Of a DNA stretch of 64,000 nucleotides, positions 1 through 64,000 are shown in pieces. The stretch lies in the NCBI GenBank assembly GCA_019358975.1, contig JAHHIL010000002.1:186001-250000 (forward strand), read 5' to 3'. This DNA is from Trichocoleus desertorum ATA4-8-CV12 (lineage in GTDB: Bacteria > Cyanobacteriota > Cyanobacteriia > FACHB-46). Every line of letters begins with the position of its first letter. The first letter of the stretch is position 1. The position numbers were made by a program, and so were the translations under genes. The notes under the pieces are model-generated. The model was given only the letters and a program-made list of their open reading frames with translations, searched no databases and had not been told where the DNA came from.

Positions 1-47
1 TCTGCGATCGCGAGAATAAAAGAAACGCTTTGCTCGCTGCTAAACTC

Positions 48-680
48 ATGAATCTTTTTTCCTGGAACCAAAAATCTTGGAATAAAAAGCAACTGTTCGA
101 TCACTGGGCTCCCAGTTATGACTGGCTCTTTCCCTCGGTGTTTTACCAAGCCATTCATCAGCGATTGTTGGAATATGTCCAGCTAGGCGATCGCGCTGAA
201 GTCTTAGATTTAGGCTGTGGCACTGGGCGCTTACTGCATCGTTTAACCAAGCAGTTTCCCACCGTGCAAGGCACAGGACTAGATCTGTCGCCAGAAATGC
301 TACGGCAAGCTCAACTGCGACAAGCTCACCACCCTCAGCTCACCTATGTTCAGGGTAATGCCGAACAATTACCTTTCGCTGAGGCACAGTTCAATGCTGT
401 GTTTAATACGCTTAGCTTTTTACACTATCCGCAGCCAGAGCAAGTTTTAGCAGAAGTGAGCCGCGTCTTAAAGCCAGCAGGTTGCTTCTACCTGGTTGAT
501 TTGACTTGGCAGCCTTGGTCAGACGCCCAGATTCTCCTGATCTCACCGGGTGACATTCGGCTTTACAGCCGGCAAGCCCGTGAGCACTTGGGACAACAGG
601 CAGGACTAATTTGCCAAGGTCATCACTATTTGCTCGGTCCTGTAATGCTGACGCACTTTACTAAACCCAAAGATGCCTGA
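48..680 (+). CDS. SAM-dependent class I methyltransferase
   Basis: A 210-residue protein of the UbiE/Methyltransf_11 type that transfers a methyl group from S-adenosylmethionine to an unidentified small molecule. The glycine-rich SAM-binding motif I (VLDLGCGTGRLL) lies near residue 55, followed by an acidic residue at the end of strand 2 (TGLDLSPEML) and the NAEQLPFAEAQFNAV segment typical of motif II. The strand-5/helix region (LKPAGCFYLVDL) is also present. A TTG 18 bases upstream is in frame, but the ATG at 48 gives the usual N terminus. No membrane segment. The substrate cannot be told from sequence; neighbours do not help. Confidence 0.8.
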   Translation: MNLFSWNQKSWNKKQLFDHWAPSYDWLFPSVFYQAIHQRLLEYVQLGDRAEVLDLGCGTGRLLHRLTKQFPTVQGTGLDLSPEMLRQAQLRQAHHPQLTYVQGNAEQLPFAEAQFNAVFNTLSFLHYPQPEQVLAEVSRVLKPAGCFYLVDLTWQPWSDAQILLISPGDIRLYSRQAREHLGQQAGLICQGHHYLLGPVMLTHFTKPKDA

Positions 681-727
681 ATCCCATTCTGTTGTCTGTT
701 AGAAATAGATCGCTACAAATAGTAACG

Positions 728-1072
728 CTAGTCACAGATTAAAGACTCAAACGTGGCTCTCAAAGCCTGGAGATCTGCGATTCTAGCCACAATTAAGTTC
801 TCTTGGCCTGCATCTTCCAATCGATGTTTCCAAAGGTGAATTTTTTCAGAATTATTCATCCAAAAATCGACTACAGTTTGCACCACTTGATCTAAGTCCC
901 AATTACGTTTGGGTGGTACTGTTTCGACGGATTGAATAAAAGAATCCAGGGTACAGCGGTAAGAACCGATGTATTCCACACCAGGTTCTAGTTGCTTCTG
1001 AATAATTTCTTGTTGGTGATTGAAGAAATGTAAAATGGGTGAGACACCTAGGACTTCAAATGTGTATGTCAT
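728..1072 (-). CDS. Conserved hypothetical protein (114 aa)
   Basis: A 114-residue soluble protein I cannot assign to a function. It is acidic and hydrophilic with no signal peptide or membrane helix. The start is well supported: an AGGAG ribosome-binding site lies six bases before the ATG. It is transcribed toward the methyltransferase gene and divergently from the sugar kinase gene. The N-terminal half carries a pattern of aromatic and acidic residues (FFNHQQEIIQKQLEPG) and the C-terminal half looks helical. Nothing suggests transfer; composition matches its neighbours. Confidence 0.65.
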   Translation of the reverse strand: MTYTFEVLGVSPILHFFNHQQEIIQKQLEPGVEYIGSYRCTLDSFIQSVETVPPKRNWDLDQVVQTVVDFWMNNSEKIHLWKHRLEDAGQENLIVARIADLQALRATFESLICD

Positions 1073-1179
1073 GTGAAACTCCTAAAGAGTTTTTACCGTC
1101 CCTTATGAGAAATTAATTGTAATGAGTATAAAACCAAGCGTCTAACGTCAGTGGATAGATTTAATACCTTTTTAACCCA

Positions 1180-2442
1180 ATGAACCTATACCTTGGTCTA
1201 GATTTCGGTACCTCAGGAGCACGGGCGATCGCCATTGATGCGGAGGGTACTGTTCAAGCGCAAGTCACTTATGACTATGTGGCAACAGCTTCCAAGGATT
1301 GGATCACAAGTTGGCAAACGGCTTTATTTGCCTTAATTGAAAAGATTCCCTTAGACCTACGGCAGGCGATTCGAGCGATCGCGATCGATGGCACCTCTTC
1401 CACCGTATTAGTTTGCAATAGCGCCGGACGGCCCATTGGTGAACCTATCCTCTATAACGATGGGCGTGGAGCGGCAGTTCTAGAAATGGTGCAGGCGATC
1501 GCTCCTGCCAATCACAGCGTCATCAGTGCTACTTCTAGTCTCGCCAAGCTGTTATGGTGGACTCAGCAACCGCAGTTTACTCAGGTGCGCTATTTTCTGC
1601 ACCAAGCGGATTGGCTGGGGTTTCTCCTCCACGGCAAACTCGGTATCAGTGACTATCACAACAGCCTGAAGCTCGGTTACGATGCAGAGCAACTATGCTA
1701 CCCAGCTTGGCTAGAGAGCTTGCCCATGTCACCTCTGCTGCCCCAGGTCGTGGCTCCTGGTACTCCGATTGGCCCCATCAAAGCGGCGATCGCGACTCAG
1801 TTTAAGCTGCGATCGGATTGTGTAGTCTGTGCTGGCACTACCGACAGCATTGCCGCTTTTCTCGCCAGCGGAGCCGAAATTCCAGGGGAAGCAGTTACCT
1901 CCCTCGGCTCCACGTTAGTCCTCAAGCTTCTCAGCAAAACGCGGGTAGATGACGCCCAGTTTGGGATTTACAGCCATCGTTTAGGCGATTGGTGGTTGGT
2001 CGGTGGTGCGTCTAATGCAGGGGGTGTGGTTCTGCAAAAATTCTTTAGTGCTGAAGAACTAGAAACCCTCAGTACAAAAATTTCAGCAGATCAAGAAAGC
2101 ACGTTACACTACTATCCTTTACAGCAACCTGGAGAACGCTTCCCGATTAACGATCCAGCTCTAGCACCCCAACTAGATCCACGCCCCGAAAATCCTGTGG
2201 AATTTCTCCACGGCCTGTTGGAAGGCATGGCCCGAATTGAAGCTCAAGGCTATGACCTCTTGCAGAAGCTAGGTGCTAGCCCCCTCAAGCAGGTTTATAC
2301 AGCCGGAGGTGGGGCAGCAAATTCAGCTTGGACTCAGATTCGATCGCGCCAATTGGGAATGCCAGTCCTGCGTTCTACTCAAACTGAAGCGGCTTACGGT
2401 ACTGCTCTTTTAGCCATGCGAGGAGTTAATCAGCCTTTGTAA
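1180..2442 (+). CDS. FGGY-family carbohydrate kinase (ribulose kinase-like)
   Basis: A 420-residue cytoplasmic sugar kinase that would phosphorylate a pentulose with ATP. The N-terminal phosphate-binding loop (LGLDFGTSGARAIAID) and the second-domain motif IDGTSSTVLV are characteristic of FGGY kinases; the catalytic Asp is expected in the TTDSIAAFLASG segment. The C-terminal ATP-binding motif (YTAGGGAANSAWTQIRS) is intact. Length and motifs match the short cyanobacterial/plant group that includes the Synechococcus elongatus kinase SePSK, reported as a D-ribulose kinase; that substrate is an inference by family. The last 13 bases overlap the convergent acetyltransferase gene. No Shine-Dalgarno sequence is evident before the ATG. 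Confidence 0.85.
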   Translation: MNLYLGLDFGTSGARAIAIDAEGTVQAQVTYDYVATASKDWITSWQTALFALIEKIPLDLRQAIRAIAIDGTSSTVLVCNSAGRPIGEPILYNDGRGAAVLEMVQAIAPANHSVISATSSLAKLLWWTQQPQFTQVRYFLHQADWLGFLLHGKLGISDYHNSLKLGYDAEQLCYPAWLESLPMSPLLPQVVAPGTPIGPIKAAIATQFKLRSDCVVCAGTTDSIAAFLASGAEIPGEAVTSLGSTLVLKLLSKTRVDDAQFGIYSHRLGDWWLVGGASNAGGVVLQKFFSAEELETLSTKISADQESTLHYYPLQQPGERFPINDPALAPQLDPRPENPVEFLHGLLEGMARIEAQGYDLLQKLGASPLKQVYTAGGGAANSAWTQIRSRQLGMPVLRSTQTEAAYGTALLAMRGVNQPL

Positions 2443-2975
2443 TCGGCCTGTATGAGTGGTAAGTCTAGGGTCATGGTGAAAGAGATGCCACCTGTGCGAT
2501 TAACTACTTCGCTGCCTGCGATCGCTCGAAATCCCCATCGTTCATATAACCGTAGGGCAGGATTATTGTCTCTAACGCTGAGAGAAATGGCTCGATAAAC
2601 TGGCTTTGCCGCTTCTAGCAAATGAGCGATTAATTGATTGCCAATGCCTCGATTGCAGTGTTCTGGCAGGACGGCGATCGCTAACTCTGGCACGTCATCA
2701 GCAACCCAACCAAATCCTTTTTCTGCCCCTGTCCACAGCCTGATCCAGACAGCTCCGACTTTCTGGCCCACAGTTTGATTGGTAGCGGAAGCGATCGCCA
2801 CAAATCCTAGATCGCCTTCTCGCCCCCAACCTTCGACATACCGTCTCAACAGAGGATGCTTCTTAGCGGCACCAATGTCCGTTTCACCCTCGTCTCGCAG
2901 GTGAGCTGCTTCAAACAACATCTCCCACAAAAACGGCTCATCCGCGATCGTGAGGGGTTGAATCAAGTAGTGCAT
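2430..2975 (-). CDS. GNAT-family N-acetyltransferase
   Basis: A 181-residue acetyl-CoA-dependent acetyltransferase. The acetyl-CoA pyrophosphate-binding motif A is present (LPEHCNRGIGNQLIAHLL, the R/Q-x-x-G-x-G/A pattern) near residue 110, followed by the LSVRDNNPALRLYERWGF segment that typifies RimI-like GNATs. The open frame extends 37 codons further upstream to a weak start, but the ATG at 2975 (HYLIQPLTIADEPFL) gives the standard GNAT N terminus, so that start is used. It overlaps the convergent sugar kinase gene by 13 bases. The acceptor molecule (amine, peptide or antibiotic) cannot be deduced. Confidence 0.8.
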   Translation of the reverse strand: MHYLIQPLTIADEPFLWEMLFEAAHLRDEGETDIGAAKKHPLLRRYVEGWGREGDLGFVAIASATNQTVGQKVGAVWIRLWTGAEKGFGWVADDVPELAIAVLPEHCNRGIGNQLIAHLLEAAKPVYRAISLSVRDNNPALRLYERWGFRAIAGSEVVNRTGGISFTMTLDLPLIQADYKG

Positions 2976-3215
2976 CTGTGTATCTACGTCATGGATTTCT
3001 GCTTGTTTGTCGCAAAATATCGCGTATTTCACGCAAGTAGATTTTGATTTCTCCGAGAGTGCTAACGAACCAAAGCAAAAGGACAAGTTGAGCCAATATC
3101 AACAATAGAGGAAACCAGATAATTCCTGCATTCAGCATTAGATATTTACCCGTTCACTTTATTCAAAAGTTGCTCCACAAGGCTGACCAAGCGATCGCCC
3201 TACCTACCAGTAAAG

Positions 3216-5351
3216 CTAATTCTCCATGACTACTGTGGAAATAGCTTCCGTAGGAATAGCTTCTTCGGAGTTGATTTGAAACAGGCAATTGCGGCCTTGG
3301 GCCTTAGCGCGATACAGCCCTTGATCAGCAGCCACAATTAACGTCGCGGAAGAAAATTGGTTTTTGGGAATCGTGGTTGCAATGCCAAGACTGAGCGTAA
3401 TAAACTCAGCGACTTGAGAACTCGCGTGGGGAATTTGTAAAGCTCTGACATTTGCCTGCATCTGCGCTGCAACGATAGCGGCACCCGCAGCATCAGTATT
3501 GGCTAGAATCACCGCAAACTCCTCACCCCCGTAACGCGCCACCAAATCAGCGGGACGCTTCACCGCTTGCGCGATCGCCTGAGCCACTTGCCTCAAAGCA
3601 TCATCGCCTGCCAAGTGCCCGTAGGTGTCGTTGTACAGCTTAAAGCAATCAACATCGCACAAAATCATGGATAAAGGAGATTGCTCTCGCACCAGTCTCT
3701 GCCATTCTTGGGCCAAGAACTCATCAAAGCAACGGCGATTAGCCACCTGAGTCAGCCCATCTGAAGAGGCGAGTCGCTGTAGCTCTTGGTTAGCCTGTTG
3801 TAGTTGCTGATAAAGCTCTGATTGCTGAATGGCGATCGCAGCTTGGCTCGCTAACTGATTGAACAAATTGATTTCGGCAGGTTGCCAGCTTCTAGGCTCA
3901 CTACATTGATGAGCAATTAATAATCCCCAGAGCTTCTCCTGCTGCAAGATGGGCACGACTAAATTGGCTCGAATTTGGAGATCTTGCAAGAGCTGCACAT
4001 GACAAGGAGTGAGTCCCGCCGCATGAATATCTGCGATCGCTTTACTGCGTCCTTTTTGGTAGTCGTAGGCATGATTGGATTGGAAGCAAGTGTCAATGAC
4101 ATGCAGTCCCAGAATGGGCAGCCAGCCCTCTGCCACAGACTCCACTACCACAACTCCACTCCAATCGGAGTCAAACCGATACAGCACCACACGGTCTACT
4201 CCAAAGAGTTGCCGAACTTCTGCGGCAGTAGTCTGCAAAATCTCATTTAAGTCCAGCGATTGCCGAATCCGTTGCGTAATAGCGGCTACAATTCGCTCTG
4301 ATTCCCTTTGTTTGCTATGCAGTTCTGCTTCAGCCAGCTCTGTAGTTGCGCTTTTTAGGACAATGCTGTTAGGGGAGGTCGCGATCGCCCCTAAACTAGG
4401 CGTCACAGCCGCAGGCACAGCACTTGGCTTCGCAATCAAATATCCTTGGGCAAAAGTTGCTCCTCGCTCCCGCAGCCAACCCAGTTCCTCTACGCACTCA
4501 ATGCCCTCAGCCACAGTTTGGATGTTTAACTGCTGCGTAATTTCTAAAATCTTTTCTGTAATTAGAGCTTTGTACGGGTCTTGATGCACATCTCGTACTA
4601 AACCCATATCTAACTTGAGAAAGTCCGGGCGCAACTGATGCAACAAATTGAGGCTAGAGTAGCCAGAACCCAAGTCATCCAACGCAATCAAAAATCCTGC
4701 ATCTCGGTAATACTTTAAAATCGATTTGAGATGGTCTAAATCCTGGGGATGATTAGACTCAATTACTTCAAATACAACCTGCTCATGAGCAATCCCTGCG
4801 GCATCAATGGCATGGACGGTGCTGCGTAGGCAAGAAACAGGGTCGTATAAAGCAGTCGGTGAGAAATTAATAAAAATGTGACTAGAAATTTGATGTTGGT
4901 TCGCTTGGGCGATCGCGCTTAAACGAGCCAACCGATCCACTTGCGGAAGCAGACCTGCTTCGGTTGCCAGCTCTAAAATGGCCCCTGGCATAATCAAATT
5001 ATTTTGCTGATCAAACCCGCGTAGCAGCGCTTCGTGAGCATAGATCCGAGAAGTATCTTTGATATGAACAATCGGTTGAAAAAAGCTGGTGAAACGTTTC
5101 GCAGCCAGCATCTCTACGAGCCAATCCGACTGAGTAAACTTGATAAAACGCTGGAGCGAGGTAATATCGCTGAAGTCTTGAATTTGGGGTTGAACATTAC
5201 CCCGAATAAACAACGCTTGAGTTTCTTTCAATTCTATCGGAGTCAGCAAACGACCAATATTTTGAGCTAGCTCTTGGGCTTGCCCTGGCTCGCAAGGAAC
5301 ACTCAAACCTAGAAATAGCCTACCTGCCTCACCAGCCCCACAAGAGACCAA
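3216..5351 (-). CDS. EAL-GAF-GGDEF c-di-GMP turnover protein, 5' end disrupted by an insertion
   Basis: A soluble bifunctional second-messenger protein with an N-terminal EAL phosphodiesterase domain (about residues 85-325), a GAF sensor domain (about 355-515) and a C-terminal GGDEF cyclase domain (about 545-695). EAL catalytic motifs are intact: EALLRG at 107-112, DDLGSGYSSL, KLDMGLVRD and TVAEGIE. The GGDEF active site reads RYGGEEF and an inhibitory RxxD site (RPAD) lies five residues before it, so both activities look possible. The only start available in the present sequence is a TTG at 5351, with no ribosome site. Upstream the frame meets a TAG inside a 400-bp mobile element; removing that element joins the frame to a GTG at 5808 preceded by GGTAGG. 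I therefore infer a 730-residue ancestral protein that has lost about 19 residues, none in a catalytic domain. Whether it is still translated is unknown. Confidence 0.85.
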   Translation of the reverse strand: MVSCGAGEAGRLFLGLSVPCEPGQAQELAQNIGRLLTPIELKETQALFIRGNVQPQIQDFSDITSLQRFIKFTQSDWLVEMLAAKRFTSFFQPIVHIKDTSRIYAHEALLRGFDQQNNLIMPGAILELATEAGLLPQVDRLARLSAIAQANQHQISSHIFINFSPTALYDPVSCLRSTVHAIDAAGIAHEQVVFEVIESNHPQDLDHLKSILKYYRDAGFLIALDDLGSGYSSLNLLHQLRPDFLKLDMGLVRDVHQDPYKALITEKILEITQQLNIQTVAEGIECVEELGWLRERGATFAQGYLIAKPSAVPAAVTPSLGAIATSPNSIVLKSATTELAEAELHSKQRESERIVAAITQRIRQSLDLNEILQTTAAEVRQLFGVDRVVLYRFDSDWSGVVVVESVAEGWLPILGLHVIDTCFQSNHAYDYQKGRSKAIADIHAAGLTPCHVQLLQDLQIRANLVVPILQQEKLWGLLIAHQCSEPRSWQPAEINLFNQLASQAAIAIQQSELYQQLQQANQELQRLASSDGLTQVANRRCFDEFLAQEWQRLVREQSPLSMILCDVDCFKLYNDTYGHLAGDDALRQVAQAIAQAVKRPADLVARYGGEEFAVILANTDAAGAAIVAAQMQANVRALQIPHASSQVAEFITLSLGIATTIPKNQFSSATLIVAADQGLYRAKAQGRNCLFQINSEEAIPTEAISTVVMEN

Positions 5352-5368
5352 GTTATCAGAACCTTGGG

Positions 5369-5768
5369 TCTAAAACCCCGTCCTTCTAGGACGGCTTTTG
5401 ATAGAATTGTGCTAGCTGCCAAGGTGAAACTCCTTTGCCATCGTGAAACGGTTAAGACACACTTTTAGGCATAAAGTAGGGGCACCGAGCGTCGAAAACT
5501 CGTTAAACAGGCAGGGAAAGCAACGTCTTCCCACGACAGAGAAAACCAAATACTCAGTTGCCAGGAAACGTAAGGCGGGGCACGCCTTAACGCTAGGCTT
5601 TTATCCTAGTACGCTTGGGGAGACAGGCCCCTCTGGAGTAGACCAAGTTAAGCTCGTCAATTCGTGTGCTCACGGTTGGTTGGTTTAAGGATTGCCGCAA
5701 GGATGGCTTGCTTTAAGGTTTGTCGAAGATCCAAGAATCCCCGTGCGTTCACGCCGGGGAGTGTCAAA
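5369..5768 (+). mobile_element. 400-bp non-autonomous IS200/IS605-type element
   Basis: The left end has a perfect 7-bp hairpin (CCGTCCT / AGGACGG, 5378-5394) just inside the boundary. The right end reads GAAT, then a hairpin CCCCG...CGGGG, then AGTG and TCAA (5737-5768); the GAAT guide and TCAA cleavage tetranucleotide match the right-end layout described for IS608-type transposases. There is no tnpA and no intact tnpB inside; residues like TnpB C-terminal sequence are in the right part. Boundaries were fixed by the fact that removing exactly 5369-5768 restores the reading frame of the flanking EAL-GAF-GGDEF gene. The left target (bases just before 5369 read CCTTGGG) is not a tetranucleotide I recognise, so the left border may be off by a few bases. 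Confidence 0.8.
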
Positions 5769-5784
5769 GCAAGCACAGGATTTG
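5530..5784 (+). ncRNA. Omega-RNA-like (TnpB guide RNA) 3' region without tnpB
   Basis: The right part of the 400-bp element resembles the structured, coding-overlapping 3' end of cyanobacterial tnpB genes from which omega (right-end) RNAs are processed: several stem-loops (GGCGGGGCACGCC, TAGGCTTTTATCCTA, GGGGAGACAGGCCCC) followed by the terminal CCCCG...CGGGG hairpin and the GAGTGTCAA end. In known TnpB systems the scaffold ends at that point and the next roughly 16 bases act as guide; here they would be 5769-5784, the antisense of the EAL gene's first codons. The 5' limit is a guess. No matching TnpB is encoded in the window; the resident TnpB element ends in GTCAC, not TCAA. Confidence 0.5.
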
Positions 5785-5808
5785 GGATTAGAATCGCTTT
5801 GGCTCACA
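5769..5808 (-). pseudogene. Severed 5' end of the EAL-GAF-GGDEF gene
   Basis: On the minus strand a GTG at 5808 follows a GGTAGG ribosome site with a six-base spacer and opens thirteen codons (M S Q S D S N P K S C A C) that run straight into the right end of the 400-bp element. When the element is removed the next codons are S Q G S D N, continuing in phase into the EAL gene at 5366. The upstream in-frame stop (TAA, about 5833) closes the frame just before the proposed start. This is inferred from reading-frame logic, not from alignment. Confidence 0.65.
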
Positions 5809-5999
5809 ACTTGCCTACCGTTAAAACAGCTTTATTAGTAATTCCCATGATGACTTACTAAAGTCCGCAACATGGGGTAATTCCTTTAAAGACTGCTTAA
5901 CTTAAAGACATCTTTGCGCCTATTTGGTGAGTTACCGCATAGCCGAAACCTAGCCCAGCAGGATGACGAAAGAAGAATAGGGAGGAAGGAGCGATCGCG

Positions 6000-6168
6000 A
6001 TCGTCTAGATGTGGCTTATCTCACACCAGAATTAGTAGCCCAATTTGCTGATGTTGCGGTCTTGCCTCAAAGTTTTCCATTCATTACTGCGATCGCCTCA
6101 CCGGATGACAGCGCTGAAAAGTTGTTTACTAGGATTAGAGTTGAAGAGTGCTTGCTGAGAGGGCGATC
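6000..6168 (+). pseudogene. Uma2-family (DUF820) nuclease fragment, copy A
   Basis: Translation gives RLDVAYLTPELVAQFAD, SFPFITAIASPDDSAEKLF and then VEECLLRG, which corresponds to the middle of Uma2-family PD-(D/E)xK nucleases (DVAY, ...ASPDDSAEELF..VEEYLxSG). The N-terminal third and the catalytic C-terminal strand are missing, and the reading frame runs into the end of the PIN toxin gene. A second, more decayed copy lies at 6899, so the two fragments flank the toxin-antitoxin genes in direct orientation. A short open frame (6011-6229) here is therefore a remnant and not a gene. Confidence 0.6.
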
Positions 6169-6170
6169 GT

Positions 6171-6587
6171 TCACCCCTTTCGTAGTAGTGCTCGATAACC
6201 AGCTTGAACAAAATGAATATCCGCAGTGACAGCATCTACCAAATTCTGCTCTCGCATGACTACAAACGAGATACAGTCGGTGAGACCCCAATCCTTATCT
6301 GGACGGCTTTGGTAAAGTTGTAGAGCAGTTGTCAAAAGCTGCGTATTGACAGTTACAACACGCATATTAGTCGTCTTATAGCACTGCTGAATGAATTGAA
6401 CTGCGGCTGCACGGTTTACAGCACTTAGGGCGTTACCGACTTCAACCAAAATCGCTTCAGTCAACCAAACTTCAGCAGCGGCTCGCATTCTCGGTAGAAA
6501 CAATTTGGCTTGGTCGTGGTACTGATCCTGCTTATTAAGTAGTGCTTGAATAAATACAGTGTCTAGAAATAAGCGATCGCTACTCAT
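6171..6587 (-). CDS. PIN-domain toxin (VapC-like)
   Basis: A 138-residue PIN-domain ribonuclease, the toxin of a type II module. Acidic residues expected to bind Mg2+ are in place: Asp in the first strand (FLDTVFIQAL), Glu in LVEVGNAL near residue 47, Asp in DWGLTDCISF near 98 and Asp in VTADIHF near 122. The gene begins inside the 3' end of the antitoxin gene (8-base overlap), the usual sign of translational coupling. It is flanked on both sides by decayed Uma2 fragments. Target RNA is unknown. Confidence 0.85.
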   Translation of the reverse strand: MSSDRLFLDTVFIQALLNKQDQYHDQAKLFLPRMRAAAEVWLTEAILVEVGNALSAVNRAAAVQFIQQCYKTTNMRVVTVNTQLLTTALQLYQSRPDKDWGLTDCISFVVMREQNLVDAVTADIHFVQAGYRALLRKG

Positions 6588-6822
6588 TCTCGTTTTCTAT
6601 CTTTGCAGTGCCGTATAGATAGTGATCATGCTCTGTAGCCCAATCGCTTGGTGCATCGACAGTCCCAACCAGCGCTTCTAGCGTATCCCAAGCATTATTT
6701 TCCGTAGATTCAGAGTTTAAGTTTTGAATTGTAATCAGGTAGCGAGTATTGGGTTGCAAGTTCAAAGGCAACTCTGGTCGTAACACTTGACCATCAAAAA
6801 CAACTGTTAGGGTTTGCTCCAT
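6580..6822 (-). CDS. Antitoxin of the PIN module (AF2212/DUF104-like)
   Basis: An 80-residue protein whose N terminus forms a small beta sheet (TLTVVFDGQVLRPELPLNL) followed by NTRYLITIQN, the pattern of the AF2212/PG0164-like antitoxin family that accompanies VapC-type PIN toxins. The acidic C-terminal half (about residues 38-80) is likely the flexible part that wraps the toxin. It is the first gene of a two-gene operon and overlaps the toxin by 8 bases. Such complexes normally repress their own promoter, which would lie in 6823-6900; I see no clear operator there. Confidence 0.75.
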   Translation of the reverse strand: MEQTLTVVFDGQVLRPELPLNLQPNTRYLITIQNLNSESTENNAWDTLEALVGTVDAPSDWATEHDHYLYGTAKIENENE

Positions 6823-6898
6823 GAGAAGAACCTTCTAGTGAGTGGGGAGAGCTAATTTCTATTGTAGAAAGCGATCGCCCTCTCAATTAGATATGCGA

Positions 6899-7048
6899 TC
6901 GTCTAGATGTGGCTTATCTTACACCCACCTTATTAGCCCAATCTGCTGCTGTTGCGATCTTGTCTTAAGGGTTTCCGCTCATTGCCGCGATCGCTTCACC
7001 AGATGACAGCGCTGAGGAGCTGTTTGCCAACGCGGAGAAGGGTTACTA
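6899..7048 (+). pseudogene. Uma2-family (DUF820) nuclease fragment, copy B
   Basis: Starts with the same bases as copy A (CGATCGTCTAGATGTGGCTT) and encodes RLDVAYLTPTLLAQSA, an in-frame TAA, then GFPLIAAIASPDDSAEELF. The two copies are aligned over about 135 bases with scattered substitutions and one internal stop in this copy, so they form imperfect direct repeats on either side of the toxin-antitoxin pair. Sequence 3' of about 7048 no longer resembles the family. The rest of 6835-7200 has no gene that I can support. Confidence 0.55.
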
Positions 7049-7200
7049 TTTCTTGAAACTCAATAGATTTTAGTAATTACGTCAAATCAATGACTTGTAT
7101 TTAGTTCAGGAGAAATGGTTAGCACTCAACTGTAAGGGTTTACAATTTCAGTCTATGAGCTATTGAGTTGAAGACTAGCTTATGAAGAGAATTAATAGAT

Positions 7201-8574
7201 TCAAAGAACCAAGGGATGGCTCGATCCAACAAGAACTTTTCTAGCTATGAATTTTATCAAATCAATGTCATACTCAAGGTTCTGCGATTCTTTTGAAAAA
7301 GGTAAAATTGCTTCGGATTGTTCCCCCGCCTCTGATGATTTTGCATGAACTATTCTACAGCGTATTTCATATATACGTTCAGCAGCTTCATTAATAATAT
7401 CTACGTTGTCATTATCTATGGAGATTTTCTTAAATGCAGCAGTTTTCTGCTTACTCTGTTTAGAATTAAAAAAATCTAGCCTTTTGGGATCATTCTTAAA
7501 GAAGCTTCTCAGTTCATGTTCTGTAAGACAGGCCTCTAAGGTAGCGATTAAAGCTGGACGTTCTGATCCATATCCCTTATTTACAAGAGGCTTGATAGAA
7601 CTAATTAATCTGCTAATGTTAACATCTTGACTAGAGTAGAACAGTGGATCTTTAAGAGTTCTTTTTATAATTTCATGGGCTGATCGATCAGAAAATATAG
7701 GAAAATAAAATTCGAGTACTTGGTAGTAAGCTAAATACTGTAGAAGCGGCATATCTGTTGCCATGCTAGCATACCAGTACAATGCCATGGGATTTGAATC
7801 ATACTGATATTTTGGAAAAGCTAATGAACAACTTCTTTCAATACTCGGTATTGAGCGTCTCGATTTCCTGCGTCCTCCCTCAATAGCTAGATACATCAGT
7901 ATATCAACTAAAAGATCAAGCTGAAATAGGAGGGAATTTCCTATTTTCTCTAAAATATTAATGGCTTGTTCATTAGTTTTGATGGTGGCTCCTTCTATTC
8001 GAATAGTTATGGGCTTTACAAGACGAATGCCTTCCTTGGAAAGTAAGATGGAAGGGCGTCTCAATGTTTCTAATACGCGAAATGTTTCTGTAGCCCAACC
8101 TAAAGAAACTTTGATTCCTGAAAATCTATCTTCATCGGATAGCACTTCAATACGAGAGTCGTCTATATCGGAATCAAAGCTTAGATCTTCGTTAGAAATT
8201 TCAGGTTCCTTTTCAAGCTCCTTTTGTAAAGCCACTTGTAACTGTTTGTAAACAGAGCCCCAAGTTAGATATTGAAGATGGTTAAATTCAAGCAATGCCT
8301 CAATATATCCATCTTTACATGAACAAAGGGCTTGATACCCACCAACTCCACTAATATCTTCAAATGGGATGGACAGAAATAATTCAGCCATCTGATTATT
8401 TCTAATTAAAATTCTTGTCTTTTCTCTGCCAACGGGTAATAGAACTACTAATTCGCTTTTAAAGGTTCTTGCAGCAGTTATAACAACTTTATTCCGCTCT
8501 GTTTCAATGTTAGCTGCCTTGCATCGCTTCTCAATCTTTGAAATAGGAGTCTCTAATTCATCTGTCATGAGCAA
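7201..8574 (-). CDS. AT-rich accessory gene with HEPN-like C terminus
   Basis: A 457-residue soluble protein I do not recognise as a named family. Near residue 405 it carries RIYEIRCRIVHAK, an R-x4-H arrangement like the catalytic motif of HEPN ribonucleases, inside a predicted helical region (INEAAERIYEIR). The middle contains another helical stretch (PLLQYLAYYQVLEFYFP), and the N-terminal half is beta-rich with a highly acidic linker (about 125-145). The gene is visibly richer in A and T than its surroundings and has no HIP1 octamer, unlike the core genes beside it, which suggests horizontal acquisition. The second Met at 8568 is an alternative start. Function as an abortive-infection RNase is only a hypothesis. 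Confidence 0.6.
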   Translation of the reverse strand: MLMTDELETPISKIEKRCKAANIETERNKVVITAARTFKSELVVLLPVGREKTRILIRNNQMAELFLSIPFEDISGVGGYQALCSCKDGYIEALLEFNHLQYLTWGSVYKQLQVALQKELEKEPEISNEDLSFDSDIDDSRIEVLSDEDRFSGIKVSLGWATETFRVLETLRRPSILLSKEGIRLVKPITIRIEGATIKTNEQAINILEKIGNSLLFQLDLLVDILMYLAIEGGRRKSRRSIPSIERSCSLAFPKYQYDSNPMALYWYASMATDMPLLQYLAYYQVLEFYFPIFSDRSAHEIIKRTLKDPLFYSSQDVNISRLISSIKPLVNKGYGSERPALIATLEACLTEHELRSFFKNDPKRLDFFNSKQSKQKTAAFKKISIDNDNVDIINEAAERIYEIRCRIVHAKSSEAGEQSEAILPFSKESQNLEYDIDLIKFIARKVLVGSSHPLVL

Positions 8575-8745
8575 TCTTAGTCCTTCTGCTTAAAATGCAG
8601 ATCTTCAACTTGTAGAGTGATTTTAACGATAGATATTCGTTAACTGCTACTTAATCAGGGCAACTGAATAATCAGGATTAGCTGGTTGGGAATTAAGCGT
8701 TGATTTTTGCAATCGGGTAATAGATTCAAGAACAAGAAGGATGAA

Positions 8746-8778
8746 CAAAACACCGCCAAAACGTAATGATCTGGCGGT
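8746..8778 (-). terminator. Rho-independent terminator after acnB
   Basis: On the minus strand the stem ACCGCCA (8772-8778, complement) pairs with TGGCGGT (8752-8758), followed by GTTTTGTT. It lies 24 bases past the acnB stop codon. Confidence 0.65.
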
Positions 8779-8801
8779 TCTATTGTATTCGCTGAAAAAG
8801 A

Positions 8802-11411
8802 TTAGCGAGTCGCTGCAGTTGGCATCCCTAAGATGTCTTCGATTCTCGGCATTTCCTCTAGGGGAATCACGCGGCCTTCGTCTTCAAAACCAGCAATTTG
8901 GTCGAAGTTGAGGTAGCGGTAGAGATTGTCTGCGAAGGGATTGATTTTGCTCGCCACAATGTCGAGGTATTGCTGCACCGAAGGAATGCGACCGAGGAGA
9001 GCACAAACAGCAGCGAGTTCTGCTGAGCCGAGATAGACTTGCGCTCCTTTACCCATGCGGTTGTTGAAGTTACGGGTAGAAGTCGAGAAGACCGTTGTGT
9101 TGTCCGCTACACGGGCTTGGTTCCCCATACAGAGCGAGCAACCGGGCACTTCAGTTCTAGCGCCTGCCACGCCGAATGTACTGTAAACGCCTTCTTCTTT
9201 TAGTTGGTGCTCATCCATCCGAGTCGGAGGTGCGACCCACAGGCGAGTACTCACCGGAGGCGCACCTTCTAGAACTTTAGCAGCGGCGCGATAGTGACCA
9301 ATATTGGTCATGCAGGAACCGATGAACACCTCATCAATTTTGTCTCCTGCCACATCCGACAGCAGCTTCACATTGTCGGGGTCGTTGGGTGCCGCAACGA
9401 TCGGTTCTTTGATTTCGTTGAGGTCAATCTCAATGATGGCAGCGTACTCAGCATCTGCATCCGCTGCCATCAGGGATGGATTGGCCAGCCACTCTTCCAT
9501 CTTGGCGACCCGCCGCATAATCGTGCGAGCATCTTGGTACCCACGCGCCGCCATGTTCTTCAGCAGTGCTACGTTCGATCGCAAGTACTCAGCCACGGTT
9601 TCAGTACTAAGCTTGATCGTGCATCCCGCACAGGAGCGCTCCGCAGTTGCATCCGTGAGTTCAAAGGCTTGCTCCACCTTGAGGTCAGGCAATCCTTCAA
9701 TTTCCATGATTCGCCCGGAGAAAATGTTCTTCTTGTTCTCCTTGGAAACCGTCAACAATCCTTGTTGAATCGCTACATAAGGAATTGCATTGACCAAGTC
9801 ACGCAGCGTTACACCTGGTTGCAGTTCACCCTTGAATCGCACCAATATTGACTCAGGCATATCCAGCGGCATCACACCCAAAGCAGCCGCAAACGCCACC
9901 AATCCAGAACCAGCGGGGAAGGAAATCCCTAAGGGGAAGCGGGTATGGGAATCGCCACCAGTACCCACGGTGTCAGGCAGCAGCATCCGGTTCAGCCAAG
10001 AGTGAATAATGCCATCGCCAGGACGCAACGCTACCCCACCGCGAGAAGAAATAAAGTCGGGTAGGTCGTGGTGAGTTTTGATGTCGGCAGGCTTGGGATA
10101 GGCGGCAGTGTGGCAGAAGCTTTGCATTACCAGGTCAGCGCTGAAACCCAAACAAGCCAACTCTTTCAGCTCATCACGAGTCATGGGGCCAGTAGTATCT
10201 TGTGAACCAACGCTGGTCATCAAAGGTTCGCAGGACGTACCAGGACGTACCCCAGGTAGACCGCAAGCTTTCCCAACCATCTTTTGGGCCAAGGTATAAC
10301 CTTTGCCTGTATCGACTGGGGCGTTGGGTCGCACAAAGATAGTGCTAGGTTCGAGTCCTAGTGCCATCCGGGTTTTGTCGGTGAGCGATCGCCCGATAAT
10401 CAACGGAATGCGGCCCCCTGCCCGGACTTCATCCAAAATTGTGTCGGGTTGCAGCGTGAAGGTAGAAATCACTGCGCCTGCTTCATTGGTGATCTCTCCT
10501 TTATAAGGATGGATCGTGATCACCATGCCAGTTTCCATCTGAGTGACATCGCACTGAATCGGCAGGGCTCCAGAGTCTTCAGCCGTATTGAAGAAAATAG
10601 GGGCGATCGCACTGCCCAGCACAAATCCACCACTGCGCTTGTTGGGCACAAAGGGAATATCTTGGCCAATGTGCCACAGCACCGAGTTAATGGCAGACTT
10701 CCGGGAAGAACCAGTCCCCACTACATCACCGACATAGGCCAGAGGGTAACCTTTTTGCTTCAAGGCCACGATCGCTTCTAGCGATCCAGGCTGCCGCGTT
10801 TCTAGCATCGCCAAAGCATGCAATGGGATGTCAGGACGAGTCGCTGCATGAGTTGCCGGAGACAAATCATCCGTGTTGGTTTCTCCGGGCACCTTGAACA
10901 CCGTCACCTGAATCGCGTCTGGTAGGGTGGGCCGACTGGTGAACCACTCTGCATCCGCCCAAGCTTCCATGACTTGCTTAGCGTAAGCGTTGGTAGCAGC
11001 TAATTCTTGGATGTCGTGGAAGGCATCGAAGACGAGCAGGGTCTTGCTTAAAGCGGCTGTAGCTGCCGTTGCCAACTCGGCATTGTCCACCTGCAACAGC
11101 TCGATCAAGGAGTGCACATTGTAACCGCCCATCATGGTGCCCAAGAGCTGCACAGCTTCCACAGGCGTAATTACAGGGCTGGTGGCTTCTCCTTTGGCGA
11201 GCGCCGTCAAAAACCCCGCTTTGACATAAGCCGCTTGATCCACACCAGGAGGAACGCGGTCGCGCAGCAACTCCAGCAGTATGGCTTCTTCTCCTGCGGG
11301 TGGATGCTTGAGTAACTCACACAGCTCTGAAGTTTGTTGTGGGGTCAGAGGTAAAGGCGGAATCCCTAAGGCAGCCCGTTCCGCGACATGTTGGCGATAG
11401 GATTCAAGCAT
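8802..11411 (-). CDS. acnB: Aconitate hydratase B
   Basis: An 869-residue bifunctional aconitase B / 2-methylisocitrate dehydratase that interconverts citrate and isocitrate in the TCA cycle, where it supplies 2-oxoglutarate for nitrogen assimilation in cyanobacteria. The AcnB-specific domain order is visible: N-terminal HEAT-like domain (1-160), swivel domain (about 165-370, [23 protein letters not shown]), then the Fe-S domains. The three cluster cysteines are in GSCMTNIGH (one) and CSLCMGNQ (two), near residues 690-755. The length is as expected for the family. A terminator follows the stop codon. The start ATG has a purine-rich leader; upstream is a 438-base non-coding stretch. Confidence 0.95.
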
Positions 11412-11849
11412 TGCAGTAGTCTCCAGGCATCAGCAAGATTTTGAGGATTGGCAAGGTCAAAGAGATTATCGAGAGAGTAACCCAACGCCTAATTCTTAAT
11501 AGTTGGCAGGGATACGGTCAACAAATCTCAAGTCTCAGTGATAGAGCAGTTGCAACTGACAGCAACCAAACTATTGAGATGGGCAGCATACACTTTCGCT
11601 ACCGCTTTATCAGCATAGAAGTTTACGCAGCGAAAACAAATGTTGCAATCGATCACAAGCTGCTCTGACTAATACTTGACAGGCGATCGCGGTCATCAGT
11701 GCCTAGGGGTTGCAGCAGACTCTACCAACCTCAGATCCAGGTCAAATCCAGGTCAAAGTGCATCGATCAAGCCTTGACCTCTATTCCAACCATAGCAAAG
11801 CTTAGTTGCTACTGTAAGGCAACTGAGTTGGGGTTCGCTGACTTATAAC
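11412..11849. other. Intergenic stretch upstream of acnB
   Basis: About 440 bases with no gene I can support; it should hold the acnB promoter. A short + frame (11441-11668) lacks a ribosome site and any recognisable protein pattern. The only repetition seen is a small direct duplication, TCCAGGTCAAA, at about 11735-11757. Confidence 0.4.
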
Positions 11850-12872
11850 TCATAGACCGATATCTAAGCCTTCAATTAAACTCCGCAACCATTCTGTAAG
11901 AGTTTGATTACCTAGTTGGTCTGCTAGCCCCCAAGCTTTCGCATAGAACGCCAGAGCGCGGCTTTTTCTGCCTAACTCGACATAGAGAGTGCCAATATTC
12001 GCCATCGCATTAATCTCACCCAAGCGATCGCCTTCTTCACGTCGGATCAGCAGTGCTTGATGGTAAAAGCCCAAAGCTTGTTCTAACTTACCAAGTGAGT
12101 GATGAACCGCCCCTGTATTTGATAGGGTGACCGCTTGCCCTAAGCGATCGCCCGACTCCTTCTGTAAGAGCAGAATCTGGTTGTAAAAGAGCAAAGCCCG
12201 ATTGGCTTGGCCCAAGTTGACATAAGTTAGAGCCAAATTATTCATAGTGATGGCAGTGCCAGACGTATCTCCCGCCTGTTGCCTCACCAATAAAACCTGC
12301 TGGTAATGCAGCCATGCCTGGGCCAGTTCTCCCAGGTCATTATAAATAGATCCAATATTGTTGAGAGTGGTGGCTTCACCCGTGCGATCGCCCAACTCTC
12401 GCTGAATTAAGAGTGCCTGCTGAAAATGTTCTAGAGCCGTTTGTAATTGTCCAAAGGCACTGTAGGCAAAGCCCATATTGTTCAGGGTGGTCGCCTCAGC
12501 GGCGCGATCGCCGAGCTGTTGCCGAATCGCTAAAATTTGGTTGTAAAGCAGCAAGGCTCGTTTGGGTTGTCCCAGTTTGGCATAGACCAAAGCAGTATTG
12601 CTTAAGGCAGCAGTTTCATTGGCACGATCCTCCAAAACTTGAAAGATCAATCTAGCTTGATTGAAATAGTGCAAAGCTCTTTGGAATTGATTGAGGCGAG
12701 AGTAAGCCAAACCCAGATCACTGAGCGAGGCCGCTTCCCTGACCTGATCTTGCAAACCTCTGGCCAATGCTAAGTTGGCTTCAGAAAGGGTTAAAGATTC
12801 ACGAAACTTGCTGCCCTTATACAGTTCGATCGCCCGGAGTCGGCATTGATCCCATTTCTGTTGCACAAACAC
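11850..12872 (-). CDS. TPR-repeat protein (seven 40-residue repeats)
   Basis: A 340-residue protein made almost wholly of tetratricopeptide repeats of 40 residues, the Kinesin-light-chain-like variety (YNQILAIRQQLGDRAAEATTL, NNMGFAYSAFGQLQTALEHF). Such repeats form a superhelical scaffold for protein-protein binding. There is no signal peptide, membrane helix or catalytic domain. The repeats are similar at the DNA level: the codons for GDR at the end of each first helix are often written with a HIP1 octamer, giving sites exactly 120 bp apart at 12023, 12143, 12383 and 12503. The partner is unknown. It is a single gene between acnB and tRNA-Glu. Confidence 0.85.
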   Translation of the reverse strand: MFVQQKWDQCRLRAIELYKGSKFRESLTLSEANLALARGLQDQVREAASLSDLGLAYSRLNQFQRALHYFNQARLIFQVLEDRANETAALSNTALVYAKLGQPKRALLLYNQILAIRQQLGDRAAEATTLNNMGFAYSAFGQLQTALEHFQQALLIQRELGDRTGEATTLNNIGSIYNDLGELAQAWLHYQQVLLVRQQAGDTSGTAITMNNLALTYVNLGQANRALLFYNQILLLQKESGDRLGQAVTLSNTGAVHHSLGKLEQALGFYHQALLIRREEGDRLGEINAMANIGTLYVELGRKSRALAFYAKAWGLADQLGNQTLTEWLRSLIEGLDIGL

Positions 12873-13003
12873 AATCCCTCACAATGGCTGTCTTACTTGC
12901 GATCGCCTATTACTCTCAGAGTGCCCGATCGCTTGCCAAGAAGAACAGGTTGCGAGGCAGAGTCAGCATAGGATTGGCTATAGCTAACCGCCGTTGAACC
13001 ATT

Positions 13004-13056
13004 ACTAAAAAGCCGCTCGATACCAAATCTTGGAATCAAACGGCTTTTTAGTTTTT
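13004..13056 (-). terminator. Terminator downstream of tRNA-Glu
   Basis: A perfect 12-bp inverted repeat, ACTAAAAAGCCG (13004-13015) and CGGCTTTTTAGT (13041-13052), lies immediately after the tRNA 3' end, with T-runs on both arms. It could act in both directions and would also serve transcripts entering from the left. Confidence 0.7.
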
Positions 13057-13057
13057 A

Positions 13058-13130
13058 TACCCCCAGGGGAATTCGAATCCCCGTCGCCTCCGTGAAAGGG
13101 AGGTGTCCTAGGCCTCTAGACGATGGGGGC
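13058..13130 (-). tRNA. tRNA-Glu (anticodon UUC)
   Basis: A 73-nt cloverleaf on the minus strand. The 5' acceptor arm GCCCCCA pairs with TGGGGGT before the discriminator A. The anticodon stem is CCTCC/GGAGG with loop CTTTCAC, giving anticodon TTC (complement of 13094-13096). The T arm is CGGGG-ATTCGAAT-CCCC type. CCA is not encoded. In cyanobacteria glutamyl-tRNA also feeds tetrapyrrole (chlorophyll, heme) synthesis through glutamyl-tRNA reductase. Confidence 0.95.
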
Positions 13131-13420
13131 CTGTTTTTGTTTGGCCAACCGATTTACCTCGGTTTATCGCCGCGCCTTTATTAACTTAATCAATCTCCCT
13201 GAATCTGTCAATCCCTGGTTCGAATTTTTCTTAATTTTTCAACAACTGAGTGGTGAGTCTGCGAGCAGCCAAATACAGTAGCGGGCAGATAGAGCACTCA
13301 GCTAGCTGCTTGTAGCAAGCATTTTAGGATGCCTGGAGCAAGGAACTATAAGGGTTATGTATGGATAGAACTAAAGCGGCGACAGATGCAGGGATGCCCA
13401 AATTGGAGTGAAATGAGCCA

Positions 13421-13714
13421 CTAGGTCAGCTCGTTAGAGTTGCGTAGACGAATCAGCTGACGACGCAACTCTGGAGAAGCCGCCATTTCGGAAACTTCTT
13501 CAGCTTTCACTAACACTTGCAACGGCTCCAGATACTCGTCGGTACCACAGGTGAAGGCATCGATTAGTTGCTCTAGGAGCTGATCGCGATCGCTGAGTGC
13601 GCCTTTTTCCTCAATCAAGCGAAACTTGAGGTGAATCTCACATTCGTAAACACTAACCTCAAAAGCAGCAGACTGGCGCTCTAGAGAATCCTGTTTCATT
13701 TCAGTAAGCAGCAC
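13421..13714 (-). CDS. Small cyanobacterial protein, Npun_R1517-like (tentative)
   Basis: A 97-residue acidic protein with the core VYECEIHLKFRLIEEKG..LSDRDQLLEQLIDAF and a C-terminal ASPELRRQLIRLRNS. This pattern recalls the small cyanobacterial family annotated as Npun_R1517-type heterocyst-differentiation regulators (related to Asr1734 of Anabaena), but I assign it from memory of the pattern only. Presence would not prove heterocyst formation, since related small proteins occur in non-heterocystous strains. The second Met (MKQDSL, 13699) is an alternative start. It is followed upstream by almost 1 kb without genes. Confidence 0.6.
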   Translation of the reverse strand: MLLTEMKQDSLERQSAAFEVSVYECEIHLKFRLIEEKGALSDRDQLLEQLIDAFTCGTDEYLEPLQVLVKAEEVSEMAASPELRRQLIRLRNSNELT

Positions 13715-14676
13715 TTAACCATGCTGTAGGTAAAGGAATGTTTAAAGCTAGACTTTGCAGAGTTTCAGCGATCTTATTGACGATTTTGAGCTTATTAAAC
13801 TTTCAGCGTATCTTCGACTCAAAACCTAAATCTGCTGTAGTCCTTGCTTACTATCTAAATTTAATATGCCCCTAAAAGCTTAGAATCCGCTAATTAGCTG
13901 AACTTAAATCAGCAAACTAATTGGCTTAGAAGATCCTAAAGTTGGCTTCGCGGTTTCTTCATAATGTACTTAATTCTCACCCCCATTAAAGAGAACGAAT
14001 CCATCCATCACTATCTCCTATTCAACCGGAAGAAGCGACAGCCTATCACGTCTTCACAAGGGATTTGAAGAAGCTTTACCAAAGCTTTATTGCCGCCAAA
14101 ATGCTACGCATCCTAACGTTTTGGTGGTTACAAAAACAGCTTGAATCTACCCGTATTAATACAATTACGCTTTGTGCGGCTTAGTCCTGACTAGTAGTAA
14201 GAAAAAACTCTAGCTACGGAGTTGATTAGCTAGGTTTGATACTTTGCTATACTGAGTCTCAGTAAAAAATCATCGACCAGCTACTACAGTTAAGATCTAA
14301 AGCTCGGCCAGCAGTCCTAAGAGAATCAAGCGTTAAGTTCGTCGCGAGTTCATTTCTAACTCTTCGCAAAAAACTAATGCTCAAACCAATTCTTTTCTTA
14401 AAGTAAAAATAGTTACAGCCTTTACCCGCTAGCACCGAAATGACTGAACTTTTACTGTACAGATAAGAAAATTCACCTGAAAAAGATTGACAAGTCTTGT
14501 TCTGGCCTTTTTAAGAAAGTTAACCTTACCCGCTCAGCTATTTACCTTGATGTCAGGCTTGCCAGTCGTTGAGTTTTAGTTTGCTTATTTAACAATTTGC
14601 CACCTCAAAAACACAGATTCAAGGATGGCTTTCTTGTCAATTGCATACACTAATTCAGTAACTTTACTGATGTAAT
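13715..14676. other. Long gene-free stretch (about 960 bp)
   Basis: No frame of useful length on either strand and no tRNA-like fold. It is AT-rich and contains no HIP1 octamer. Small features seen: a palindrome ACTGAGTCTCAGT near 14250 next to a -10-like TATACT, and a direct duplication AAGCTTTACCAAAGCTTTA near 14070. It must include the promoter of the small Npun_R1517-like gene. A non-coding RNA is possible but I cannot define one. Confidence 0.4.
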
Positions 14677-15852
14677 TTAAGGACGATAGACAGGTAGGGT
14701 GAAGTGGAAAGAGCTACCTTGGTTCGGCACAGAGTCAACCCAAATCTGGCCATAGTGCGCTCGGACAATGCGCTGGCACAGAGCTAAACCAATGCCGTAG
14801 CCTTCTTGAGCTTCATCCCGCTTGAGTCGGAAATGTTCTTCAAAAATTCGTTCTTGGTTTTCCTCTGGAACCCCAGGGCCGTTATCACAAATACTGACTT
14901 GCACTTTTTGTGTAGTACGGTGCAAGACTGAAATGGCAATGGTGCCTTGGGCAGGAGCATATTTAATTGCGTTGTCTAAGAGATTGATTAAGACTTGCCT
15001 AACTCGCTCCGGGTCTGCATAGACTAGCGGTAGGTCACTGGGAATGTCGTGCGTCATCTGCTGATCTTTGGTCTGAAAGCGATCGCGCAGGTATGCCAAA
15101 ACTTCTTGGCAAAGCGCCCCTAACTCTAGCTTCTGCGGTTGGATCTGAAAGCCGCCACTGGTACCGCGAGCCGCCTGCAAAATATCCGTGATCATCCGGT
15201 CGATCGCGCGTGTTTGCGTTTTAGCGTGCTTGAGTAACTGAGCCGTAACCCCGGGTTTGAGGCGAGTGTTCAACCCTTCTTTGGGACTGTAGCTGAGTTC
15301 TAGGGTTTCGATCGCAATTGAGGCGGCTGTTAAAGGATTGCGCAAGTCGTGGGCCAACATCGCAATGATGCGGTCTTTGAACCGTAATTGCTCTTGGAGT
15401 TCTTCTTGGTCTTGCTGCAAGCGAAAAATTTCGTCTGTGAGTCGCATCAACTCGGCTGAATAGGCCACCGAATTAATCGTTGCATTGGGACGATCCGGGT
15501 TAGAAGTCTCGACTTGCGGCTCTAAAGTTGAAAGGTACTCTTCGACTGAGCGTTGCCAGCGAGGCCACCAGTTCTCTAGTTGAGTAACTAACGTACTGCC
15601 TGCAAGCGTTTGCCGTGGCTCTGGATGAATTTTGATCAGAGCGGGGGTTGCTACCAGCTTAAAGTGCTCAGCTAGATAGGGCTGTTCTCCTACATCGACG
15701 ACTTGCAGATCAAACGAATATTGAGCTTTGAGATTTTTCAGATAACTACGGATATGCCGAATCTGTTCCCCTGAGTTGGGGCGCTTGTCTACAAATAAAA
15801 GTAGTTGTAGCGGAGTTTCAGGGTTGATTGGCTTGTCAGGAGATGCTTTCAT
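14677..15852 (-). CDS. sasA: Adaptive-response sensory histidine kinase SasA
   Basis: A 391-residue histidine kinase that receives timing information from the KaiC clock protein and phosphorylates the response regulator RpaA. The N-terminal 100 residues are the KaiB-like thioredoxin-fold sensor domain ([39 protein letters not shown]), which is diagnostic for SasA. The H-box is [18 protein letters not shown], the N-box [11 protein letters not shown], and the G-boxes DNGPGVPEE and [13 protein letters not shown]. It lacks membrane segments. The ATG at 15852 fits better than the one six codons upstream. Neither kaiABC nor rpaA is in this window. Confidence 0.93.
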
Positions 15853-15968
15853 GCCATCTCTCGTCAGCACCTAGGATAGGCAAAATTAGATTGGGTTTTA
15901 GTTCAAACACAGACAATAGAAGCAAGACTAGGTAGAACTGCCACCTTCCCTATATAGACTATCGTGTT

Positions 15969-17051
15969 CTAGGTCTCCCCGCGCGAAATCTCTGCCGCAG
16001 ATTCAGAGTTAATCTCAATTTCCGATCGCGCCGTTCGACAAAGCAGAAGGGGACAAGGGGCATGATGCAAGACGTAATCGCCTGTAGCAGTGAGACGAAT
16101 ATTGCGAAAAGCAGGATGGCGATCGCTGCCCAATATAATCACATCTGCCTGCTGCTGTTGAGCAATTTGGCAAATGATTGGCCCTGGCTCTCCGGTCTGA
16201 ATCAAGCTGGTAATGGTTAAGTTTGCTCCCGCTAGTTTCTCTTGCGCCTTTTGAACAATTTGCTCACTTTGCTCTTTTTGGGCTTGTTGCAGCGATTGGG
16301 TCAGTTGCCAGTTGGGGGTGGGTGTGGCGAACGGCCCAAACAAATAGTGGGGGTTTAAGGGAGTTTGGGCACAGAGGATCGTGACTCGTTCAATTCCCGC
16401 TGGAATTAACTGGCGCGTGAGGGCGATCGCTTGCTTGGTGGCTTGAGAGCCATTCACGGCTAAGAGGACATGGTGCCACTTTGGTTGTGGTGTTGGTACT
16501 TCAGTTAAACCTCGCGCGACTAAGACATGACAAGGCGCATAACGGGCGATCGCCGAAGAAACGCTCCCCAGTAGTAGCTCTCGCGATCCACCCAGGCCAC
16601 GGTGACCCACAGCAATCAAGCCAGCCTGAATCGTCCGCGCATGGTTCAAGATTTCAGTTGCAGGTCGCCCCTCTCGTGTCTGGTAAGCAATTCTAGGCTC
16701 TGGCGGCAATTCGGCTTTGATTTGGGCGAACAAATCATTAGGGTTTAAGTCAGGCCGATGACCATTTTCTAATTCAGGGAGCGGCAAGGGTAAGGCCAGT
16801 TCTGTCTCTGCTTCCGGCACTCGGGGTTCAGCCGTTGGTTTTCTAGCTAAGGCAGGCAGTCTTGGGCGCATTCCCGCAGGGCGAGGCTGTACGCTGAGGA
16901 CTTCTAGCCAGGTTTGCTGCTTTGCCTCAGTCTCGGTATGGGAGAAAAGCTGCATCGCTGGAAGCAAAAGCCGTTGTGCCATGTGGGCACTTGTGGAACC
17001 ATCCGTAGCTAGTAGTAGTGGCGGCAGCAAAGGAGAAGGAGTAGACGGCAT
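15969..17051 (-). CDS. Tandem-domain universal stress protein
   Basis: A 360-residue protein with two UspA domains. The first spans about residues 10-180 and ends with GHRGLGGSRELLLGSVSSAIARYAPCHVLVAR; the second spans about 185-345 and ends with ILGSDRHPAFRNIRLTATGDYVLHHAPCPLLL. The first repeat keeps the ATP-binding G-x2-G-x9-G(S/T) pattern, the second is degenerate (GSDRHPAFRNI), so only the first may bind nucleotide. A proline-rich insertion (about 60-105) lies within the first domain. The ATG at 17051 is preferred to the in-frame upstream one. It is next to sasA but has its own 5' region. Confidence 0.85.
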   Translation of the reverse strand: MPSTPSPLLPPLLLATDGSTSAHMAQRLLLPAMQLFSHTETEAKQQTWLEVLSVQPRPAGMRPRLPALARKPTAEPRVPEAETELALPLPLPELENGHRPDLNPNDLFAQIKAELPPEPRIAYQTREGRPATEILNHARTIQAGLIAVGHRGLGGSRELLLGSVSSAIARYAPCHVLVARGLTEVPTPQPKWHHVLLAVNGSQATKQAIALTRQLIPAGIERVTILCAQTPLNPHYLFGPFATPTPNWQLTQSLQQAQKEQSEQIVQKAQEKLAGANLTITSLIQTGEPGPIICQIAQQQQADVIILGSDRHPAFRNIRLTATGDYVLHHAPCPLLLCRTARSEIEINSESAAEISRGET

Positions 17052-17281
17052 GATTAACGGCTCCAGTCCCAAACAGAACTAACTTGAATTCCCACGTCAT
17101 GGTTAGCATATCTACACTCTCGAATAAATTGTGTAGACTGTGCATTTTCGAGGCATCGAACCGCTCAATGCCTCAATTCTGCCTCAATCTCAAAATAATA
17201 TGCAAAAGAGGGCACCCACGGGAGGTACCCCTAAAATTGCGATTAATTTATCTAGAGCGGGCTGTTATAGCCTATCAAGAT

Positions 17282-17536
17282 TTACAAGGATGAGGGGCTG
17301 TCAGGGGCGACCTCAGTTCCTGCTAGCTGGATGATTTGCTGTTGATCAGTAATCAGGTCGCTGAGTTCGCGAATGTTGACACCGATGTCTTGGCAAGCTT
17401 GGTGTAATTCGCGCTCAAATGTATTTAAGTCATTGCCATATCCACAGAGATGGGCAGCAGTTTCAATTCCTTGCTTAGCATTTGCTTTAGCACAGTCAAT
17501 CAGATCTGTACCCTTTAAAGGTGTGGATGAAGCCAT
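17282..17536 (-). CDS. Conserved small cyanobacterial protein (84 aa)
   Basis: An 84-residue helical protein with the pattern KGTDLIDCAKANAKQGIETA..CGYG.DLNTFERELHQACQDIGV. I recall this arrangement as a widespread hypothetical protein in cyanobacteria but know no function. The longer open frame reaches 17683, but the ATG at 17536 begins the conserved part (ASSTPLKGTDLIDC). It is followed by an acidic serine-rich tail. No membrane segment. Confidence 0.65.
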   Translation of the reverse strand: MASSTPLKGTDLIDCAKANAKQGIETAAHLCGYGNDLNTFERELHQACQDIGVNIRELSDLITDQQQIIQLAGTEVAPDSPSSL

Positions 17537-17645
17537 GAATTTAACTCTTCTGAATTCTGCCTTACTCGCTAATTTACCGGAGCTTTTTCTCTCACTAATC
17601 TCTCGCAGGACAGAATATAGAGTTTCGTGTAGCAAGAACTCAGGA

Positions 17646-18830
17646 CTAGCGATGTTCTTTGTGCCAATACTTATAAATTGCATAAGCTAAAGTCACCACT
17701 CCTGTCACGATCGCCGATTCATCTACTTCAAACTGAGGATGATGTAACGGGTAGTTGAGTTTGTCGGGATAGCCTACACCCAGGCGGAACATGCTGCCAG
17801 GTGCATGTTCTAAATAAAGAGAGAAATCTTCAGAGCCTAGAGAAGGCTCTAGTAAAATCTGTACGCGATCGCTCCCCCAAGCCTCATGAGCAGACGCTTC
17901 TAGCAACTGAGTTAGAGCTGGATCGTTCTGGACAGAAGGCACTCCCCGACGATAGTGCAGTTCGTATTTGGCACCGTAGGTTTGGCAAACATTGGCCACA
18001 ATTTGCTCAATCCATTCAGGTAGATTGGCACGAGTTTCGGGATGGAGCGATCGCACAGTTCCTTGAAGTCTTACTTGGTCAGCGATCACATTAGGAGCCC
18101 GTCCACCGTTAATCTGGCCGAAGGTGAGGACGACGGGACGAAGTGGGTTCTGGGTGCGACTAATCGCTTGTTGCAAGTTAGTCACGACTTGAGCCGCAAT
18201 CCAGACCGCATCGATCGCTTCATGGGGACGGGCACCATGTCCCGACTCGCCCACAATCAGAAGCTCTAAATCATCAGCCGCCGCAGTCAAGGCTCCATAG
18301 CGAATGCCGACAGAACCCGCTGGAATGGAAGGAAAGACATGAACAGACAGAATCGCCGTAACCTGGTCCATAACGCCGTCCGCCACCATCCAGCCTGCAC
18401 CTTGAGCAATTTCTTCTGCTGGCTGAAACAGAAACCGTACTGAGCCTGGTAGAACGCTGGCAAGCTGAGACAGCACCATTGCCGTTCCCAAACCCACGGT
18501 GGTATGGACATCGTGACCGCAGGCATGCATGATACCAGGCTGCCGCGAAGCAAATTCCAAACTGGTACGCTCCTGAATGGGCAGAGCATCCATATCTGTC
18601 CGAATCGCTAGTAAGCGTGGGTCAACTCCTTGACCTGAGAGTTCACCTACGACCCCGACTTTACCGACTGCCTCTTGTACATGGAGTCCAGAAGAGGAAA
18701 GAACTCCAGCAACATAAGCAGCAGTTTGATATTCTTGGCCGCTTAATTCTGGGTGACTGTGCAGATGGCGACGAATTTCGATTAAGCGAGGGGCAAGGGT
18801 ACGCGCAATATCTTTAATCTGACTAAGCAT
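17646..18830 (-). CDS. M20-family amidohydrolase
   Basis: A 394-residue zinc metallohydrolase of peptidase family M20D (N-acyl-amino-acid or IAA-amino-acid hydrolase type), which cleaves an amide bond in an N-acylated amino acid or related substrate. The metal ligands are in HACGHDVHTTVGLG (about residue 98-105) and the catalytic Glu in FQPAEEIAQGAGWM; the dimerisation or lid domain occupies about 180-290. The C-terminal metal His is in LHHPQFEVDE. The length fits the family. The ATG at 18830 is preferred; one six codons upstream also exists. Exact substrate unknown. Confidence 0.88.
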   Translation of the reverse strand: MLSQIKDIARTLAPRLIEIRRHLHSHPELSGQEYQTAAYVAGVLSSSGLHVQEAVGKVGVVGELSGQGVDPRLLAIRTDMDALPIQERTSLEFASRQPGIMHACGHDVHTTVGLGTAMVLSQLASVLPGSVRFLFQPAEEIAQGAGWMVADGVMDQVTAILSVHVFPSIPAGSVGIRYGALTAAADDLELLIVGESGHGARPHEAIDAVWIAAQVVTNLQQAISRTQNPLRPVVLTFGQINGGRAPNVIADQVRLQGTVRSLHPETRANLPEWIEQIVANVCQTYGAKYELHYRRGVPSVQNDPALTQLLEASAHEAWGSDRVQILLEPSLGSEDFSLYLEHAPGSMFRLGVGYPDKLNYPLHHPQFEVDESAIVTGVVTLAYAIYKYWHKEHR

Positions 18831-18857
18831 GACAAAGGGGCATGACAAAGGGCGGTG

Positions 18858-20918
18858 CTATGGCTTTCTGGTTGGAGCCAGAACGAGAAGACTATCAAAC
18901 TGCTGTTTTTCTGGTGTAGCAGAGTTGGAAGCACTAATGCTATAAACTGTGCCGAGCCAGCGCTTGACTTCCCTCATTTCTGGGGCATTGCTGTAAGGCT
19001 GAAATAGGCCGTAGATAAACGATAGGGAAGCTCCCATGTTCGTATAAAAATAGCCTTGGTTGGGACGGGAAAAAGAGTCAGTCGCGGTTTTGAATGTGCG
19101 GTTTTGGTTGAGGGGTAGATAGGGCTCCGGGTTGAGCGCCTTCATAGAGCCAAGGCCAGTCGTTACTACCAACGTATCTTGATCCACCCAACTGTGAGCA
19201 AAGAAACTTTGGCGATCGCCTGCTTCTTCCAATTCCCAGCTAGTGACAGGTTGTCCTTCAATGGTACGAGTTGCAATGTTTAAGAAGCCACCGAGTTGCG
19301 ACTTGACAAACTGGTCAAACTTTTTCAGGGCAGCTTCAGCAGCAGGGCGATCGCTAGTCTGCATCACTAAACCCACACCCAAGTCCAGATTGGGATAAAG
19401 ACGGCTAAGGGGGCCTTGGTTGCTGGGAAACAGAAATGCTGCATATTCCCCATCCATCCAGGGTAGCCAATCGCGCTCCAAATCTAAACCACTCAGACTC
19501 CGGATACTATCCCGAATCACCTTTAAAGCTGGCTCTAGGGTCGGTTCCATTTGAGTAACGTCTACGACCGACTGCCATTGCTGCTTGAGATTACGGCTGC
19601 TACTGACTAGAAAAGAAGCTCCAGGCATCCGCGTCAGGATCTGGTCAGCGTTGGGAGTGAGAGCGTCGGCTTTGGTCGGTTGAGGCGTTTTGTAATAAGA
19701 ACTAATTTGGGTGCGAACTCCCTCTGGCTGTAACCAAACATAGCCATCAACTGTGCTGTAATCTTGGGCCAAACGTTCCAAGCCAACGTTCAACCCTTCC
19801 ATTGGTACACCTTCCATTGGCACAGGATGGGGTAACTCGGAAGCCGCTTTTAATCTGCTAGGAAGAGAAGTTTGCGGCTGAGGAGAAGCGGGTTCCTCTG
19901 TCGGCGGTGTTGCAGGAATGGGGAACTTGGGTTGAGGAAAGCGGGCAATCTCAGCGATGTTGCCATAACCTACCAACAGCGATCGCTGAAACTGCGGATG
20001 CTGCATCGTGCGCTGAAACTGCGGATTTCTTGCTAAAGCTGGGCTGTTGCTACTACGGGCATCGATTAATTGTTCGATCGCTGCTGAACTGGTGGCTGTC
20101 ACCAAGTAACCAGGCAAGACGGCGATCGCTAGACCTGGTCGAGCATTAGGAATAGAAGGAATTGGTAGCGCCCCTCCGGGAACTGGAGGCAGGGGGAGAG
20201 TCGGTGTCGGCCCAACCGCTTTGAGTTTAGAAAATGCCTGATGGGTCTTAGATGGAACTTGAGAGCCCGGTTCGCTCGGTTGAACTGGCTCCGCAGGAGG
20301 AGCTTCTGGGATGTCTTCTGGTGCCGACTCCGTTTCTGGCTCTGGAATACAAGACGGATCGGCTGCATCGTCACAAAGCGCTGGCTTTTCAGCAGGCCAT
20401 TCCCACACCGTTATACCTTTATATTGCCGCTCAACCGGGAGTTGACCACGGGACACTTTGAGTTTGTCTAAAAAAGTAGTGAGTCGGCTGGCGTCTTTGA
20501 TGGGAGCGATCAGGAGGGTACGGTCGGCATTGATAGAGTCTGAATGAGGCCCTGAGCTGTTAGCTGGATTACTCTCTAAGTGAGTGTACGGCATGAGCGC
20601 GATCGCCACTCGCTCCCCTAACCAAGGCTGCACATCAGCGGTCAAATCTAGACCTAGGAAAAGCGAAGGCAATCCTGCTAAAAACGGCCCCGCTTCTGCA
20701 AACAGCTGAAACTGAGTCAGGGTTGTCCAAGCTTCAGTACTCGTGTTGACGAATAGCACTCCTGCAACATTGGCAGGTAACGTAGCGGTGATAGAGGCAG
20801 AAGACTTGGCAAGATCAATATTAGGTGGAGAGCTGGGTTGCGCAATTGCCCGACTGGAACTAATCGCTAGCAGTGCAAGAAAGGATAATGCGACACGCTG
20901 TAGCAAAGTTTTCTCCAC
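18858..20918 (-). CDS. DUF3352 exported protein
   Basis: A 686-residue protein of the DUF3352 family found widely in cyanobacteria. The N terminus is a typical signal peptide (charged MEKTLLQR, hydrophobic VALSFLALLAISSS, then AIAQ), so it is predicted to be exported to the periplasm or thylakoid lumen. A long proline-, glutamate- and serine-rich linker (about 195-275) with PAEPVQPSEPGS separates the two globular halves. Function unknown. It ends 28 bases before the M20 gene start and lies on the same strand, so the two could be co-transcribed. Confidence 0.8.
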   Translation of the reverse strand: MEKTLLQRVALSFLALLAISSSRAIAQPSSPPNIDLAKSSASITATLPANVAGVLFVNTSTEAWTTLTQFQLFAEAGPFLAGLPSLFLGLDLTADVQPWLGERVAIALMPYTHLESNPANSSGPHSDSINADRTLLIAPIKDASRLTTFLDKLKVSRGQLPVERQYKGITVWEWPAEKPALCDDAADPSCIPEPETESAPEDIPEAPPAEPVQPSEPGSQVPSKTHQAFSKLKAVGPTPTLPLPPVPGGALPIPSIPNARPGLAIAVLPGYLVTATSSAAIEQLIDARSSNSPALARNPQFQRTMQHPQFQRSLLVGYGNIAEIARFPQPKFPIPATPPTEEPASPQPQTSLPSRLKAASELPHPVPMEGVPMEGLNVGLERLAQDYSTVDGYVWLQPEGVRTQISSYYKTPQPTKADALTPNADQILTRMPGASFLVSSSRNLKQQWQSVVDVTQMEPTLEPALKVIRDSIRSLSGLDLERDWLPWMDGEYAAFLFPSNQGPLSRLYPNLDLGVGLVMQTSDRPAAEAALKKFDQFVKSQLGGFLNIATRTIEGQPVTSWELEEAGDRQSFFAHSWVDQDTLVVTTGLGSMKALNPEPYLPLNQNRTFKTATDSFSRPNQGYFYTNMGASLSFIYGLFQPYSNAPEMREVKRWLGTVYSISASNSATPEKQQFDSLLVLAPTRKP

Positions 20919-21023
20919 CTTTTTTGGTTCACAGACTAGTCTATTACAGCTAGATTTAGCAATTCGAATACAACTGGTTCTTCTCAGAGTTTAGGTGGGA
21001 ATAATGACACCATCAGTCAGGAT

Positions 21024-21368
21024 TTGCAGCCTCAGGATTTGAAGCTAGATACCTGGCACCGACTAATGAGATTGCTGGAGACGATTATGATGTTGAAGAG
21101 CGAGCCGAACCGTATGCCTTATCATGGCTGGCTCCTTGAGGTCATCCCCTATGGTGATTCGTTCAAATTCGATGCGTATCACCCCAGTGTGCCGGGTGGT
21201 ATGAACGAGGGAGAAGCCTACACTAGCTTTGCAGCTGCCTTAGTAGCAGGTCGTCACTTTATCGATCGTGAAGTTGCCATTCAAGCCTTACTAGATGTAC
21301 TTGGCTGCTTGCTAGAAGATGAAAAAATTAGCTGTGATGAATACTGGAGCTTAACTAGCTTCTACTAA
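21024..21368 (+). CDS. Conserved hypothetical protein (114 aa or shorter)
   Basis: A 114-residue soluble protein of unknown function, with MPYHGWLLEVIPYGDSFKFDAYHPS in the middle and a helical C-terminal half. The only upstream start is TTG at 21024; an ATG at 21066 would shorten the N terminus by 14 residues. Codon usage and composition agree with neighbouring genes. It is convergent with the sigma-factor gene, 17 bases apart, which supports a real gene end. Confidence 0.6.
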   Translation: MQPQDLKLDTWHRLMRLLETIMMLKSEPNRMPYHGWLLEVIPYGDSFKFDAYHPSVPGGMNEGEAYTSFAAALVAGRHFIDREVAIQALLDVLGCLLEDEKISCDEYWSLTSFY

Positions 21369-21385
21369 TAATCCAGCATTGGCTT

Positions 21386-22171
21386 TTAAGGATCAGATTG
21401 CAGCTCTTGAGGTTGCAAGTAAGCCACCATCTGCTGAATGCCTCTCTGGATGCGTCGGGTCACCGTCATGGGGCTGACCTCAATCCGCTCTGCCACTTCT
21501 TTGCGTGACAAGTCACTGAAGTACACTAGCTCGATCGCCGCTCTGGTCTTGTCTTCTAGCTGGCTCAGCGCTCGCTGCAACTGCTGGCGATCTTCTTCGA
21601 GCAACTGCAAGGTCTGGTAGTGAGCATCGGGTATCATGTCGCCGAGAGTCACTGTGGAGTCTACTTGTTGCGAAACCGTAGCATCCAAGCTCAGCAAGGA
21701 GCGATTCTTCCCTGCGAGTTTGATGTCGCGCCACTCATTGACCGAGACGCCTAGCTCACTGGCGACTTCTGCGTCCTGAGGCTGCCGTCCTAAATCTTTC
21801 ATCAACGCTTCGCGCACCTTCTGCCCTTCCTTCTGCAAGTCTTGCCAGCGCCGAGGAATCTTTACCGTGTTGCCGCGATCGCGGAGGAAGTGGAGCATCT
21901 CACCGCGAATGTAGGGAACGGCGAAAGAGCTGAAGGCACAACCTTGGGAAGGATCGAAGCGCTCAATGGCGCGGATGAGACCGAGATGACCGATTTGTTC
22001 CAGGTCTTCGTAAGGTTCTGCACACTGATGGCTGACTTGGTGAGCAATCTTCCGGACCAGTCCTGCGTTGAGGCGGACGAGTTGGTTGCGCCGAGAGACG
22101 GAGGGATTCTGGTGGTAGGCGACCAGGAGTTCCATGACTTGAGAGCGGGGAGAAGATTGAGTAGCCATCAC
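21386..22171 (-). CDS. sigF: Group 3 RNA polymerase sigma factor (SigF type)
   Basis: A 261-residue alternative sigma-70-family factor that directs RNA polymerase to a special promoter class; in cyanobacteria SigF is linked to motility, pilin expression and stress. Region 2 is clear (YEDLEQIGHLGLIRAIERFDPSQGCAFSSFAVPYIRGEMLHFLRD), residues about 55-100; region 3 follows (GRQPQDAEVASELGVSVNEW) and region 4 contains the helix-turn-helix LSRKEVAERIEVSPMTVTRRIQRG at the C terminus. The short length without region 1.1 marks it as group 3. There is no anti-sigma gene next to it. The intergenic region to the next gene, 285 bases, holds divergent promoters. Confidence 0.88.
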   Translation of the reverse strand: MMATQSSPRSQVMELLVAYHQNPSVSRRNQLVRLNAGLVRKIAHQVSHQCAEPYEDLEQIGHLGLIRAIERFDPSQGCAFSSFAVPYIRGEMLHFLRDRGNTVKIPRRWQDLQKEGQKVREALMKDLGRQPQDAEVASELGVSVNEWRDIKLAGKNRSLLSLDATVSQQVDSTVTLGDMIPDAHYQTLQLLEEDRQQLQRALSQLEDKTRAAIELVYFSDLSRKEVAERIEVSPMTVTRRIQRGIQQMVAYLQPQELQSDP

Positions 22172-22456
22172 ACAGAACCTTGCATCAGAGTTGAACTCAT
22201 TCTCCCTACGGCAGCCAAGCTGAGCTATCGTTGTTTCACGGTACTCCTTTATGGAACCCTTAAAGGTATAGGCGGAAATACGTAAGGGCGACTCAGCAGA
22301 TTCAAGGAGGTTGCTTTTCTAGTCTGCTGTACAGCCTTTTTATGTCTTTGCAATGCAAATATTTAAGTTTACAAGTTAGTGAAATGCGAGAAAACTAGAT
22401 CTACGTCACAATGGGCGTAGTTGGACTCTATTGTTGGTGGATAACAAGGAAGTTTT

Positions 22457-23185
22457 ATGAGCAATACTAGTAACTTCCGCAATGCCATTCGTGAGGCCAA
22501 GACGCAAGCGTTAATTGGTCCAAATGTCATTGCTAATGCTCTGCCTTACCTAGGGGCGGGGTTGCTCTTGACGGCGTTGGGTACCTACGGGGGCTTACAA
22601 GTCTTCAGTGCTAACCCAAGCTTATTCTTCCCCACATTTTGGGGCGCTCTCATCCTGGAGCTTATTCTATTTTTCGTAGCGCGTGGAGTTGCGGAGAAGG
22701 GACAAAACGGTGTTGCCTTACCCCTACTAGCAACCTACAGTTTACTATCTGGCTACACCTTGACAGGGCTGGTAGCTGTGGCGTTGGGGACACCTGGCGT
22801 AGGTTTACCAGGCATGGGTTTTGCTGCGCTCGGCTGTGGAGTTACCTTCATTGCTGCTCGGCAAATTGGCTCCAACCTGTCTGAACAGGATGGTTTTGCT
22901 CTAGCCCAAACGGTTCGTCTTGGCGTTATCGCCTTGCTGGTGGTACTGGTGGGTCAGCTTCTTTGTAGCTTCTTCGGTATCTACACCCCGACTTGGCTCG
23001 AAATTGCTATTTCTGGTGTTGGGGTATTGCTGTTTGCTGGGGTGGCGGTTGTAGATTTTTATGTTCTACCCCGTACCTATCGGAATGATCAGTATTTGCC
23101 CGCAGCTTTGTCGATGTATCTGACCTACATCAACTTGTTCGTCTTTATCCTGAGACTGCTGATTGCGATCAATAGCCGCGACTGA
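22457..23185 (+). CDS. Bax inhibitor-1/YccA-family membrane protein
   Basis: A 242-residue inner-membrane protein with seven hydrophobic segments, beginning after an amphipathic N terminus (residues 1-25): about 28-48, 56-76, 84-105, 107-125, 150-172, 176-200 and 215-237. This topology and the motif pattern (LIGPNVIANALPYLGAGLLLTALGTYGG) fit the BI-1/YccA family, proposed to be Ca2+-leak channels or modulators of membrane proteases such as FtsH. A clear AAGGAAG ribosome site lies seven bases before the ATG. Transcribed divergently from sigF. Confidence 0.75.
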   Translation: MSNTSNFRNAIREAKTQALIGPNVIANALPYLGAGLLLTALGTYGGLQVFSANPSLFFPTFWGALILELILFFVARGVAEKGQNGVALPLLATYSLLSGYTLTGLVAVALGTPGVGLPGMGFAALGCGVTFIAARQIGSNLSEQDGFALAQTVRLGVIALLVVLVGQLLCSFFGIYTPTWLEIAISGVGVLLFAGVAVVDFYVLPRTYRNDQYLPAALSMYLTYINLFVFILRLLIAINSRD

Positions 23186-23391
23186 TGCTGCGGCATTTCT
23201 GAGTGTGTCAACAAAATTGAACGCTTAATTTTAAGAGCTGGGGTCTTTGGGGCCGCAGCTTTTTATTTAGCAGTTAGAGTGCTGAGGCATCGTAGAGTGA
23301 GAAGCAGAGCTAAACGATGAATGCGATCGCCAACTCTCGCTAAGATGAACTATGCAACCTTTTGTGGTTCAGGAGCTAACGGTTACTGTCT

Positions 23392-24514
23392 ATGGATGCA
23401 CTAGAGATTAAACGCGAAATCGAAACGTTGTCTAAGCGCCTGGGTAAAACCCAGGACTATCTTTGACGTTCCAGCCTTAAATGCCAAGATTCAAGACTTG
23501 GAGCAAATTGCGGCCCAACCAGATTTTTGGGATGATCAAACCCAGGCTCAAAAAACTCTGCAAGACTTGAATGATCTCAAGTCTCATATTGAGCAGTTGG
23601 AGCAGTGGAAAAATAGCTTAGAAGATACCAGGGCTATCCTGGAGTTGCTAGAGCTAGAAGCAGATGAAGCATTACTGCAAGAGGCCCAGACTAATGTTTC
23701 CCAACTGAGCCGCGAACTCGATCAGTGGGAGCTGCAACAGTTGCTCTCTGGCCCCTACGACTCCAAAGGTGCAGTCTTAACGATTAATGCGGGGGCTGGC
23801 GGCACCGATGCTCAAGACTGGGCTGAAATGCTGTTAAGGATGTATACCCGTTGGGGTGAAGACCACGGCTATAAAGTCCATTTAGCAGAAATCTCGGAAG
23901 GAGATGAAGCTGGAGTTAAGTCAGTCACGCTAGAAGTGGATGGCAAATACGCCTACGGTTACCTCAAAGTCGAGAAGGGCACCCATCGTCTCGTCCGCAT
24001 TTCTCCCTTTAACGCCAATGACAAGCGGCAAACTAGCTTTGCGGGTGTAGAAGTAATGCCAATGATTGACAGCTCTGTGCATCTAGAGATCCCAGAGAAA
24101 GACCTGGAAATTACGACCTCGCGGGCAGGAGGTAAAGGAGGTCAAAACGTCAATAAAGTGGAAACAGCGGTAAGGATTACCCATATTCCGACTGGTATTG
24201 CGGTGCGCTGTACACAGGAGCGATCGCAGCTCCAAAACAAAGAAAAAGCGCTGGTGATCTTAAAGGCAAAACTGCTCATCATCGCTCAAGAGCAACGAGC
24301 CAAAGAGATTGCAGATATCCGAGGAGATATGGTAGAGGCGGCTTGGGGCAACCAAATTCGCAACTACGTCTTCCACCCCTACCAATTGGTGAAGGATTTA
24401 CGAACTGGCGTGGAAACTACGGCGATCGCAGATGTGATGAATGGCGAGTTAGACTTCTTCATCCAAGCCTGTCTGCGCCAAGACAACCAAATGGTAGAAA
24501 GCCAGACGGCCTAA
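23392..24514 (+). CDS. prfB: Peptide chain release factor 2, with programmed +1 frameshift
   Basis: The 373-residue release factor that recognises UGA and UAA stop codons. It is encoded in two frames: codons 1-24 (from ATG 23392 to CTT 23461-23463) are followed by an in-frame TGA at 23464, after which reading moves forward one base to GAC at 23465 and continues to 24514. This is the classic autoregulatory frameshift of prfB. The codon-recognition motif SPF (RISPFNA) and the peptidyl-transferase motif GGQ (RAGGKGGQNVNK) are both intact. A terminator follows. It lies downstream of the BI-1 gene with a 200-base gap, so it probably has its own promoter. Confidence 0.95.
23452..23467 (+). promoter_or_regulatory. 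prfB programmed +1 frameshift site
   Basis: The bases AGGACTATCTTTGACG contain CTT TGA C, the conserved slippery site, preceded by AGG, which resembles the internal Shine-Dalgarno signal that stimulates frameshifting in E. coli prfB. It couples RF2 synthesis to RF2 supply: when RF2 is scarce the ribosome pauses at TGA and slips into the +1 frame. Confidence 0.9.
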
Positions 24515-24522
24515 AAATGTTT

Positions 24523-24556
24523 AGCCCCTTCTCTCGTAAATAAACGGGAAGGGGCT
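24523..24556. terminator. Bidirectional terminator between prfB and the next gene
   Basis: AGCCCCTTC (24523-24531) and GAAGGGGCT (24548-24556) form a 9-bp stem with an AT-rich loop. On the minus strand the hairpin is followed by TAAACATTTTT, so it is better placed to end the convergent gene at 24588; it may also stop prfB transcripts. Confidence 0.6.
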
Positions 24557-24587
24557 AGATCTTAATTCTCTTTAACTGACTCCGAGA

Positions 24588-25013
24588 TTAGATGACTCCG
24601 GGGCCTCTGCCGCGATCGTCATGCTCCATCGACAGTTGACCTTCCTTGTCTTGATTGGCCTCGGTTAATTCTCCACTACGTTCAGCTTGTAGTTGGGCTT
24701 CTTTTTCTCTTAAATCCCCTGGCTCATTCACATACATTTCAGGCTCAACCGCGTAGTTATTAATCAGGCCTTCTTTATCAGTGGTGTAGCCGTCTGTTGT
24801 TCTGACACTGCCACCATCAGTTTCATCATCGTTTCTAGCGTGTCTCTGGCTGTCTTCAGTGGGGTGTTGCTTAAATGCGCTGCCTTCTCTTTCTTTACGC
24901 GCTGCCGTTTCTGCTGGAATGATACCGCGATCGTAGGTATCTACCTCTGCACGTTCATGGCTATCTGCGGCATTTGTGTTGGCTGTTTTATTAGAGTTAG
25001 TTTGATTATTCAT
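24588..25013 (-). CDS. Hydrophilic, probably disordered protein (141 aa)
   Basis: A 141-residue protein very rich in Glu, Asp, Asn, Thr, Gln, Lys, Arg and Gly, with almost no hydrophobic core, so it is probably disordered. Repeated short charged segments occur (RKEREGSAFKQHPTEDSQRHARND; EKEAQLQAERSGEL). This composition is like desiccation or stress-related hydrophilins, but no specific family is recognised. A GAGG ribosome site precedes the ATG at 25013, which is preferred to a Met six codons upstream. Confidence 0.55.
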   Translation of the reverse strand: MNNQTNSNKTANTNAADSHERAEVDTYDRGIIPAETAARKEREGSAFKQHPTEDSQRHARNDDETDGGSVRTTDGYTTDKEGLINNYAVEPEMYVNEPGDLREKEAQLQAERSGELTEANQDKEGQLSMEHDDRGRGPGVI

Positions 25014-25281
25014 GAGTCTATCCTCAATCAAAATAAAAAACGTCAGCTAAACAAGCTCAGCATAGTGTCGTTAGCTACCAAAGAACTATTGATCCAGGGA
25101 TAGAGAATATATTTTTACTCCATTCGAAAGGTGTAAACCTGTTGATGGATTGCTGATCTTTATCCACCAAATTCCAGAAAACAAGAAGAACTATTCTGCG
25201 ATCGCTACCTTTGGAAATATTGATCCCACATATCTCCATCTGGGGATAGATTATTCTCCTGTTTCAAGTAGAAAGTGCGAA

Positions 25282-26247
25282 TCAAGAATTGAGTAGAGTC
25301 GCTGCTTTGGTGGTTAGTTGAGAATCGAGAACGAGCTTGCGAATGGCTGGGTTTGGCTGGTATCCTTTGCGAGCACTTAGCAGTAGCTGCCAAGCCGCCA
25401 GAGAGCTAGTAGCAGGTAGCAACATCTGGAGGGCATTGGTAATTTTTCTTTGTTTAACAGCAACTAACCCCCAATGTAGACGGAGATAGTTGCGAATATC
25501 TTGAATGGCTGGAATTGCTGAGCGGTATTTCTCGCTCACTAAGGCATGAATTTTTTCTTTCATAAGGATGTTGGTATTCATGCGAGTTTCCAGAGCAATC
25601 TTTTGGTCATAACCACCGGGCCAAACAGTTCGGTAGGTTAAACACTGATTGATAAAAAGGGCATCTCCGTACTGAGCAATTCTGATCCAAGAATCAATGT
25701 CATCACAACTGGTTAAGCTGGTATCCCAACCTCCAGACTCTAGAAATGCGTCTCTGCGGAAGGCAACCTGAATCGGAGTACCGAAGGGCACTTGTTCCAG
25801 CAGCATGCCGTAATGAATATCTTCTTGCGGGATGTAACAGACTTGTCCGGGTCCCACTTGTCGGGTTCTGCTTAGCTCCGTTCCCTTGTCATCTACTTGG
25901 ACCGCTTGACAAGAGCAAATAGCAGCTTGTAGACGTAGGGCGATCGCCTTGCTCATTTCTTCAATGCAGTTGGGCGCTAGATAGTCATCGTCATCAACAG
26001 GTTTAATCCAAGTCCCTTTAGCAACTTTTACTCCAGTATTCACCGCCCCCGAATGGCCTAAATTGGCGGGATTTCGATGATAAATTACCTGGTTGCCTAA
26101 ACTCCGCACATACGCTTCAGTGCCATCTGAGGAGCAATTATCTACAACGACAACCTCACAGGGGATCGTTTGGTTCAGGGCTGAGGCGATCGCCCGCTTC
26201 AAAAGAGATAGGCGGTTGTAAGTGGTGATCACAATGCTGAATCTCAT
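25282..26247 (-). CDS. Family 2 glycosyltransferase
   Basis: A 321-residue inverting glycosyltransferase with a GT-A fold. The N-terminal nucleotide-binding strand is standard (FSIVITTYNRLSLLKRAIAS); the metal-binding aspartates are in KPVDDDDYLAPN near residue 90, and the acceptor-site acidic cluster is in SCDDIDSWIRIAQYGDAL near 185. No membrane anchor. Sugar and acceptor unknown; likely involved in exopolysaccharide or cell-surface glycan synthesis, by family only. It stands alone, with no neighbouring polysaccharide genes, and is followed upstream by a 363-base gap. Confidence 0.85.
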   Translation of the reverse strand: MRFSIVITTYNRLSLLKRAIASALNQTIPCEVVVVDNCSSDGTEAYVRSLGNQVIYHRNPANLGHSGAVNTGVKVAKGTWIKPVDDDDYLAPNCIEEMSKAIALRLQAAICSCQAVQVDDKGTELSRTRQVGPGQVCYIPQEDIHYGMLLEQVPFGTPIQVAFRRDAFLESGGWDTSLTSCDDIDSWIRIAQYGDALFINQCLTYRTVWPGGYDQKIALETRMNTNILMKEKIHALVSEKYRSAIPAIQDIRNYLRLHWGLVAVKQRKITNALQMLLPATSSLAAWQLLLSARKGYQPNPAIRKLVLDSQLTTKAATLLNS

Positions 26248-26610
26248 AGCGGCAACCTGGAGTATTTTAATGAGTTAAGAAGGAACGAATTTGTTACCTA
26301 GCGCTAGGTTCGCTGAATCAGCTATGGCCTGTTTCGTTACACCGTCCTAACACAGTTACAACAAAATCCTTGCAGTATTAGCACTGGGGAGGCTGTACTT
26401 ATAGGGACGCACTTGAGTTAGGGCAAAGTTATGATCAGTGACTATTCATAGCGACTCATAGCGACAAAGGCCTAAGTATCTTCACGGGAGCTTCTGTCCG
26501 ATCTTCATGCAGTTGCAGAAAAAGAGCTATAGTTAGCGCTAAAATTTCACTGATTCTTTAAATTAGAGCCTAAATTGGGCTTAGGTACTGACAGTACCAA
26601 CCCGTCCAGC
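26248..26610. other. Intergenic stretch with two palindromes
   Basis: No gene. It contains the promoter of the glycosyltransferase gene and the 3' region of the carotenoid oxygenase gene. Two perfect palindromes are present: ACCTAGCGCTAGGT at 26296-26309 and GGTACTGACAGTACC at 26584-26598, the second just past the oxygenase stop codon, where it could form a short hairpin without a T-run. A duplication CATAGCGACTCATAGCGAC occurs near 26447. Confidence 0.5.
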
Positions 26611-28146
26611 CTAGCGATCGCCCGACCCAAAATATTCAGGGGTGAAGCTACCGTGCAAACCATAGGGTACATGATGCTTTAGCTGTAACCGCGCCACTGG
26701 GCCTTGATTGAGGTTGCGGGCATCTAAAATGACAACATCCGAACCCTCTCGCTTCGAGTCATATACCAGGGTCAGTACCCAGCCGTCATCCTCCTCACCT
26801 GCCATTTCAGTCTGCGGTAATCCTTGCTCGCTATAACCGGATCGAGGCACAAACACGGGTTCACCCACATAGCCGTGAGGTGCTGCGCTCCACAGTTGGC
26901 GATCGCTCGATTCCAAATCTACCTTCAGAATCGCTTGCAAAGGAGCATTGCCCGTGGCTGCATGAGCTGCGCCCAAATAGGCATAGCGGTAAGGACGACC
27001 TGCTTTCGATGGATGCACAAACGGAAACTCGCAACAACGACTTTCTAGGAGCTGTCGCTCGACTCGCTTGCCTTCAAGATCTAAATGGAACCGCCACAAT
27101 TGACCCGGCGCTAAGCTAGCAAAATCGACTTCTCGGAAATCTGAGCCAGGTTTTACCTCTGGGAAGGCTCCGTAGCAAACCGAATCAATATAGATCGAGC
27201 CATCTTGCTCAAACGCATTGGCATGGTGAAATACAAATCCCGATTTGGTTTCTAAGATCTGCATCGCCTCTGAAGCACGTCGAGGAATCACCAAAATTCG
27301 AGTCGGATGCTCTGGCTGGAACTTGATGCACTCTGCGGCTCCGCGCCACCCCAAGGCAAAGGGTAAGGGATTGAAGTGCACCGGATTTTGAAAGAATATG
27401 CAGTAATTTGGTGTAATCGCAAAATCATGAATGAAGGCAAATCCAGGTACTGAGTGAACCGATTGCCGCACCACTTTACCGTCTGGATTCAGTTCGTAGA
27501 CCGTAATGTTGGTCGATAAGCCTGGTTTAATCGCAAAGTTGACTAAACAGGGATCGCCACCGTCTTGAGCACAGCTGGGGTCAATCCAGGGGTGAGCCGC
27601 AAACGCCGACCCCGGAGACAAGACTCCATCTAAGTATTCTTTGCCTAAGGTCTCTAGCGTCTGAGGGTCTAAGCGGTGAGGTTCTGCCGCTTCCCACAAA
27701 GCCAGCAACTTGCCGCCCCAATAAATCACCTGTGTGTTGGCAATGTTTTTGAGGTTGAAGTCAAAGGCATTGGCGAGCCAGCCCCCTGGTTTTTGGGTAC
27801 CAAACACGCCACGGTGCAGGATCTTGCCAGCTTTTTGCTCTTTCTGGAAGCCTTCGGTGCGAACAAAGCGATTGCGGAAATGGGCTTGGCCATCTTTAAA
27901 GGCGATCGCGCAAATCATGCCATCGCCATCAAAAGGATGGTGTAATGACTGACCATTGACATCTAGCAACCCTGGGCCATTGCGAAACAAAGTTCCCTGG
28001 AGTTCGGGAGGAATTTGGCCCTCCACCTGATCAATGCGATAGTCGTACTCCTTGGGTAAGGAACGATATCCCTTTTGCCAATCTTGGCGAGTGTAACCAT
28101 CAATCGGGACAGTTGTGGCACGCTCTTGGAGCTGAAAACTCTGCAT
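26611..28146 (-). CDS. Carotenoid cleavage oxygenase (RPE65/CCD family)
   Basis: A 511-residue non-heme iron dioxygenase that cleaves double bonds of carotenoids or apocarotenoids. The four Fe2+-ligating histidines are expected in AAHPWIDPS (about 185), FIHDFAIT (about 240), VFHHANAF (about 305) and the C-terminal YGLHGSFTPEYF (about 503), all of which are visible. The N terminus contains the family signature GTLFRNGPGLLDVNG..HHPFDGDGM. The length is close to that of the cyanobacterial apocarotenoid-15,15'-oxygenase Diox1/ACO, but I cannot assign the cleavage position. A TTG leader is not needed; the ATG at 28146 is a good start. Confidence 0.9.
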   Translation of the reverse strand: MQSFQLQERATTVPIDGYTRQDWQKGYRSLPKEYDYRIDQVEGQIPPELQGTLFRNGPGLLDVNGQSLHHPFDGDGMICAIAFKDGQAHFRNRFVRTEGFQKEQKAGKILHRGVFGTQKPGGWLANAFDFNLKNIANTQVIYWGGKLLALWEAAEPHRLDPQTLETLGKEYLDGVLSPGSAFAAHPWIDPSCAQDGGDPCLVNFAIKPGLSTNITVYELNPDGKVVRQSVHSVPGFAFIHDFAITPNYCIFFQNPVHFNPLPFALGWRGAAECIKFQPEHPTRILVIPRRASEAMQILETKSGFVFHHANAFEQDGSIYIDSVCYGAFPEVKPGSDFREVDFASLAPGQLWRFHLDLEGKRVERQLLESRCCEFPFVHPSKAGRPYRYAYLGAAHAATGNAPLQAILKVDLESSDRQLWSAAPHGYVGEPVFVPRSGYSEQGLPQTEMAGEEDDGWVLTLVYDSKREGSDVVILDARNLNQGPVARLQLKHHVPYGLHGSFTPEYFGSGDR

Positions 28147-28202
28147 AGTTCGTAGTCAGCGAAAATTAATTAAACCGAGTTAAAAAGTTGAGAAGCAGAA
28201 AA

Positions 28203-29663
28203 TCATCCATCGATGGTTTCTTCAATCGGCTCCCGCATCGCCTGCGGCACCCATTCCGACATCAAATCTGGCAAAAATGGCTGACCTAATTGCCTAGCGA
28301 TCGCCAAGTCCCGTTCAGTGGCTGGTGCGGCTTGCAAACTTGCGGTGCCTGCTTCTGCCTTCGGATCAGCTCCTGGCAACCAACCTAAAAAGGGGAGTGG
28401 CAACAAGGTACTGAGATTAGTGATCAGCACCAGCAACCAGAGAGAACTGAAATTGGTTTCAGTAATCCCCAACCAATGCGTTAACACAGCTCCCAGTTCG
28501 TAGGACACTAGCCCTGCTAGATTTGTAATTGACATTAGCAAGGCAAATAAAGTCGCTTCCACCCCCGCAGGACAGAGACGTGCAGCCAAGACCAAGACGG
28601 GCATATAGGCAATTTGGCCCATCACCGTCAGAATCAAGCTATCGCCCAAGCTGAACCAATGATCATCAATTCCTAAAGCTCGGTTGGCGTGAGTTACTAG
28701 CAGCAGCATACTCATGCCCAACACAGCCGAGAGCAGCGTCGTCCAGCCAAAAAAGGCGCGAAACGGCACTTCTTTAAAAAAGCGCTGGAATAGCCAGATT
28801 CCTACCAAAGACGCCAGACTCGTGACCAACCGCACCCGCCCTAAGAACTCTGGCTGAAATCCCAGCTCATTCGTTGTGAAGTAGAAGAAGGCAGAATCAG
28901 CGGTTGGTGTGGCCTGCCAAAGGAATAGGAATGCAGTGGGTAGCCAAATTACCTTTTGGGTTACTGCTTGGCGCAGTTGTCCTAGTTGGTGCTTGACCAC
29001 CGACCAGTTGGGTCTAGCGCTAACTCGGGACTCAGCAATTAGACCAGCTACCGCCGAGACGATCAGGGGAAATGAGGCAGTAATGGCAAAAATGGTGTGG
29101 GCATCAAAGCGCTGGAGCAAAGAGCCACTAAAGTAAGCGGTCAAAAGTCCACCTAGCGCTGAAGAGCCCCAACACAACGATTGTAAAGACCCCGCAGTAC
29201 TCAACGACTCTTCGCGGGCTCGTTCTACCACCAGCGAGTCCACAATCACGTCGCTAACAGCCACGGACAAGGAAGTAAGGGCGATCGCGAGGGTAGCGGC
29301 CCAAGCCGTGTGCACCACCGTCGCTAAAGCAATCCAGGAACCAGCTCCTAGCACCCCCGACAAGATTAAGTAGGGGCGACGACGATAGCCAAAAATGGGC
29401 AACCCATCAGAAATAAAGCCAAAGACAGGCTTGATCATCCAGGGCAGCGCCGCAATTCCCATCAAAGCTGATACTTGCGCTGGGCCAATCCCTAACTCAT
29501 CTTTGAGAAAGAAGCTAATGGCTAATCGAGCTAAGCCGACAATCCCTTGCACAAAGTAAACCAACAAAATGGCAATTAACTCTGCACTCGGCTCCTGCCC
29601 GAAGAAAACTTTTTCTGTAAAAGATGACTTGATTTTGGACCAACCAGATTCAGAAACAATCAT
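28203..29663 (-). CDS. BT1/FBT-family folate-biopterin-type membrane transporter
   Basis: A 486-residue integral membrane protein with about twelve hydrophobic helices and the N-terminal VYFVQGIVGLARLAISFFLKDELGIGPAQVSAL segment characteristic of the BT1 (folate-biopterin transporter) branch of the major facilitator superfamily. The GFISDGLPIFGYRRRPYLI loop after helix 2 is the equivalent of the MFS motif A. Cyanobacterial homologues transport folates (the Synechocystis protein slr0642 was shown to carry folates). The protein lies on the same strand as the carotenoid oxygenase, 57 bases upstream, so the two may be co-transcribed. Confidence 0.85.
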   Translation of the reverse strand: MIVSESGWSKIKSSFTEKVFFGQEPSAELIAILLVYFVQGIVGLARLAISFFLKDELGIGPAQVSALMGIAALPWMIKPVFGFISDGLPIFGYRRRPYLILSGVLGAGSWIALATVVHTAWAATLAIALTSLSVAVSDVIVDSLVVERAREESLSTAGSLQSLCWGSSALGGLLTAYFSGSLLQRFDAHTIFAITASFPLIVSAVAGLIAESRVSARPNWSVVKHQLGQLRQAVTQKVIWLPTAFLFLWQATPTADSAFFYFTTNELGFQPEFLGRVRLVTSLASLVGIWLFQRFFKEVPFRAFFGWTTLLSAVLGMSMLLLVTHANRALGIDDHWFSLGDSLILTVMGQIAYMPVLVLAARLCPAGVEATLFALLMSITNLAGLVSYELGAVLTHWLGITETNFSSLWLLVLITNLSTLLPLPFLGWLPGADPKAEAGTASLQAAPATERDLAIARQLGQPFLPDLMSEWVPQAMREPIEETIDG

Positions 29664-29821
29664 TGATAATTTTTAATAAATATCAATGCCTACCATGATA
29701 GCCGTCTGTTCTCTAGCCTGTCTCTAAATCCACCTTGCGACCCATAAAGCTCAAGTCAGCCCTAGGGCCACATCCCCTCACTACAGTATGTTTGAGCAGG
29801 AGTAAGCAGGGAGTAGAAGTA

Positions 29822-30805
29822 ATGGGAGCCTCTTTGGGTGCTGCGCCCAACCGTCGCTATGCAATTTTAGGAACAGGAGCGTTAGGGGGCTTTTATGGAG
29901 CCCGCCTGCAACAAGTAGGCACAGAAGTCCACTTCTTGCTCAGAAGTGACTATGAACAGATGCAGCAGCAAGGATTAGTCATCGAGTCGCCAGAGGGAAA
30001 TTTCACGCTCCCTCAGGTCTATGCTTACCGCCGAGTCGAGGAGATGCCTTGTTGTGATGTTGTGGTAGTCGCTCTAAAAAGCACCCACAATCACTTGTTG
30101 CCAGCCCTCCTGCCTCCAGTGCTTAAAAAAGATGGCGTTGTCTTAATGCTGCAAAATGGCTTGGGCTTAGAGGCAGAAGTGGCTCAAATTGTGGGGACGG
30201 AACGAGTCCTAGGTGGGTTGTGCTTTATTTGTTCTAACAAAGTGGGTCCTGGCCACATTCGCCACTTGGACTACGGGGCCATCACCTTAGGCGAGTATGC
30301 AGCGAATTATCAAGCGGGGGGTGTCACAGATCGCATGTCCCAGATTGCTCAGGACTTTACCCAGGCTGGTATCCCGATTCACCTAGCTGAAGATCTACTA
30401 TTAGCTCGTTGGCGCAAACTGGTTTGGAATATTCCCTTCAACGGCTTATCAGTGGTACTCAACGCCACAACTGATGCCCTGATGGCCGATCGCTACACCT
30501 ATGCTTTGGTAGAGCAACTGATGCGAGAAGTTGCCCTGGGAGCAAAGGTTCAGAATCGCGCGATCGCCGATGATTTTATTCAAAAAATGCTGGACGACAC
30601 GGTGAAGATGAAACCTTATCGCACCAGCATGAAAATTGACTACGACGAAGGCAGACCCTTAGAAGTTGAGGCAATTTTTGGCAACCCGCTCCGAGCTGCC
30701 CAAGCCGCAGGAGTTCAGCTACCGCAAATTGCCATGCTCTACCAGCAGTTGAAATTTTTGAGCGATCGCAACTACAAAACGCCTTTGGAACTAGGAATAG
30801 TGTGA
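29822..30805 (+). CDS. Ketopantoate reductase family protein (PanE/ApbA)
   Basis: A 327-residue NADPH-dependent oxidoreductase, probably reducing 2-dehydropantoate to pantoate in coenzyme A synthesis. The Rossmann motif [17 protein letters not shown] is at the N terminus, and the catalytic Lys and Asn residues of PanE are in [16 protein letters not shown] near residue 200. The C-terminal domain keeps the helical dimer pattern and [25 protein letters not shown]. The start ATG at 29822 has GGAGTAG as ribosome site, while an open frame reaches 29 codons further upstream without supporting signal. The gene's last 34 bases overlap the convergent hisB gene. Cyanobacteria often lack panB-linked panE paralogues, so pantoate is inferred. 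Confidence 0.8.
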
Positions 30806-31449
30806 GCCCGACGCGGATCGGTTTCTGTGGCGATCCGCAAAGCCCGGGCAAACGCCTTGAACGTCGCTTCAATAATGTGGTGGGAGTTTATGCCGTCTAG
30901 CTGGCGAATGTGTAGCGTCATCTGGCTGTGATTCACCACTGCCACAAAGAACTCTCGCACCAATTGCGTATCATAGGTGCCGACTCGCTCGGTAGGAATT
31001 TGTAAGCCATAGCTAATGTGAGGCCGACCGGATAAATCTAGAGCGACTTGGATTAAAGCTTCGTCTAAGGGAGCGAGGAAATTACCAAATCGAACAATCC
31101 CTTTGCGATCGCCCAATGCTTTAGCCAAAGCTTGACCGAGGGTAATGCCCACATCTTCGTTGGTGTGGTGGTCATCAATTTCTAAGTCACCCGTCGCTCG
31201 CACCTCTAAGTCAATCAGCCCATGCGAAGCAATCTGATGCAGCATGTGGTCAAGAAAAGGAAGACCTGTAGCTGCTACACAGCGACCCTGCCCATCCAAA
31301 TTAATGGTGACATGCACATCCGTCTCACCCGTTTTGCGGCTGACAGAGGCGACTCGTCCTAACAATGGTGGTTCTAAAGACGCTCCGTTGGCCTGATCAA
31401 AGGCTTCGCGATTCTCCTGGGAAGACGTTTCATGAATGCTAGTCTGCAT
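30772..31449 (-). CDS. hisB: Imidazoleglycerol-phosphate dehydratase
   Basis: A 225-residue enzyme that dehydrates imidazoleglycerol phosphate to imidazoleacetol phosphate, step seven of histidine synthesis. The manganese-binding histidine motifs [28 protein letters not shown] and [18 protein letters not shown] are all intact. The enzyme is the monofunctional type without a HisB phosphatase domain. ATG 31449 (MQTSIHETS) is preferred over a TTG at 31461. Its 3' end overlaps the convergent PanE-family gene by 34 bases. Confidence 0.94.
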
Positions 31450-31462
31450 GGGCCTACTCAAT

Positions 31463-31498
31463 ACTGGGAAATAAAAACTGGGAAGTAGAAACTGGGAA
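31463..31498. repeat. Short tandem repeat in hisB leader
   Basis: The octamer ACTGGGAA occurs three times at an exact 14-base spacing (31463, 31477, 31491) immediately upstream of the hisB start. It could be a slippage-prone spacer or a repeated regulatory site. Confidence 0.6.
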
Positions 31499-31558
31499 CT
31501 GAGGAACTATGAGCCTGCACAAGCAGGCCAAACGGTCGTAGTTACTCAATCACAACCA

Positions 31559-32335
31559 CTACATCCCCATGATCTCATAGCCAGAATCAACATACAGAAT
31601 TTGCCCTGTCATGCCACTGGACAAATCGCTACACAGGAACGCCGCCGTATTGCCAACTTCCAGTTGAGTCACGGTGCGACGCAGGGGCGCAACTTCTTCG
31701 ACGTGGTGAATCATATCCAGAATTCCTCCGACCGCAGAAGAAGCTAAAGTTCTAATTGGACCAGCGGAAATGCCATTAACTCGAATATTGTGGGGTCCGA
31801 GTTCTGCGGCGAGGTACTTAACGCTCATTTCTAGGCCCGCTTTAGCAATGCCCATAATGTTGTAGTTGGGCACCACCCGCACACCACCCAAGTAAGTCAA
31901 AGTAACAATGCTGCCACCTTCTGTCATCAAGGGTTTAGCCGCACCACTAAGCTGAATGAGCGAATAGGTGCTGATATCTAGCGCTGTCTTGAATCCTTGC
32001 CGCGAGGTATTGCTGAAGCCGCCGGACAAATCATCTTTATTGGCAAAGGCTAGACAGTGAACCAAGATATCGAGCTTGCCCCACTTCTCTTTCACAGTCT
32101 CAAACGTGGACTGAATCTGGGCATCATCTTGCACATTGCAAGGCACAAATAAGCTGGGTTGTAGTGGCTCAACCAGTTCTGCTACTTTTTTTTCCATCTT
32201 GCCCCGCTCATCGGGCAAATAGGTAATCCCTAAATTGGCACCCGCTTTATGGAGTTGTTGGGCAATTCCCCAAGCAATGGAGCGATTGTTAGCAATGCCT
32301 GTTACTAAGGCATTTTTTCCGGTCAGATTCAGCAT
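31559..32335 (-). CDS. fabI: Enoyl-[acyl-carrier-protein] reductase (NADH)
   Basis: A 258-residue short-chain dehydrogenase that carries out the last reduction in each round of fatty acid synthesis. The NADH-binding segment GIANNRSIAWGIAQ is the FabI form, and the active site Tyr-x6-Lys is present in NYNIMGIAKAGLEMS near residue 158. Length and the C-terminal GMTGQILYVDSGYEIMGM are typical. An insertion of a TnpB element ends 33 bases before the start codon, so the native promoter has been moved or replaced (see the element). Confidence 0.95.
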   Translation of the reverse strand: MLNLTGKNALVTGIANNRSIAWGIAQQLHKAGANLGITYLPDERGKMEKKVAELVEPLQPSLFVPCNVQDDAQIQSTFETVKEKWGKLDILVHCLAFANKDDLSGGFSNTSRQGFKTALDISTYSLIQLSGAAKPLMTEGGSIVTLTYLGGVRVVPNYNIMGIAKAGLEMSVKYLAAELGPHNIRVNGISAGPIRTLASSAVGGILDMIHHVEEVAPLRRTVTQLEVGNTAAFLCSDLSSGMTGQILYVDSGYEIMGM

Positions 32336-32349
32336 GGCAATCTTTTTTC

Positions 32350-32520
32350 AAGGGCAATTACGAGAATAGTGACATACTCCCGACGCTGATGCTACGCATA
32401 CAGAGCGGGCTTCTCAGTGACCCCTGGTATCCCATCGGGCGTTTCCTGAGCTTTAAGAACGGAATGACCTACCGCTCTGTGCTTGATATTAATTGCCGCG
32501 TTGTGGTCACGGTCTAGCGA
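32350..32520 (-). ncRNA. Predicted omega-RNA at tnpB 3' end
   Basis: In TnpB systems the guide RNA is cut from the 3' part of the tnpB transcript plus about 16 bases of flanking DNA. Here the scaffold would end at 32369 and the guide would be the next bases on the minus strand (TATTCTCGTAATTGCC), which form part of the fabI leader. The 5' limit is only estimated. There is no direct evidence of expression. Confidence 0.5.
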
Positions 32521-33615
32521 ACATCCGCAGTTAAGGCAGGAATGCCATCTATCTTGAATAGCTTTGGGAACCTTTTGACCACAACTTGAGCAGTCTTGAG
32601 TTGTGCCGTTGGGATTCACAGCAATCGTCATCAGTCCAGCATTTGCAGCTTTGAGTGAGAGAATTTGCAGGAACGTCCCCCATCCGGCATCATAGGTAGA
32701 CTTAGCCATGCGAGTTCTGGCAATGCCCTTGATATTGAGTGCTTCATACCCAATATGCTTTCCTATGTTGAGCAGCTTTTTCGCTGTCTTGTAGTGAAAG
32801 TCTTTACGCTGATTGGCGACTTTTAAGTGAGCCTTAGAGACTCGCTTGATTGCTTTCTTGCAACGATTAGAACTCTTCTTTTTCCTAGATAGACCACGTT
32901 GTAACCGCTTCAAACGCTTCTCTGACCTGCGATAGGGTTGGGGAATAACAACCTCTTCTCCCTCGTCTGTGACCAGGAAAGACTTCAGCCCCATATCAAT
33001 GCCGATGGTGTTATCCAGGGTTGGCAATTCGGGGTTGAGTTCTGGGACAGAGGCATCTTGCAATGACAGCGTTAGGTAGTAGCCATCAGCCTTTTTGGTG
33101 ATTGCGGCAGTTTTGACTTTGAACCCCGCTGGAATGGGGCGATGCAAAATCACTTTCAACTCGCCAATCTTGGGTAGTTGAATTAAGTTTCCGTTGATAT
33201 GCTCTGCTTTAACAGGATCAGGAAAGGCGAGGGAGCGGTATCTCCCAACCCCCTTGAAGCGTGGTCTACCACTACGTTTGCCATTACTGTCACCACTCAA
33301 CCATCGGTCAAACGCCTTCTTGACTCGTGCAATTACGTCTTGCAAGGTATGAGAGGGAAGTTCTTGGTATTGGGGAAACAGCTTTTTGGAGTTCACAAGA
33401 TCCCGTTTCTGCGAATAGAAATCGGGACGGTCTTTCAACTCTGGTAAGTGACAGATGAGCGGGCAAGCATTAATATCACAGCGATTTTGCTCGTACCAGT
33501 TGAACCGCTCTGCTAGGCGATAGTTGTATTGACGGCGGCAAAGTTCAAGCCAGTGATCAATCGTGGCTTGCTGGGCGGCGGTCAATCTTAATCGGTACTG
33601 ATAGGCGGTTCGCAT
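32392..33615 (-). CDS. tnpB: RNA-guided endonuclease TnpB
   Basis: A 407-residue TnpB, the RuvC-type RNA-guided nuclease of IS200/IS605 elements and ancestor of Cas12. Catalytic residues are all present: Asp in IGIDMGLKSFLVTD (about residue 210), Glu in IGYEALNIKGIAR (about 290) and Asp in SLDRDHNAAINIK (about 370). The zinc-ribbon cysteines occur as CSSCG and CLNCG. The N-terminal wedge/REC part includes YRLRLTAAQQATIDHWLELCRR. ATG 33615 (MRTAYQYRLR) is preferred to the longer frame from 33639. No stop or frameshift is seen, so it may be active. It could cut donor sites restored after element loss. Confidence 0.93.
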   Translation of the reverse strand: MRTAYQYRLRLTAAQQATIDHWLELCRRQYNYRLAERFNWYEQNRCDINACPLICHLPELKDRPDFYSQKRDLVNSKKLFPQYQELPSHTLQDVIARVKKAFDRWLSGDSNGKRSGRPRFKGVGRYRSLAFPDPVKAEHINGNLIQLPKIGELKVILHRPIPAGFKVKTAAITKKADGYYLTLSLQDASVPELNPELPTLDNTIGIDMGLKSFLVTDEGEEVVIPQPYRRSEKRLKRLQRGLSRKKKSSNRCKKAIKRVSKAHLKVANQRKDFHYKTAKKLLNIGKHIGYEALNIKGIARTRMAKSTYDAGWGTFLQILSLKAANAGLMTIAVNPNGTTQDCSSCGQKVPKAIQDRWHSCLNCGCSLDRDHNAAINIKHRAVGHSVLKAQETPDGIPGVTEKPALYA

Positions 33616-33654
33616 ATTACTATTGTAATGCAGATACAACTAAGGCTGCAATAC

Positions 33655-33837
33655 ATGAAAAGCATTTCTGTACGGATTTCTGATATTGAAAAGCAGCATT
33701 TAGATGAATATTGTCGTCTTACGGAGCGAACCCAAAGCGATGTTTTAAGGCAGTACATCAGGAGTTTGTCTGTCTCCGGGGTGTTGAACCCTATCGACAG
33801 ACCCGCAATTCTTCCCGATGCCCACCCTAACGGATAG
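33655..33837 (+). CDS. Ribbon-helix-helix (CopG-like) small protein of the TnpB element
   Basis: A 60-residue protein whose N-terminal strand and two helices (KSISVRISDIEKQHLDEYCR and RTQSDVLRQYIRSL) match the ribbon-helix-helix DNA-binding fold. It starts 39 bases from the tnpB start on the opposite strand and its 3' end lies in the probable left end of the element. ATG 33655 begins the conserved part; an in-frame start 27 bases upstream is possible. It likely represses the shared promoter region, an inference from the fold and position. Confidence 0.75.
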   Translation: MKSISVRISDIEKQHLDEYCRLTERTQSDVLRQYIRSLSVSGVLNPIDRPAILPDAHPNG

Positions 33838-34187
33838 AGCGCGGGGCTGCTTGCGGATTTATCTCAGCTTCGAGAGGGCTGCATAGTGCTGCATAGTCTT
33901 GAGGGCGATTCCGAGCACTCTATCTTTGGGAGGAGTAAGATAAGGTCTAATATAGTACGCTTACAGCCACTATCCGTTCACCCATATTCTCCAAAGCAGA
34001 GTCTAAATTCTTAGAACATTGGCGATCGCTCTTAGATTGTGTATCAAATAGAACAAAAAATGAGTCTGGAGTAAGTTTAAGTGTTCTAAAGTCATCAATT
34101 GCTTACAGTTGGCTCACCTTCGTAAGGTTCATCTCCAGACGAGCGGCCCATGAAGGTTGGAGAAGGGCATCGCAAAGGTAAAAGGAT
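33838..34187. other. Element left end and ntcA upstream region
   Basis: A 350-base gene-free stretch holding the left end of the TnpB element and the ntcA promoter. NtcA activates its own gene in several cyanobacteria at GTA-N8-TAC sites. The closest match here, GTATCAAATAGAAC near 34045, is 5 of 6 conserved bases, so it is only a weak candidate. A 7-bp inverted repeat TCTGGAG...CTCCAGA spans 34071-34138. Confidence 0.35.
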
Positions 34188-34859
34188 ATGGTAATGACGC
34201 AGGATCGGCCATTAGCATCTGTGTTTCGTCAGTTGGGAGGGGGAGCATTTCCTCCCGTAATCGAAACATTTGATCGAGGCAAGACGATTTTCTTCCCTGG
34301 TGATCCAGCGGAGCGGGTCTACTTTTTGGTCAAAGGTGCAGTTAAGCTGTCTCGCGTTTATGAAGCGGGCGAAGAAATCACTGTGGCCTTGCTACGGGAA
34401 AATAGCGTTTTTGGAGTTCTCTCTCTGATTACGGGCAACCGCTCCGATCGCTTTTATCACGCAGTTGCCTTCACCCCGGCGGAGTTACTCTCGGTGCCTA
34501 TTGAGCAGGTGGAGAAAGCCCTCAAGGATAACCCAGAGCTATCCATGCTGATGTTGCAAGGGTTGTCCTCGCGCATCTTGCAAACGGAGATGATGATTGA
34601 AACGCTGGCCCATCGGGATATGGGATCACGCCTCGTCAGCTTCTTACTCATTCTCTGTCGTGATTTTGGAGTTCCTGGCGCTGAGGGGATCACGATTGAT
34701 TTGAAGTTGTCACATCAGGCGATCGCTGAGGCCATTGGCTCTACCCGCGTCACGGTCACTCGCCTCCTCGGAGATCTGCGGCAGGAGCAGATGATTTCTA
34801 TCCATAAGAAAAAAATTACTGTCCATAATCCTGTCGCCCTTAGTCAACAGTTCAGTTGA
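34188..34859 (+). CDS. ntcA: Global nitrogen regulator NtcA
   Basis: A 223-residue CRP/FNR-family transcription factor that senses 2-oxoglutarate and activates nitrogen-assimilation genes. The N-terminal effector domain ([37 protein letters not shown]) and the long dimerisation helix ([23 protein letters not shown]) precede the C-terminal helix-turn-helix [25 protein letters not shown], which is the near-invariant NtcA recognition segment. The first ATG (MVMTQD) matches the length of other NtcA proteins; the second ATG at 34194 has better spacing to AAAGGA. Placed next to the insertion sequence, whose left end now borders its promoter. Confidence 0.96.
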
Positions 34860-35124
34860 TCTGCTATGGTTAACCTCTGGTGACAACAAGTGCTTACAAC
34901 GACTTGAATACAGCGTTTTGAGCCATGAATCAGCGCGAAGCAGTAGCAGTGGTTCTAGCGAAAAACTAGGCAGTCGAATTTCCCGCAGTAGGGAGATCAC
35001 TGTAACTTCTGTGCACTCGGCGCTCTTGTCATGGCCCTGACGTGTGATTGGCACACAAAACTGCCAAGGCATGAGATAGGCTGTATCTGAGTTGGGTGTG
35101 GGCTGAATGGCTTCCTGAGGGTAG

Positions 35125-36804
35125 ATGACCAGCGGGTACATCTTAATTGTGGCAATTTTGGTATTAGGAGGTGTGATTGCAACGGTTGGCGATCGCATCG
35201 GTACTCGTGTCGGTAAAGCGCGGCTCAGCCTCTTCAATCTGCGGCCCCGGAAGACAGCGGTTCTAGTCACAATTGCGACGGGTGGCATTATTTCTGCCTC
35301 GACTCTCGCGATCTTATTTACTGTCAGTGAGCAACTGCGAACCGGGGTTTTTGAGCTAGGCAAGATCCAATCAAGCTTGTCAGAAGCGCGAGGAGATTTA
35401 GAACAAACAAGAAACCAAAAAAAACAAGTCGAGCAAGAACTCACCAAAGCTCGCGCAGAGCAAGTTTCGGCTCAGCAACGGCTCGATCGGATCAATTTAT
35501 TTCTGAAAGCCGCGATCGCTAGACAATCTACCACAGAAGCACAGCTCAACCGTACTCAAACCCAGCTCAGCCGAGTGGAGGTGGAGAGAGCGCGCACAGA
35601 AGCACAGCTCGATCAAACCCAGAGCCAGCTTAGTCGAGCTGAAGATGAAAAGTCGCGCATCGAAGCTGTAAAAAACCGTACCGAAGCAGAATTGAGCCGT
35701 ACGCAAAACCAGCTCAGCTCAGTTTCTCGGCAAGCCACTGGTCTGCGTTCAGAAATTACCAGACTTGATAATGAACGCAAAAAATTAATTGAAGAAACCC
35801 GAGACCTAGAAATCCAGCAAGCTGATTTAGAGAAAGCAGTCCAAACTTTACAGCAGTATTACCAGTACTACCAAGCACGCTACGAATCCTTGAGGCAAGG
35901 AAATGTGGCGCTCTTCCGGGGGCAAGTGTTATCAGCAGGTGTAGTGCGAATTGTGGGCAGCACAGGAGCCCAGCAAGCGGTAGACCGACTATTGCGAGAA
36001 GCTAACCGCAACGCCAGTAAACTAACGCGCCCCGGGATCAACCAAGACAGCGAACAAATCATTCAAATTACTCGCTCGGAAGTGGAGCAACTCGCAGACC
36101 AGATTGAAGACGGTCGAGATTACGTCGTCCGCATTTTATCGGCTGGCAACTATGTGCTAGGAGAAAAAAACGTTCAGGTAGTTGCTAGTGTCACCCCAAA
36201 CCAAGTTGTGTTTCTATCTGGGGATGTCATTGCTGCTGCTTCCGTTGATCCTTCTACGATGAGTGAAGCTGATATTCAAAGGCGGATTGAACTGCTGCTA
36301 GCTGCAACAGAATTTCGGGCGCGAGGGGCAGGGGTCTTGGCTGAAGGAGTCCAGGTTGCGGCAGTGGGTACTAGTGTCACCGCCATTCTTAACTTTGCTG
36401 AACAGCTAAAACAGTATCGGCAACCGTTAGATTTGAGGGTAGTCACTACCGATGTCACCTATACCGCAGGGCCGCTTCGAGTAGAGTTGTTGGCGATTCA
36501 GAATGGTCAAGTTGTGCTGAGCACTAGCCGGGAGATTCCGCAGTCACCCCGTCCCACTCCCAACAATAGTTCACCATCGGCACCTAGCCCTCCAACTCCT
36601 GCACCTAGCCCTCCAACTCCTGCACCTAGCCCTCTGGTGCCTGCACCTAGCCCTCCCACTCCTACGTCAGAAAATGGCTTAACTGAAGAGGAAGATGATG
36701 CTGATGCCGACACTCAAAATTCAGCCCCAACTCCTACAGGCAATCCTGCTCCTCAACCATCGGATTCTCCTGATCTTCCCTTCTTCGGTCCTGACGATTT
36801 TTAA
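35125..36804 (+). CDS. DUF3084 membrane-anchored coiled-coil protein
   Basis: A 559-residue protein of the cyanobacterial DUF3084 family. Two N-terminal hydrophobic segments (YILIVAILVLGGVIATVGD and AVLVTIATGGIISASTLAILF) flank a conserved cytoplasmic loop RIGTRVGKARLSLFNLRPRKTA. A coiled coil with 14-residue pseudo-repeats (TEAQLNRTQTQLSR, TEAQLDQTQSQLSR, TEAELSRTQNQLSS) spans about 110-230, then a globular DUF3084 domain (about 245-450). A Pro-rich tail of four PAPSPPT-like heptapeptides (from 36580) and an acidic end follow. Function unknown; the cytoplasmic coiled coil suggests a scaffold. It is followed by a RuvX-like gene with an 80-base gap, a pairing that I recall in other cyanobacteria. 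Confidence 0.85.
   Translation: MTSGYILIVAILVLGGVIATVGDRIGTRVGKARLSLFNLRPRKTAVLVTIATGGIISASTLAILFTVSEQLRTGVFELGKIQSSLSEARGDLEQTRNQKKQVEQELTKARAEQVSAQQRLDRINLFLKAAIARQSTTEAQLNRTQTQLSRVEVERARTEAQLDQTQSQLSRAEDEKSRIEAVKNRTEAELSRTQNQLSSVSRQATGLRSEITRLDNERKKLIEETRDLEIQQADLEKAVQTLQQYYQYYQARYESLRQGNVALFRGQVLSAGVVRIVGSTGAQQAVDRLLREANRNASKLTRPGINQDSEQIIQITRSEVEQLADQIEDGRDYVVRILSAGNYVLGEKNVQVVASVTPNQVVFLSGDVIAAASVDPSTMSEADIQRRIELLLAATEFRARGAGVLAEGVQVAAVGTSVTAILNFAEQLKQYRQPLDLRVVTTDVTYTAGPLRVELLAIQNGQVVLSTSREIPQSPRPTPNNSSPSAPSPPTPAPSPPTPAPSPLVPAPSPPTPTSENGLTEEEDDADADTQNSAPTPTGNPAPQPSDSPDLPFFGPDDF
36580..36663 (+). repeat. Four 21-bp tandem units (PAPSPPT) in DUF3084 gene
   Basis: Units start at 36580, 36601, 36622 and 36643, all beginning GCACCTAGCCCT. 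The first two are identical; the third and fourth differ in the last third. It encodes a proline-rich, likely flexible linker before the acidic C terminus and is a likely site of length variation. Confidence 0.8.
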
Positions 36805-36884
36805 GGATGGCTCGTTAGAATAAAGCAGGTACTGCTGAGATGTCTGACTATTCGCTCATCCTGCTGGAAGATTATTAAAATTTC

Positions 36885-37328
36885 ATGGTCTTGAATCCTG
36901 CCCTCAATGCTGATCAGCCAATTATTTTAGGCTTTGATCCGGGCCGTCAGAAATGTGGCTTAGCTGCTATGGGGGTAGACCGCACCTTGCGTTACCACCA
37001 GGTGATTGCAGCGGATGAAGTGGTAGCAACCATTGAACAGCTCCAGAAACAATTGCCCATCTCGATTGTGGTCATGGGCGACCAGACAACTGCCAAAGAT
37101 TGGAAGCAAAAGCTGAGCAGTGATTTGTCGGACCCTTTGAGAGTTGTTTTGGTAGATGAGCGCTACAGCAGCCTAGAAGCCCGCGATCGCTACTGGAAGA
37201 TGTACCCGCCTAAAGGCCTGTATCGCTTAATTCCTCAAGGAATGCGAACTCCACCGCGATCGCTGGATGATATTGTGGCAATTTTGCTAATTGAGCGTTA
37301 TTTAGAGCGCTTAGTGGCCTCTGCTTAG
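36885..37328 (+). CDS. YqgF/RuvX-like RNase H-fold nuclease
   Basis: A 147-residue protein of the RNase H-like YqgF/RuvX superfamily, implicated in maturation of the 5' end of 16S rRNA precursor. The first catalytic Asp is in ILGFDPGRQKCGLA (residue about 18), the Glu in VVLVDERYSSLEARDRYW (about 90) and the last Asp in RSLDDIVAILLIERYL (about 130). It is more divergent than the canonical RuvX and may be a second cyanobacterial paralogue. It sits just downstream of the DUF3084 gene on the same strand and is convergent with DUF3146. Confidence 0.75.
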   Translation: MVLNPALNADQPIILGFDPGRQKCGLAAMGVDRTLRYHQVIAADEVVATIEQLQKQLPISIVVMGDQTTAKDWKQKLSSDLSDPLRVVLVDERYSSLEARDRYWKMYPPKGLYRLIPQGMRTPPRSLDDIVAILLIERYLERLVASA

Positions 37329-37336
37329 ACTTGAGT

Positions 37337-37600
37337 TTAGAGCTGGGCGCGAATCGTGAATGAGTAGTCACCACCCGGTTCTAATTGATAGTCACATTTC
37401 TCTAAGAAGCGCCCTAAGGGTTCCTGAATCAAAGCCCGTCCCAAAGAAGGCTGCACTGACAAGTTGCCTTGCCGAAAGCACCATTGAAATTGCCATTCAA
37501 ATTGATTGGCTTTGACTTCTCCCTCAATCTTGCCCTGTTGCCACGACTGATGCGTGATCCGGACATGAGCAGTGGTTTCAGGTAGACGGTTAGAACTCAC
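37337..37600 (-). CDS. DUF3146 family protein
   Basis: An 87-residue cyanobacterial protein of unknown function with the DUF3146 pattern HVRITHQSWQQGKIEGEVKANQFEWQFQW...GRALIQEPLGRFLEKC. Predicted mostly beta. It is followed on the same strand, 9 bases upstream, by another small gene, so the two probably form an operon. Convergent with the RuvX-like gene, eight bases between stop codons. Confidence 0.8.
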   Translation of the reverse strand: MSSNRLPETTAHVRITHQSWQQGKIEGEVKANQFEWQFQWCFRQGNLSVQPSLGRALIQEPLGRFLEKCDYQLEPGGDYSFTIRAQL

Positions 37601-37609
37601 AGTCTCTAA

Positions 37610-37921
37610 TTATCTCACTACAGGCTTACTAGCTACCTGGGCCTCCGCTTCCAGCACCCACAATACCAAACCTTTCGCAACCTGGGTAAAGACAACTATA
37701 TTTCCCTTAGTAACCAAGCGCGTCGCTGCTCTTTGAGCCGCCTCCAGCGAAGCAAAAAACCGGACGTAACTATAAAAGTACCCTTGATAATAAATGGCAC
37801 TCATTGGCTTGGGCATGTTGGGCAGTTGAATATGGCACCGTTTCACCAACCGTTGATCTAGGATCGCAGGCGATGTAGCAGCGCTCTCAGCCAGAAAAAA
37901 GGGATCGGAACTATCCAGCAT
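37610..37921 (-). CDS. Conserved cyanobacterial hypothetical protein (103 aa)
   Basis: A 103-residue protein, probably the first gene of a two-gene unit with the DUF3146 gene. The C-terminal half (GYFYSYVRFFASLEAAQRAATRLVTKGNIVVFTQVAKGLVLWVLEAEAQ) is predicted alpha/beta. No recognised domain. Composition is similar to that of the neighbours. Its start ATG at 37921 is preceded by AGGAGAAG, a good ribosome site. Confidence 0.65.
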   Translation of the reverse strand: MLDSSDPFFLAESAATSPAILDQRLVKRCHIQLPNMPKPMSAIYYQGYFYSYVRFFASLEAAQRAATRLVTKGNIVVFTQVAKGLVLWVLEAEAQVASKPVVR

Positions 37922-38108
37922 GAAGGCTTCTCCTGAAATGGTGGCAAACCCCTAGGCCAAATTTGATCTGTCCTGGGTACGAATTACAGTAGCCTCAAGC
38001 AATGGCTATTTCCGTTTATTTGTGCCGTCCAGTAAATGCCAATGTACCTGAGTTTGCTTAACTCAGCCAACCGTTAAAGCACAGATTTAGGCTCTCAGGA
38101 GACTTGTC

Positions 38109-38747
38109 TCAAACTTTGGTACTCACCACAGAGCGCCCATTGTAGAGACTCATGGCTTTTTCAAAGCCTTGCTTGAGACTCAGCTCTACAGCGTCTACCG
38201 TCATCTCTAGAACCTGAGTGATCACTTGAGCTTCAGTGGGGGCAAATCGGCCTAAGACGTGAGACACAGCATCCTGAGTGGCTATGTTTTCATCCTTAGG
38301 ACTACCAATGCCAATTCGCAAACGAGGGAAATTTTGGGTGCCTAGGTGAGCGATCGCTGACTTCATGCCGTTCTGCCCACCCGCCGATCCAGACAGGCGC
38401 AACCGGATTTTACCTACAGGCAAATCCATATCGTCGTAGATCACCAGCACCGACTCTGGGGGCAACTTATACCAATCCACTACAGCTCGAATCGACTGGC
38501 CCGAAAGATTCATGTAAGTCAGAGGTTTGAGCAAGCGAGTTTTATTACCTCGCACCCCTGGCCCCTCACCAAAGACACCTTGGAACTTGCGATTTTCCGA
38601 CAGTGAAATGTGCCAGGCGCGGGCGAGAGCGTCAATGGCCGCAAAACCAATATTATGGCGGGTTTGCTCGTATTTAGCGCCCGGATTTCCGAGTCCCACA
38701 ATTAATTGCGGCACCACCAGTTTGGGTGTCGAAGTAGCCTCTGTCAT
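38109..38747 (-). CDS. pth: Peptidyl-tRNA hydrolase
   Basis: A 212-residue enzyme that hydrolyses the ester bond of peptidyl-tRNA released from stalled ribosomes. The catalytic His and Asn residues are in VGLGNPGAKYEQTRHNIGFAAIDAL near residue 15-32, Asp in IYDDMDLPVGKIRLR near 106 and Asn in SAGGQNGMKSAIAHLG near 127. The length is normal. It is part of the conserved cyanobacterial cluster pth-tatA-psbH and lies 50 bases from tatA on the same strand. Confidence 0.95.
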   Translation of the reverse strand: MTEATSTPKLVVPQLIVGLGNPGAKYEQTRHNIGFAAIDALARAWHISLSENRKFQGVFGEGPGVRGNKTRLLKPLTYMNLSGQSIRAVVDWYKLPPESVLVIYDDMDLPVGKIRLRLSGSAGGQNGMKSAIAHLGTQNFPRLRIGIGSPKDENIATQDAVSHVLGRFAPTEAQVITQVLEMTVDAVELSLKQGFEKAMSLYNGRSVVSTKV

Positions 38748-38799
38748 TTGCTTTCAATCACTAATCTTTCGGCACTCAATCTTTCGGCTAGTGGTTCAG

Positions 38800-39120
38800 C
38801 TAGCTAGTCACTTCGTCTGAAGCGGCAGCTGTTACTGCCTCATTTGCTTCTGCCTGGGTCGCTGTCTCGGAAGCGGCTGGCGAGAGCGCAGGCTGAGTTG
38901 GAGGTTCTAGTTTGGCCTCCATTGGCTCAGTCACAATCTGCTCTAACCGTTCAGCTTCCCGCTTAAATTCATTCTCGAACTCTTTAGAGGCGTCTTGAAA
39001 GCCCCGAATCGCCTTTCCTAAGCTCCGACCGATCTCTGGCAACTTCTTTGGCCCAAAAATCAGCAAAGCCAAAGCCATAATCAGCGCCATCTCCGGTAGG
39101 CCGATGCCAAAAATATTCAC
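38800..39120 (-). CDS. tatA: Twin-arginine translocation subunit TatA/E
   Basis: A 106-residue membrane protein of the Sec-independent Tat pathway, which exports folded proteins across the plasma and thylakoid membranes. The N-terminal transmembrane helix and hinge (GIGLPEMALIMALALLIFGPKKLPEI) and the amphipathic helix (GRSLGKAIRGFQDASKEF) are canonical. A glutamate- and alanine-rich C-terminal tail (from about residue 65) is longer than usual. It precedes pth on the same strand. Confidence 0.93.
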   Translation of the reverse strand: MNIFGIGLPEMALIMALALLIFGPKKLPEIGRSLGKAIRGFQDASKEFENEFKREAERLEQIVTEPMEAKLEPPTQPALSPAASETATQAEANEAVTAAASDEVTS

Positions 39121-39209
39121 GCCAGTTCCTCCTAGTCAAATCCCGGACGGCTCAGTTCTTCTCTGGAGCATTGCCCAGAAATTTGGCCTTCCTTTAGTAT
39201 AAAGCCAAC

Positions 39210-39231
39210 AAAAAACCCGGTCGAAACCGGG
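39210..39231 (-). terminator. Terminator after psbH
   Basis: On the minus strand CCCGGT (39226-39231) and ACCGGG (39216-39221) flank the loop TTCG, an especially stable tetraloop, followed by TTTTTTG. It lies 44 bases past psbH and separates it from tatA. Confidence 0.8.
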
Positions 39232-39274
39232 AACATCTAGATACTGAACTCTAAGCCCTAGGCACGCAATGGCA

Positions 39275-39478
39275 CTAGCCGCCTAAGCTTCTCCAGTCTA
39301 CATCGACGTTTTCAATCAACAACGAGGAATTGTAAACCTGCAAGATGATCAGTAAGAAGACAAAAAATAGCAGCATAAAAACGCCCATTAGCGGCGTGGT
39401 ACCCCAACCGGGCGCGACCTTACCGTATTCAGAATTCAAAGGCTTGAGAACATCTCCCAACCAAGTGCGTTGAGCCAT
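39275..39478 (-). CDS. psbH: Photosystem II reaction-centre protein H
   Basis: The 67-residue PsbH subunit, which stabilises PSII and the QB site. The N-terminal stromal segment ([19 protein letters not shown]) is followed by the single transmembrane helix ([22 protein letters not shown]) and a short lumenal tail. Length and sequence match cyanobacterial PsbH, which lacks the N-terminal phosphorylation extension of plants. A strong terminator follows. In many cyanobacteria psbN lies divergently just upstream; here it lies 2.6 kb away. Confidence 0.97.
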
Positions 39479-40020
39479 GGGTCACCTGTATGTGGATCTC
39501 GACAGAACTTTTTAATGCTTAGTAATTAAGACTTTAGCAGAATCTGGAAGCATAAAAAAACTCGACTATCGTACCAACTCCGAAAACAGAGCTTTAACTA
39601 ACTTCACATTCTGAAGTGAGAGAATTTTATCGTAGCTCGAAGCCAACGTTTGAGTCGGTTGCAAGCGGCACAGCGATTGGGAGAGGGGAGCCGAGCGGAG
39701 TCCAACAGATCTGGGCAAAACAGCAGCGTGTTTGTAATTGCAGGAGAGAATGTCCCCTTCTACTCGCAAGCGATCGCTGATTCGTGCTCTAAAAGGGGTG
39801 CACTATCTGAGAAAGCTCAGAACTGGGGGGCGATTGCTTGCGGGAGTATGTCACCTTTGCGAGCGAGTATTTGTACTTGTAGCTTGAAATGCTCTACTTA
39901 CAAGCATTCAGCTACCTCGTTGCACTAACACTCAAGTTATGCACCTTCCAAAGTGACATGCACCCATCGCTTGCTCTATAGATATTTAACTAACGCAAGT
40001 TTCCTAACCAACACAAATCA
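39479..40020. other. psbH upstream region with a possible IS605-end fragment
   Basis: A 540-base stretch without a supportable gene. It contains the psbH promoter near 39479-39550 and a 13-base sequence identical to the right end of the TnpB element (GGGAGTATGTCAC at 39842-39854, plus strand), here without the matching upstream hairpin. A + frame (39650-39928) looks accidental: it lacks a ribosome site and has no family pattern. This suggests the region has hosted other insertions. Confidence 0.45.
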
Positions 40021-41970
40021 ATGTTCATCAAGAGTTTTAGGCTACTCAACTACAAGTCCTATATAGATTCTGAATTATTAGAATTTGGCCCTGGCCTTAA
40101 TATAATAATTGGACAAAATAACTCAGGGAAAACAGCGCTTCTAGAAGCTTTAACACTTAGGCTTACAAGTACTCCAAATCGCAGTATAAAAAAACTGCCA
40201 AATCGTTTCTCGAAACTTGAGCAACCATCTAATGCTGATATCACTTTAGCTCTGGATAAAAATGAACTACGTGAATTTTTAGAACAAGTACAATCTCCAC
40301 TGTGCCTGCCTGAACCCGGAGGTGAAAGTTGGAACGCAAACCTAGAGACAGTTAGTAGCTTGATAGGCTCTTTTTAAAAGTGGCTAAATGAGCCAAATTC
40401 AATAAGATGGGAATTAACCCTCTCTAGCGACCTTAGAGGCGAAATAGAAGCAGGGAAAATCACACAGAATCTTCTGTTCAATTTTTATTCTCACGCTGAC
40501 TTACCAAATGTCGATGAAAATGAAAATTACTCGTATATTGAGTTCTTCAATGATAACTATGCTGGACTCTATGTAGGTCCTGTATATATACATCAAACTT
40601 CTTGGGAGGTGCCCGACTATAGTGAGTGGGTTGACTATCATATTCTTAAGGGAAGTTATAAATTAGCTATATCATATCAAGTGTTTGAGCTGTTTAGAAA
40701 TAGAATCTATCGTTTTTACGCTGAGCGATTGAATGTCGGAATTTGCGGTTATACAGGTAGTGCTGATCTCAAGCCAGATGCGTCTAATCTTGCAGAAGTC
40801 ATTCATTTACTGCCGAATAAAAATCCCTCAAAGTTTTCATTGCTAAATAGATTCCTCTCAGATGTATTCCCACATATAGAATACGTTTCTTCGATTGAGA
40901 AAGAAGATTCTAAAGTTGAAATTAGGTTGTGGACGATAGAAGCAGCACGTGAAGGTAGGGAAGATCTAACATTCCCGCTTTCAGATTGTGGAACTGGAAT
41001 TAGTCAAGTTTTGGCAATTCTCTACGTTGTTATAACATCACAACTGCCAAGAACAATTATTATTGATGAGCCTCAATCCTTTCTACATCCTGGAGCCGCC
41101 AAAAAGCTGATCGAGATTCTAAAAGAATTTCCACAGCATCAGTATTTCATTGCCACTCATTCACCAATGCTGATTACAGCCGCTAATCCAGCTCGGATCA
41201 TCAAGCTTTCTTATGATGGCTGTGAAACAAAAGCATCTATTATCTATCCTGATGAAACCACTGAGCAGCGTTCTATCTTAGCTGAAGTTGGAGTTAGATT
41301 ATCTGATGTCTTCGGAGCAGATAACATTTTGTGGGTAGAGGGGCCGACTGAGGAGCAGTGTTTTCCCCTGATCCTAGAAAAAGTTGCAAAAAGAATACTT
41401 AGAGGAACTGTAATTTTATCTGTTAAAAATACAGGCGACTTAGAAGGGAAAAATTCTCGTCTGATCTTTGATATCTATGACAAGCTGAGCGGCGGCAGCA
41501 GTTTATTTCCACCTGCCATCGGCTTTATTCTCGATCGTGAAGGCAAGACTAAGCAGCAAATGGAGGATCTTAAGCGACGAAGCTCTAACGCAATTGAATT
41601 CTTGCCCAGACGGATGTATGAGAACTACTTACTTATTTCTAAGGCCATTACTGATGTAATCAATAAAAACGATCCATTACGGGAAAGTTTGCTGGTTGAG
41701 CAAGAGGTGCAGGAATGGATTGATCAAAAAAGGCAAGCTGGAGACTATATAAAAAGTGCAAACCCAGAGAACCTATCCGAATCTGAATGGTTTGAGAGAG
41801 TAGATGCATCTAAGCTCCTCAAGGATCTCTTCATCACTCTATCTGAAGCAAGGGTTCAATTTTCAAAACCTAAGCACTCTTATGAACTCACGTCTTGGAT
41901 AGTTAACCACCAACCTGAGCGTTTCTTAGATCTAGCGAAATTCCTTGAAGGAAGGCTGGATAGCGCTTAG
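40021..41970 (+). pseudogene. OLD-family ATP-dependent nuclease, interrupted by one stop codon
   Basis: Reads as one 649-codon frame except for a TAA at 40375-40377, so the gene looks inactivated by a single substitution; both parts share the same phase and nothing else is broken. The N terminus is an ABC-type AAA domain with Walker A LNIIIGQNNSGKTALLEAL (about 25-45). After the stop come the ABC-signature-like SDCGTGISQVLA, Walker B TIIIDEPQSFLHPG and FIATHSPMLITAANPARII. The TOPRIM nuclease domain follows with VEGPTEEQCFPLIL and FILDREGKTK, whose acidic residues look intact. Members such as the P2 OLD protein and GajA act in phage defence. AT-rich, lacking HIP1, and inserted between psbH and psbN, it is probably foreign. 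A sequencing error at the stop codon cannot be excluded. Confidence 0.85.
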
Positions 41971-42058
41971 CCAGTAGGTTGTTCACCACGTGCTGCGATC
42001 GCGAAACAACAACCTTACCCGACTAAAATGATGGGTCATCGCCTGGGCATGTAATGAA

Positions 42059-42087
42059 TTGTTTCTAAATATGTTACGGAATATTAT
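42059..42087 (+). promoter_or_regulatory. Candidate promoter of psbN
   Basis: TTGTTT (42059-42064) and TATTAT (42082-42087) are separated by 17 bases, a sigma-70-type arrangement, and end 34 bases before the psbN ATG. Confidence 0.5.
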
Positions 42088-42121
42088 CATAGAGAAACAG
42101 TCCTCATAATCGAGCGAACTC

Positions 42122-42253
42122 ATGGAACCCGCAGCCGTTCTTAGCATTTCTGTTTGTGCCGTCGTCATTGCCATTACTGGCCTTTCAATCTATACCTCCT
42201 TTGGCCCTCCCTCTAAAGAATTGAGCGATCCCTTTGAAGACCACGAAGATTAG
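42122..42253 (+). CDS. psbN: Photosystem II assembly protein PsbN
   Basis: A 43-residue protein that promotes assembly of the PSII reaction centre. The sequence (EPAAVLSISVCAVVIAITGL, then IYTSFGPPSKELSDPFEDHED) is unmistakable PsbN: one N-terminal transmembrane helix and the conserved FGPPSKELxDPFEDHED tail. It is transcribed divergently from psbH as in other cyanobacteria, but 2.6 kb away because of the inserted OLD gene. Confidence 0.95.
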   Translation: MEPAAVLSISVCAVVIAITGLSIYTSFGPPSKELSDPFEDHED

Positions 42254-42557
42254 AGTTTGCTAGAGGAGTCAGACGGTGCTGAGTTCTCGATTGCACAAAC
42301 AATTACCCGAAGCTGGCCTGCTCTTGCAGGCTCATTTTTTTAATTCTCTAAAGTTCGTTTCCTTGGAGTTGCCTCTAGGAACTCCCAAAAATGCGATCGC
42401 CCACTCCTGTCCTAGATCTGCCTCATTCAGTAGAAATACCAGTACCTTGATGAGAAGTTAACGATTAAGCCTGAGGATGGTACGGAGTTCTCTTTTTAAC
42501 TCAAAGCGTTACGCTCTGGTATAAATAGTGCACCGCTAGCCAATGAGCTAGACGCTA
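42254..42557. other. Intergenic stretch downstream of psbN
   Basis: About 300 bases without a gene I can support. A small + frame (42276-42461) lacks any family pattern. A hairpin-like CTGGCCTGCTCTTGCAGG occurs near 42312. It probably includes the psbN 3' end and the promoter of the downstream TPR gene. Confidence 0.35.
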
Positions 42558-43574
42558 ATGGGTGATTTTGTGAATGAGCAAGGAACTCTTTCTGCAACAA
42601 CCAATTGGAGTCAGAGTTCCGAACTAGCTGTAGAGAGTCCTCAACAACTACTCGCAGAAAATTTACTCAGGCAAGGAGTGGAGCAACTCCAGGCCAATCA
42701 TCTGGAGGCTGCATTACCACTGTGCTACGAAGCTCTCAACTTGTATCAGAGTCTGCAAGACGTTAGAGGGATCGCTCAGGCATTGGGCAGCCTCAGCAGC
42801 GTTCACTATGCTCTGGGCGAATATGGCAAAACGATTGAATTTGCTCAGCAACGACTGGCGATCGCACGGCAACTAGACGATCAGCGGGGTGAAGGACAAG
42901 CACTCGGGCATTTAGGAAATGCCTATCGCCACGTTAAGGATCACACCAAAGCCATTGAGTACTCGCATCAAAGCTTACTAGTGGCTCAAGAAATTCAAGA
43001 CCGTCGAGCTGAAGTTGCAGCTCTGAACAATTTAGGATTGGCCTACAAGACCTTAGGGGATTGTATGAAAGCCATTGAGTACCAGCAGCAAAGCTTACAA
43101 GTTTCGCGAGAACTTCAAGACGAAAAAATTGAAGGGCAAGTTCTGCGAAATCTAGGTAATGCTTACTACGCTCTGGGCAACTACACCGAAGCAATTGAAT
43201 ACTACGAACAGCGCTTAGCAATTGCCCAGGCCGCTCAAGACCACAAAACCGAGGGTCAGGTTTTAAGAAATTTGGGTAGTGCTTATGCCGCCCTGGAGAA
43301 TTACGCTAAAGCCGTTGAGTATTTGCAACGACGACTCGCGATCGCTCAGGCAGTCCAAGACTACCGAGGGATTGAGCAATCTCTGGGTAGTTTGGGAGTG
43401 GCGTACGAAGCCTTAGGTAACTATGCCAAAGCGGTGGAACATTACGAGCAACGCTTAGCGATCGCGCGGCAACTACACGACCCTCAAGCAGAGCGTCAAG
43501 CCCTGGGTAGCCTCAAAATGGCTTGTTATGCCTTGGGGGACTACGCTAAAGCTGTGGAATATTCTATGGTCTAG
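42558..43574 (+). CDS. TPR-repeat protein (seven to eight 40-residue repeats)
   Basis: A 338-residue protein built from 40-residue repeats of the kinesin-light-chain-like or LGN/Rapsyn type (YGKTIEFAQQRLAIARQLDDQ, YAKAVEHYEQRLAIARQLHDPQ, NNLGLAYKTLGDCMKAIEYQQQ). It forms a superhelical scaffold; partner unknown. No membrane or catalytic domain. HIP1 octamers code for LAIA in repeats at 42858, 43338 and 43458, exactly in register with the 120-bp unit. It ends 4 bases inside the convergent DUF362 gene (TAG/CTA overlap). Confidence 0.85.
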   Translation: MGDFVNEQGTLSATTNWSQSSELAVESPQQLLAENLLRQGVEQLQANHLEAALPLCYEALNLYQSLQDVRGIAQALGSLSSVHYALGEYGKTIEFAQQRLAIARQLDDQRGEGQALGHLGNAYRHVKDHTKAIEYSHQSLLVAQEIQDRRAEVAALNNLGLAYKTLGDCMKAIEYQQQSLQVSRELQDEKIEGQVLRNLGNAYYALGNYTEAIEYYEQRLAIAQAAQDHKTEGQVLRNLGSAYAALENYAKAVEYLQRRLAIAQAVQDYRGIEQSLGSLGVAYEALGNYAKAVEHYEQRLAIARQLHDPQAERQALGSLKMACYALGDYAKAVEYSMV

Positions 43575-44548
43575 CGCCCAGCGTAAGCGTTGATGGGTTC
43601 CTTAATAAAGCGAATGTAGAGATGCCTAAACGTAGACTTGAGCACGCGGGGCATCGCGAAATCGATCGCCATCATGCGAGTAGGTAGCTGCCAATCTAGG
43701 ATCTTGAGGTCTTCGGGCCGCAAATGCGGAAACTGCATATCTGCTGGCTCTACGTTTAGCCCTAACCGTTGAGCTGCCGCTGTGATAGGCACTGTGGTGG
43801 GGTCAACATTGAGGATTTCGAGCAAGGCGCGATCGAGCGCAAAGACATTGGTGGAGGCTCCAATCACGCCTAGATGCCGAGGCTCACCCCCACTAGGGCC
43901 ATTACCTTCGTGGCCAATAATGCCATCGACAATGGTGAGATCAGGGGCGATCGCCCGGGCTGTCTCGACTAACATTTCACCAAAGCGCTGGCTGTCTTTG
44001 CCCGCTTCCATGTGCCACCAAGCTTTCATTTTGCCAGGGACACAGCCGAATAGATTCTTGACCGCTAAGGTCAAAGTCAGTTGGACGTGGGATTTCACCT
44101 TGGGCAGGTTAATCACCACATCCGCATCCATCACTTCTTTAGACAGCAATAAATGATTGAAGTTGGCGCTGACGGTTTCATACCGTTTGCCGCTAAATTC
44201 CACAATCGGTAAGTTGAGTTCTTCAATCAAAGGCAAATAGCCATTGGCTACGGCAACGCCTCTAGCGCTACCAAAGGCGGGGCTATCTCCTAGAAATGGC
44301 TGTCCCCCTGCGGCCTGAACCATTTCCGCGACACAGTAAACTAGTTCGGCGCGAGTAATACATTCTTTACCAGGACGCGCCCCTGTCAGCAAATTGGGTT
44401 TCAACAAGACGCGATCGCCTGGTTTGACGAAGGCACTGATGCCACCTAAAGGTTCTAGTAATCGCTCCACGCTGGCTCGGAGTTCTTGCAGGTCGTAGGA
44501 GTCAGCTCGCAATAAACTGACAGAAGGCTGTAATGGCGTCATGGTCAA
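43571..44548 (-). CDS. DUF362 protein (putative iron-sulfur/cofactor-related)
   Basis: A 325-residue DUF362-family protein of unknown reaction. It contains LLKPNLLTGARPGKECITRAELV near residue 50, GGQPFLGDSPAFGSARGVA and the conserved KSHVQLTLTLAVKNLFGCVPGKMKAWWHMEAG. Cysteines are few, so it lacks the ferredoxin domain found in some homologues. No membrane segment. It overlaps the TPR gene by 4 bases at the 3' ends. ATG 44548 is preceded by a purine-poor leader; the second Met (MTPLQPS) is possible. Confidence 0.8.
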   Translation of the reverse strand: MTMTPLQPSVSLLRADSYDLQELRASVERLLEPLGGISAFVKPGDRVLLKPNLLTGARPGKECITRAELVYCVAEMVQAAGGQPFLGDSPAFGSARGVAVANGYLPLIEELNLPIVEFSGKRYETVSANFNHLLLSKEVMDADVVINLPKVKSHVQLTLTLAVKNLFGCVPGKMKAWWHMEAGKDSQRFGEMLVETARAIAPDLTIVDGIIGHEGNGPSGGEPRHLGVIGASTNVFALDRALLEILNVDPTTVPITAAAQRLGLNVEPADMQFPHLRPEDLKILDWQLPTRMMAIDFAMPRVLKSTFRHLYIRFIKEPINAYAGR

Positions 44549-44653
44549 GCAGAAGGATGGGTAAAGATGATGGGTGAAACAGAGAGAACGGGCTGTTAGA
44601 TAGCATAGAGGCCAATCTAGATTTCACCCCTAATCGATCGCGATAGTCAATCC

Positions 44654-44956
44654 CTATCGAGGTCGATTTAGCGCAGTCACCCACTGGGCTTCTGAGAGTA
44701 CCCCTTCCCCTTCGAGCGAGGTGATCGGTGGCTTCATCTCAATTTTCACCACTTGGCTGGCATTGATGAAGAGAGTTTCGTCTGGCAGTTTGACAACCCA
44801 CCACCCTTCACTCAGAAACCGCCGAATTTCTTGCCGAATGTCTTGTCGGGTCACTCCCGGCTCAGTCAAATGATGAATATTGAAAGAGTCTGACTGGCCG
44901 TTCAAGTAGTGAAAGGTAATGTAAGTCGGAGTTGGCTCGGAGTCCTGGCTATACAT
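44654..44956 (-). CDS. Conserved cyanobacterial hypothetical protein (100 aa)
   Basis: A 100-residue protein with PTYITFHYLNGQSDSFNIHH at the N terminus, followed by RQDIRQEIRRFLSEGWWVVKLPDETLFINASQVVKIEMKP. This looks like a small two-sheet or split-beta fold, with a sequence pattern common in cyanobacterial proteins of unknown function. ATG 44956 is used; an in-frame start eight codons upstream is possible. No neighbour shares its promoter obviously. Confidence 0.6.
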   Translation of the reverse strand: MYSQDSEPTPTYITFHYLNGQSDSFNIHHLTEPGVTRQDIRQEIRRFLSEGWWVVKLPDETLFINASQVVKIEMKPPITSLEGEGVLSEAQWVTALNRPR

Positions 44957-45101
44957 AGGCCCTCTTACTAATGTTTGCAATTCAGAAATGATTCATCTTA
45001 GGTTGAACCGTTCGGAGATGGGTATTTTCGTACCTTTTCTTTGAGAATTATGGGCATTCTCGGTCACGATTCTCTCAGCAGCTCAACGAAGGCGATCGCC
45101 C

Positions 45102-46529
45102 TTAAGTGGCAGTTTTGGACTTGGGCATCGCGCTCATTTGCTCTAGATCTAGAACTTTAGCCAATTCTTCAGGGTTCATTAAACCTTGCTCCAGCACAAT
45201 CTGACGCAGGGATTTGCCTGTTTCCAAAGACTCTTTGGCGATCGCGGCGGCGTTGAGATAACCAATGTGAGGATTCAAAGCGGTTACCAAGGCTAAGCTA
45301 CCTTCAGCGTAGTCAGCACAGCGATCGCGATTGGCTGTAATGCCGTTGATGCACCGCTCGCTCAAGGCTGCTAACGTGTTGCCTAGAATTTCGATGCTTT
45401 GAATCAGGTTATAAGCAATCAGCGGCATCATCACATTCAGTTCTAGTTGTCCCGCCTGAGCGGCCAGAGCGATCGCGGTGTCGTAGCCCATGACTTGGAA
45501 GCAAACCATTGAGGTCATCTCAGCCATCACTGGGTTGTACTTTCCAGGCATGATCGAAGAACCCGGTTGTACAGGCGGCAGTTGAATTTCCTTGAGGCCA
45601 GTTTTGGGGCCAGAGTCCATCAAGCGCAAGTCGTGAGAAATTTTGACGCAATCTTGGGCTAAATTCCGCAACGCCCCCGACACATTCACAAACGGAGCCA
45701 TGCTCTGCATTGCGGCCATCAAGTGAGGGGCAGGACGTAGAGGTTGGTTGAGTAACTGGGACAAAATTTGAGCGACGCGATCGCAATACTGAGGATGGGT
45801 GTTTAGCCCAGTGCCCGCAGCGCTACCGCCCAAACCCAACAGCATCAGATCTTGCGAGGCAGTTTCTAAGCGAGTCAAATGGTCGGTCAAAATTTGCGCC
45901 CAAGCTCGAAAGTTTTCCCCCAAGCGCACAGGTACAGCATCTTGTAAGTGAGTCCGACCAGAGCGCACAATATCTTGGAACTCCTCAGCTTTCGTGTCCA
46001 GTGCCGCGATCGCCCCAGACAAAGCAGGGTAAAGCGTATGTTCTAGCGCCAGTAGCCCGCCAATCCGAATGGCAGTGGGGATGACATCATTCGTTGATTG
46101 ACCATAGTTGACATGGTCGTTGGGATTGACCCGCTTGTAATTGCCTTTCTCGTCACCCAAAAGCTCTAAAGCGCGGTTCGCCAAGACTTCATTTATATTC
46201 ATGTGGTGCGAGGTGCCCGCTCCTGCTTGATACACATCCACCACAAACTGGTCACGCAACTTCCCAGTCAACACTTCATCGGTTGCCTGCACGATCGCTT
46301 GAGCAATCTCCTGGGGAATACAGCCTAGCTCACCATTGGCGATCGCTGTTGCTTTTTTAATCAGTACGCAGGCATCCACATAAGTCGGCAAAGGCTTGAG
46401 ACCACTGATGGGAAAGTTCTCGATCGCCCGTAGCGTTTGAATTCCGTAATAAGTTTCGGCTGGAATTTGTCGTTCTCCCATTGAGTCCCGCTCAATTCGG
46501 AAAGACATATTTCCTAGTGCATTCATCAT
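45102..46529 (-). CDS. aspA: Aspartate ammonia-lyase
   Basis: A 475-residue lyase of the fumarase/aspartase superfamily that deaminates aspartate to fumarate. The N terminus (RIERDSMGERQIPAETYYGIQTLRAIENFPISG) is the aspartase form, and the catalytic-loop signature GSSIMPGKYNPVMAE is present near residue 322 with Ser as the base. Substrate-binding SGRTHLQDAVPV and TSTNDVIPTA-like GQSTNDVIPTAIR segments are intact. Fumarase C is the nearest alternative, but YYGIQTLRA.ENF favours aspartase. The first two Met codons are adjacent; the second gives MNALGNMS. Encoded alone. Confidence 0.85.
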   Translation of the reverse strand: MMNALGNMSFRIERDSMGERQIPAETYYGIQTLRAIENFPISGLKPLPTYVDACVLIKKATAIANGELGCIPQEIAQAIVQATDEVLTGKLRDQFVVDVYQAGAGTSHHMNINEVLANRALELLGDEKGNYKRVNPNDHVNYGQSTNDVIPTAIRIGGLLALEHTLYPALSGAIAALDTKAEEFQDIVRSGRTHLQDAVPVRLGENFRAWAQILTDHLTRLETASQDLMLLGLGGSAAGTGLNTHPQYCDRVAQILSQLLNQPLRPAPHLMAAMQSMAPFVNVSGALRNLAQDCVKISHDLRLMDSGPKTGLKEIQLPPVQPGSSIMPGKYNPVMAEMTSMVCFQVMGYDTAIALAAQAGQLELNVMMPLIAYNLIQSIEILGNTLAALSERCINGITANRDRCADYAEGSLALVTALNPHIGYLNAAAIAKESLETGKSLRQIVLEQGLMNPEELAKVLDLEQMSAMPKSKTAT

Positions 46530-46688
46530 GACTTGCCCATCCTGGTGTAACAGCGACCAAAGCTCAAAATCCGTACAATGCCTGAAACAGTTAAGACATT
46601 TGTCTGATTAGTTTATCTGTCTCAGCCTGCACTATAGAAGTACCAAGCTGTATCTAAAACTTCAGGCTCAATAGAGTCTGAGCTGCTG

Positions 46689-47471
46689 TTGAGTAGGTTG
46701 AGTAAAGCACTGCGGAGCCTGAGCACTCAGATGACCAGAACAGCAGGTCCAGTTAACCCTTCCCCCAGTGAACCCGAACTTGCCATGCTTCATCTGACTC
46801 AAGTGGCAGCAAGACAGACCGCAGAACTTGCTCAAACACGCAATGCAGTCGAGCAAATGACCCAATCTATCCGAGCAGTAGCCGTAAACGCTCAGCAGAC
46901 CACTGGGATGGCTGCCTCGACTGAGCTAGAGGAACTAGCAATAGACAAAACGGTACAGCGACTCCTCAGGCTACAAGAAACAGTCGCTCATACAGCCAGA
47001 AAAGTGCAGCGACTCGATGAATCTTCCCAACAAATTTCGCAAGTTGTTTCGTCGATTCATCAAATTGCCTTACAAATTCCTTTATTGAAAATGAATGCTA
47101 CTTTGGCGACCGCACCTCCTCAGGACACGAGCCAAGACCTTGCCCCCATTGCGGCAGAAAAGGGCGATTTGGCAGTTGGATCTGTGCTTCAAGATGTCAA
47201 GCTTCAGGATGCCCAGCTTCAGGATGCCCACCGCAGCATCAAACAGATTGTGGAGGCATCTCACCAGGTTGAGCAATTAATTCGAGCCATTGCTAGAGCA
47301 ACTGTCTCTCAGGCCCAAACTTCTCAGGCTGTTGCCCAGTTAATCCAAGCGATCGCCTCAGCTTCCGAACCTACCTCTGAGGTAGCCCACAGTGCTGCGG
47401 CTTTTCTAGCTCAGGCTTCTAGGCAAACTCAATCGCTTCTAGACCCAGTCCATACATCGGATCAGTCCTAA
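46689..47471 (+). CDS. Stand-alone degenerate MCP/PilJ-like coiled-coil protein
   Basis: A 260-residue soluble helical protein. From about residue 100 it follows the PilJ-type chemoreceptor signalling domain (VQRLDESSQQISQVVSSIHQIALQIPLL and, later, IEASHQVEQLIRAIARATVSQAQTSQAVAQLI). The hairpin tip, in active receptors NxxIEAARAGExGxGFAVVAxEV, is replaced by MNATLATAPPQDTSQDLAPIAA, so CheA/CheW binding is unlikely to be normal. A short duplicated segment (LQDVKLQDAQLQDAH) is in the second half. No sensory or transmembrane part. The start is uncertain: TTG 46689 or ATG 46731. Confidence 0.7.
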   Translation: MSRLSKALRSLSTQMTRTAGPVNPSPSEPELAMLHLTQVAARQTAELAQTRNAVEQMTQSIRAVAVNAQQTTGMAASTELEELAIDKTVQRLLRLQETVAHTARKVQRLDESSQQISQVVSSIHQIALQIPLLKMNATLATAPPQDTSQDLAPIAAEKGDLAVGSVLQDVKLQDAQLQDAHRSIKQIVEASHQVEQLIRAIARATVSQAQTSQAVAQLIQAIASASEPTSEVAHSAAAFLAQASRQTQSLLDPVHTSDQS

Positions 47472-47644
47472 AGCTCTAAGCGGGCTATGGTTTTTGGTGA
47501 CTACTAGAATGGCCTGGGTAACTTAAGCTTGTAAGCCCCATAACTAAACTTAGCCAAACCCTAGCTAAATCTGACGTTTGGCTTTCGGCTACTAGCACAC
47601 ATTTTTATGATTAAGGCAGGTTCTACCTCATGCTTAGGTGCTAC

Positions 47645-48466
47645 ATGAGTCCAGATCAAGACTCTCGTGCCTGGTATAACCACGGGAATACACTTTATGG
47701 TTTAGGCCGCTATGAAGGAGCCATCGCCAGATATGACCGGGTGCTAGGGCAACAACCGGATGATTTTGAGACTTGGAGTTATCGCGGGTATGCTTTGTCT
47801 AACCTAGGTCGCTACACAGACGCGATCGCCAGTTTCGACCAAGCCATTGCTCTGTACCCCAATTTTGTCCTGGCTTGGCATGGTAAAGGTATTGCTCAAG
47901 CTCAGAGCCATCAATATGAAGGCGCGATCGTCAGTTTTGCCAAAGCTTTAGAGCTAGAACCCGAAGACCCCAAAGCTTGGTATAACCACGGCAATGCTTT
48001 AGGACGTTTGCGCCGCCATGCAGAAGCTATTCTTAGCTTTGATCGCAGCCTGTATTTCAAGCCTGACTACTACAGGGCTTGGTATCACCGAGGTACGGCC
48101 TTAGCAGAACTAACGTTGTATGAAGAAGCAATTGGCAGTTTCGACACCGCCCTCATGATTAAAGCGGATTGTCACTATGCCTGGAATTACCGGGGCATTG
48201 CGCTCTCAAAATTAAAACGGTATGACGAAGCGATCGCGAGCTTCGACCAATCACTCGCTGCAAAATCCCATAATCCAGGCGCTTGGTACAGTCTGGCTCG
48301 CTGTTATATAGCCCAGCAAAATTGCAATCAAGCTCTGAAATGTTTACACAAGGCAATTGAGCAAAGTCCAAACGTATACCGGACGATGGCTAAGCTAGAC
48401 GCTTGTTTTAAGCCAATTCGCCAAGTCGCAGACTTTAAAGTTTTAGTGTTGGGAAGAAATAATTAA
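47645..48466 (+). CDS. TPR protein, first of three in tandem
   Basis: A 273-residue protein with about seven 34-residue TPR units (WYNHGNTLYGLGRYEGAIARYDRVLGQQPDD, then similar) of the canonical TPR_1 type, ending in a non-repeat tail (NVYRTMAKLDACFKPIRQVADFKVLV). The ATG at 47645 is preferred because its product MSPDQDSRAWY parallels MSQSQGSQTWY of the next gene. It and the following gene (64 bases apart) are clear paralogues, so they arose by tandem duplication. Scaffold function is inferred from the repeats only. Confidence 0.8.
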   Translation: MSPDQDSRAWYNHGNTLYGLGRYEGAIARYDRVLGQQPDDFETWSYRGYALSNLGRYTDAIASFDQAIALYPNFVLAWHGKGIAQAQSHQYEGAIVSFAKALELEPEDPKAWYNHGNALGRLRRHAEAILSFDRSLYFKPDYYRAWYHRGTALAELTLYEEAIGSFDTALMIKADCHYAWNYRGIALSKLKRYDEAIASFDQSLAAKSHNPGAWYSLARCYIAQQNCNQALKCLHKAIEQSPNVYRTMAKLDACFKPIRQVADFKVLVLGRNN

Positions 48467-48529
48467 TCCGGAATGGATAATGTTATACAGGAATTGACTC
48501 AGTAATGTTTCAATTCCAGTCTCGGTGAT

Positions 48530-49336
48530 ATGAGCCAGAGTCAAGGGTCTCAGACTTGGTATAGTCAAGGTCATGTTTTGAGCGAACTCGGACGTTATGA
48601 AGGGGCACTCGATCGCTACGATCGCGTGTTAGAACTAAACCCAGACAGCCATCAAGCTTGGTGCGATCGCGGCTATGCTTTGGAGCATTTAGAGCGCTAT
48701 GAAGAAGCGATCGTCAGCTTTGAAAAAGCAATTTCTCTATCTCCCAAATTCACTCCAGCTTGGCATGGCAAAGGGATTGCCTTAGGCCGACTCAACCGTT
48801 ATGAAGAAGCGGTGGTTTGCTTTGACCGCATCATCAAGTGGAGTCGCGATGACTACCGAGCTTGGTACAACAAAGGCAACGCCCTCAGCCATCTTTGCCA
48901 ATATAAAGAAGCGATCGCTGCTTTTGACAAAGTTTTAGAATTTAAGCCTGATAAGTATCAAGCTTGGTACAAACGGGGTGTCGCATTAGCCTATCTAGGT
49001 CGCTACTCTGATGCGCTTACCAGTCTCGACAATGCTGTAACAATCAAGCCAAGTTGTCATTACGCTTGGAACTACCGAGGCATTGTTCTGATTAAGCTAG
49101 AACGCTGTCCGGAAGCCCTAGTTAGCTTTGAGCGCTCGTTAAATAGCGAGTCTTCCAACCCCAATGCTTGGTACGGCAAAGCTTGTTGCTACGCTTTATT
49201 AGACGATGTTGAGTTGACAGTTAACAATCTCTATCGAGCGTTTGATCTGAGTCCTAACTTGCATCGACTGATGGCGAAAACGGAGCCAATTTTTCATGAG
49301 ATGCAGCACTATGCCGAATTTCAAGCTCTCTTTTAA
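48530..49336 (+). CDS. TPR protein, second of three in tandem
   Basis: A 268-residue TPR protein of the same layout as the preceding gene: about seven 34-residue units (WYSQGHVLSELGRYEGALDRYDRVLELNPDS; WYKRGVALAYLGRYSDALTSLDNAVTIKPSC) and a similar C-terminal tail (NLHRLMAKTEPIFHEMQHYAEFQALF). Several glutamate-alanine-isoleucine-alanine codons are written as HIP1 octamers. Probably co-transcribed with the preceding gene. No catalytic domain. Confidence 0.8.
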   Translation: MSQSQGSQTWYSQGHVLSELGRYEGALDRYDRVLELNPDSHQAWCDRGYALEHLERYEEAIVSFEKAISLSPKFTPAWHGKGIALGRLNRYEEAVVCFDRIIKWSRDDYRAWYNKGNALSHLCQYKEAIAAFDKVLEFKPDKYQAWYKRGVALAYLGRYSDALTSLDNAVTIKPSCHYAWNYRGIVLIKLERCPEALVSFERSLNSESSNPNAWYGKACCYALLDDVELTVNNLYRAFDLSPNLHRLMAKTEPIFHEMQHYAEFQALF

Positions 49337-49606
49337 GCTTCAGCCCTGATCCTCAACACGTTCGATAGCCAGCGCCAACATCTTCAGGAAATTTACTGAA
49401 CTATTGGCAAAATTATATATTTGTGACAGTTGCAGCATTGACCTAAGGGCAGAGCCACTAACCTCCCTGTTTGCGTATACTGATAAGGATATGAGGCATC
49501 ATACAAATTTATTTCTGTCAAGATTAATTGTTTTGGCAGAGATTTATTCCATCTGAGCCTAAAGGCTTTGTAGTTTCAAGCTCAGGTCTACAGAACGAGC
49601 CCAACT

Positions 49607-50701
49607 ATGCTTGACACAGGTCAACTTCCTCTCAGTGGTGATCCGCTACTTTGGTTTCGCAAGGGTCTGCTCTTGGCTGAAACTAAAGAGTATGAGCAAG
49701 CAGTTGTTAGTTTTGATTGCGTTCTTAAGGTTCGGCCAGATTACTTTGAGGTCTGGTATGAGCGTGGTTTAGCCTTAGAAAACCTAGGTGCATATCACGA
49801 GGCGATCGCCAGTTACGATAGAGCGTTACAACTGCGACCCCATAAGGATGTAGCTTGTGAAATCTGGCAAAATCGAGGCGATGCCCAGCAATACGGCCTG
49901 GGAGACTATGCCGATGCCATTGCCAGCTATGAGAAGGCTTTACAGGTCAAACCAGGACATTACAAAGCTTGGCAAAACCGGGGTAACGCGCTCTTGTATG
50001 GGTTCAACCAATACAATGAAGCGATCGCTAGCTATGACAAAGCTTTACATCTAAAACCAGATTATTACTTAGCTTGGCGCAACCGAGGCAACGCTTTAGT
50101 AGAACTGGCTCGATACAATGAAGCGATCGCCAGTTACGACAGAGCGCTAGAAATTGAGCCGGCTGATCAAGCTGCTAGTTATGGCCGTAGTTGTGCGGTA
50201 GAGCGCTCAGGCTTAGCTTACAAGCAACCTACCACCAATCCAGTTTGGTACGGTCGGGGTTACTCAGAATCAAACCCCTTAGAAGAAAGCGCCATCGAAG
50301 CCAACGAGACAGCAGTTTTTACGAACTATCCTGCCGCAACTCGCCCCCAACCACAACCTGTTTTTGTGCTCGAAGATGAGCAGGGAACTAGGGAAATTAC
50401 CCTAGAGAAGTCTTGCTACTCAATCGGCAGAGACCCCAAAAGTGATATTTGTCTGCATTCCCAGTTCGTTTCTCGCCACCATGCAACCCTGCTAAAAATC
50501 CTTCGAGATGACGGCACATACATGTACCAACTGGTGGATGGTGTCCTGGGAGGAAAACGTAGCACTAACGGCATCTTGGTTAATGGTCGCAAGCATCGGG
50601 TGTGGGAGCTAGCTCCCGACGATGTAGTCGTCTTTGGCCCTCAAGTGCGAGCTACTTATCTCGCTGCATCCCCTTCTTCAGCGGATGTTGACCTCGACTA
50701 A
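49607..50701 (+). CDS. TPR-FHA protein, third of the cluster
   Basis: A 364-residue protein with about five TPR units (residues 12-210) and a C-terminal forkhead-associated (FHA) domain (about 263-355), which binds phosphothreonine peptides. FHA core residues are present: YSIGRDPKSDICLHSQFVSRHHATLL with the Arg, Ser and His of the binding loops, and STNGILVNGRK. Combining a scaffold with a phosphopeptide reader suggests a hub for Ser/Thr kinase signalling. A 270-base gap separates it from the preceding TPR gene. A Ser/Thr kinase is not in this window. Confidence 0.85.
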   Translation: MLDTGQLPLSGDPLLWFRKGLLLAETKEYEQAVVSFDCVLKVRPDYFEVWYERGLALENLGAYHEAIASYDRALQLRPHKDVACEIWQNRGDAQQYGLGDYADAIASYEKALQVKPGHYKAWQNRGNALLYGFNQYNEAIASYDKALHLKPDYYLAWRNRGNALVELARYNEAIASYDRALEIEPADQAASYGRSCAVERSGLAYKQPTTNPVWYGRGYSESNPLEESAIEANETAVFTNYPAATRPQPQPVFVLEDEQGTREITLEKSCYSIGRDPKSDICLHSQFVSRHHATLLKILRDDGTYMYQLVDGVLGGKRSTNGILVNGRKHRVWELAPDDVVVFGPQVRATYLAASPSSADVDLD

Positions 50702-51329
50702 CCCATCAAATTTTCAGCTCATTCTCCTGATCTAATCTCTTTACTAGAAATTTATCCGCTTAGTTGGTAGCTTTACGGATCTAGTAGCTAATCCGTGAGA
50801 TGTTAGATGCAGGCAACTAGAGCCCGAACTTGCCTCACTCATGCCTCTACATATTGGCAGGTCGCCTTTCGCTTCAGAGTAGCTGCCGTACTTGGCGTAG
50901 TTACTCAACTACTCCTCAATCGTTCCTCAAATTCGAACTTTAGAGGGAAGATAGTTTATTGGCTCTCAAGCTACAAATCGAGGCGTACTGCCTTGTTTTG
51001 AGCCTAGATTCAGGGTTTATCTCTCCAAGCAAAGGCATCCTCCGCCCTAGAAACTCTTAGTTCTAGAGCCTCTTCTAGGTAGCTTCTGGAAAACGCTGCA
51101 TGTAGTGTTTTATTGCAGATACAAGACTTGAACCTTGATCGGGACTTGGTTTAGTCACACCGTCAGCCTAGTCCTTTAACTGATGGGGCTAGGGTTTGTG
51201 GTTGTGAGATCCGCAACCATAAATATTTCTTTGACGACCTCTAGCAACGAAAAAAGCTAGGGCCAGGAAACGTCGCTGAATTTAAATCGATACTAATTGA
51301 CACTAATCGAGTGAGTAAAGGGAGTTGAC
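50702..51329. other. Intergenic stretch upstream of sucrose synthase
   Basis: About 630 bases without a supportable gene; a + frame of 64 residues (50807-51001) lacks any pattern. It should contain the sucrose synthase promoter. The ribosome site AAAGGGAG lies seven bases before the start codon at 51330. Confidence 0.4.
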
Positions 51330-53753
51330 ATGTCTGAACTGATTCAGGCCGTTATAGACAACAATGAGAAGACTGATTTGCGGCAATTTCTCAGAGACTT
51401 ACGCCAGCAGGAGCAACGCTACCTATTACGCAATGAGATCTTGAACGCATTTTCGGCTTACTGTAGTAATCACCAAAAACCTGAACAGTTTTGTCATGCT
51501 TCCCATTTAGGCAAGCTGATCGATTACACCCAGGAAATTATTCTGGACGAGGAAAGCTTTTGTTTTATTGTTCGTCCTAAGATTGCTAGCCAAGAAATTT
51601 TTCGCCTCTCTGAAGATAACCTTACCGTTGATGTGATGACGGTGCAGGAGTTGCTGGATCTGCGGGATCTATTGGTGAATCGCTTTCATCCCAATGAAGG
51701 AGATGTCTTAGAGCTAGACTTTCAACCCTTTTACGACTATTCACCCACCATCCGCGACCCTAAAAATATTGGTAAAGGAGTGCAATTCCTGAACCGATAT
51801 CTATCCAGTAAGTTGTTCCAAGACCCACAGGAATGGTTAGAAGCGCTATTTAAGTTTTTAAGTTTGCACCGCCATAACGGCACACAATTGCTGATTAATG
51901 AGCGCATTAGGAGCCAAGGCGAGCTTTCAGACCAGCTGAAGAAAGCCCTGCAATTTGTGAGTGGTCGTCCAACCGATGCAGCTTATGAAACCTTTCGCTT
52001 TGACCTTCAAGCAATGGGTTTTGAGCCGGGATGGGGAAACACGGCAGGTCGCGTCAACGAAACCTTAGAACTTTTAGACGAACTGATCGACTCTCCCGAT
52101 CACCAAACCTTAGAAGCCTTCATCTCGCGAATTCCAATGGTTTTCCGGGTGGTACTGGTGTCTCCTCACGGTTGGTTTGGCCAAGAGGGAGTCTTGGGGC
52201 GACCCGATACAGGTGGCCAAGTGGTTTATGTACTTGACCAAGCCAAGAGTATAGAGAAGCAACTGCAAGAAGATTTGTGTCTGGCTGGGTTAGATGTCAC
52301 AAAGGTGCAGCCCAAGGTTGTCATTCTCAGTCGCTTGATCCCCAATAGTGATGGCACTCGCTGTAATCAGCGCTTAGAAAAAGTGCATGGCACTGATAAT
52401 GCCTGGATTTTGCGGGTACCTTTCCGGGAATTTAATCCCAAATTGACTCAAAACTGGATTTCTCGCTTTGAGATCTGGCCTTACTTAGAAACTTATGCGA
52501 TCGATTCTGAGCGAGAACTTTTAGCAGAGTTTCAGGGCCGACCTGACTTGATTGTGGGTAACTATTCAGATGGTAATTTAGTTGCTTTTCTGCTGGCTCG
52601 TCGTCTTAAGGTGACTCAATGTAACGTTGCCCACGCTTTAGAGAAATCAAAGTACCTGTTCAGCAATCTTTACTGGCAGGATTCTGAGGAGCAGTATCAT
52701 TTCTCGCTCCAGTTCACGGCAGACTTGATTGCTATGAACGCGGCGAATTTCGTCATTAGTAGCACTTATCAAGAAATTGTCGGTACGCCTGACAGTATTG
52801 GTCAGTATGAGTCTTACAAGTGCTTTACCATGCCAGAGTTGTACCACGTGGTCAATGGTGTAGAGCTATTTAGCCCTAAGTTCAATGTGGTGCCACCAGG
52901 CGTCAATGAGGCGGTTTACTTCCCCTATACCCGCACTGATGATCGCTTACCCGACGATCGCGATCGCTTAGAAGATTTACTTTTCACCTTAGAAGACCCA
53001 GAACAAGCCTACGGCAAGCTTGATGATCCGAGCAAACAGCCTTTATTTTCAATGGCAAGGCTCGATCGCATCAAGAACTTAACGGGTTTAGCCGAGTGCT
53101 TTGGTCGTAGCCCAGAATTGCAGGAGCGCTGCAATCTGATTTTGGTGGCGGGCAAATTGCGGGTAGAGGATACGGCGGATCGCGAAGAAGCGAGTGAAAT
53201 GGAAAAGCTCTATCGCATCATTGACGAGCACAATCTTCACGGCAAAATTCGTTGGTTAGGCGTACGTTTGCCCAAGACCGACTCCGGTGAGATTTATCGC
53301 GTCATTGCAGATCATCAAGGTATCTTTGTACAACCAGCCTTGTTTGAAGCTTTTGGCTTGACGATTCTAGAGGCGATGATTTCTGGTATACCCACGTTTG
53401 CCACTCAGTTTGGTGGCCCCTTGGAAATTATTCAGGATCGAGTCAATGGCTTCTACATCAACCCCACGAATTTAGAAGAAATGGCTGGGAAGATTCTGGA
53501 GTTTGTTTCTAAGTGCGAGCAAAATCCCAACTACTGGCAGGAGATTTCTAACCGGGGAATTGAGCGGGTTTATAGCACATACACCTGGAGAATCCATACC
53601 ACGCGCTTATTGTCGCTGGCTAAGATCTATGGCTTCTGGAATTACACTTCTCAGGAAGACCGAGAAGATATGCTCCGCTATTTGGAATCTCTGTTCTATC
53701 TACTCTTTAAACCCAGAGCCAAGCAGTTGATGGAACAGCACATGCATCATTAG
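51330..53753 (+). CDS. susA: Sucrose synthase
   Basis: An 807-residue GT-B glycosyltransferase (family GT4) that interconverts sucrose plus a nucleoside diphosphate with fructose and a sugar nucleotide; in cyanobacteria it mainly cleaves sucrose. N-terminal regulatory domains (about 1-260) precede the GT-B core, which starts with VVLVSPHGWFGQEGVLGRPDTGGQVVYVLDQ. The C-terminal nucleotide site includes FSMARLDRIKNLTGL and the E-x7-E motif in FEAFGLTILEAMISGIPTFAT. The length is normal. A good ribosome site precedes the ATG and a strong terminator follows. Confidence 0.95.
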   Translation: MSELIQAVIDNNEKTDLRQFLRDLRQQEQRYLLRNEILNAFSAYCSNHQKPEQFCHASHLGKLIDYTQEIILDEESFCFIVRPKIASQEIFRLSEDNLTVDVMTVQELLDLRDLLVNRFHPNEGDVLELDFQPFYDYSPTIRDPKNIGKGVQFLNRYLSSKLFQDPQEWLEALFKFLSLHRHNGTQLLINERIRSQGELSDQLKKALQFVSGRPTDAAYETFRFDLQAMGFEPGWGNTAGRVNETLELLDELIDSPDHQTLEAFISRIPMVFRVVLVSPHGWFGQEGVLGRPDTGGQVVYVLDQAKSIEKQLQEDLCLAGLDVTKVQPKVVILSRLIPNSDGTRCNQRLEKVHGTDNAWILRVPFREFNPKLTQNWISRFEIWPYLETYAIDSERELLAEFQGRPDLIVGNYSDGNLVAFLLARRLKVTQCNVAHALEKSKYLFSNLYWQDSEEQYHFSLQFTADLIAMNAANFVISSTYQEIVGTPDSIGQYESYKCFTMPELYHVVNGVELFSPKFNVVPPGVNEAVYFPYTRTDDRLPDDRDRLEDLLFTLEDPEQAYGKLDDPSKQPLFSMARLDRIKNLTGLAECFGRSPELQERCNLILVAGKLRVEDTADREEASEMEKLYRIIDEHNLHGKIRWLGVRLPKTDSGEIYRVIADHQGIFVQPALFEAFGLTILEAMISGIPTFATQFGGPLEIIQDRVNGFYINPTNLEEMAGKILEFVSKCEQNPNYWQEISNRGIERVYSTYTWRIHTTRLLSLAKIYGFWNYTSQEDREDMLRYLESLFYLLFKPRAKQLMEQHMHH

Positions 53754-53824
53754 ATAACTAGGGATAACCAGAGATCACTAAATAACTCGCGCTCAGTTTA
53801 GATTACTGTCTAACTGAACCTGGG

Positions 53825-53866
53825 AGCGATCGCCCATCACCTACTTCATGGGGGCGATCGCTTTTT
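53825..53866 (+). terminator. Rho-independent terminator of sucrose synthase, built from HIP1
   Basis: AGCGATCGCCC (53825-53835) and GGGCGATCGCT (53852-53862) are perfect 11-bp inverted arms followed by TTTTT. Each arm holds a full HIP1 octamer, so the genome-wide repeat has become the stem of a terminator. Confidence 0.8.
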
Positions 53867-53900
53867 GCTGAGTTTCTGAACTGGGGCTTTAACGGGTTCT

Positions 53901-55020
53901 TTAGCGATCGCAGCACCACAGCTTCACAGTTCCATCCATATGGCCACTCGCTAAAGAGGCTCCATCAGGACTGAAGCTAACGGTACTCACTGACTTTGAG
54001 TGACTGGGTAGCCACTGGCTCCAACCAGATCCTAGAGTGCGGATGAGCTGACCTGTCACTGGGCACCAAAGTCTGACCTTACAATCCGTACCACCGCTAG
54101 CTAGGGTTTGACCATCGGGGCTAAAAGCAATCGCTAAAACACCACCGACATGACCAGAGAGAGTAAGGAATGCCTCCCCTTTCGCCAGATTCCACAACCG
54201 AATAGTGGCATCCTCACTAGTGCTGGCTAGTACGGCATCGTCTGGGCTTAAAGCCAGAGAAGTGACCTGCTTGGTATGACCCACCAACGTCCGAATCACC
54301 TCTCCCGTTTGGATGGCCCAAAGCTTGATGGTTTGGTCGTAACTGCTGCTCGCTAAAACCTGAGCTTGGGGATCAAAGGCGACTCCACTGACGGTATCCG
54401 TATGACCCAAAAAGGTTTGCTGCAAAGTTCCGGTTGAGAGATTCCAAAGCTTAACGCTATTGTCATAGCTGCCACTGGCGAGGAGTTGCCTGTGAGCTGC
54501 GATCGCGACAGTTTTAACTCCAGCAGCATGACCTTTCAGGGTATGAAACAGAGCCTTAGTTTCGAGATTCCAAACCTTAAGGGCACCGTCCTCAGCACTA
54601 CTATTCACTAAGACTGGGAAGGTTTCTGTTACTCCTGCGTTTTGCCCATTCTGAGCGGTGGATCGCACCTATCGCAATGGAACTCGTAGACCCAACATGA
54701 CTGAAACAGCCGAGGAGTTCTTGGGTTTGGAGGTGCCACATTTTGATGGAGTTTGGTTGTCTACCCCAAGCGGAATAACCACAACCTAACGTCTGCCCAT
54801 CTGGACTAAAAGCAACCGATGATACTAAGGCTGGGTAAACCGAGAAGGTAGACCGTAGTTGAGCTTGCCGCCAAGATGGAACTGAGTGATCGCCAACGAA
54901 TAGAATTTTGCTTCTGATGGCCTCCAGAACCGCTTGAGGCATTCCTGGCCTCAATTCTGCACCAATCCAAACCTGAGAATCTACTAGACCTGTCTTCTGA
55001 GAAATTTGCTTACCAGTCAT
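53901..55020 (-). pseudogene. WD40-repeat protein gene with a frameshift
   Basis: A beta-propeller protein of about 370 residues split into two frames. The upstream frame (55020 to about 54660) holds a leader and the first repeat (SSVAFSPDGQTLGCGY, IKMWHLQTQELLGCF). The downstream frame holds five repeats (LVNSSAEDGALKVWNL; LASGSYDNSVKLWNL; LASSSYDQTIKLWAI; LASTSEDATIRLWNL; LASGGTDCKVRLW) and a last one ending VKLWCCDR. A one-base shift between 54601 and 54668 breaks continuity, in the middle of the second repeat. It may be a real pseudogene or a sequencing error. Confidence 0.75.
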
Positions 55021-55473
55021 TCGGGCATGTTACTCCGATGAGTCAAGGGGAGGGGAGACAAAGTTTCAAAAAACTCTCCTGAATAACTCAGTGCTCAGAA
55101 GTGGATGGCGTGCTTTACAGAAGGTGATATTTTTAACTCAGCGATCGCCTTTGAGAGCTTTGTCTAGGCTAAGATTCTCACGTTGCAGCCCCTACTATCT
55201 AGAGCGCTACTGAATTTTTGCCAGAAAAACATTTTCAGAATGCTTACGTGTATTTCTTGCAAAGAAGAAGTAGTATTTGATACTTTTATTTCCCATCGTA
55301 GACAGTTAAAAATACCAAGCCGCTAAGCTACTAGATCGCTATATACCTAGGCCCAGGAGTTTATTTGTGTTAGTCATTGTTCCCCAAAAATCCCAAAAAA
55401 CAAGAGGCAAAGACATCAGACTGTGTCTTTACCTCCAGAGTTAAAGGGGAAATATCAGTCGTTTTGACTTGAG
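55021..55473. other. Intergenic stretch between WD40 and antiporter genes
   Basis: About 450 bases without a gene. It holds the WD40 gene promoter and a weak inverted repeat, AAAGACA...TGTCTTT (55410-55431), followed on the minus strand by a T-run, which could end the antiporter transcript. One HIP1-type site at 55142. Confidence 0.4.
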
Positions 55474-56592
55474 CTAGACCAAACCCTCTACTACGGGGTG
55501 GAAGTAAAAAGCGAAGCCTAGGACTAAGTAAGCAGCTAAAAGCAAAGTCCCCTCTAGCCAATTAGATCGACCATCCGAACTAATCGAGTTGGCAATTAAA
55601 ACGGCAACGGCAACAGCAACTAGCTCGAAGGGATTAAAGTCTAGATCCATTGGCTGACCCATCAACCATCCCGCTAAGACCAAGATTGGGGCGACAAACA
55701 AAGCGATTTGTAGGCTAGAACCGACCGCTACTGAGACTGAAAGATCCATTTTATTTTTCATGGCTACAGTCACAGCAGTGGCATGTTCTGCGGCATTTCC
55801 CACAATTGGCAACAAAATGACTCCTGTAAAGAGAGGGGTCAGGCCAAGACGGGCGGTCGCAACTTCTAAGGTATCTACTAATAACTCTGATTCCACGGCA
55901 ACTAGAAGGGTGGCGGCTAACAGGACCCCAATCCACAAAGGCAGATTTACTTTGTGCTCTGAGACGTCTGGGGCTAAATTGACCTCTGCCAGTTCAGTGG
56001 GTTCTAGTTCTGCCAATCCCACATCATAGAGATAAGTGTGGGTTCGCATGGAAAATAAAAGGGTCAGGCCATAAACCACAATTAAAACCACGGCCACAGC
56101 AATCGATAACTTCTGAATTGTGATGGGGCTGATCCCGGTTGAGGTCACGTTCACTGCTGTTGGTAACAGGAGTGCAATTACTGCCAGGTTCATGGAGGAG
56201 GCATTCACACGAGCTACAATCGGTTGAAATTCCTGCTCTTTATAGCGCAAACCTCCTAGCAGCATAGAGAGCCCCATCACGAGAAGTAAGTTGCCAATGA
56301 TTGATCCCGTGATGCTGGCTTTAACCACGTCAATCAATCCTGCCCGCAAAGCGACTAAGGCAATAATCAGTTCAGTGGCATTGCCAAAGGTGGCATTGAG
56401 TAGCCCGCCCAAGGAAGGCCCCGCCACAACAGCAATTTCCTCGGTCGCAGTTCCCATCCAAGCGGCTAAAGGTAGAATCGCCAAACCAGCAGTAATAAAC
56501 ACTACTAGCGATCCCCACTCTAAAAAATGAGCAGCGATCGAGATGGGAATGAAGATTAGTAGCCCAGTAAAAATTGCGTCTTTGATTGTCAT
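55474..56592 (-). CDS. cax: Calcium/proton antiporter (CaxA family)
   Basis: A 372-residue membrane protein with eleven predicted helices that exchanges Ca2+ for protons, acting in calcium export and salt or alkaline tolerance. The two inverted alpha-repeat motifs that form the transport path are intact: [21 protein letters not shown] (about 58-78) and [19 protein letters not shown] (about 265-283), both with the acidic residue. A central acidic loop ([11 protein letters not shown]) is cytosolic. The length is typical of the bacterial CaxA branch. Encoded alone. ATG 56592 has a moderate leader. Confidence 0.9.
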
Positions 56593-57190
56593 TCAGGTTC
56601 AGTTGTATACCCTAGTAAGCCCGGATTAGGGCCGATGAATAAATTCCGAGTTTAGAATACCCCATGCTCTACCGCTTCTTAGGTTCCGACTGTCGTAATT
56701 AGGGAAAGGCTTAATTAGGGAGAATGAAGTAACAAAACATTTCTTTTGTTGTTCTAGACGAAACTCTTGTTGCAAATCCTTAACTGAGTCTTAAGTTTGC
56801 CTAGCCTTTACGGTTCAATCGAGTTATGTTGCAAGCAAGGCTTCCCTATCTTTTGGCCGTTGTCAGGCTGTTTGACCTCTGATCCCCAAAAACCTAGTTC
56901 TTAAGGCTTAGTTTTGCAGCCCTTAGACTGTACTTTTAGTCGGATTGTTTACTCGTTTAATCTTAGATAGAGTGCTATCTAAATCTTTAGTCGGACTTGA
57001 TGCGATCGCAGCTTACCTATCGTTTTCTCTGCGTCACTTTTCCCAGAAAGCGCTGGCTGAGCCGATTTGACACACATTGCTTACCTTCAACCTTTTCCAG
57101 AATTTGTTCCTATCGCTAACTCCTGCCATAACACTGTGATTTGGTGAGTTGTTTCTGTTTCGCTATTTTCTTTATTTGGATATACCTAAG
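56593..57190. other. Intergenic stretch between antiporter and GH57 genes
   Basis: A nearly 600-base AT-rich stretch with no supportable gene; divergent promoters for the two flanking genes must be here. A duplication TTTAGTCGGA occurs near 56936 and 56990 and an inverted repeat TAGATAGAGTGCTATCTA near 56965. HIP1 appears once (57002). Confidence 0.4.
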
Positions 57191-59923
57191 ATGACTTCTC
57201 ATTCCGATGTCTTCACCTCAGAGCATGAGGAAGTTGGGAGCATAGCTCAAGCTGAGTTCTCTACTGGGGCGGAAGCTAACTATTCTGCCTCGCTAACGGC
57301 TCAAGCATCTCCTAGTACTGATCCCCTGCAAACTGCATTGGGAGTGTATGTGACCGTTCATGGGCACTTCTATCAGCCACCCAGAGAGAATCCTTACCTA
57401 GATGCGATCGAGCGACAACCCAGTGCGGGGCCTTTTCACGACTGGAATGAGCGGATTCATCATGAGTGCTACCGTCCCAATGCCTTTGCCAGAGTGCTGA
57501 ATGACCAAGGTGAAGTGACGGGGATCGTCAATAACTATGAGTATTTGAGCTTTAATATTGGCCCCACGTTGATGAACTGGATCGAACGCCATGACGTGGA
57601 GGTGTATCAACGGATTGTGGAAGCAGACCGTAAGAGTTGCGATCGCCTGAATGGTCACGGTAATGCGATCGCTCAGGTCTATAACCACATCATCATGCCC
57701 TTGGCGAATGAGCGAGACAAATACACACAAATTCGGTGGGGCAAAGCAGATTTTCGTTCTCACTTTGGTCGTGATCCCGAAGGCATGTGGCTGGCAGAGG
57801 CGGCGGTCGATTACCCCACCCTAGAAGCCTTGATTGCCGAAGGCATTCGCTTTATTGTGCTGGCTCCCTCCCAAGCGCAGCGTTGCCGACCCTTCCCTCG
57901 TGAGCATCAACCCCACCCGCAATGGCATGAAGTGGGAGGAGGGCAGATTGATCCCACCCGTCCCTATCGGTGTTTCTTGCCGGGGGGCAATCCCAATTAC
58001 GATTACATCGACATTTTCTTTTACGATGGCCCGATCTCGCGGGATATGGGCTTTAGCGACGTACTCTACAACTCTAGCCATTTTGTCGGGCGGATTGGTC
58101 AAGCGGTGCGTGGGGATCAGCGGCCCGCCCAAATGCTCTCGGTTGCGACCGATGGTGAAACCTTTGGTCACCACAAAGGCGGCACAGAGAAAACTCTCGC
58201 TTATGCGTTCTTGAAAGAATTCGCCAATCGGGGTTGGACTGTTACTAACTTTGCCCACTACCTCAGCATCCATCCCCCAACCTGGGAAGTAGAACTCAAG
58301 CCTGTGACTGCTTGGAGTTGTGCCCACGGCGTCGATCGCTGGCAGGAAGACTGTGGCTGTGGCGGTGAAGGTGGGTTTTGGCACCAAAAATGGCGACGAC
58401 CTTTGCGCGATGCCTTGGATTGGCTGCGGGATCAGTTGATTAAAGTCTACGAGGACAGCGGCAAAAAGTTTTTCCGTGATCCCTGGCAAGCCAGAGATGA
58501 ATACATTCAAGTGATGCGCGATCGCAGTGCCAGCAATATTGAGCGCTTCATGATCCGCCATCGTAGCCGTAAACTAACCGCGACGGATCAAGTGGATGCT
58601 CTGCGGTTACTGGAGATGCAGCGTCATGCTCTCTTGATGTACACCAGTTGCGGCTGGTTTTTTGAAGAGTTGTCCCGACCCGAAGGAGTGCAAATTCTCC
58701 GCTACGCAGCGCGGGCGTTGGAGTTGGCAGGTGATGTTGCGGGTGTGCAGCTAGAGAAGGGATTTATCAAGCGCTTAGGCACAGCACCCAGCAATATTGA
58801 GTATTTCCGGCATGGGTCTGGGGTGTATCGCCATTTGGTGACAACTGCCCAAATTACCTTAGAGCAGGTGGCTGCCCACTATGCCATTAGTTCTCTATTC
58901 ACCACTTATCCGCCAGAGCACCGAGTTTATTGCTACACCGCTCATCAACTCGACTACCAATTGCAGCGCATGGGATCGCTGACTTTGGCTGTTGGGCAGG
59001 TGCAGCTAGTTTCTGAAATCACCTGGGAAAGCACTCACCTGACCTTTGCGGTGCTGCATCTAGGCGGATGGGACTTCCACTGCTGCATTCAGAACTTCTC
59101 AGGGCGGCGGGAGTACAGTCGGCAAAAAGATAGCTTGTTTGCGGCGCTGAAACAGGCTAGCGCTGCCCAGACTATTTTGGCGATGAATCGCATTTTTGGG
59201 GATCAGTCCTACAACTTACAGAACCTGTTTGCGGAAGAACGCCACCGGATTATGCAGTTGCTGACCCAAGAAACCCTGCTGCGCCTGGATCAGCTTTACA
59301 CGCAGGTTTACCGAGATAACTACGGCGTGTTGATGGCTTTCCATCGAGATGAGTTGCAGGTGCCGCAAGAATTGCAAGTGGCGGCAGAAATTGCCTTGAC
59401 GAACCGAGCGATCGCGTCGTTGCAAGCTCTAGAACAGGAAATGAGCGATCCCACCACTGCACCGCCTCCTTGCCTCAGTCACATTGCTGAGTTAGAAGCG
59501 ATCGCGACTGAAGCGAACCATTTGCACTGCCACTTGAACCTGACCGCAGGCAAAGAAATTCTGGAGCGCTTAATCTTGCGATCGCTTTGGAACCTATTGC
59601 ACAACTTCACGCCAGAAGCGATCGCAGATGAGGTGAAGCAACTACAACGCCTGCTAAAAACTGGGAAGCAGCTGAAGCTGACGCTCTCAATCGACCGGGC
59701 TCAAGAGCTTTATTTCTCATTTTTGCAAAGTCACATTCTGCCTGTCTGTGTCGATTTACTACAGCGACAGGCTCAGGGGCAGAGCGGAGACAAACCCCAG
59801 TTCCATCTCAAGGATTCTGCAACCCCTATTAACTTAAATGGCCTACAGCAACTACTCCAACTCGGCCCCGTTCTACTGGTGGATACCAGCAATTGGCTAG
59901 CTCAGTTAGCTGCCCTGAGTTAG
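57191..59923 (+). CDS. GH57-family protein with DUF3536
   Basis: A 910-residue cytoplasmic protein of glycoside hydrolase family 57 with an associated DUF3536 region. The N-terminal GH57 part (about 50-400) contains VTVHGHFYQPPRENPYLDAI, NVGPTLMNW-like FNIGPTLMNWIERHD and WLAEAAVDYPTLEALIAEGI, where the conserved Glu is expected to be the nucleophile. The remainder is helical. Substrate not assignable; GH57 enzymes act on alpha-1,4 or 1,6 glucans such as glycogen. The start at 57191 (MTSHSDVF) is preferred over a longer frame. Confidence 0.85.
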   Translation: MTSHSDVFTSEHEEVGSIAQAEFSTGAEANYSASLTAQASPSTDPLQTALGVYVTVHGHFYQPPRENPYLDAIERQPSAGPFHDWNERIHHECYRPNAFARVLNDQGEVTGIVNNYEYLSFNIGPTLMNWIERHDVEVYQRIVEADRKSCDRLNGHGNAIAQVYNHIIMPLANERDKYTQIRWGKADFRSHFGRDPEGMWLAEAAVDYPTLEALIAEGIRFIVLAPSQAQRCRPFPREHQPHPQWHEVGGGQIDPTRPYRCFLPGGNPNYDYIDIFFYDGPISRDMGFSDVLYNSSHFVGRIGQAVRGDQRPAQMLSVATDGETFGHHKGGTEKTLAYAFLKEFANRGWTVTNFAHYLSIHPPTWEVELKPVTAWSCAHGVDRWQEDCGCGGEGGFWHQKWRRPLRDALDWLRDQLIKVYEDSGKKFFRDPWQARDEYIQVMRDRSASNIERFMIRHRSRKLTATDQVDALRLLEMQRHALLMYTSCGWFFEELSRPEGVQILRYAARALELAGDVAGVQLEKGFIKRLGTAPSNIEYFRHGSGVYRHLVTTAQITLEQVAAHYAISSLFTTYPPEHRVYCYTAHQLDYQLQRMGSLTLAVGQVQLVSEITWESTHLTFAVLHLGGWDFHCCIQNFSGRREYSRQKDSLFAALKQASAAQTILAMNRIFGDQSYNLQNLFAEERHRIMQLLTQETLLRLDQLYTQVYRDNYGVLMAFHRDELQVPQELQVAAEIALTNRAIASLQALEQEMSDPTTAPPPCLSHIAELEAIATEANHLHCHLNLTAGKEILERLILRSLWNLLHNFTPEAIADEVKQLQRLLKTGKQLKLTLSIDRAQELYFSFLQSHILPVCVDLLQRQAQGQSGDKPQFHLKDSATPINLNGLQQLLQLGPVLLVDTSNWLAQLAALS

Positions 59924-59959
59924 CTATTACTGGTTAGCAAGCTGAGGGGAAAACTAGGG

Positions 59960-59981
59960 GGGCAGTCCTTTGGGATTGCCC
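59960..59981. terminator. Hairpin between GH57 and RsmB-like genes
   Basis: GGGCAGTCC (59960-59968) and GGATTGCCC (59973-59981) form a 9-bp stem with one mismatch and a TTTG loop, placed between the two convergent genes. No T-run, so its role as terminator is uncertain. Confidence 0.5.
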
Positions 59982-59992
59982 TCAACGAGTAG

Positions 59993-60943
59993 TTAAAGAT
60001 AAAGAAAGTCAGGGCGTTCTAAAAATTCGGTAGGAAGCTCGCTCATTGAGCCTTCTTCCATGTTCTTGAACAGAATTGTAAAGGCTCCTGCCCCTAAGCC
60101 TGAATGCGGCCACATGCGATAGCAGGGAATGTCTGTTAAGTGGGATTGAGCCGCAACCAAATGGGGTACGACCAAAGCTTGAAACTGAGGAAATTTAGTT
60201 AAAAACCACTCGCTCACCTGCTCATTTTCTTCCGGTGAGTAGGCACAAGTCATATAAGCTAAATAGCCTTGAGGAGCAACCAATTTCGCTGAGTTTGCCA
60301 GAATTCGTTTTTGCCGATTGGCATTTTTATTAATCAAAATTGGATGGAAGCAACCTGGAGCTTTACTTCCTTTGGCTAGCAAAGATTGACCTGTACAAGG
60401 AGCATCTACCAATACTACTTGAGCAGTATTAGGAATCAGCTCAGCCAGCACTTGTGAGTCTAAGCCAAGGGCGATCGCAGGGCTAATATGACAGCGTTTT
60501 AGGTTAGAAAGTAAAGCTCCCTTGCGCTTACCAATCACCTCATTACTAATCAGTAGCCGAGGGCGTAGGGCAGTCCAAGCAAAGACACTTTTGCCTCCCG
60601 GTGAGGCACACATATCCAAAATCAGATCAACAGGTTTCTCGATGGTCAATAAAGTAGAGGCAGCAAAAATTGAAGAAAAATCTAGACAATAGAAATTCCC
60701 GGCATCATGAAGAGGATGCTTGCCTGGTTTTTCATCTAAGACCAATCGTTCAATAAACTTTGGTTGCCAAAGCGTCGGTGACGCTAATTTAAATGGTGAT
60801 CTCTCAGGCTGTGCTTGACACCACAAAATTGCTGGATTGAAGGGTTTGGGATTCACCAAAGCGTCGATAAACTTTTCTTGATAAACTTCATCTTTGAATA
60901 AGCGTTGGCTAAATTTAACCAACAGATTAGAAGGCTTTTCCAT
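59993..60943 (-). CDS. RsmB/NOP2-family RNA m5C methyltransferase-like protein
   Basis: A 316-residue SAM-dependent methyltransferase of the NOL1/NOP2/Sun group that methylates cytosine in rRNA or tRNA. The SAM motif DLILDMCASPGGKSVFAW is near residue 105, and the two catalytic cysteines are in VDAPCTGQSLLAKG (about 190) and AYMTCAYSPEENEQVSEWF (about 245). The N-terminal NusB domain of RsmB is absent. RNA target not assignable. It lies downstream of the mnmH gene on the same strand with a 91-base gap. Confidence 0.85.
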   Translation of the reverse strand: MEKPSNLLVKFSQRLFKDEVYQEKFIDALVNPKPFNPAILWCQAQPERSPFKLASPTLWQPKFIERLVLDEKPGKHPLHDAGNFYCLDFSSIFAASTLLTIEKPVDLILDMCASPGGKSVFAWTALRPRLLISNEVIGKRKGALLSNLKRCHISPAIALGLDSQVLAELIPNTAQVVLVDAPCTGQSLLAKGSKAPGCFHPILINKNANRQKRILANSAKLVAPQGYLAYMTCAYSPEENEQVSEWFLTKFPQFQALVVPHLVAAQSHLTDIPCYRMWPHSGLGAGAFTILFKNMEEGSMSELPTEFLERPDFLYL

Positions 60944-61034
60944 AACACCCTATATAGCCAAATCACTATAGCTAAATCAGTAAGAGATAAGTGCAACTTC
61001 GGAGGTAGATTGTAGACTGTAACGTCTGACGTTA

Positions 61035-62093
61035 TTAAGTGGCAGTAATAGTGACAGGCATCGTTTGAGAAGTTATCAACCAATCCTGAGTTTTTGCCAT
61101 TAACAACGTAGCGCTAGCGGCTGGGGAAGCATCGGCAATGTCTATTGAGTGAATCGGGCCACCTCGCCGTTGCAAATCATGGGTATAGGTTTTGTCGTAA
61201 TAGTCCAAAACTAAATCAATCGCAGTAGTTAAATCACCTTGATAAATCGCTTCGACGGCTTGTTGAGTCCGCAAGCCACCTAGCTTTTTTCGTAAACGTT
61301 CCGTGGCTTCTATGAGTTGGTCTGGTTTGACCGAACCATAGACTTGGCGCAAAATCTCAATTCGTTTAGGTCGCGATCGCAGAATTTGCAATACGGGAGC
61401 TTGGAGCATTTGCTGAAAGATTTCGTCTGGAATCCGACAGAGTCCGATCCGCCGACTTTCCGCCTCAATCCACACAGGCTGTTGGTGATTAAATTGGCTC
61501 CAAACCAAAGCAATATGGTTTTCAAATTGCTCGGTCGTGGGTTGCGCGGGTAGACCCAAACTGCCGTAGCTACTGCCCCGGTGGTTCGCTAAGTTTTCTA
61601 AGTCCAGAACTTGCTCTCCCTGTTCTGCCAGGGCCGCTAAGATTTCTGTCTTGCCAGTGCCTGTCATCCCTCCCAAAATTGCCAAGGTTTTTGGAGTCGC
61701 TAAGGTGGAGCGCACCCAATGACGAAAAGCTTTATAGCCACCACGCAGCAGGGTGACCTGAAAACCTGCCGTTTCGAGGAGCCAAGCCATACTGTTGCTC
61801 CGCATCCCGCCTCGCCAACAGTGCAACCGCACCTGACGATCAGGGGCTAGGGCTTTGGCTTGAGTCACAAAACCAGCGAGTTTGGGGCCGACGATCGCCA
61901 GTCCTAACTCAATCGCTGCTTCTTGCCCCTGCCGTTTGTAGCACGTACCCACCTCGGCCCGTTCGTCATTACTAAACAGCGGGAAACTCTGCGCACCCGG
62001 AATGTGCCCCTGAAAAAATTCCCCTGGACTGCGAACATCTAGAATCAGGCCAGGACAATGCAAAAACTCAGCAACATCAACGATTTGGGGCAT
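61035..62093 (-). CDS. mnmH: tRNA 2-selenouridine synthase MnmH
   Basis: A 352-residue enzyme (also SelU or YbbB) that replaces sulfur by selenium at the wobble uridine of some tRNAs, using selenophosphate and geranyl pyrophosphate. The N-terminal rhodanese domain carries the catalytic Cys in RLHCWRGGMRSNSMAW (about residue 93). The C-terminal P-loop domain starts with LGGMTGTGKTEILAALAE (about 145). Residues 42-55 (NDERAEVGTCYKRQG) match the family. It is 25 bases from the selD gene on the same strand, so the two are an operon. Confidence 0.93.
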   Translation of the reverse strand: MPQIVDVAEFLHCPGLILDVRSPGEFFQGHIPGAQSFPLFSNDERAEVGTCYKRQGQEAAIELGLAIVGPKLAGFVTQAKALAPDRQVRLHCWRGGMRSNSMAWLLETAGFQVTLLRGGYKAFRHWVRSTLATPKTLAILGGMTGTGKTEILAALAEQGEQVLDLENLANHRGSSYGSLGLPAQPTTEQFENHIALVWSQFNHQQPVWIEAESRRIGLCRIPDEIFQQMLQAPVLQILRSRPKRIEILRQVYGSVKPDQLIEATERLRKKLGGLRTQQAVEAIYQGDLTTAIDLVLDYYDKTYTHDLQRRGGPIHSIDIADASPAASATLLMAKTQDWLITSQTMPVTITAT

Positions 62094-62118
62094 GAATCAA
62101 ACCAAACAGCAAGCAACC

Positions 62119-64000
62119 CTACAGTTCGATCGTAATCGGCTCAGGGGATGAAGGGGAGGGGAGAACGCCGCCAATCGCCCGACTTCGCTGATAACCCAAT
62201 GACTGGAGAGCGCTAATACAATCGCTAGCTTGTTCTGCTGGCACGGTGGCAAGCAGTCCACCTGAAGTTTGGGGATCAAATAACAAAGCGGCTTCTGGGC
62301 GATCGCTAACTTTAGACCAATTTTGTACTTTTAACGCGGCCCGTAAGTTTTGGGGTTGCAGAGAACTGACAATGCCTTGTTCTACAACCGTTCTGGCTCC
62401 TGTCAACAACGGGATCGCTTCCAGCTTTAGTTCCACCGCGACTTGGGAGGCTTGAGTCATCTCAGCTAAGTGCCCTAATAGCCCAAACCCTGTGATGTCT
62501 GTGCAAGCGCTGGCTTGGTGCTGGATCAGACACTCAGCCGCTGCTTGATTTGACTGCAACATTGACTCGACAGCGGCATCAATCCAACGACCTTTAGCTT
62601 GGCGCTGCATGTCTGCTGCAAACAAGGCTCCCGTCCCTAATGCTTTCGTCAGAATCAGAACTTGTCCGGGCTGCATTCCCGTTTTTCGCAAAAGGCGATC
62701 GCGCTCAGCCAAACCGTTGCATGATAGGCCAAAAGCCAGTTCTGCCCCTTCTGTGGTGTGGCCGCCAATTAGAGCTGCGCCTGCCTGATGCAAAGCCTTG
62801 AGCGCTCCAGATAGCAATTGGTAGAGTGTTTCCTCCACCTTGGCCTCAAAGGCGTAGGGAACTGTCGCGATCGCTAAAGCACTTTGCGGATTGGCTCCCA
62901 TCGCAAAAATATCGCTGAGGCAATGATTGGCGCTGATTTGACCAAACACAAACGGGTCGTTGATTAAGGAACGGAAATAGTCGATGGTTTGTACCAAAAC
63001 GCGATCGGCAGGTATTTGCAAGACGGCAGCATCATCTGGAGCATCTAAGCCAATGAGAATATCGGAGCGATCGCTGGGCTGGGGATATTCCTGTTGCACC
63101 CGCTGAAGGACTCGCTCTAAAACGCTGCTACCCACTTTGGCCCCACAGCCACCACATCGCATGAGATTCTGGATTTTACTATTAGGTTCTGGCTGTAACT
63201 GATCGGCGGCACGAGCTAATACTGGTTGCTGCGTCATCTCTGGCAACCGACTGAAGCGCTCCATAAACCGCCGATCAATTCCATCTTTGAGCTGCCAAAG
63301 TATAGAAGACTGCCAACCGAACGATCCCCAGGAGGCGATCGCTGCATTGTGCAGATTCGAGTCAGAATCCTCACTGGTGCCAATCAAGCTGAGATAACGC
63401 TTCTGGGGAATGTAGAGCTTGGGCTGCTGGCCTGATAAGGTTCGGCGCAAATTCTCAAACAGGGGCTTGCCTTGACGCACTGCAAACACCCCTGCTTTGG
63501 GTCGAGGATGGTTTTTGATGGTGGCGATGTCACCTGCCGCAAATACAAAGGGATGAGAGAGCGATCGCAGATTTTCATCCACTCCAATAAAGCCTTGAGC
63601 ATCGGTGGCTAAGCCAGATGCTTTTACCCAGTTTGGTGCCGCAGCCTGCGTAACCCAAAAAGTATGGTCACAAGCCACTGTTAACCCCGATTCGCACTTG
63701 ACTTGATGCGCCTGTACTTCAGTGACCATTTCTCCTAGGTGGAGGTGAATGCCTCGCTGAGTCAGGATTTTGTGGAAGCGATCGCCCACCCAACGGCTAT
63801 ATCCTGGCATCAAGACGGTTCCACGCTGAAATAGATGGAGGGTTAGATTTTCTGTAGCTTGTTGCGATCGCCTCAAAACTTTGTGCAAATGCCGTTGGAC
63901 TGCTAGCGACAGTTCCACGCCACCCGCACCACCTCCAATAATTCCTATGCAGATTGGCTGGTCGGGCTTTTGAACCACCTGTTCAATCAGCTGATCCCAA
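62119..64000 (-). CDS. selD: FAD-oxidoreductase/selenide water dikinase fusion (SelD), 5' end beyond window
   Basis: Selenophosphate synthase fused to an N-terminal pyridine-nucleotide-disulfide-type oxidoreductase domain, an arrangement seen in some cyanobacteria and other bacteria. Visible residues before the SelD part include CIGIIGGGAGGVELSL and FVFAAGDIATIKNHPRPKAGVFAVRQGK, an NDH-2-like FAD/NAD(P) fold. SelD starts around RCGGCGAKVGSSVLERV; the reactive position is Cys (no selenocysteine), followed by DDAAVLQIP and the GGHTTEGAELAFGL loop. The frame runs open to base 64000 (WDQLIEQVVQK), so the N terminus is outside. It makes selenophosphate for MnmH downstream. Confidence 0.93.
   Translation of the reverse strand, partial: WDQLIEQVVQKPDQPICIGIIGGGAGGVELSLAVQRHLHKVLRRSQQATENLTLHLFQRGTVLMPGYSRWVGDRFHKILTQRGIHLHLGEMVTEVQAHQVKCESGLTVACDHTFWVTQAAAPNWVKASGLATDAQGFIGVDENLRSLSHPFVFAAGDIATIKNHPRPKAGVFAVRQGKPLFENLRRTLSGQQPKLYIPQKRYLSLIGTSEDSDSNLHNAAIASWGSFGWQSSILWQLKDGIDRRFMERFSRLPEMTQQPVLARAADQLQPEPNSKIQNLMRCGGCGAKVGSSVLERVLQRVQQEYPQPSDRSDILIGLDAPDDAAVLQIPADRVLVQTIDYFRSLINDPFVFGQISANHCLSDIFAMGANPQSALAIATVPYAFEAKVEETLYQLLSGALKALHQAGAALIGGHTTEGAELAFGLSCNGLAERDRLLRKTGMQPGQVLILTKALGTGALFAADMQRQAKGRWIDAAVESMLQSNQAAAECLIQHQASACTDITGFGLLGHLAEMTQASQVAVELKLEAIPLLTGARTVVEQGIVSSLQPQNLRAALKVQNWSKVSDRPEAALLFDPQTSGGLLATVPAEQASDCISALQSLGYQRSRAIGGVLPSPSSPEPITIEL

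Follow-up and report, generated by a model that had tools for sequence, protein, structure and literature searches.

The question raised by this locus of Trichocoleus desertorum ATA4-8-CV12 is why a gene for an EAL-GAF-GGDEF protein should open with a mere TTG codon, and what separates it from a better start upstream. It was addressed in a window of 64,000 nucleotides (contig JAHHIL010000002.1), to whose first letter all positions without a contig label refer.

Results

An exact insertion separates the c-di-GMP gene from its likely start

The minus-strand ORF at 3216-5351 begins with a TTG (5351-5349), stays open over 711 codons and encodes EAL, GAF and GGDEF domains, as an earlier note on this DNA had described; the EAL (HEALLRG) and GGEEF motifs of the split gene are both intact. 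That note had placed the native start on the far side of a stretch of about 400 bp, and a GTG (5807-5805) is found there, with GGTAGG ahead of it and 13 codons after it that agree with the N-termini of the orthologues. The homologues do resemble the MSQSDSNPK segment, a lack of such similarity having been named by the note as an argument against its reading. GTG and GGTAGG are both conserved in two congeners (G002 and G001), and comparison of these sequences makes the GTG at 5807 the likely true start of the gene. The two congeners carry orthologues of the gene, that of G002 encoding a protein 96% identical.

In G002, the counterparts of positions 5356 and 5768 directly adjoin, and the inserted block is therefore 5357-5767, of 411 bp. 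The bounds proposed in the note (5369-5768) consequently miss the left end by 12 bases and the right end by 1, and its join of 5368 to 5769 does not give one frame, being out of frame with a stop after 32 codons (following VSQSDSNPKSCACPKVLITWSLVGLVRQVGYF). An empty-site allele with other ends, which the note had itself listed as evidence against its proposal, is what G002 provides, the empty allele of this site reading 5356|5768. With the flanks joined at 5356/5768, a single open frame runs from the GTG at 5807 (VSQSDSNPKSCACYNLVSCGAGEAGRLFL...), the counterpart in G002 being VSQGDSHPKSCACYNLASCGAGEAGKLFL. The idea that removal of the element restores the gene is thus right in that the frame reopens with its GTG and GGTAGG, but this requires the 5356/5768 junction, and the gene still lacks 29 codons.

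The insertion point lies within codon 14 of the gene, 3' of TTAT, and divides an N-terminal three-cysteine motif (CxC followed by another C) that is kept in 4 of 4 relatives; no Pfam match was obtained for the N-terminal region upstream of the EAL domain (residues 1-110 of L005, the G002 orthologue). The frame of the native GTG now stops after 40 codons, within the element, and the remainder of the gene could be made, if at all, only via a weak internal start such as the TTG at 5351; an effect on c-di-GMP and on phenotype may be expected. The note's picture of a protein short of its first residues would presuppose translation from that TTG, and a second, internal loss of 29 codons comes on top. 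The 29 codons missing between 5309 and 5310 are present in all four orthologues, and in G002 the stretch deleted here has a direct repeat (TATGGCTT) on either side, the two spaced by 86 bp. Relative to G002, the split gene shows a dN of 0.018 and a dS of 0.23, and most of this divergence may predate the insertion. Disruption of a gene is ordinary, yet the bounds are unusually firm in this case, with ends set by two exact empty sites.

Table 1. Features of the interrupted gene and of the inserted element (positions in the window)
Feature	Position	Strand	Evidence or remark
Inserted element, 411 bp, without TnpA or TnpB gene	5357..5767	+	Empty sites, second copy
TTAT target, single copy kept; would also serve as transposon-adjacent motif (TAM)	5353..5356	+	G002 empty sites, both copies
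Left-end hairpin CCGTCCTTCTAGGACGG	5378..5394	+	Common to the left end (LE) of the L003/L101 TnpB element and many relatives in the class
Region of conserved RNA structure, with no frame conserved as an ORF	5400..5767	+	5' boundary approximate
omegaRNA-like core (GTA-stem-GGGCA-stem-AAC, second hairpin, ACGCTTGGGGAGA)	5566..5641	+	Covariance model R1 matches tnpB 3' ends
Right-end hairpin, directly before the GTGTCAA terminus	5739..5759	+	Helix 11: compensatory changes in 6 of 6 pairs
TCAA right-end tetranucleotide	5764..5767	+	Last element bases in both copies
Putative guide AGCAAGCACAGGATTTGGGA: host sequence adjoining the right end on its 3' side, part of the interrupted gene	5768..5787	+	Analogy with ISDra2 (PMC8612924)
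Interrupted EAL-GAF-GGDEF gene, 3' part	3216..5356	-	ORF and domain matches; motifs intact
Site of 87-bp in-frame deletion (29 codons, ..WLPVPHPLKKILPYLQSAKLSYEVMPERYG..)	5309..5310	-	Versus G002, G001, G035 and G051
5' end of the EAL gene, now displaced, with the GTG start and the first 13 codons	5768..5807	-	Aligned with G002 and G001
GGTAGG, putative ribosome-binding site	5814..5819	-	Conserved in G002 and G001

The second empty site belongs to another copy of the element in the same genome (C1:539387-539802; 411 bp, 97% identical, 11 substitutions), which likewise has an exact empty counterpart in G002; the genome holds these two copies only. Both show a single TTAT at the left, TCAA at the right and no target duplication. 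TTAT or TTAC occupies the same position in 12 other family members, nearly all other copies of the element also end in TCAA, and this tetranucleotide is the right end of IS608. Because both copies are missing from G002, where the flanks are 92-96% identical, the simplest reading is that the element landed after the split of this strain from that congener.

In the neighbouring DNA, a 131-bp direct repeat (5997-6127 and 6895-7025; 83% identical, 898 bp apart) encloses a toxin-like gene with a PIN domain (6171-6587) and a small ORF overlapping it (6580-6822). The similarity of G002 to the window ends at about 5999, at the start of the first repeat, and this repeat-flanked block may itself be an insertion. 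Farther along the window, another TnpB-type zinc-ribbon match is located at about 32485-32682 on the minus strand (G000:C2:218485-218682).

The element belongs to a widespread ORF-less family

The 411 bp contain no ORF for TnpA (Y1 transposase), and the element is therefore not an autonomous IS. Its interior is matched in 17 of 390 sampled genomes of the class, and full-length copies are present in several genera and families with a co-linear core of about 330 nt, of similar length and 68-77% identity, in which no transposase or TnpB ORF was found. Since such copies occur across genera and families and their ends are common to TnpB elements, the element is not a deletion product specific to this strain. 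Two other origins were considered and rejected: an IS that lost its interior locally in this strain, the same core being found in unrelated genomes, and a protein-coding element (an 81-aa ORF lies at 5443-5688), no frame being open across the copies.

An IS200/IS605-type character is indicated by insertion 3' of a short motif without duplication, by hairpins that are subterminal instead of terminal inverted repeats, and by ends common to full elements. The left end is laid out as TTAT or TTAC, about 10 nt, GGGTCTAAA and a hairpin, an arrangement that also occurs in full TnpB elements, one of them in this genome; compared with the L003/L101 TnpB element, the left end is 97% identical over 35 bp and the right end (RE) 80% over 41 columns. 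Mobility is implied by the two exact insertions, and intact TnpA frames are present in the genome; a search of its TnpA loci with the element profile matched the element's ends at none of them. On these sequence features, the element is a member of a widespread cyanobacterial family of ORF-less, approximately 400-bp elements of IS200/IS605 type. The earlier view of a small, transposase-less insertion parting a c-di-GMP gene from its native start is accordingly supported, by the empty sites and by the alignment of homologues, and the label of small insertion sequence derivative, correct as far as it goes, understates a member of a wide family with a conserved structured RNA of TnpB type. In one genome, a copy (L085, G122:C49) and a separate TnpB element are arranged head to head, their starts about 200 bp apart.

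The element carries a conserved structured RNA

From the left end to the right end, the plus strand carries a conserved structured RNA of about 360 nt, as judged from a consensus built from thirteen copies. This consensus comprises 68 pairs with 95.5% of cells paired, and 34 of the pairs are changed on both sides among the 13 copies. None of 500 shuffles reached the covariation score, and slid controls pair 27-45% of cells; the both-sides changes are the better evidence, because a structure taken from the very alignment that is slid has an advantage in that control. The consensus folds at -60 kcal/mol on the plus strand versus -40 kcal/mol on the complement, and G-U cells number 117 against 15 A-C cells, counted on the plus-strand structure. 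Folding energies of single sequences are ordinary (z of 0.16 for the window sequence, and -0.36) and uninformative. A sigma-70 scan detected no promoter, and the element RNA is a predicted transcript. Searches against Rfam (HEARO, RAGATH-18, introns and others) yielded nothing at E<=1 for the window region, and nothing at E<=0.5 at the loci of three other copies and one tnpB.

The 3' module of the RNA is related to the TnpB guide RNA

In ISDra2, the TnpB guide RNA arises from the 3' end region of tnpB (PMC8612924, PMC10097598). A covariance model of 76 positions (R1), built from element copies with the matched tnpB genes excluded, finds the 3' ends of tnpB genes at L108 and L101 in this genome and at L049, L038 and L043 elsewhere, with E-values, to be read as rough, of 3.6e-7 to 2.4e-4 (L108 3.6e-7, L049 1.7e-6, L038 3.9e-6, L101 1.3e-4). 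The stem of the element core recurs under the VGHT codons in L108, L049, L038 and L101, and the right end there also reads CCAAGAATC-hairpin-GGAGTGTCAA. By sequence and predicted structure, the 3' module of the element RNA is thus homologous to the TnpB guide RNA (omegaRNA or reRNA) that overlaps the 3' end of tnpB. The element RNA also has a 5' domain of about 190 nt with no counterpart in the TnpB loci examined, as well as an extra hairpin region, unlike the RNAs of these loci. Its predicted geometry, with a 3' end at the right end of the transposon and a guide taken from the flank, fits the layout of a guide RNA. Elsewhere in the genome, the best match to the putative guide shows 2 mismatches over 18 nt.

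L108 (G000:C21) and L101 (G000:C3) are open tnpB genes with the motifs GLDVG, (F/Y)EDL and DRDHNAA, and their products are candidate partner nucleases. L101, the matching TnpB with a recognisable left end in this genome, is located at TTAC and not at TTAT; a search for the left end of L108 did not find it, and a left end at TTAT could not be demonstrated for any TnpB of this genome.

Shorter elements with an omegaRNA-like core and the same right end, in which no complete TnpB was seen, were also noted (L136, L143, L148, L142, L147, L035 and L149, in genomes G293, G210, G010 and G122). In three of them the left end is 169-302 bp upstream, versus about 1180 bp in full TnpB elements.

Discussion

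As the most likely mechanism, one in which we have good though not full confidence, we propose that a 411-bp non-autonomous, guide-RNA-carrying element of IS200/IS605 type was mobilised by TnpA and retained by TnpB acting in trans. The Y1 transposase TnpA would excise and insert a single strand, depriving the host gene of its native start. The element RNA would load into a related TnpB, and this nuclease, guided by the host DNA just past TCAA (AGCAAGCACAGGATTTGGGA), would cut vacated copies of the site beside TTAT, repair then copying the element back. The roles given to the TnpA and TnpB partners, and retention by cutting, follow by analogy, and the logic of the TAM and of a 3' guide is taken from ISDra2 (PMC8612924). 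The element would in this respect be a guide-RNA-only PATE (palindrome-associated transposable element), with TnpA mobilising it and TnpB probably retaining it, both in trans.

It could instead be a decayed remnant of an IS605/IS1341 transposon (a PATE or MITE) moved by TnpA only, the RNA-like part being a functionless leftover of the 3' end of tnpB. PATEs composed of the left end, the last bases of tnpB and the right end are already described (PMC3119063 and PMC7290912), and such an origin would agree with the low copy number, with the lack of a promoter in the sigma-70 scan and with a partner TnpB that is only a candidate. We nevertheless hold it to be unlikely: selection on the RNA is suggested both by compensatory base changes, seen in different genera and families of the class, and by the core of about 330 nt, co-linear and of similar length in unrelated genomes. 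Plain leftovers would be expected to decay. That the RNA has a role other than guiding TnpB, either as a regulatory RNA or as single-stranded DNA folded for transposition only, seems rather improbable to us. The 5' domain of about 190 nt, without counterpart in TnpB loci, and the absence of an Rfam match would suit such a role, but homology to the omegaRNA region of tnpB is seen in the 3' core and at the terminus, and the G-U excess and strand bias favour RNA over DNA. As to the gene, it might be intact, with TTG 5351 as its true start and the upstream GTG segment unrelated, given its 711 open codons and an AAGG ten bases ahead of the TTG; four orthologues that read on upstream, the GTG and GGTAGG shared by two congeners and the exactly contiguous DNA of the empty-site alleles contradict this, and we give it almost no credence.

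Returning to the guide-RNA-carrying element acting through borrowed proteins, we extend this proposal to the family only tentatively, and with slightly more doubt than conviction. Cyanobacteria would harbour guide-RNA-only transposons in which an enlarged guide RNA of TnpB type is under selection, borrows a resident TnpB and has vacated sites refilled. Encoding neither transposase nor nuclease, they would be guide-RNA parasites of other insertion sequences, and the short ORF-less types with the same core in G210, G293, G010 and G122 would be further branches. If the RNA works with a TnpB encoded elsewhere, a guide RNA alone suffices for the upkeep of a transposon in a genome. Nuclease and guide could then each evolve as a selfish part of its own, which would provide a naturally occurring case of the separation of nuclease from guide RNA later seen in CRISPR-Cas12. 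With two element copies, a known target and two open TnpBs whose scaffolds are related, the idea lends itself to direct testing in a single strain or in E. coli.

Guide-RNA elements without a nuclease in cis, as proposed here, are known in the form of ORF-less HEARO and stand-alone IscB omegaRNAs; HEARO, unlike the arrangement proposed for the present element, is IscB-associated and has its guide at the 5' end. Searches of open-access literature only, which returned TnpB and PATE papers, showed no description of a guide-RNA-only IS605 element, and this absence is weak evidence. With IS200/IS605 transposons of the ISDra2/IS608 type (PMC8612924), the element shares one target motif at the left (TTAC in IS608, TTGAT in ISDra2, TTAT here), subterminal hairpins and the predicted position of the guide past the right end, and it differs from them in having neither tnpA nor tnpB. 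As in the omegaRNA or reRNA of TnpB (ISDra2 structure, PMC10097598), the 3' module would end right at the right end of the transposon, but the element RNA lies outside any tnpB gene, is longer, and has two additions, a 5' domain and a further hairpin region ahead of the right end.

The element also resembles PATEs. Those of Haloquadratum walsbyi (PMC3119063) likewise lack a transposase gene, terminal inverted repeats and target duplication, carry palindromes near their termini and have ends as in IS605-type transposons; a PATE-like element of Halanaerobium (PMC7290912) in addition retains LE and RE together with the final 58 nt of tnpB. In the passages of both papers that were consulted, PATEs are portrayed as deletion products, and a conserved RNA is not reported. 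What sets the element apart is an RNA of about 360 nt with compensatory changes, kept across genera and families, and an added 5' domain.
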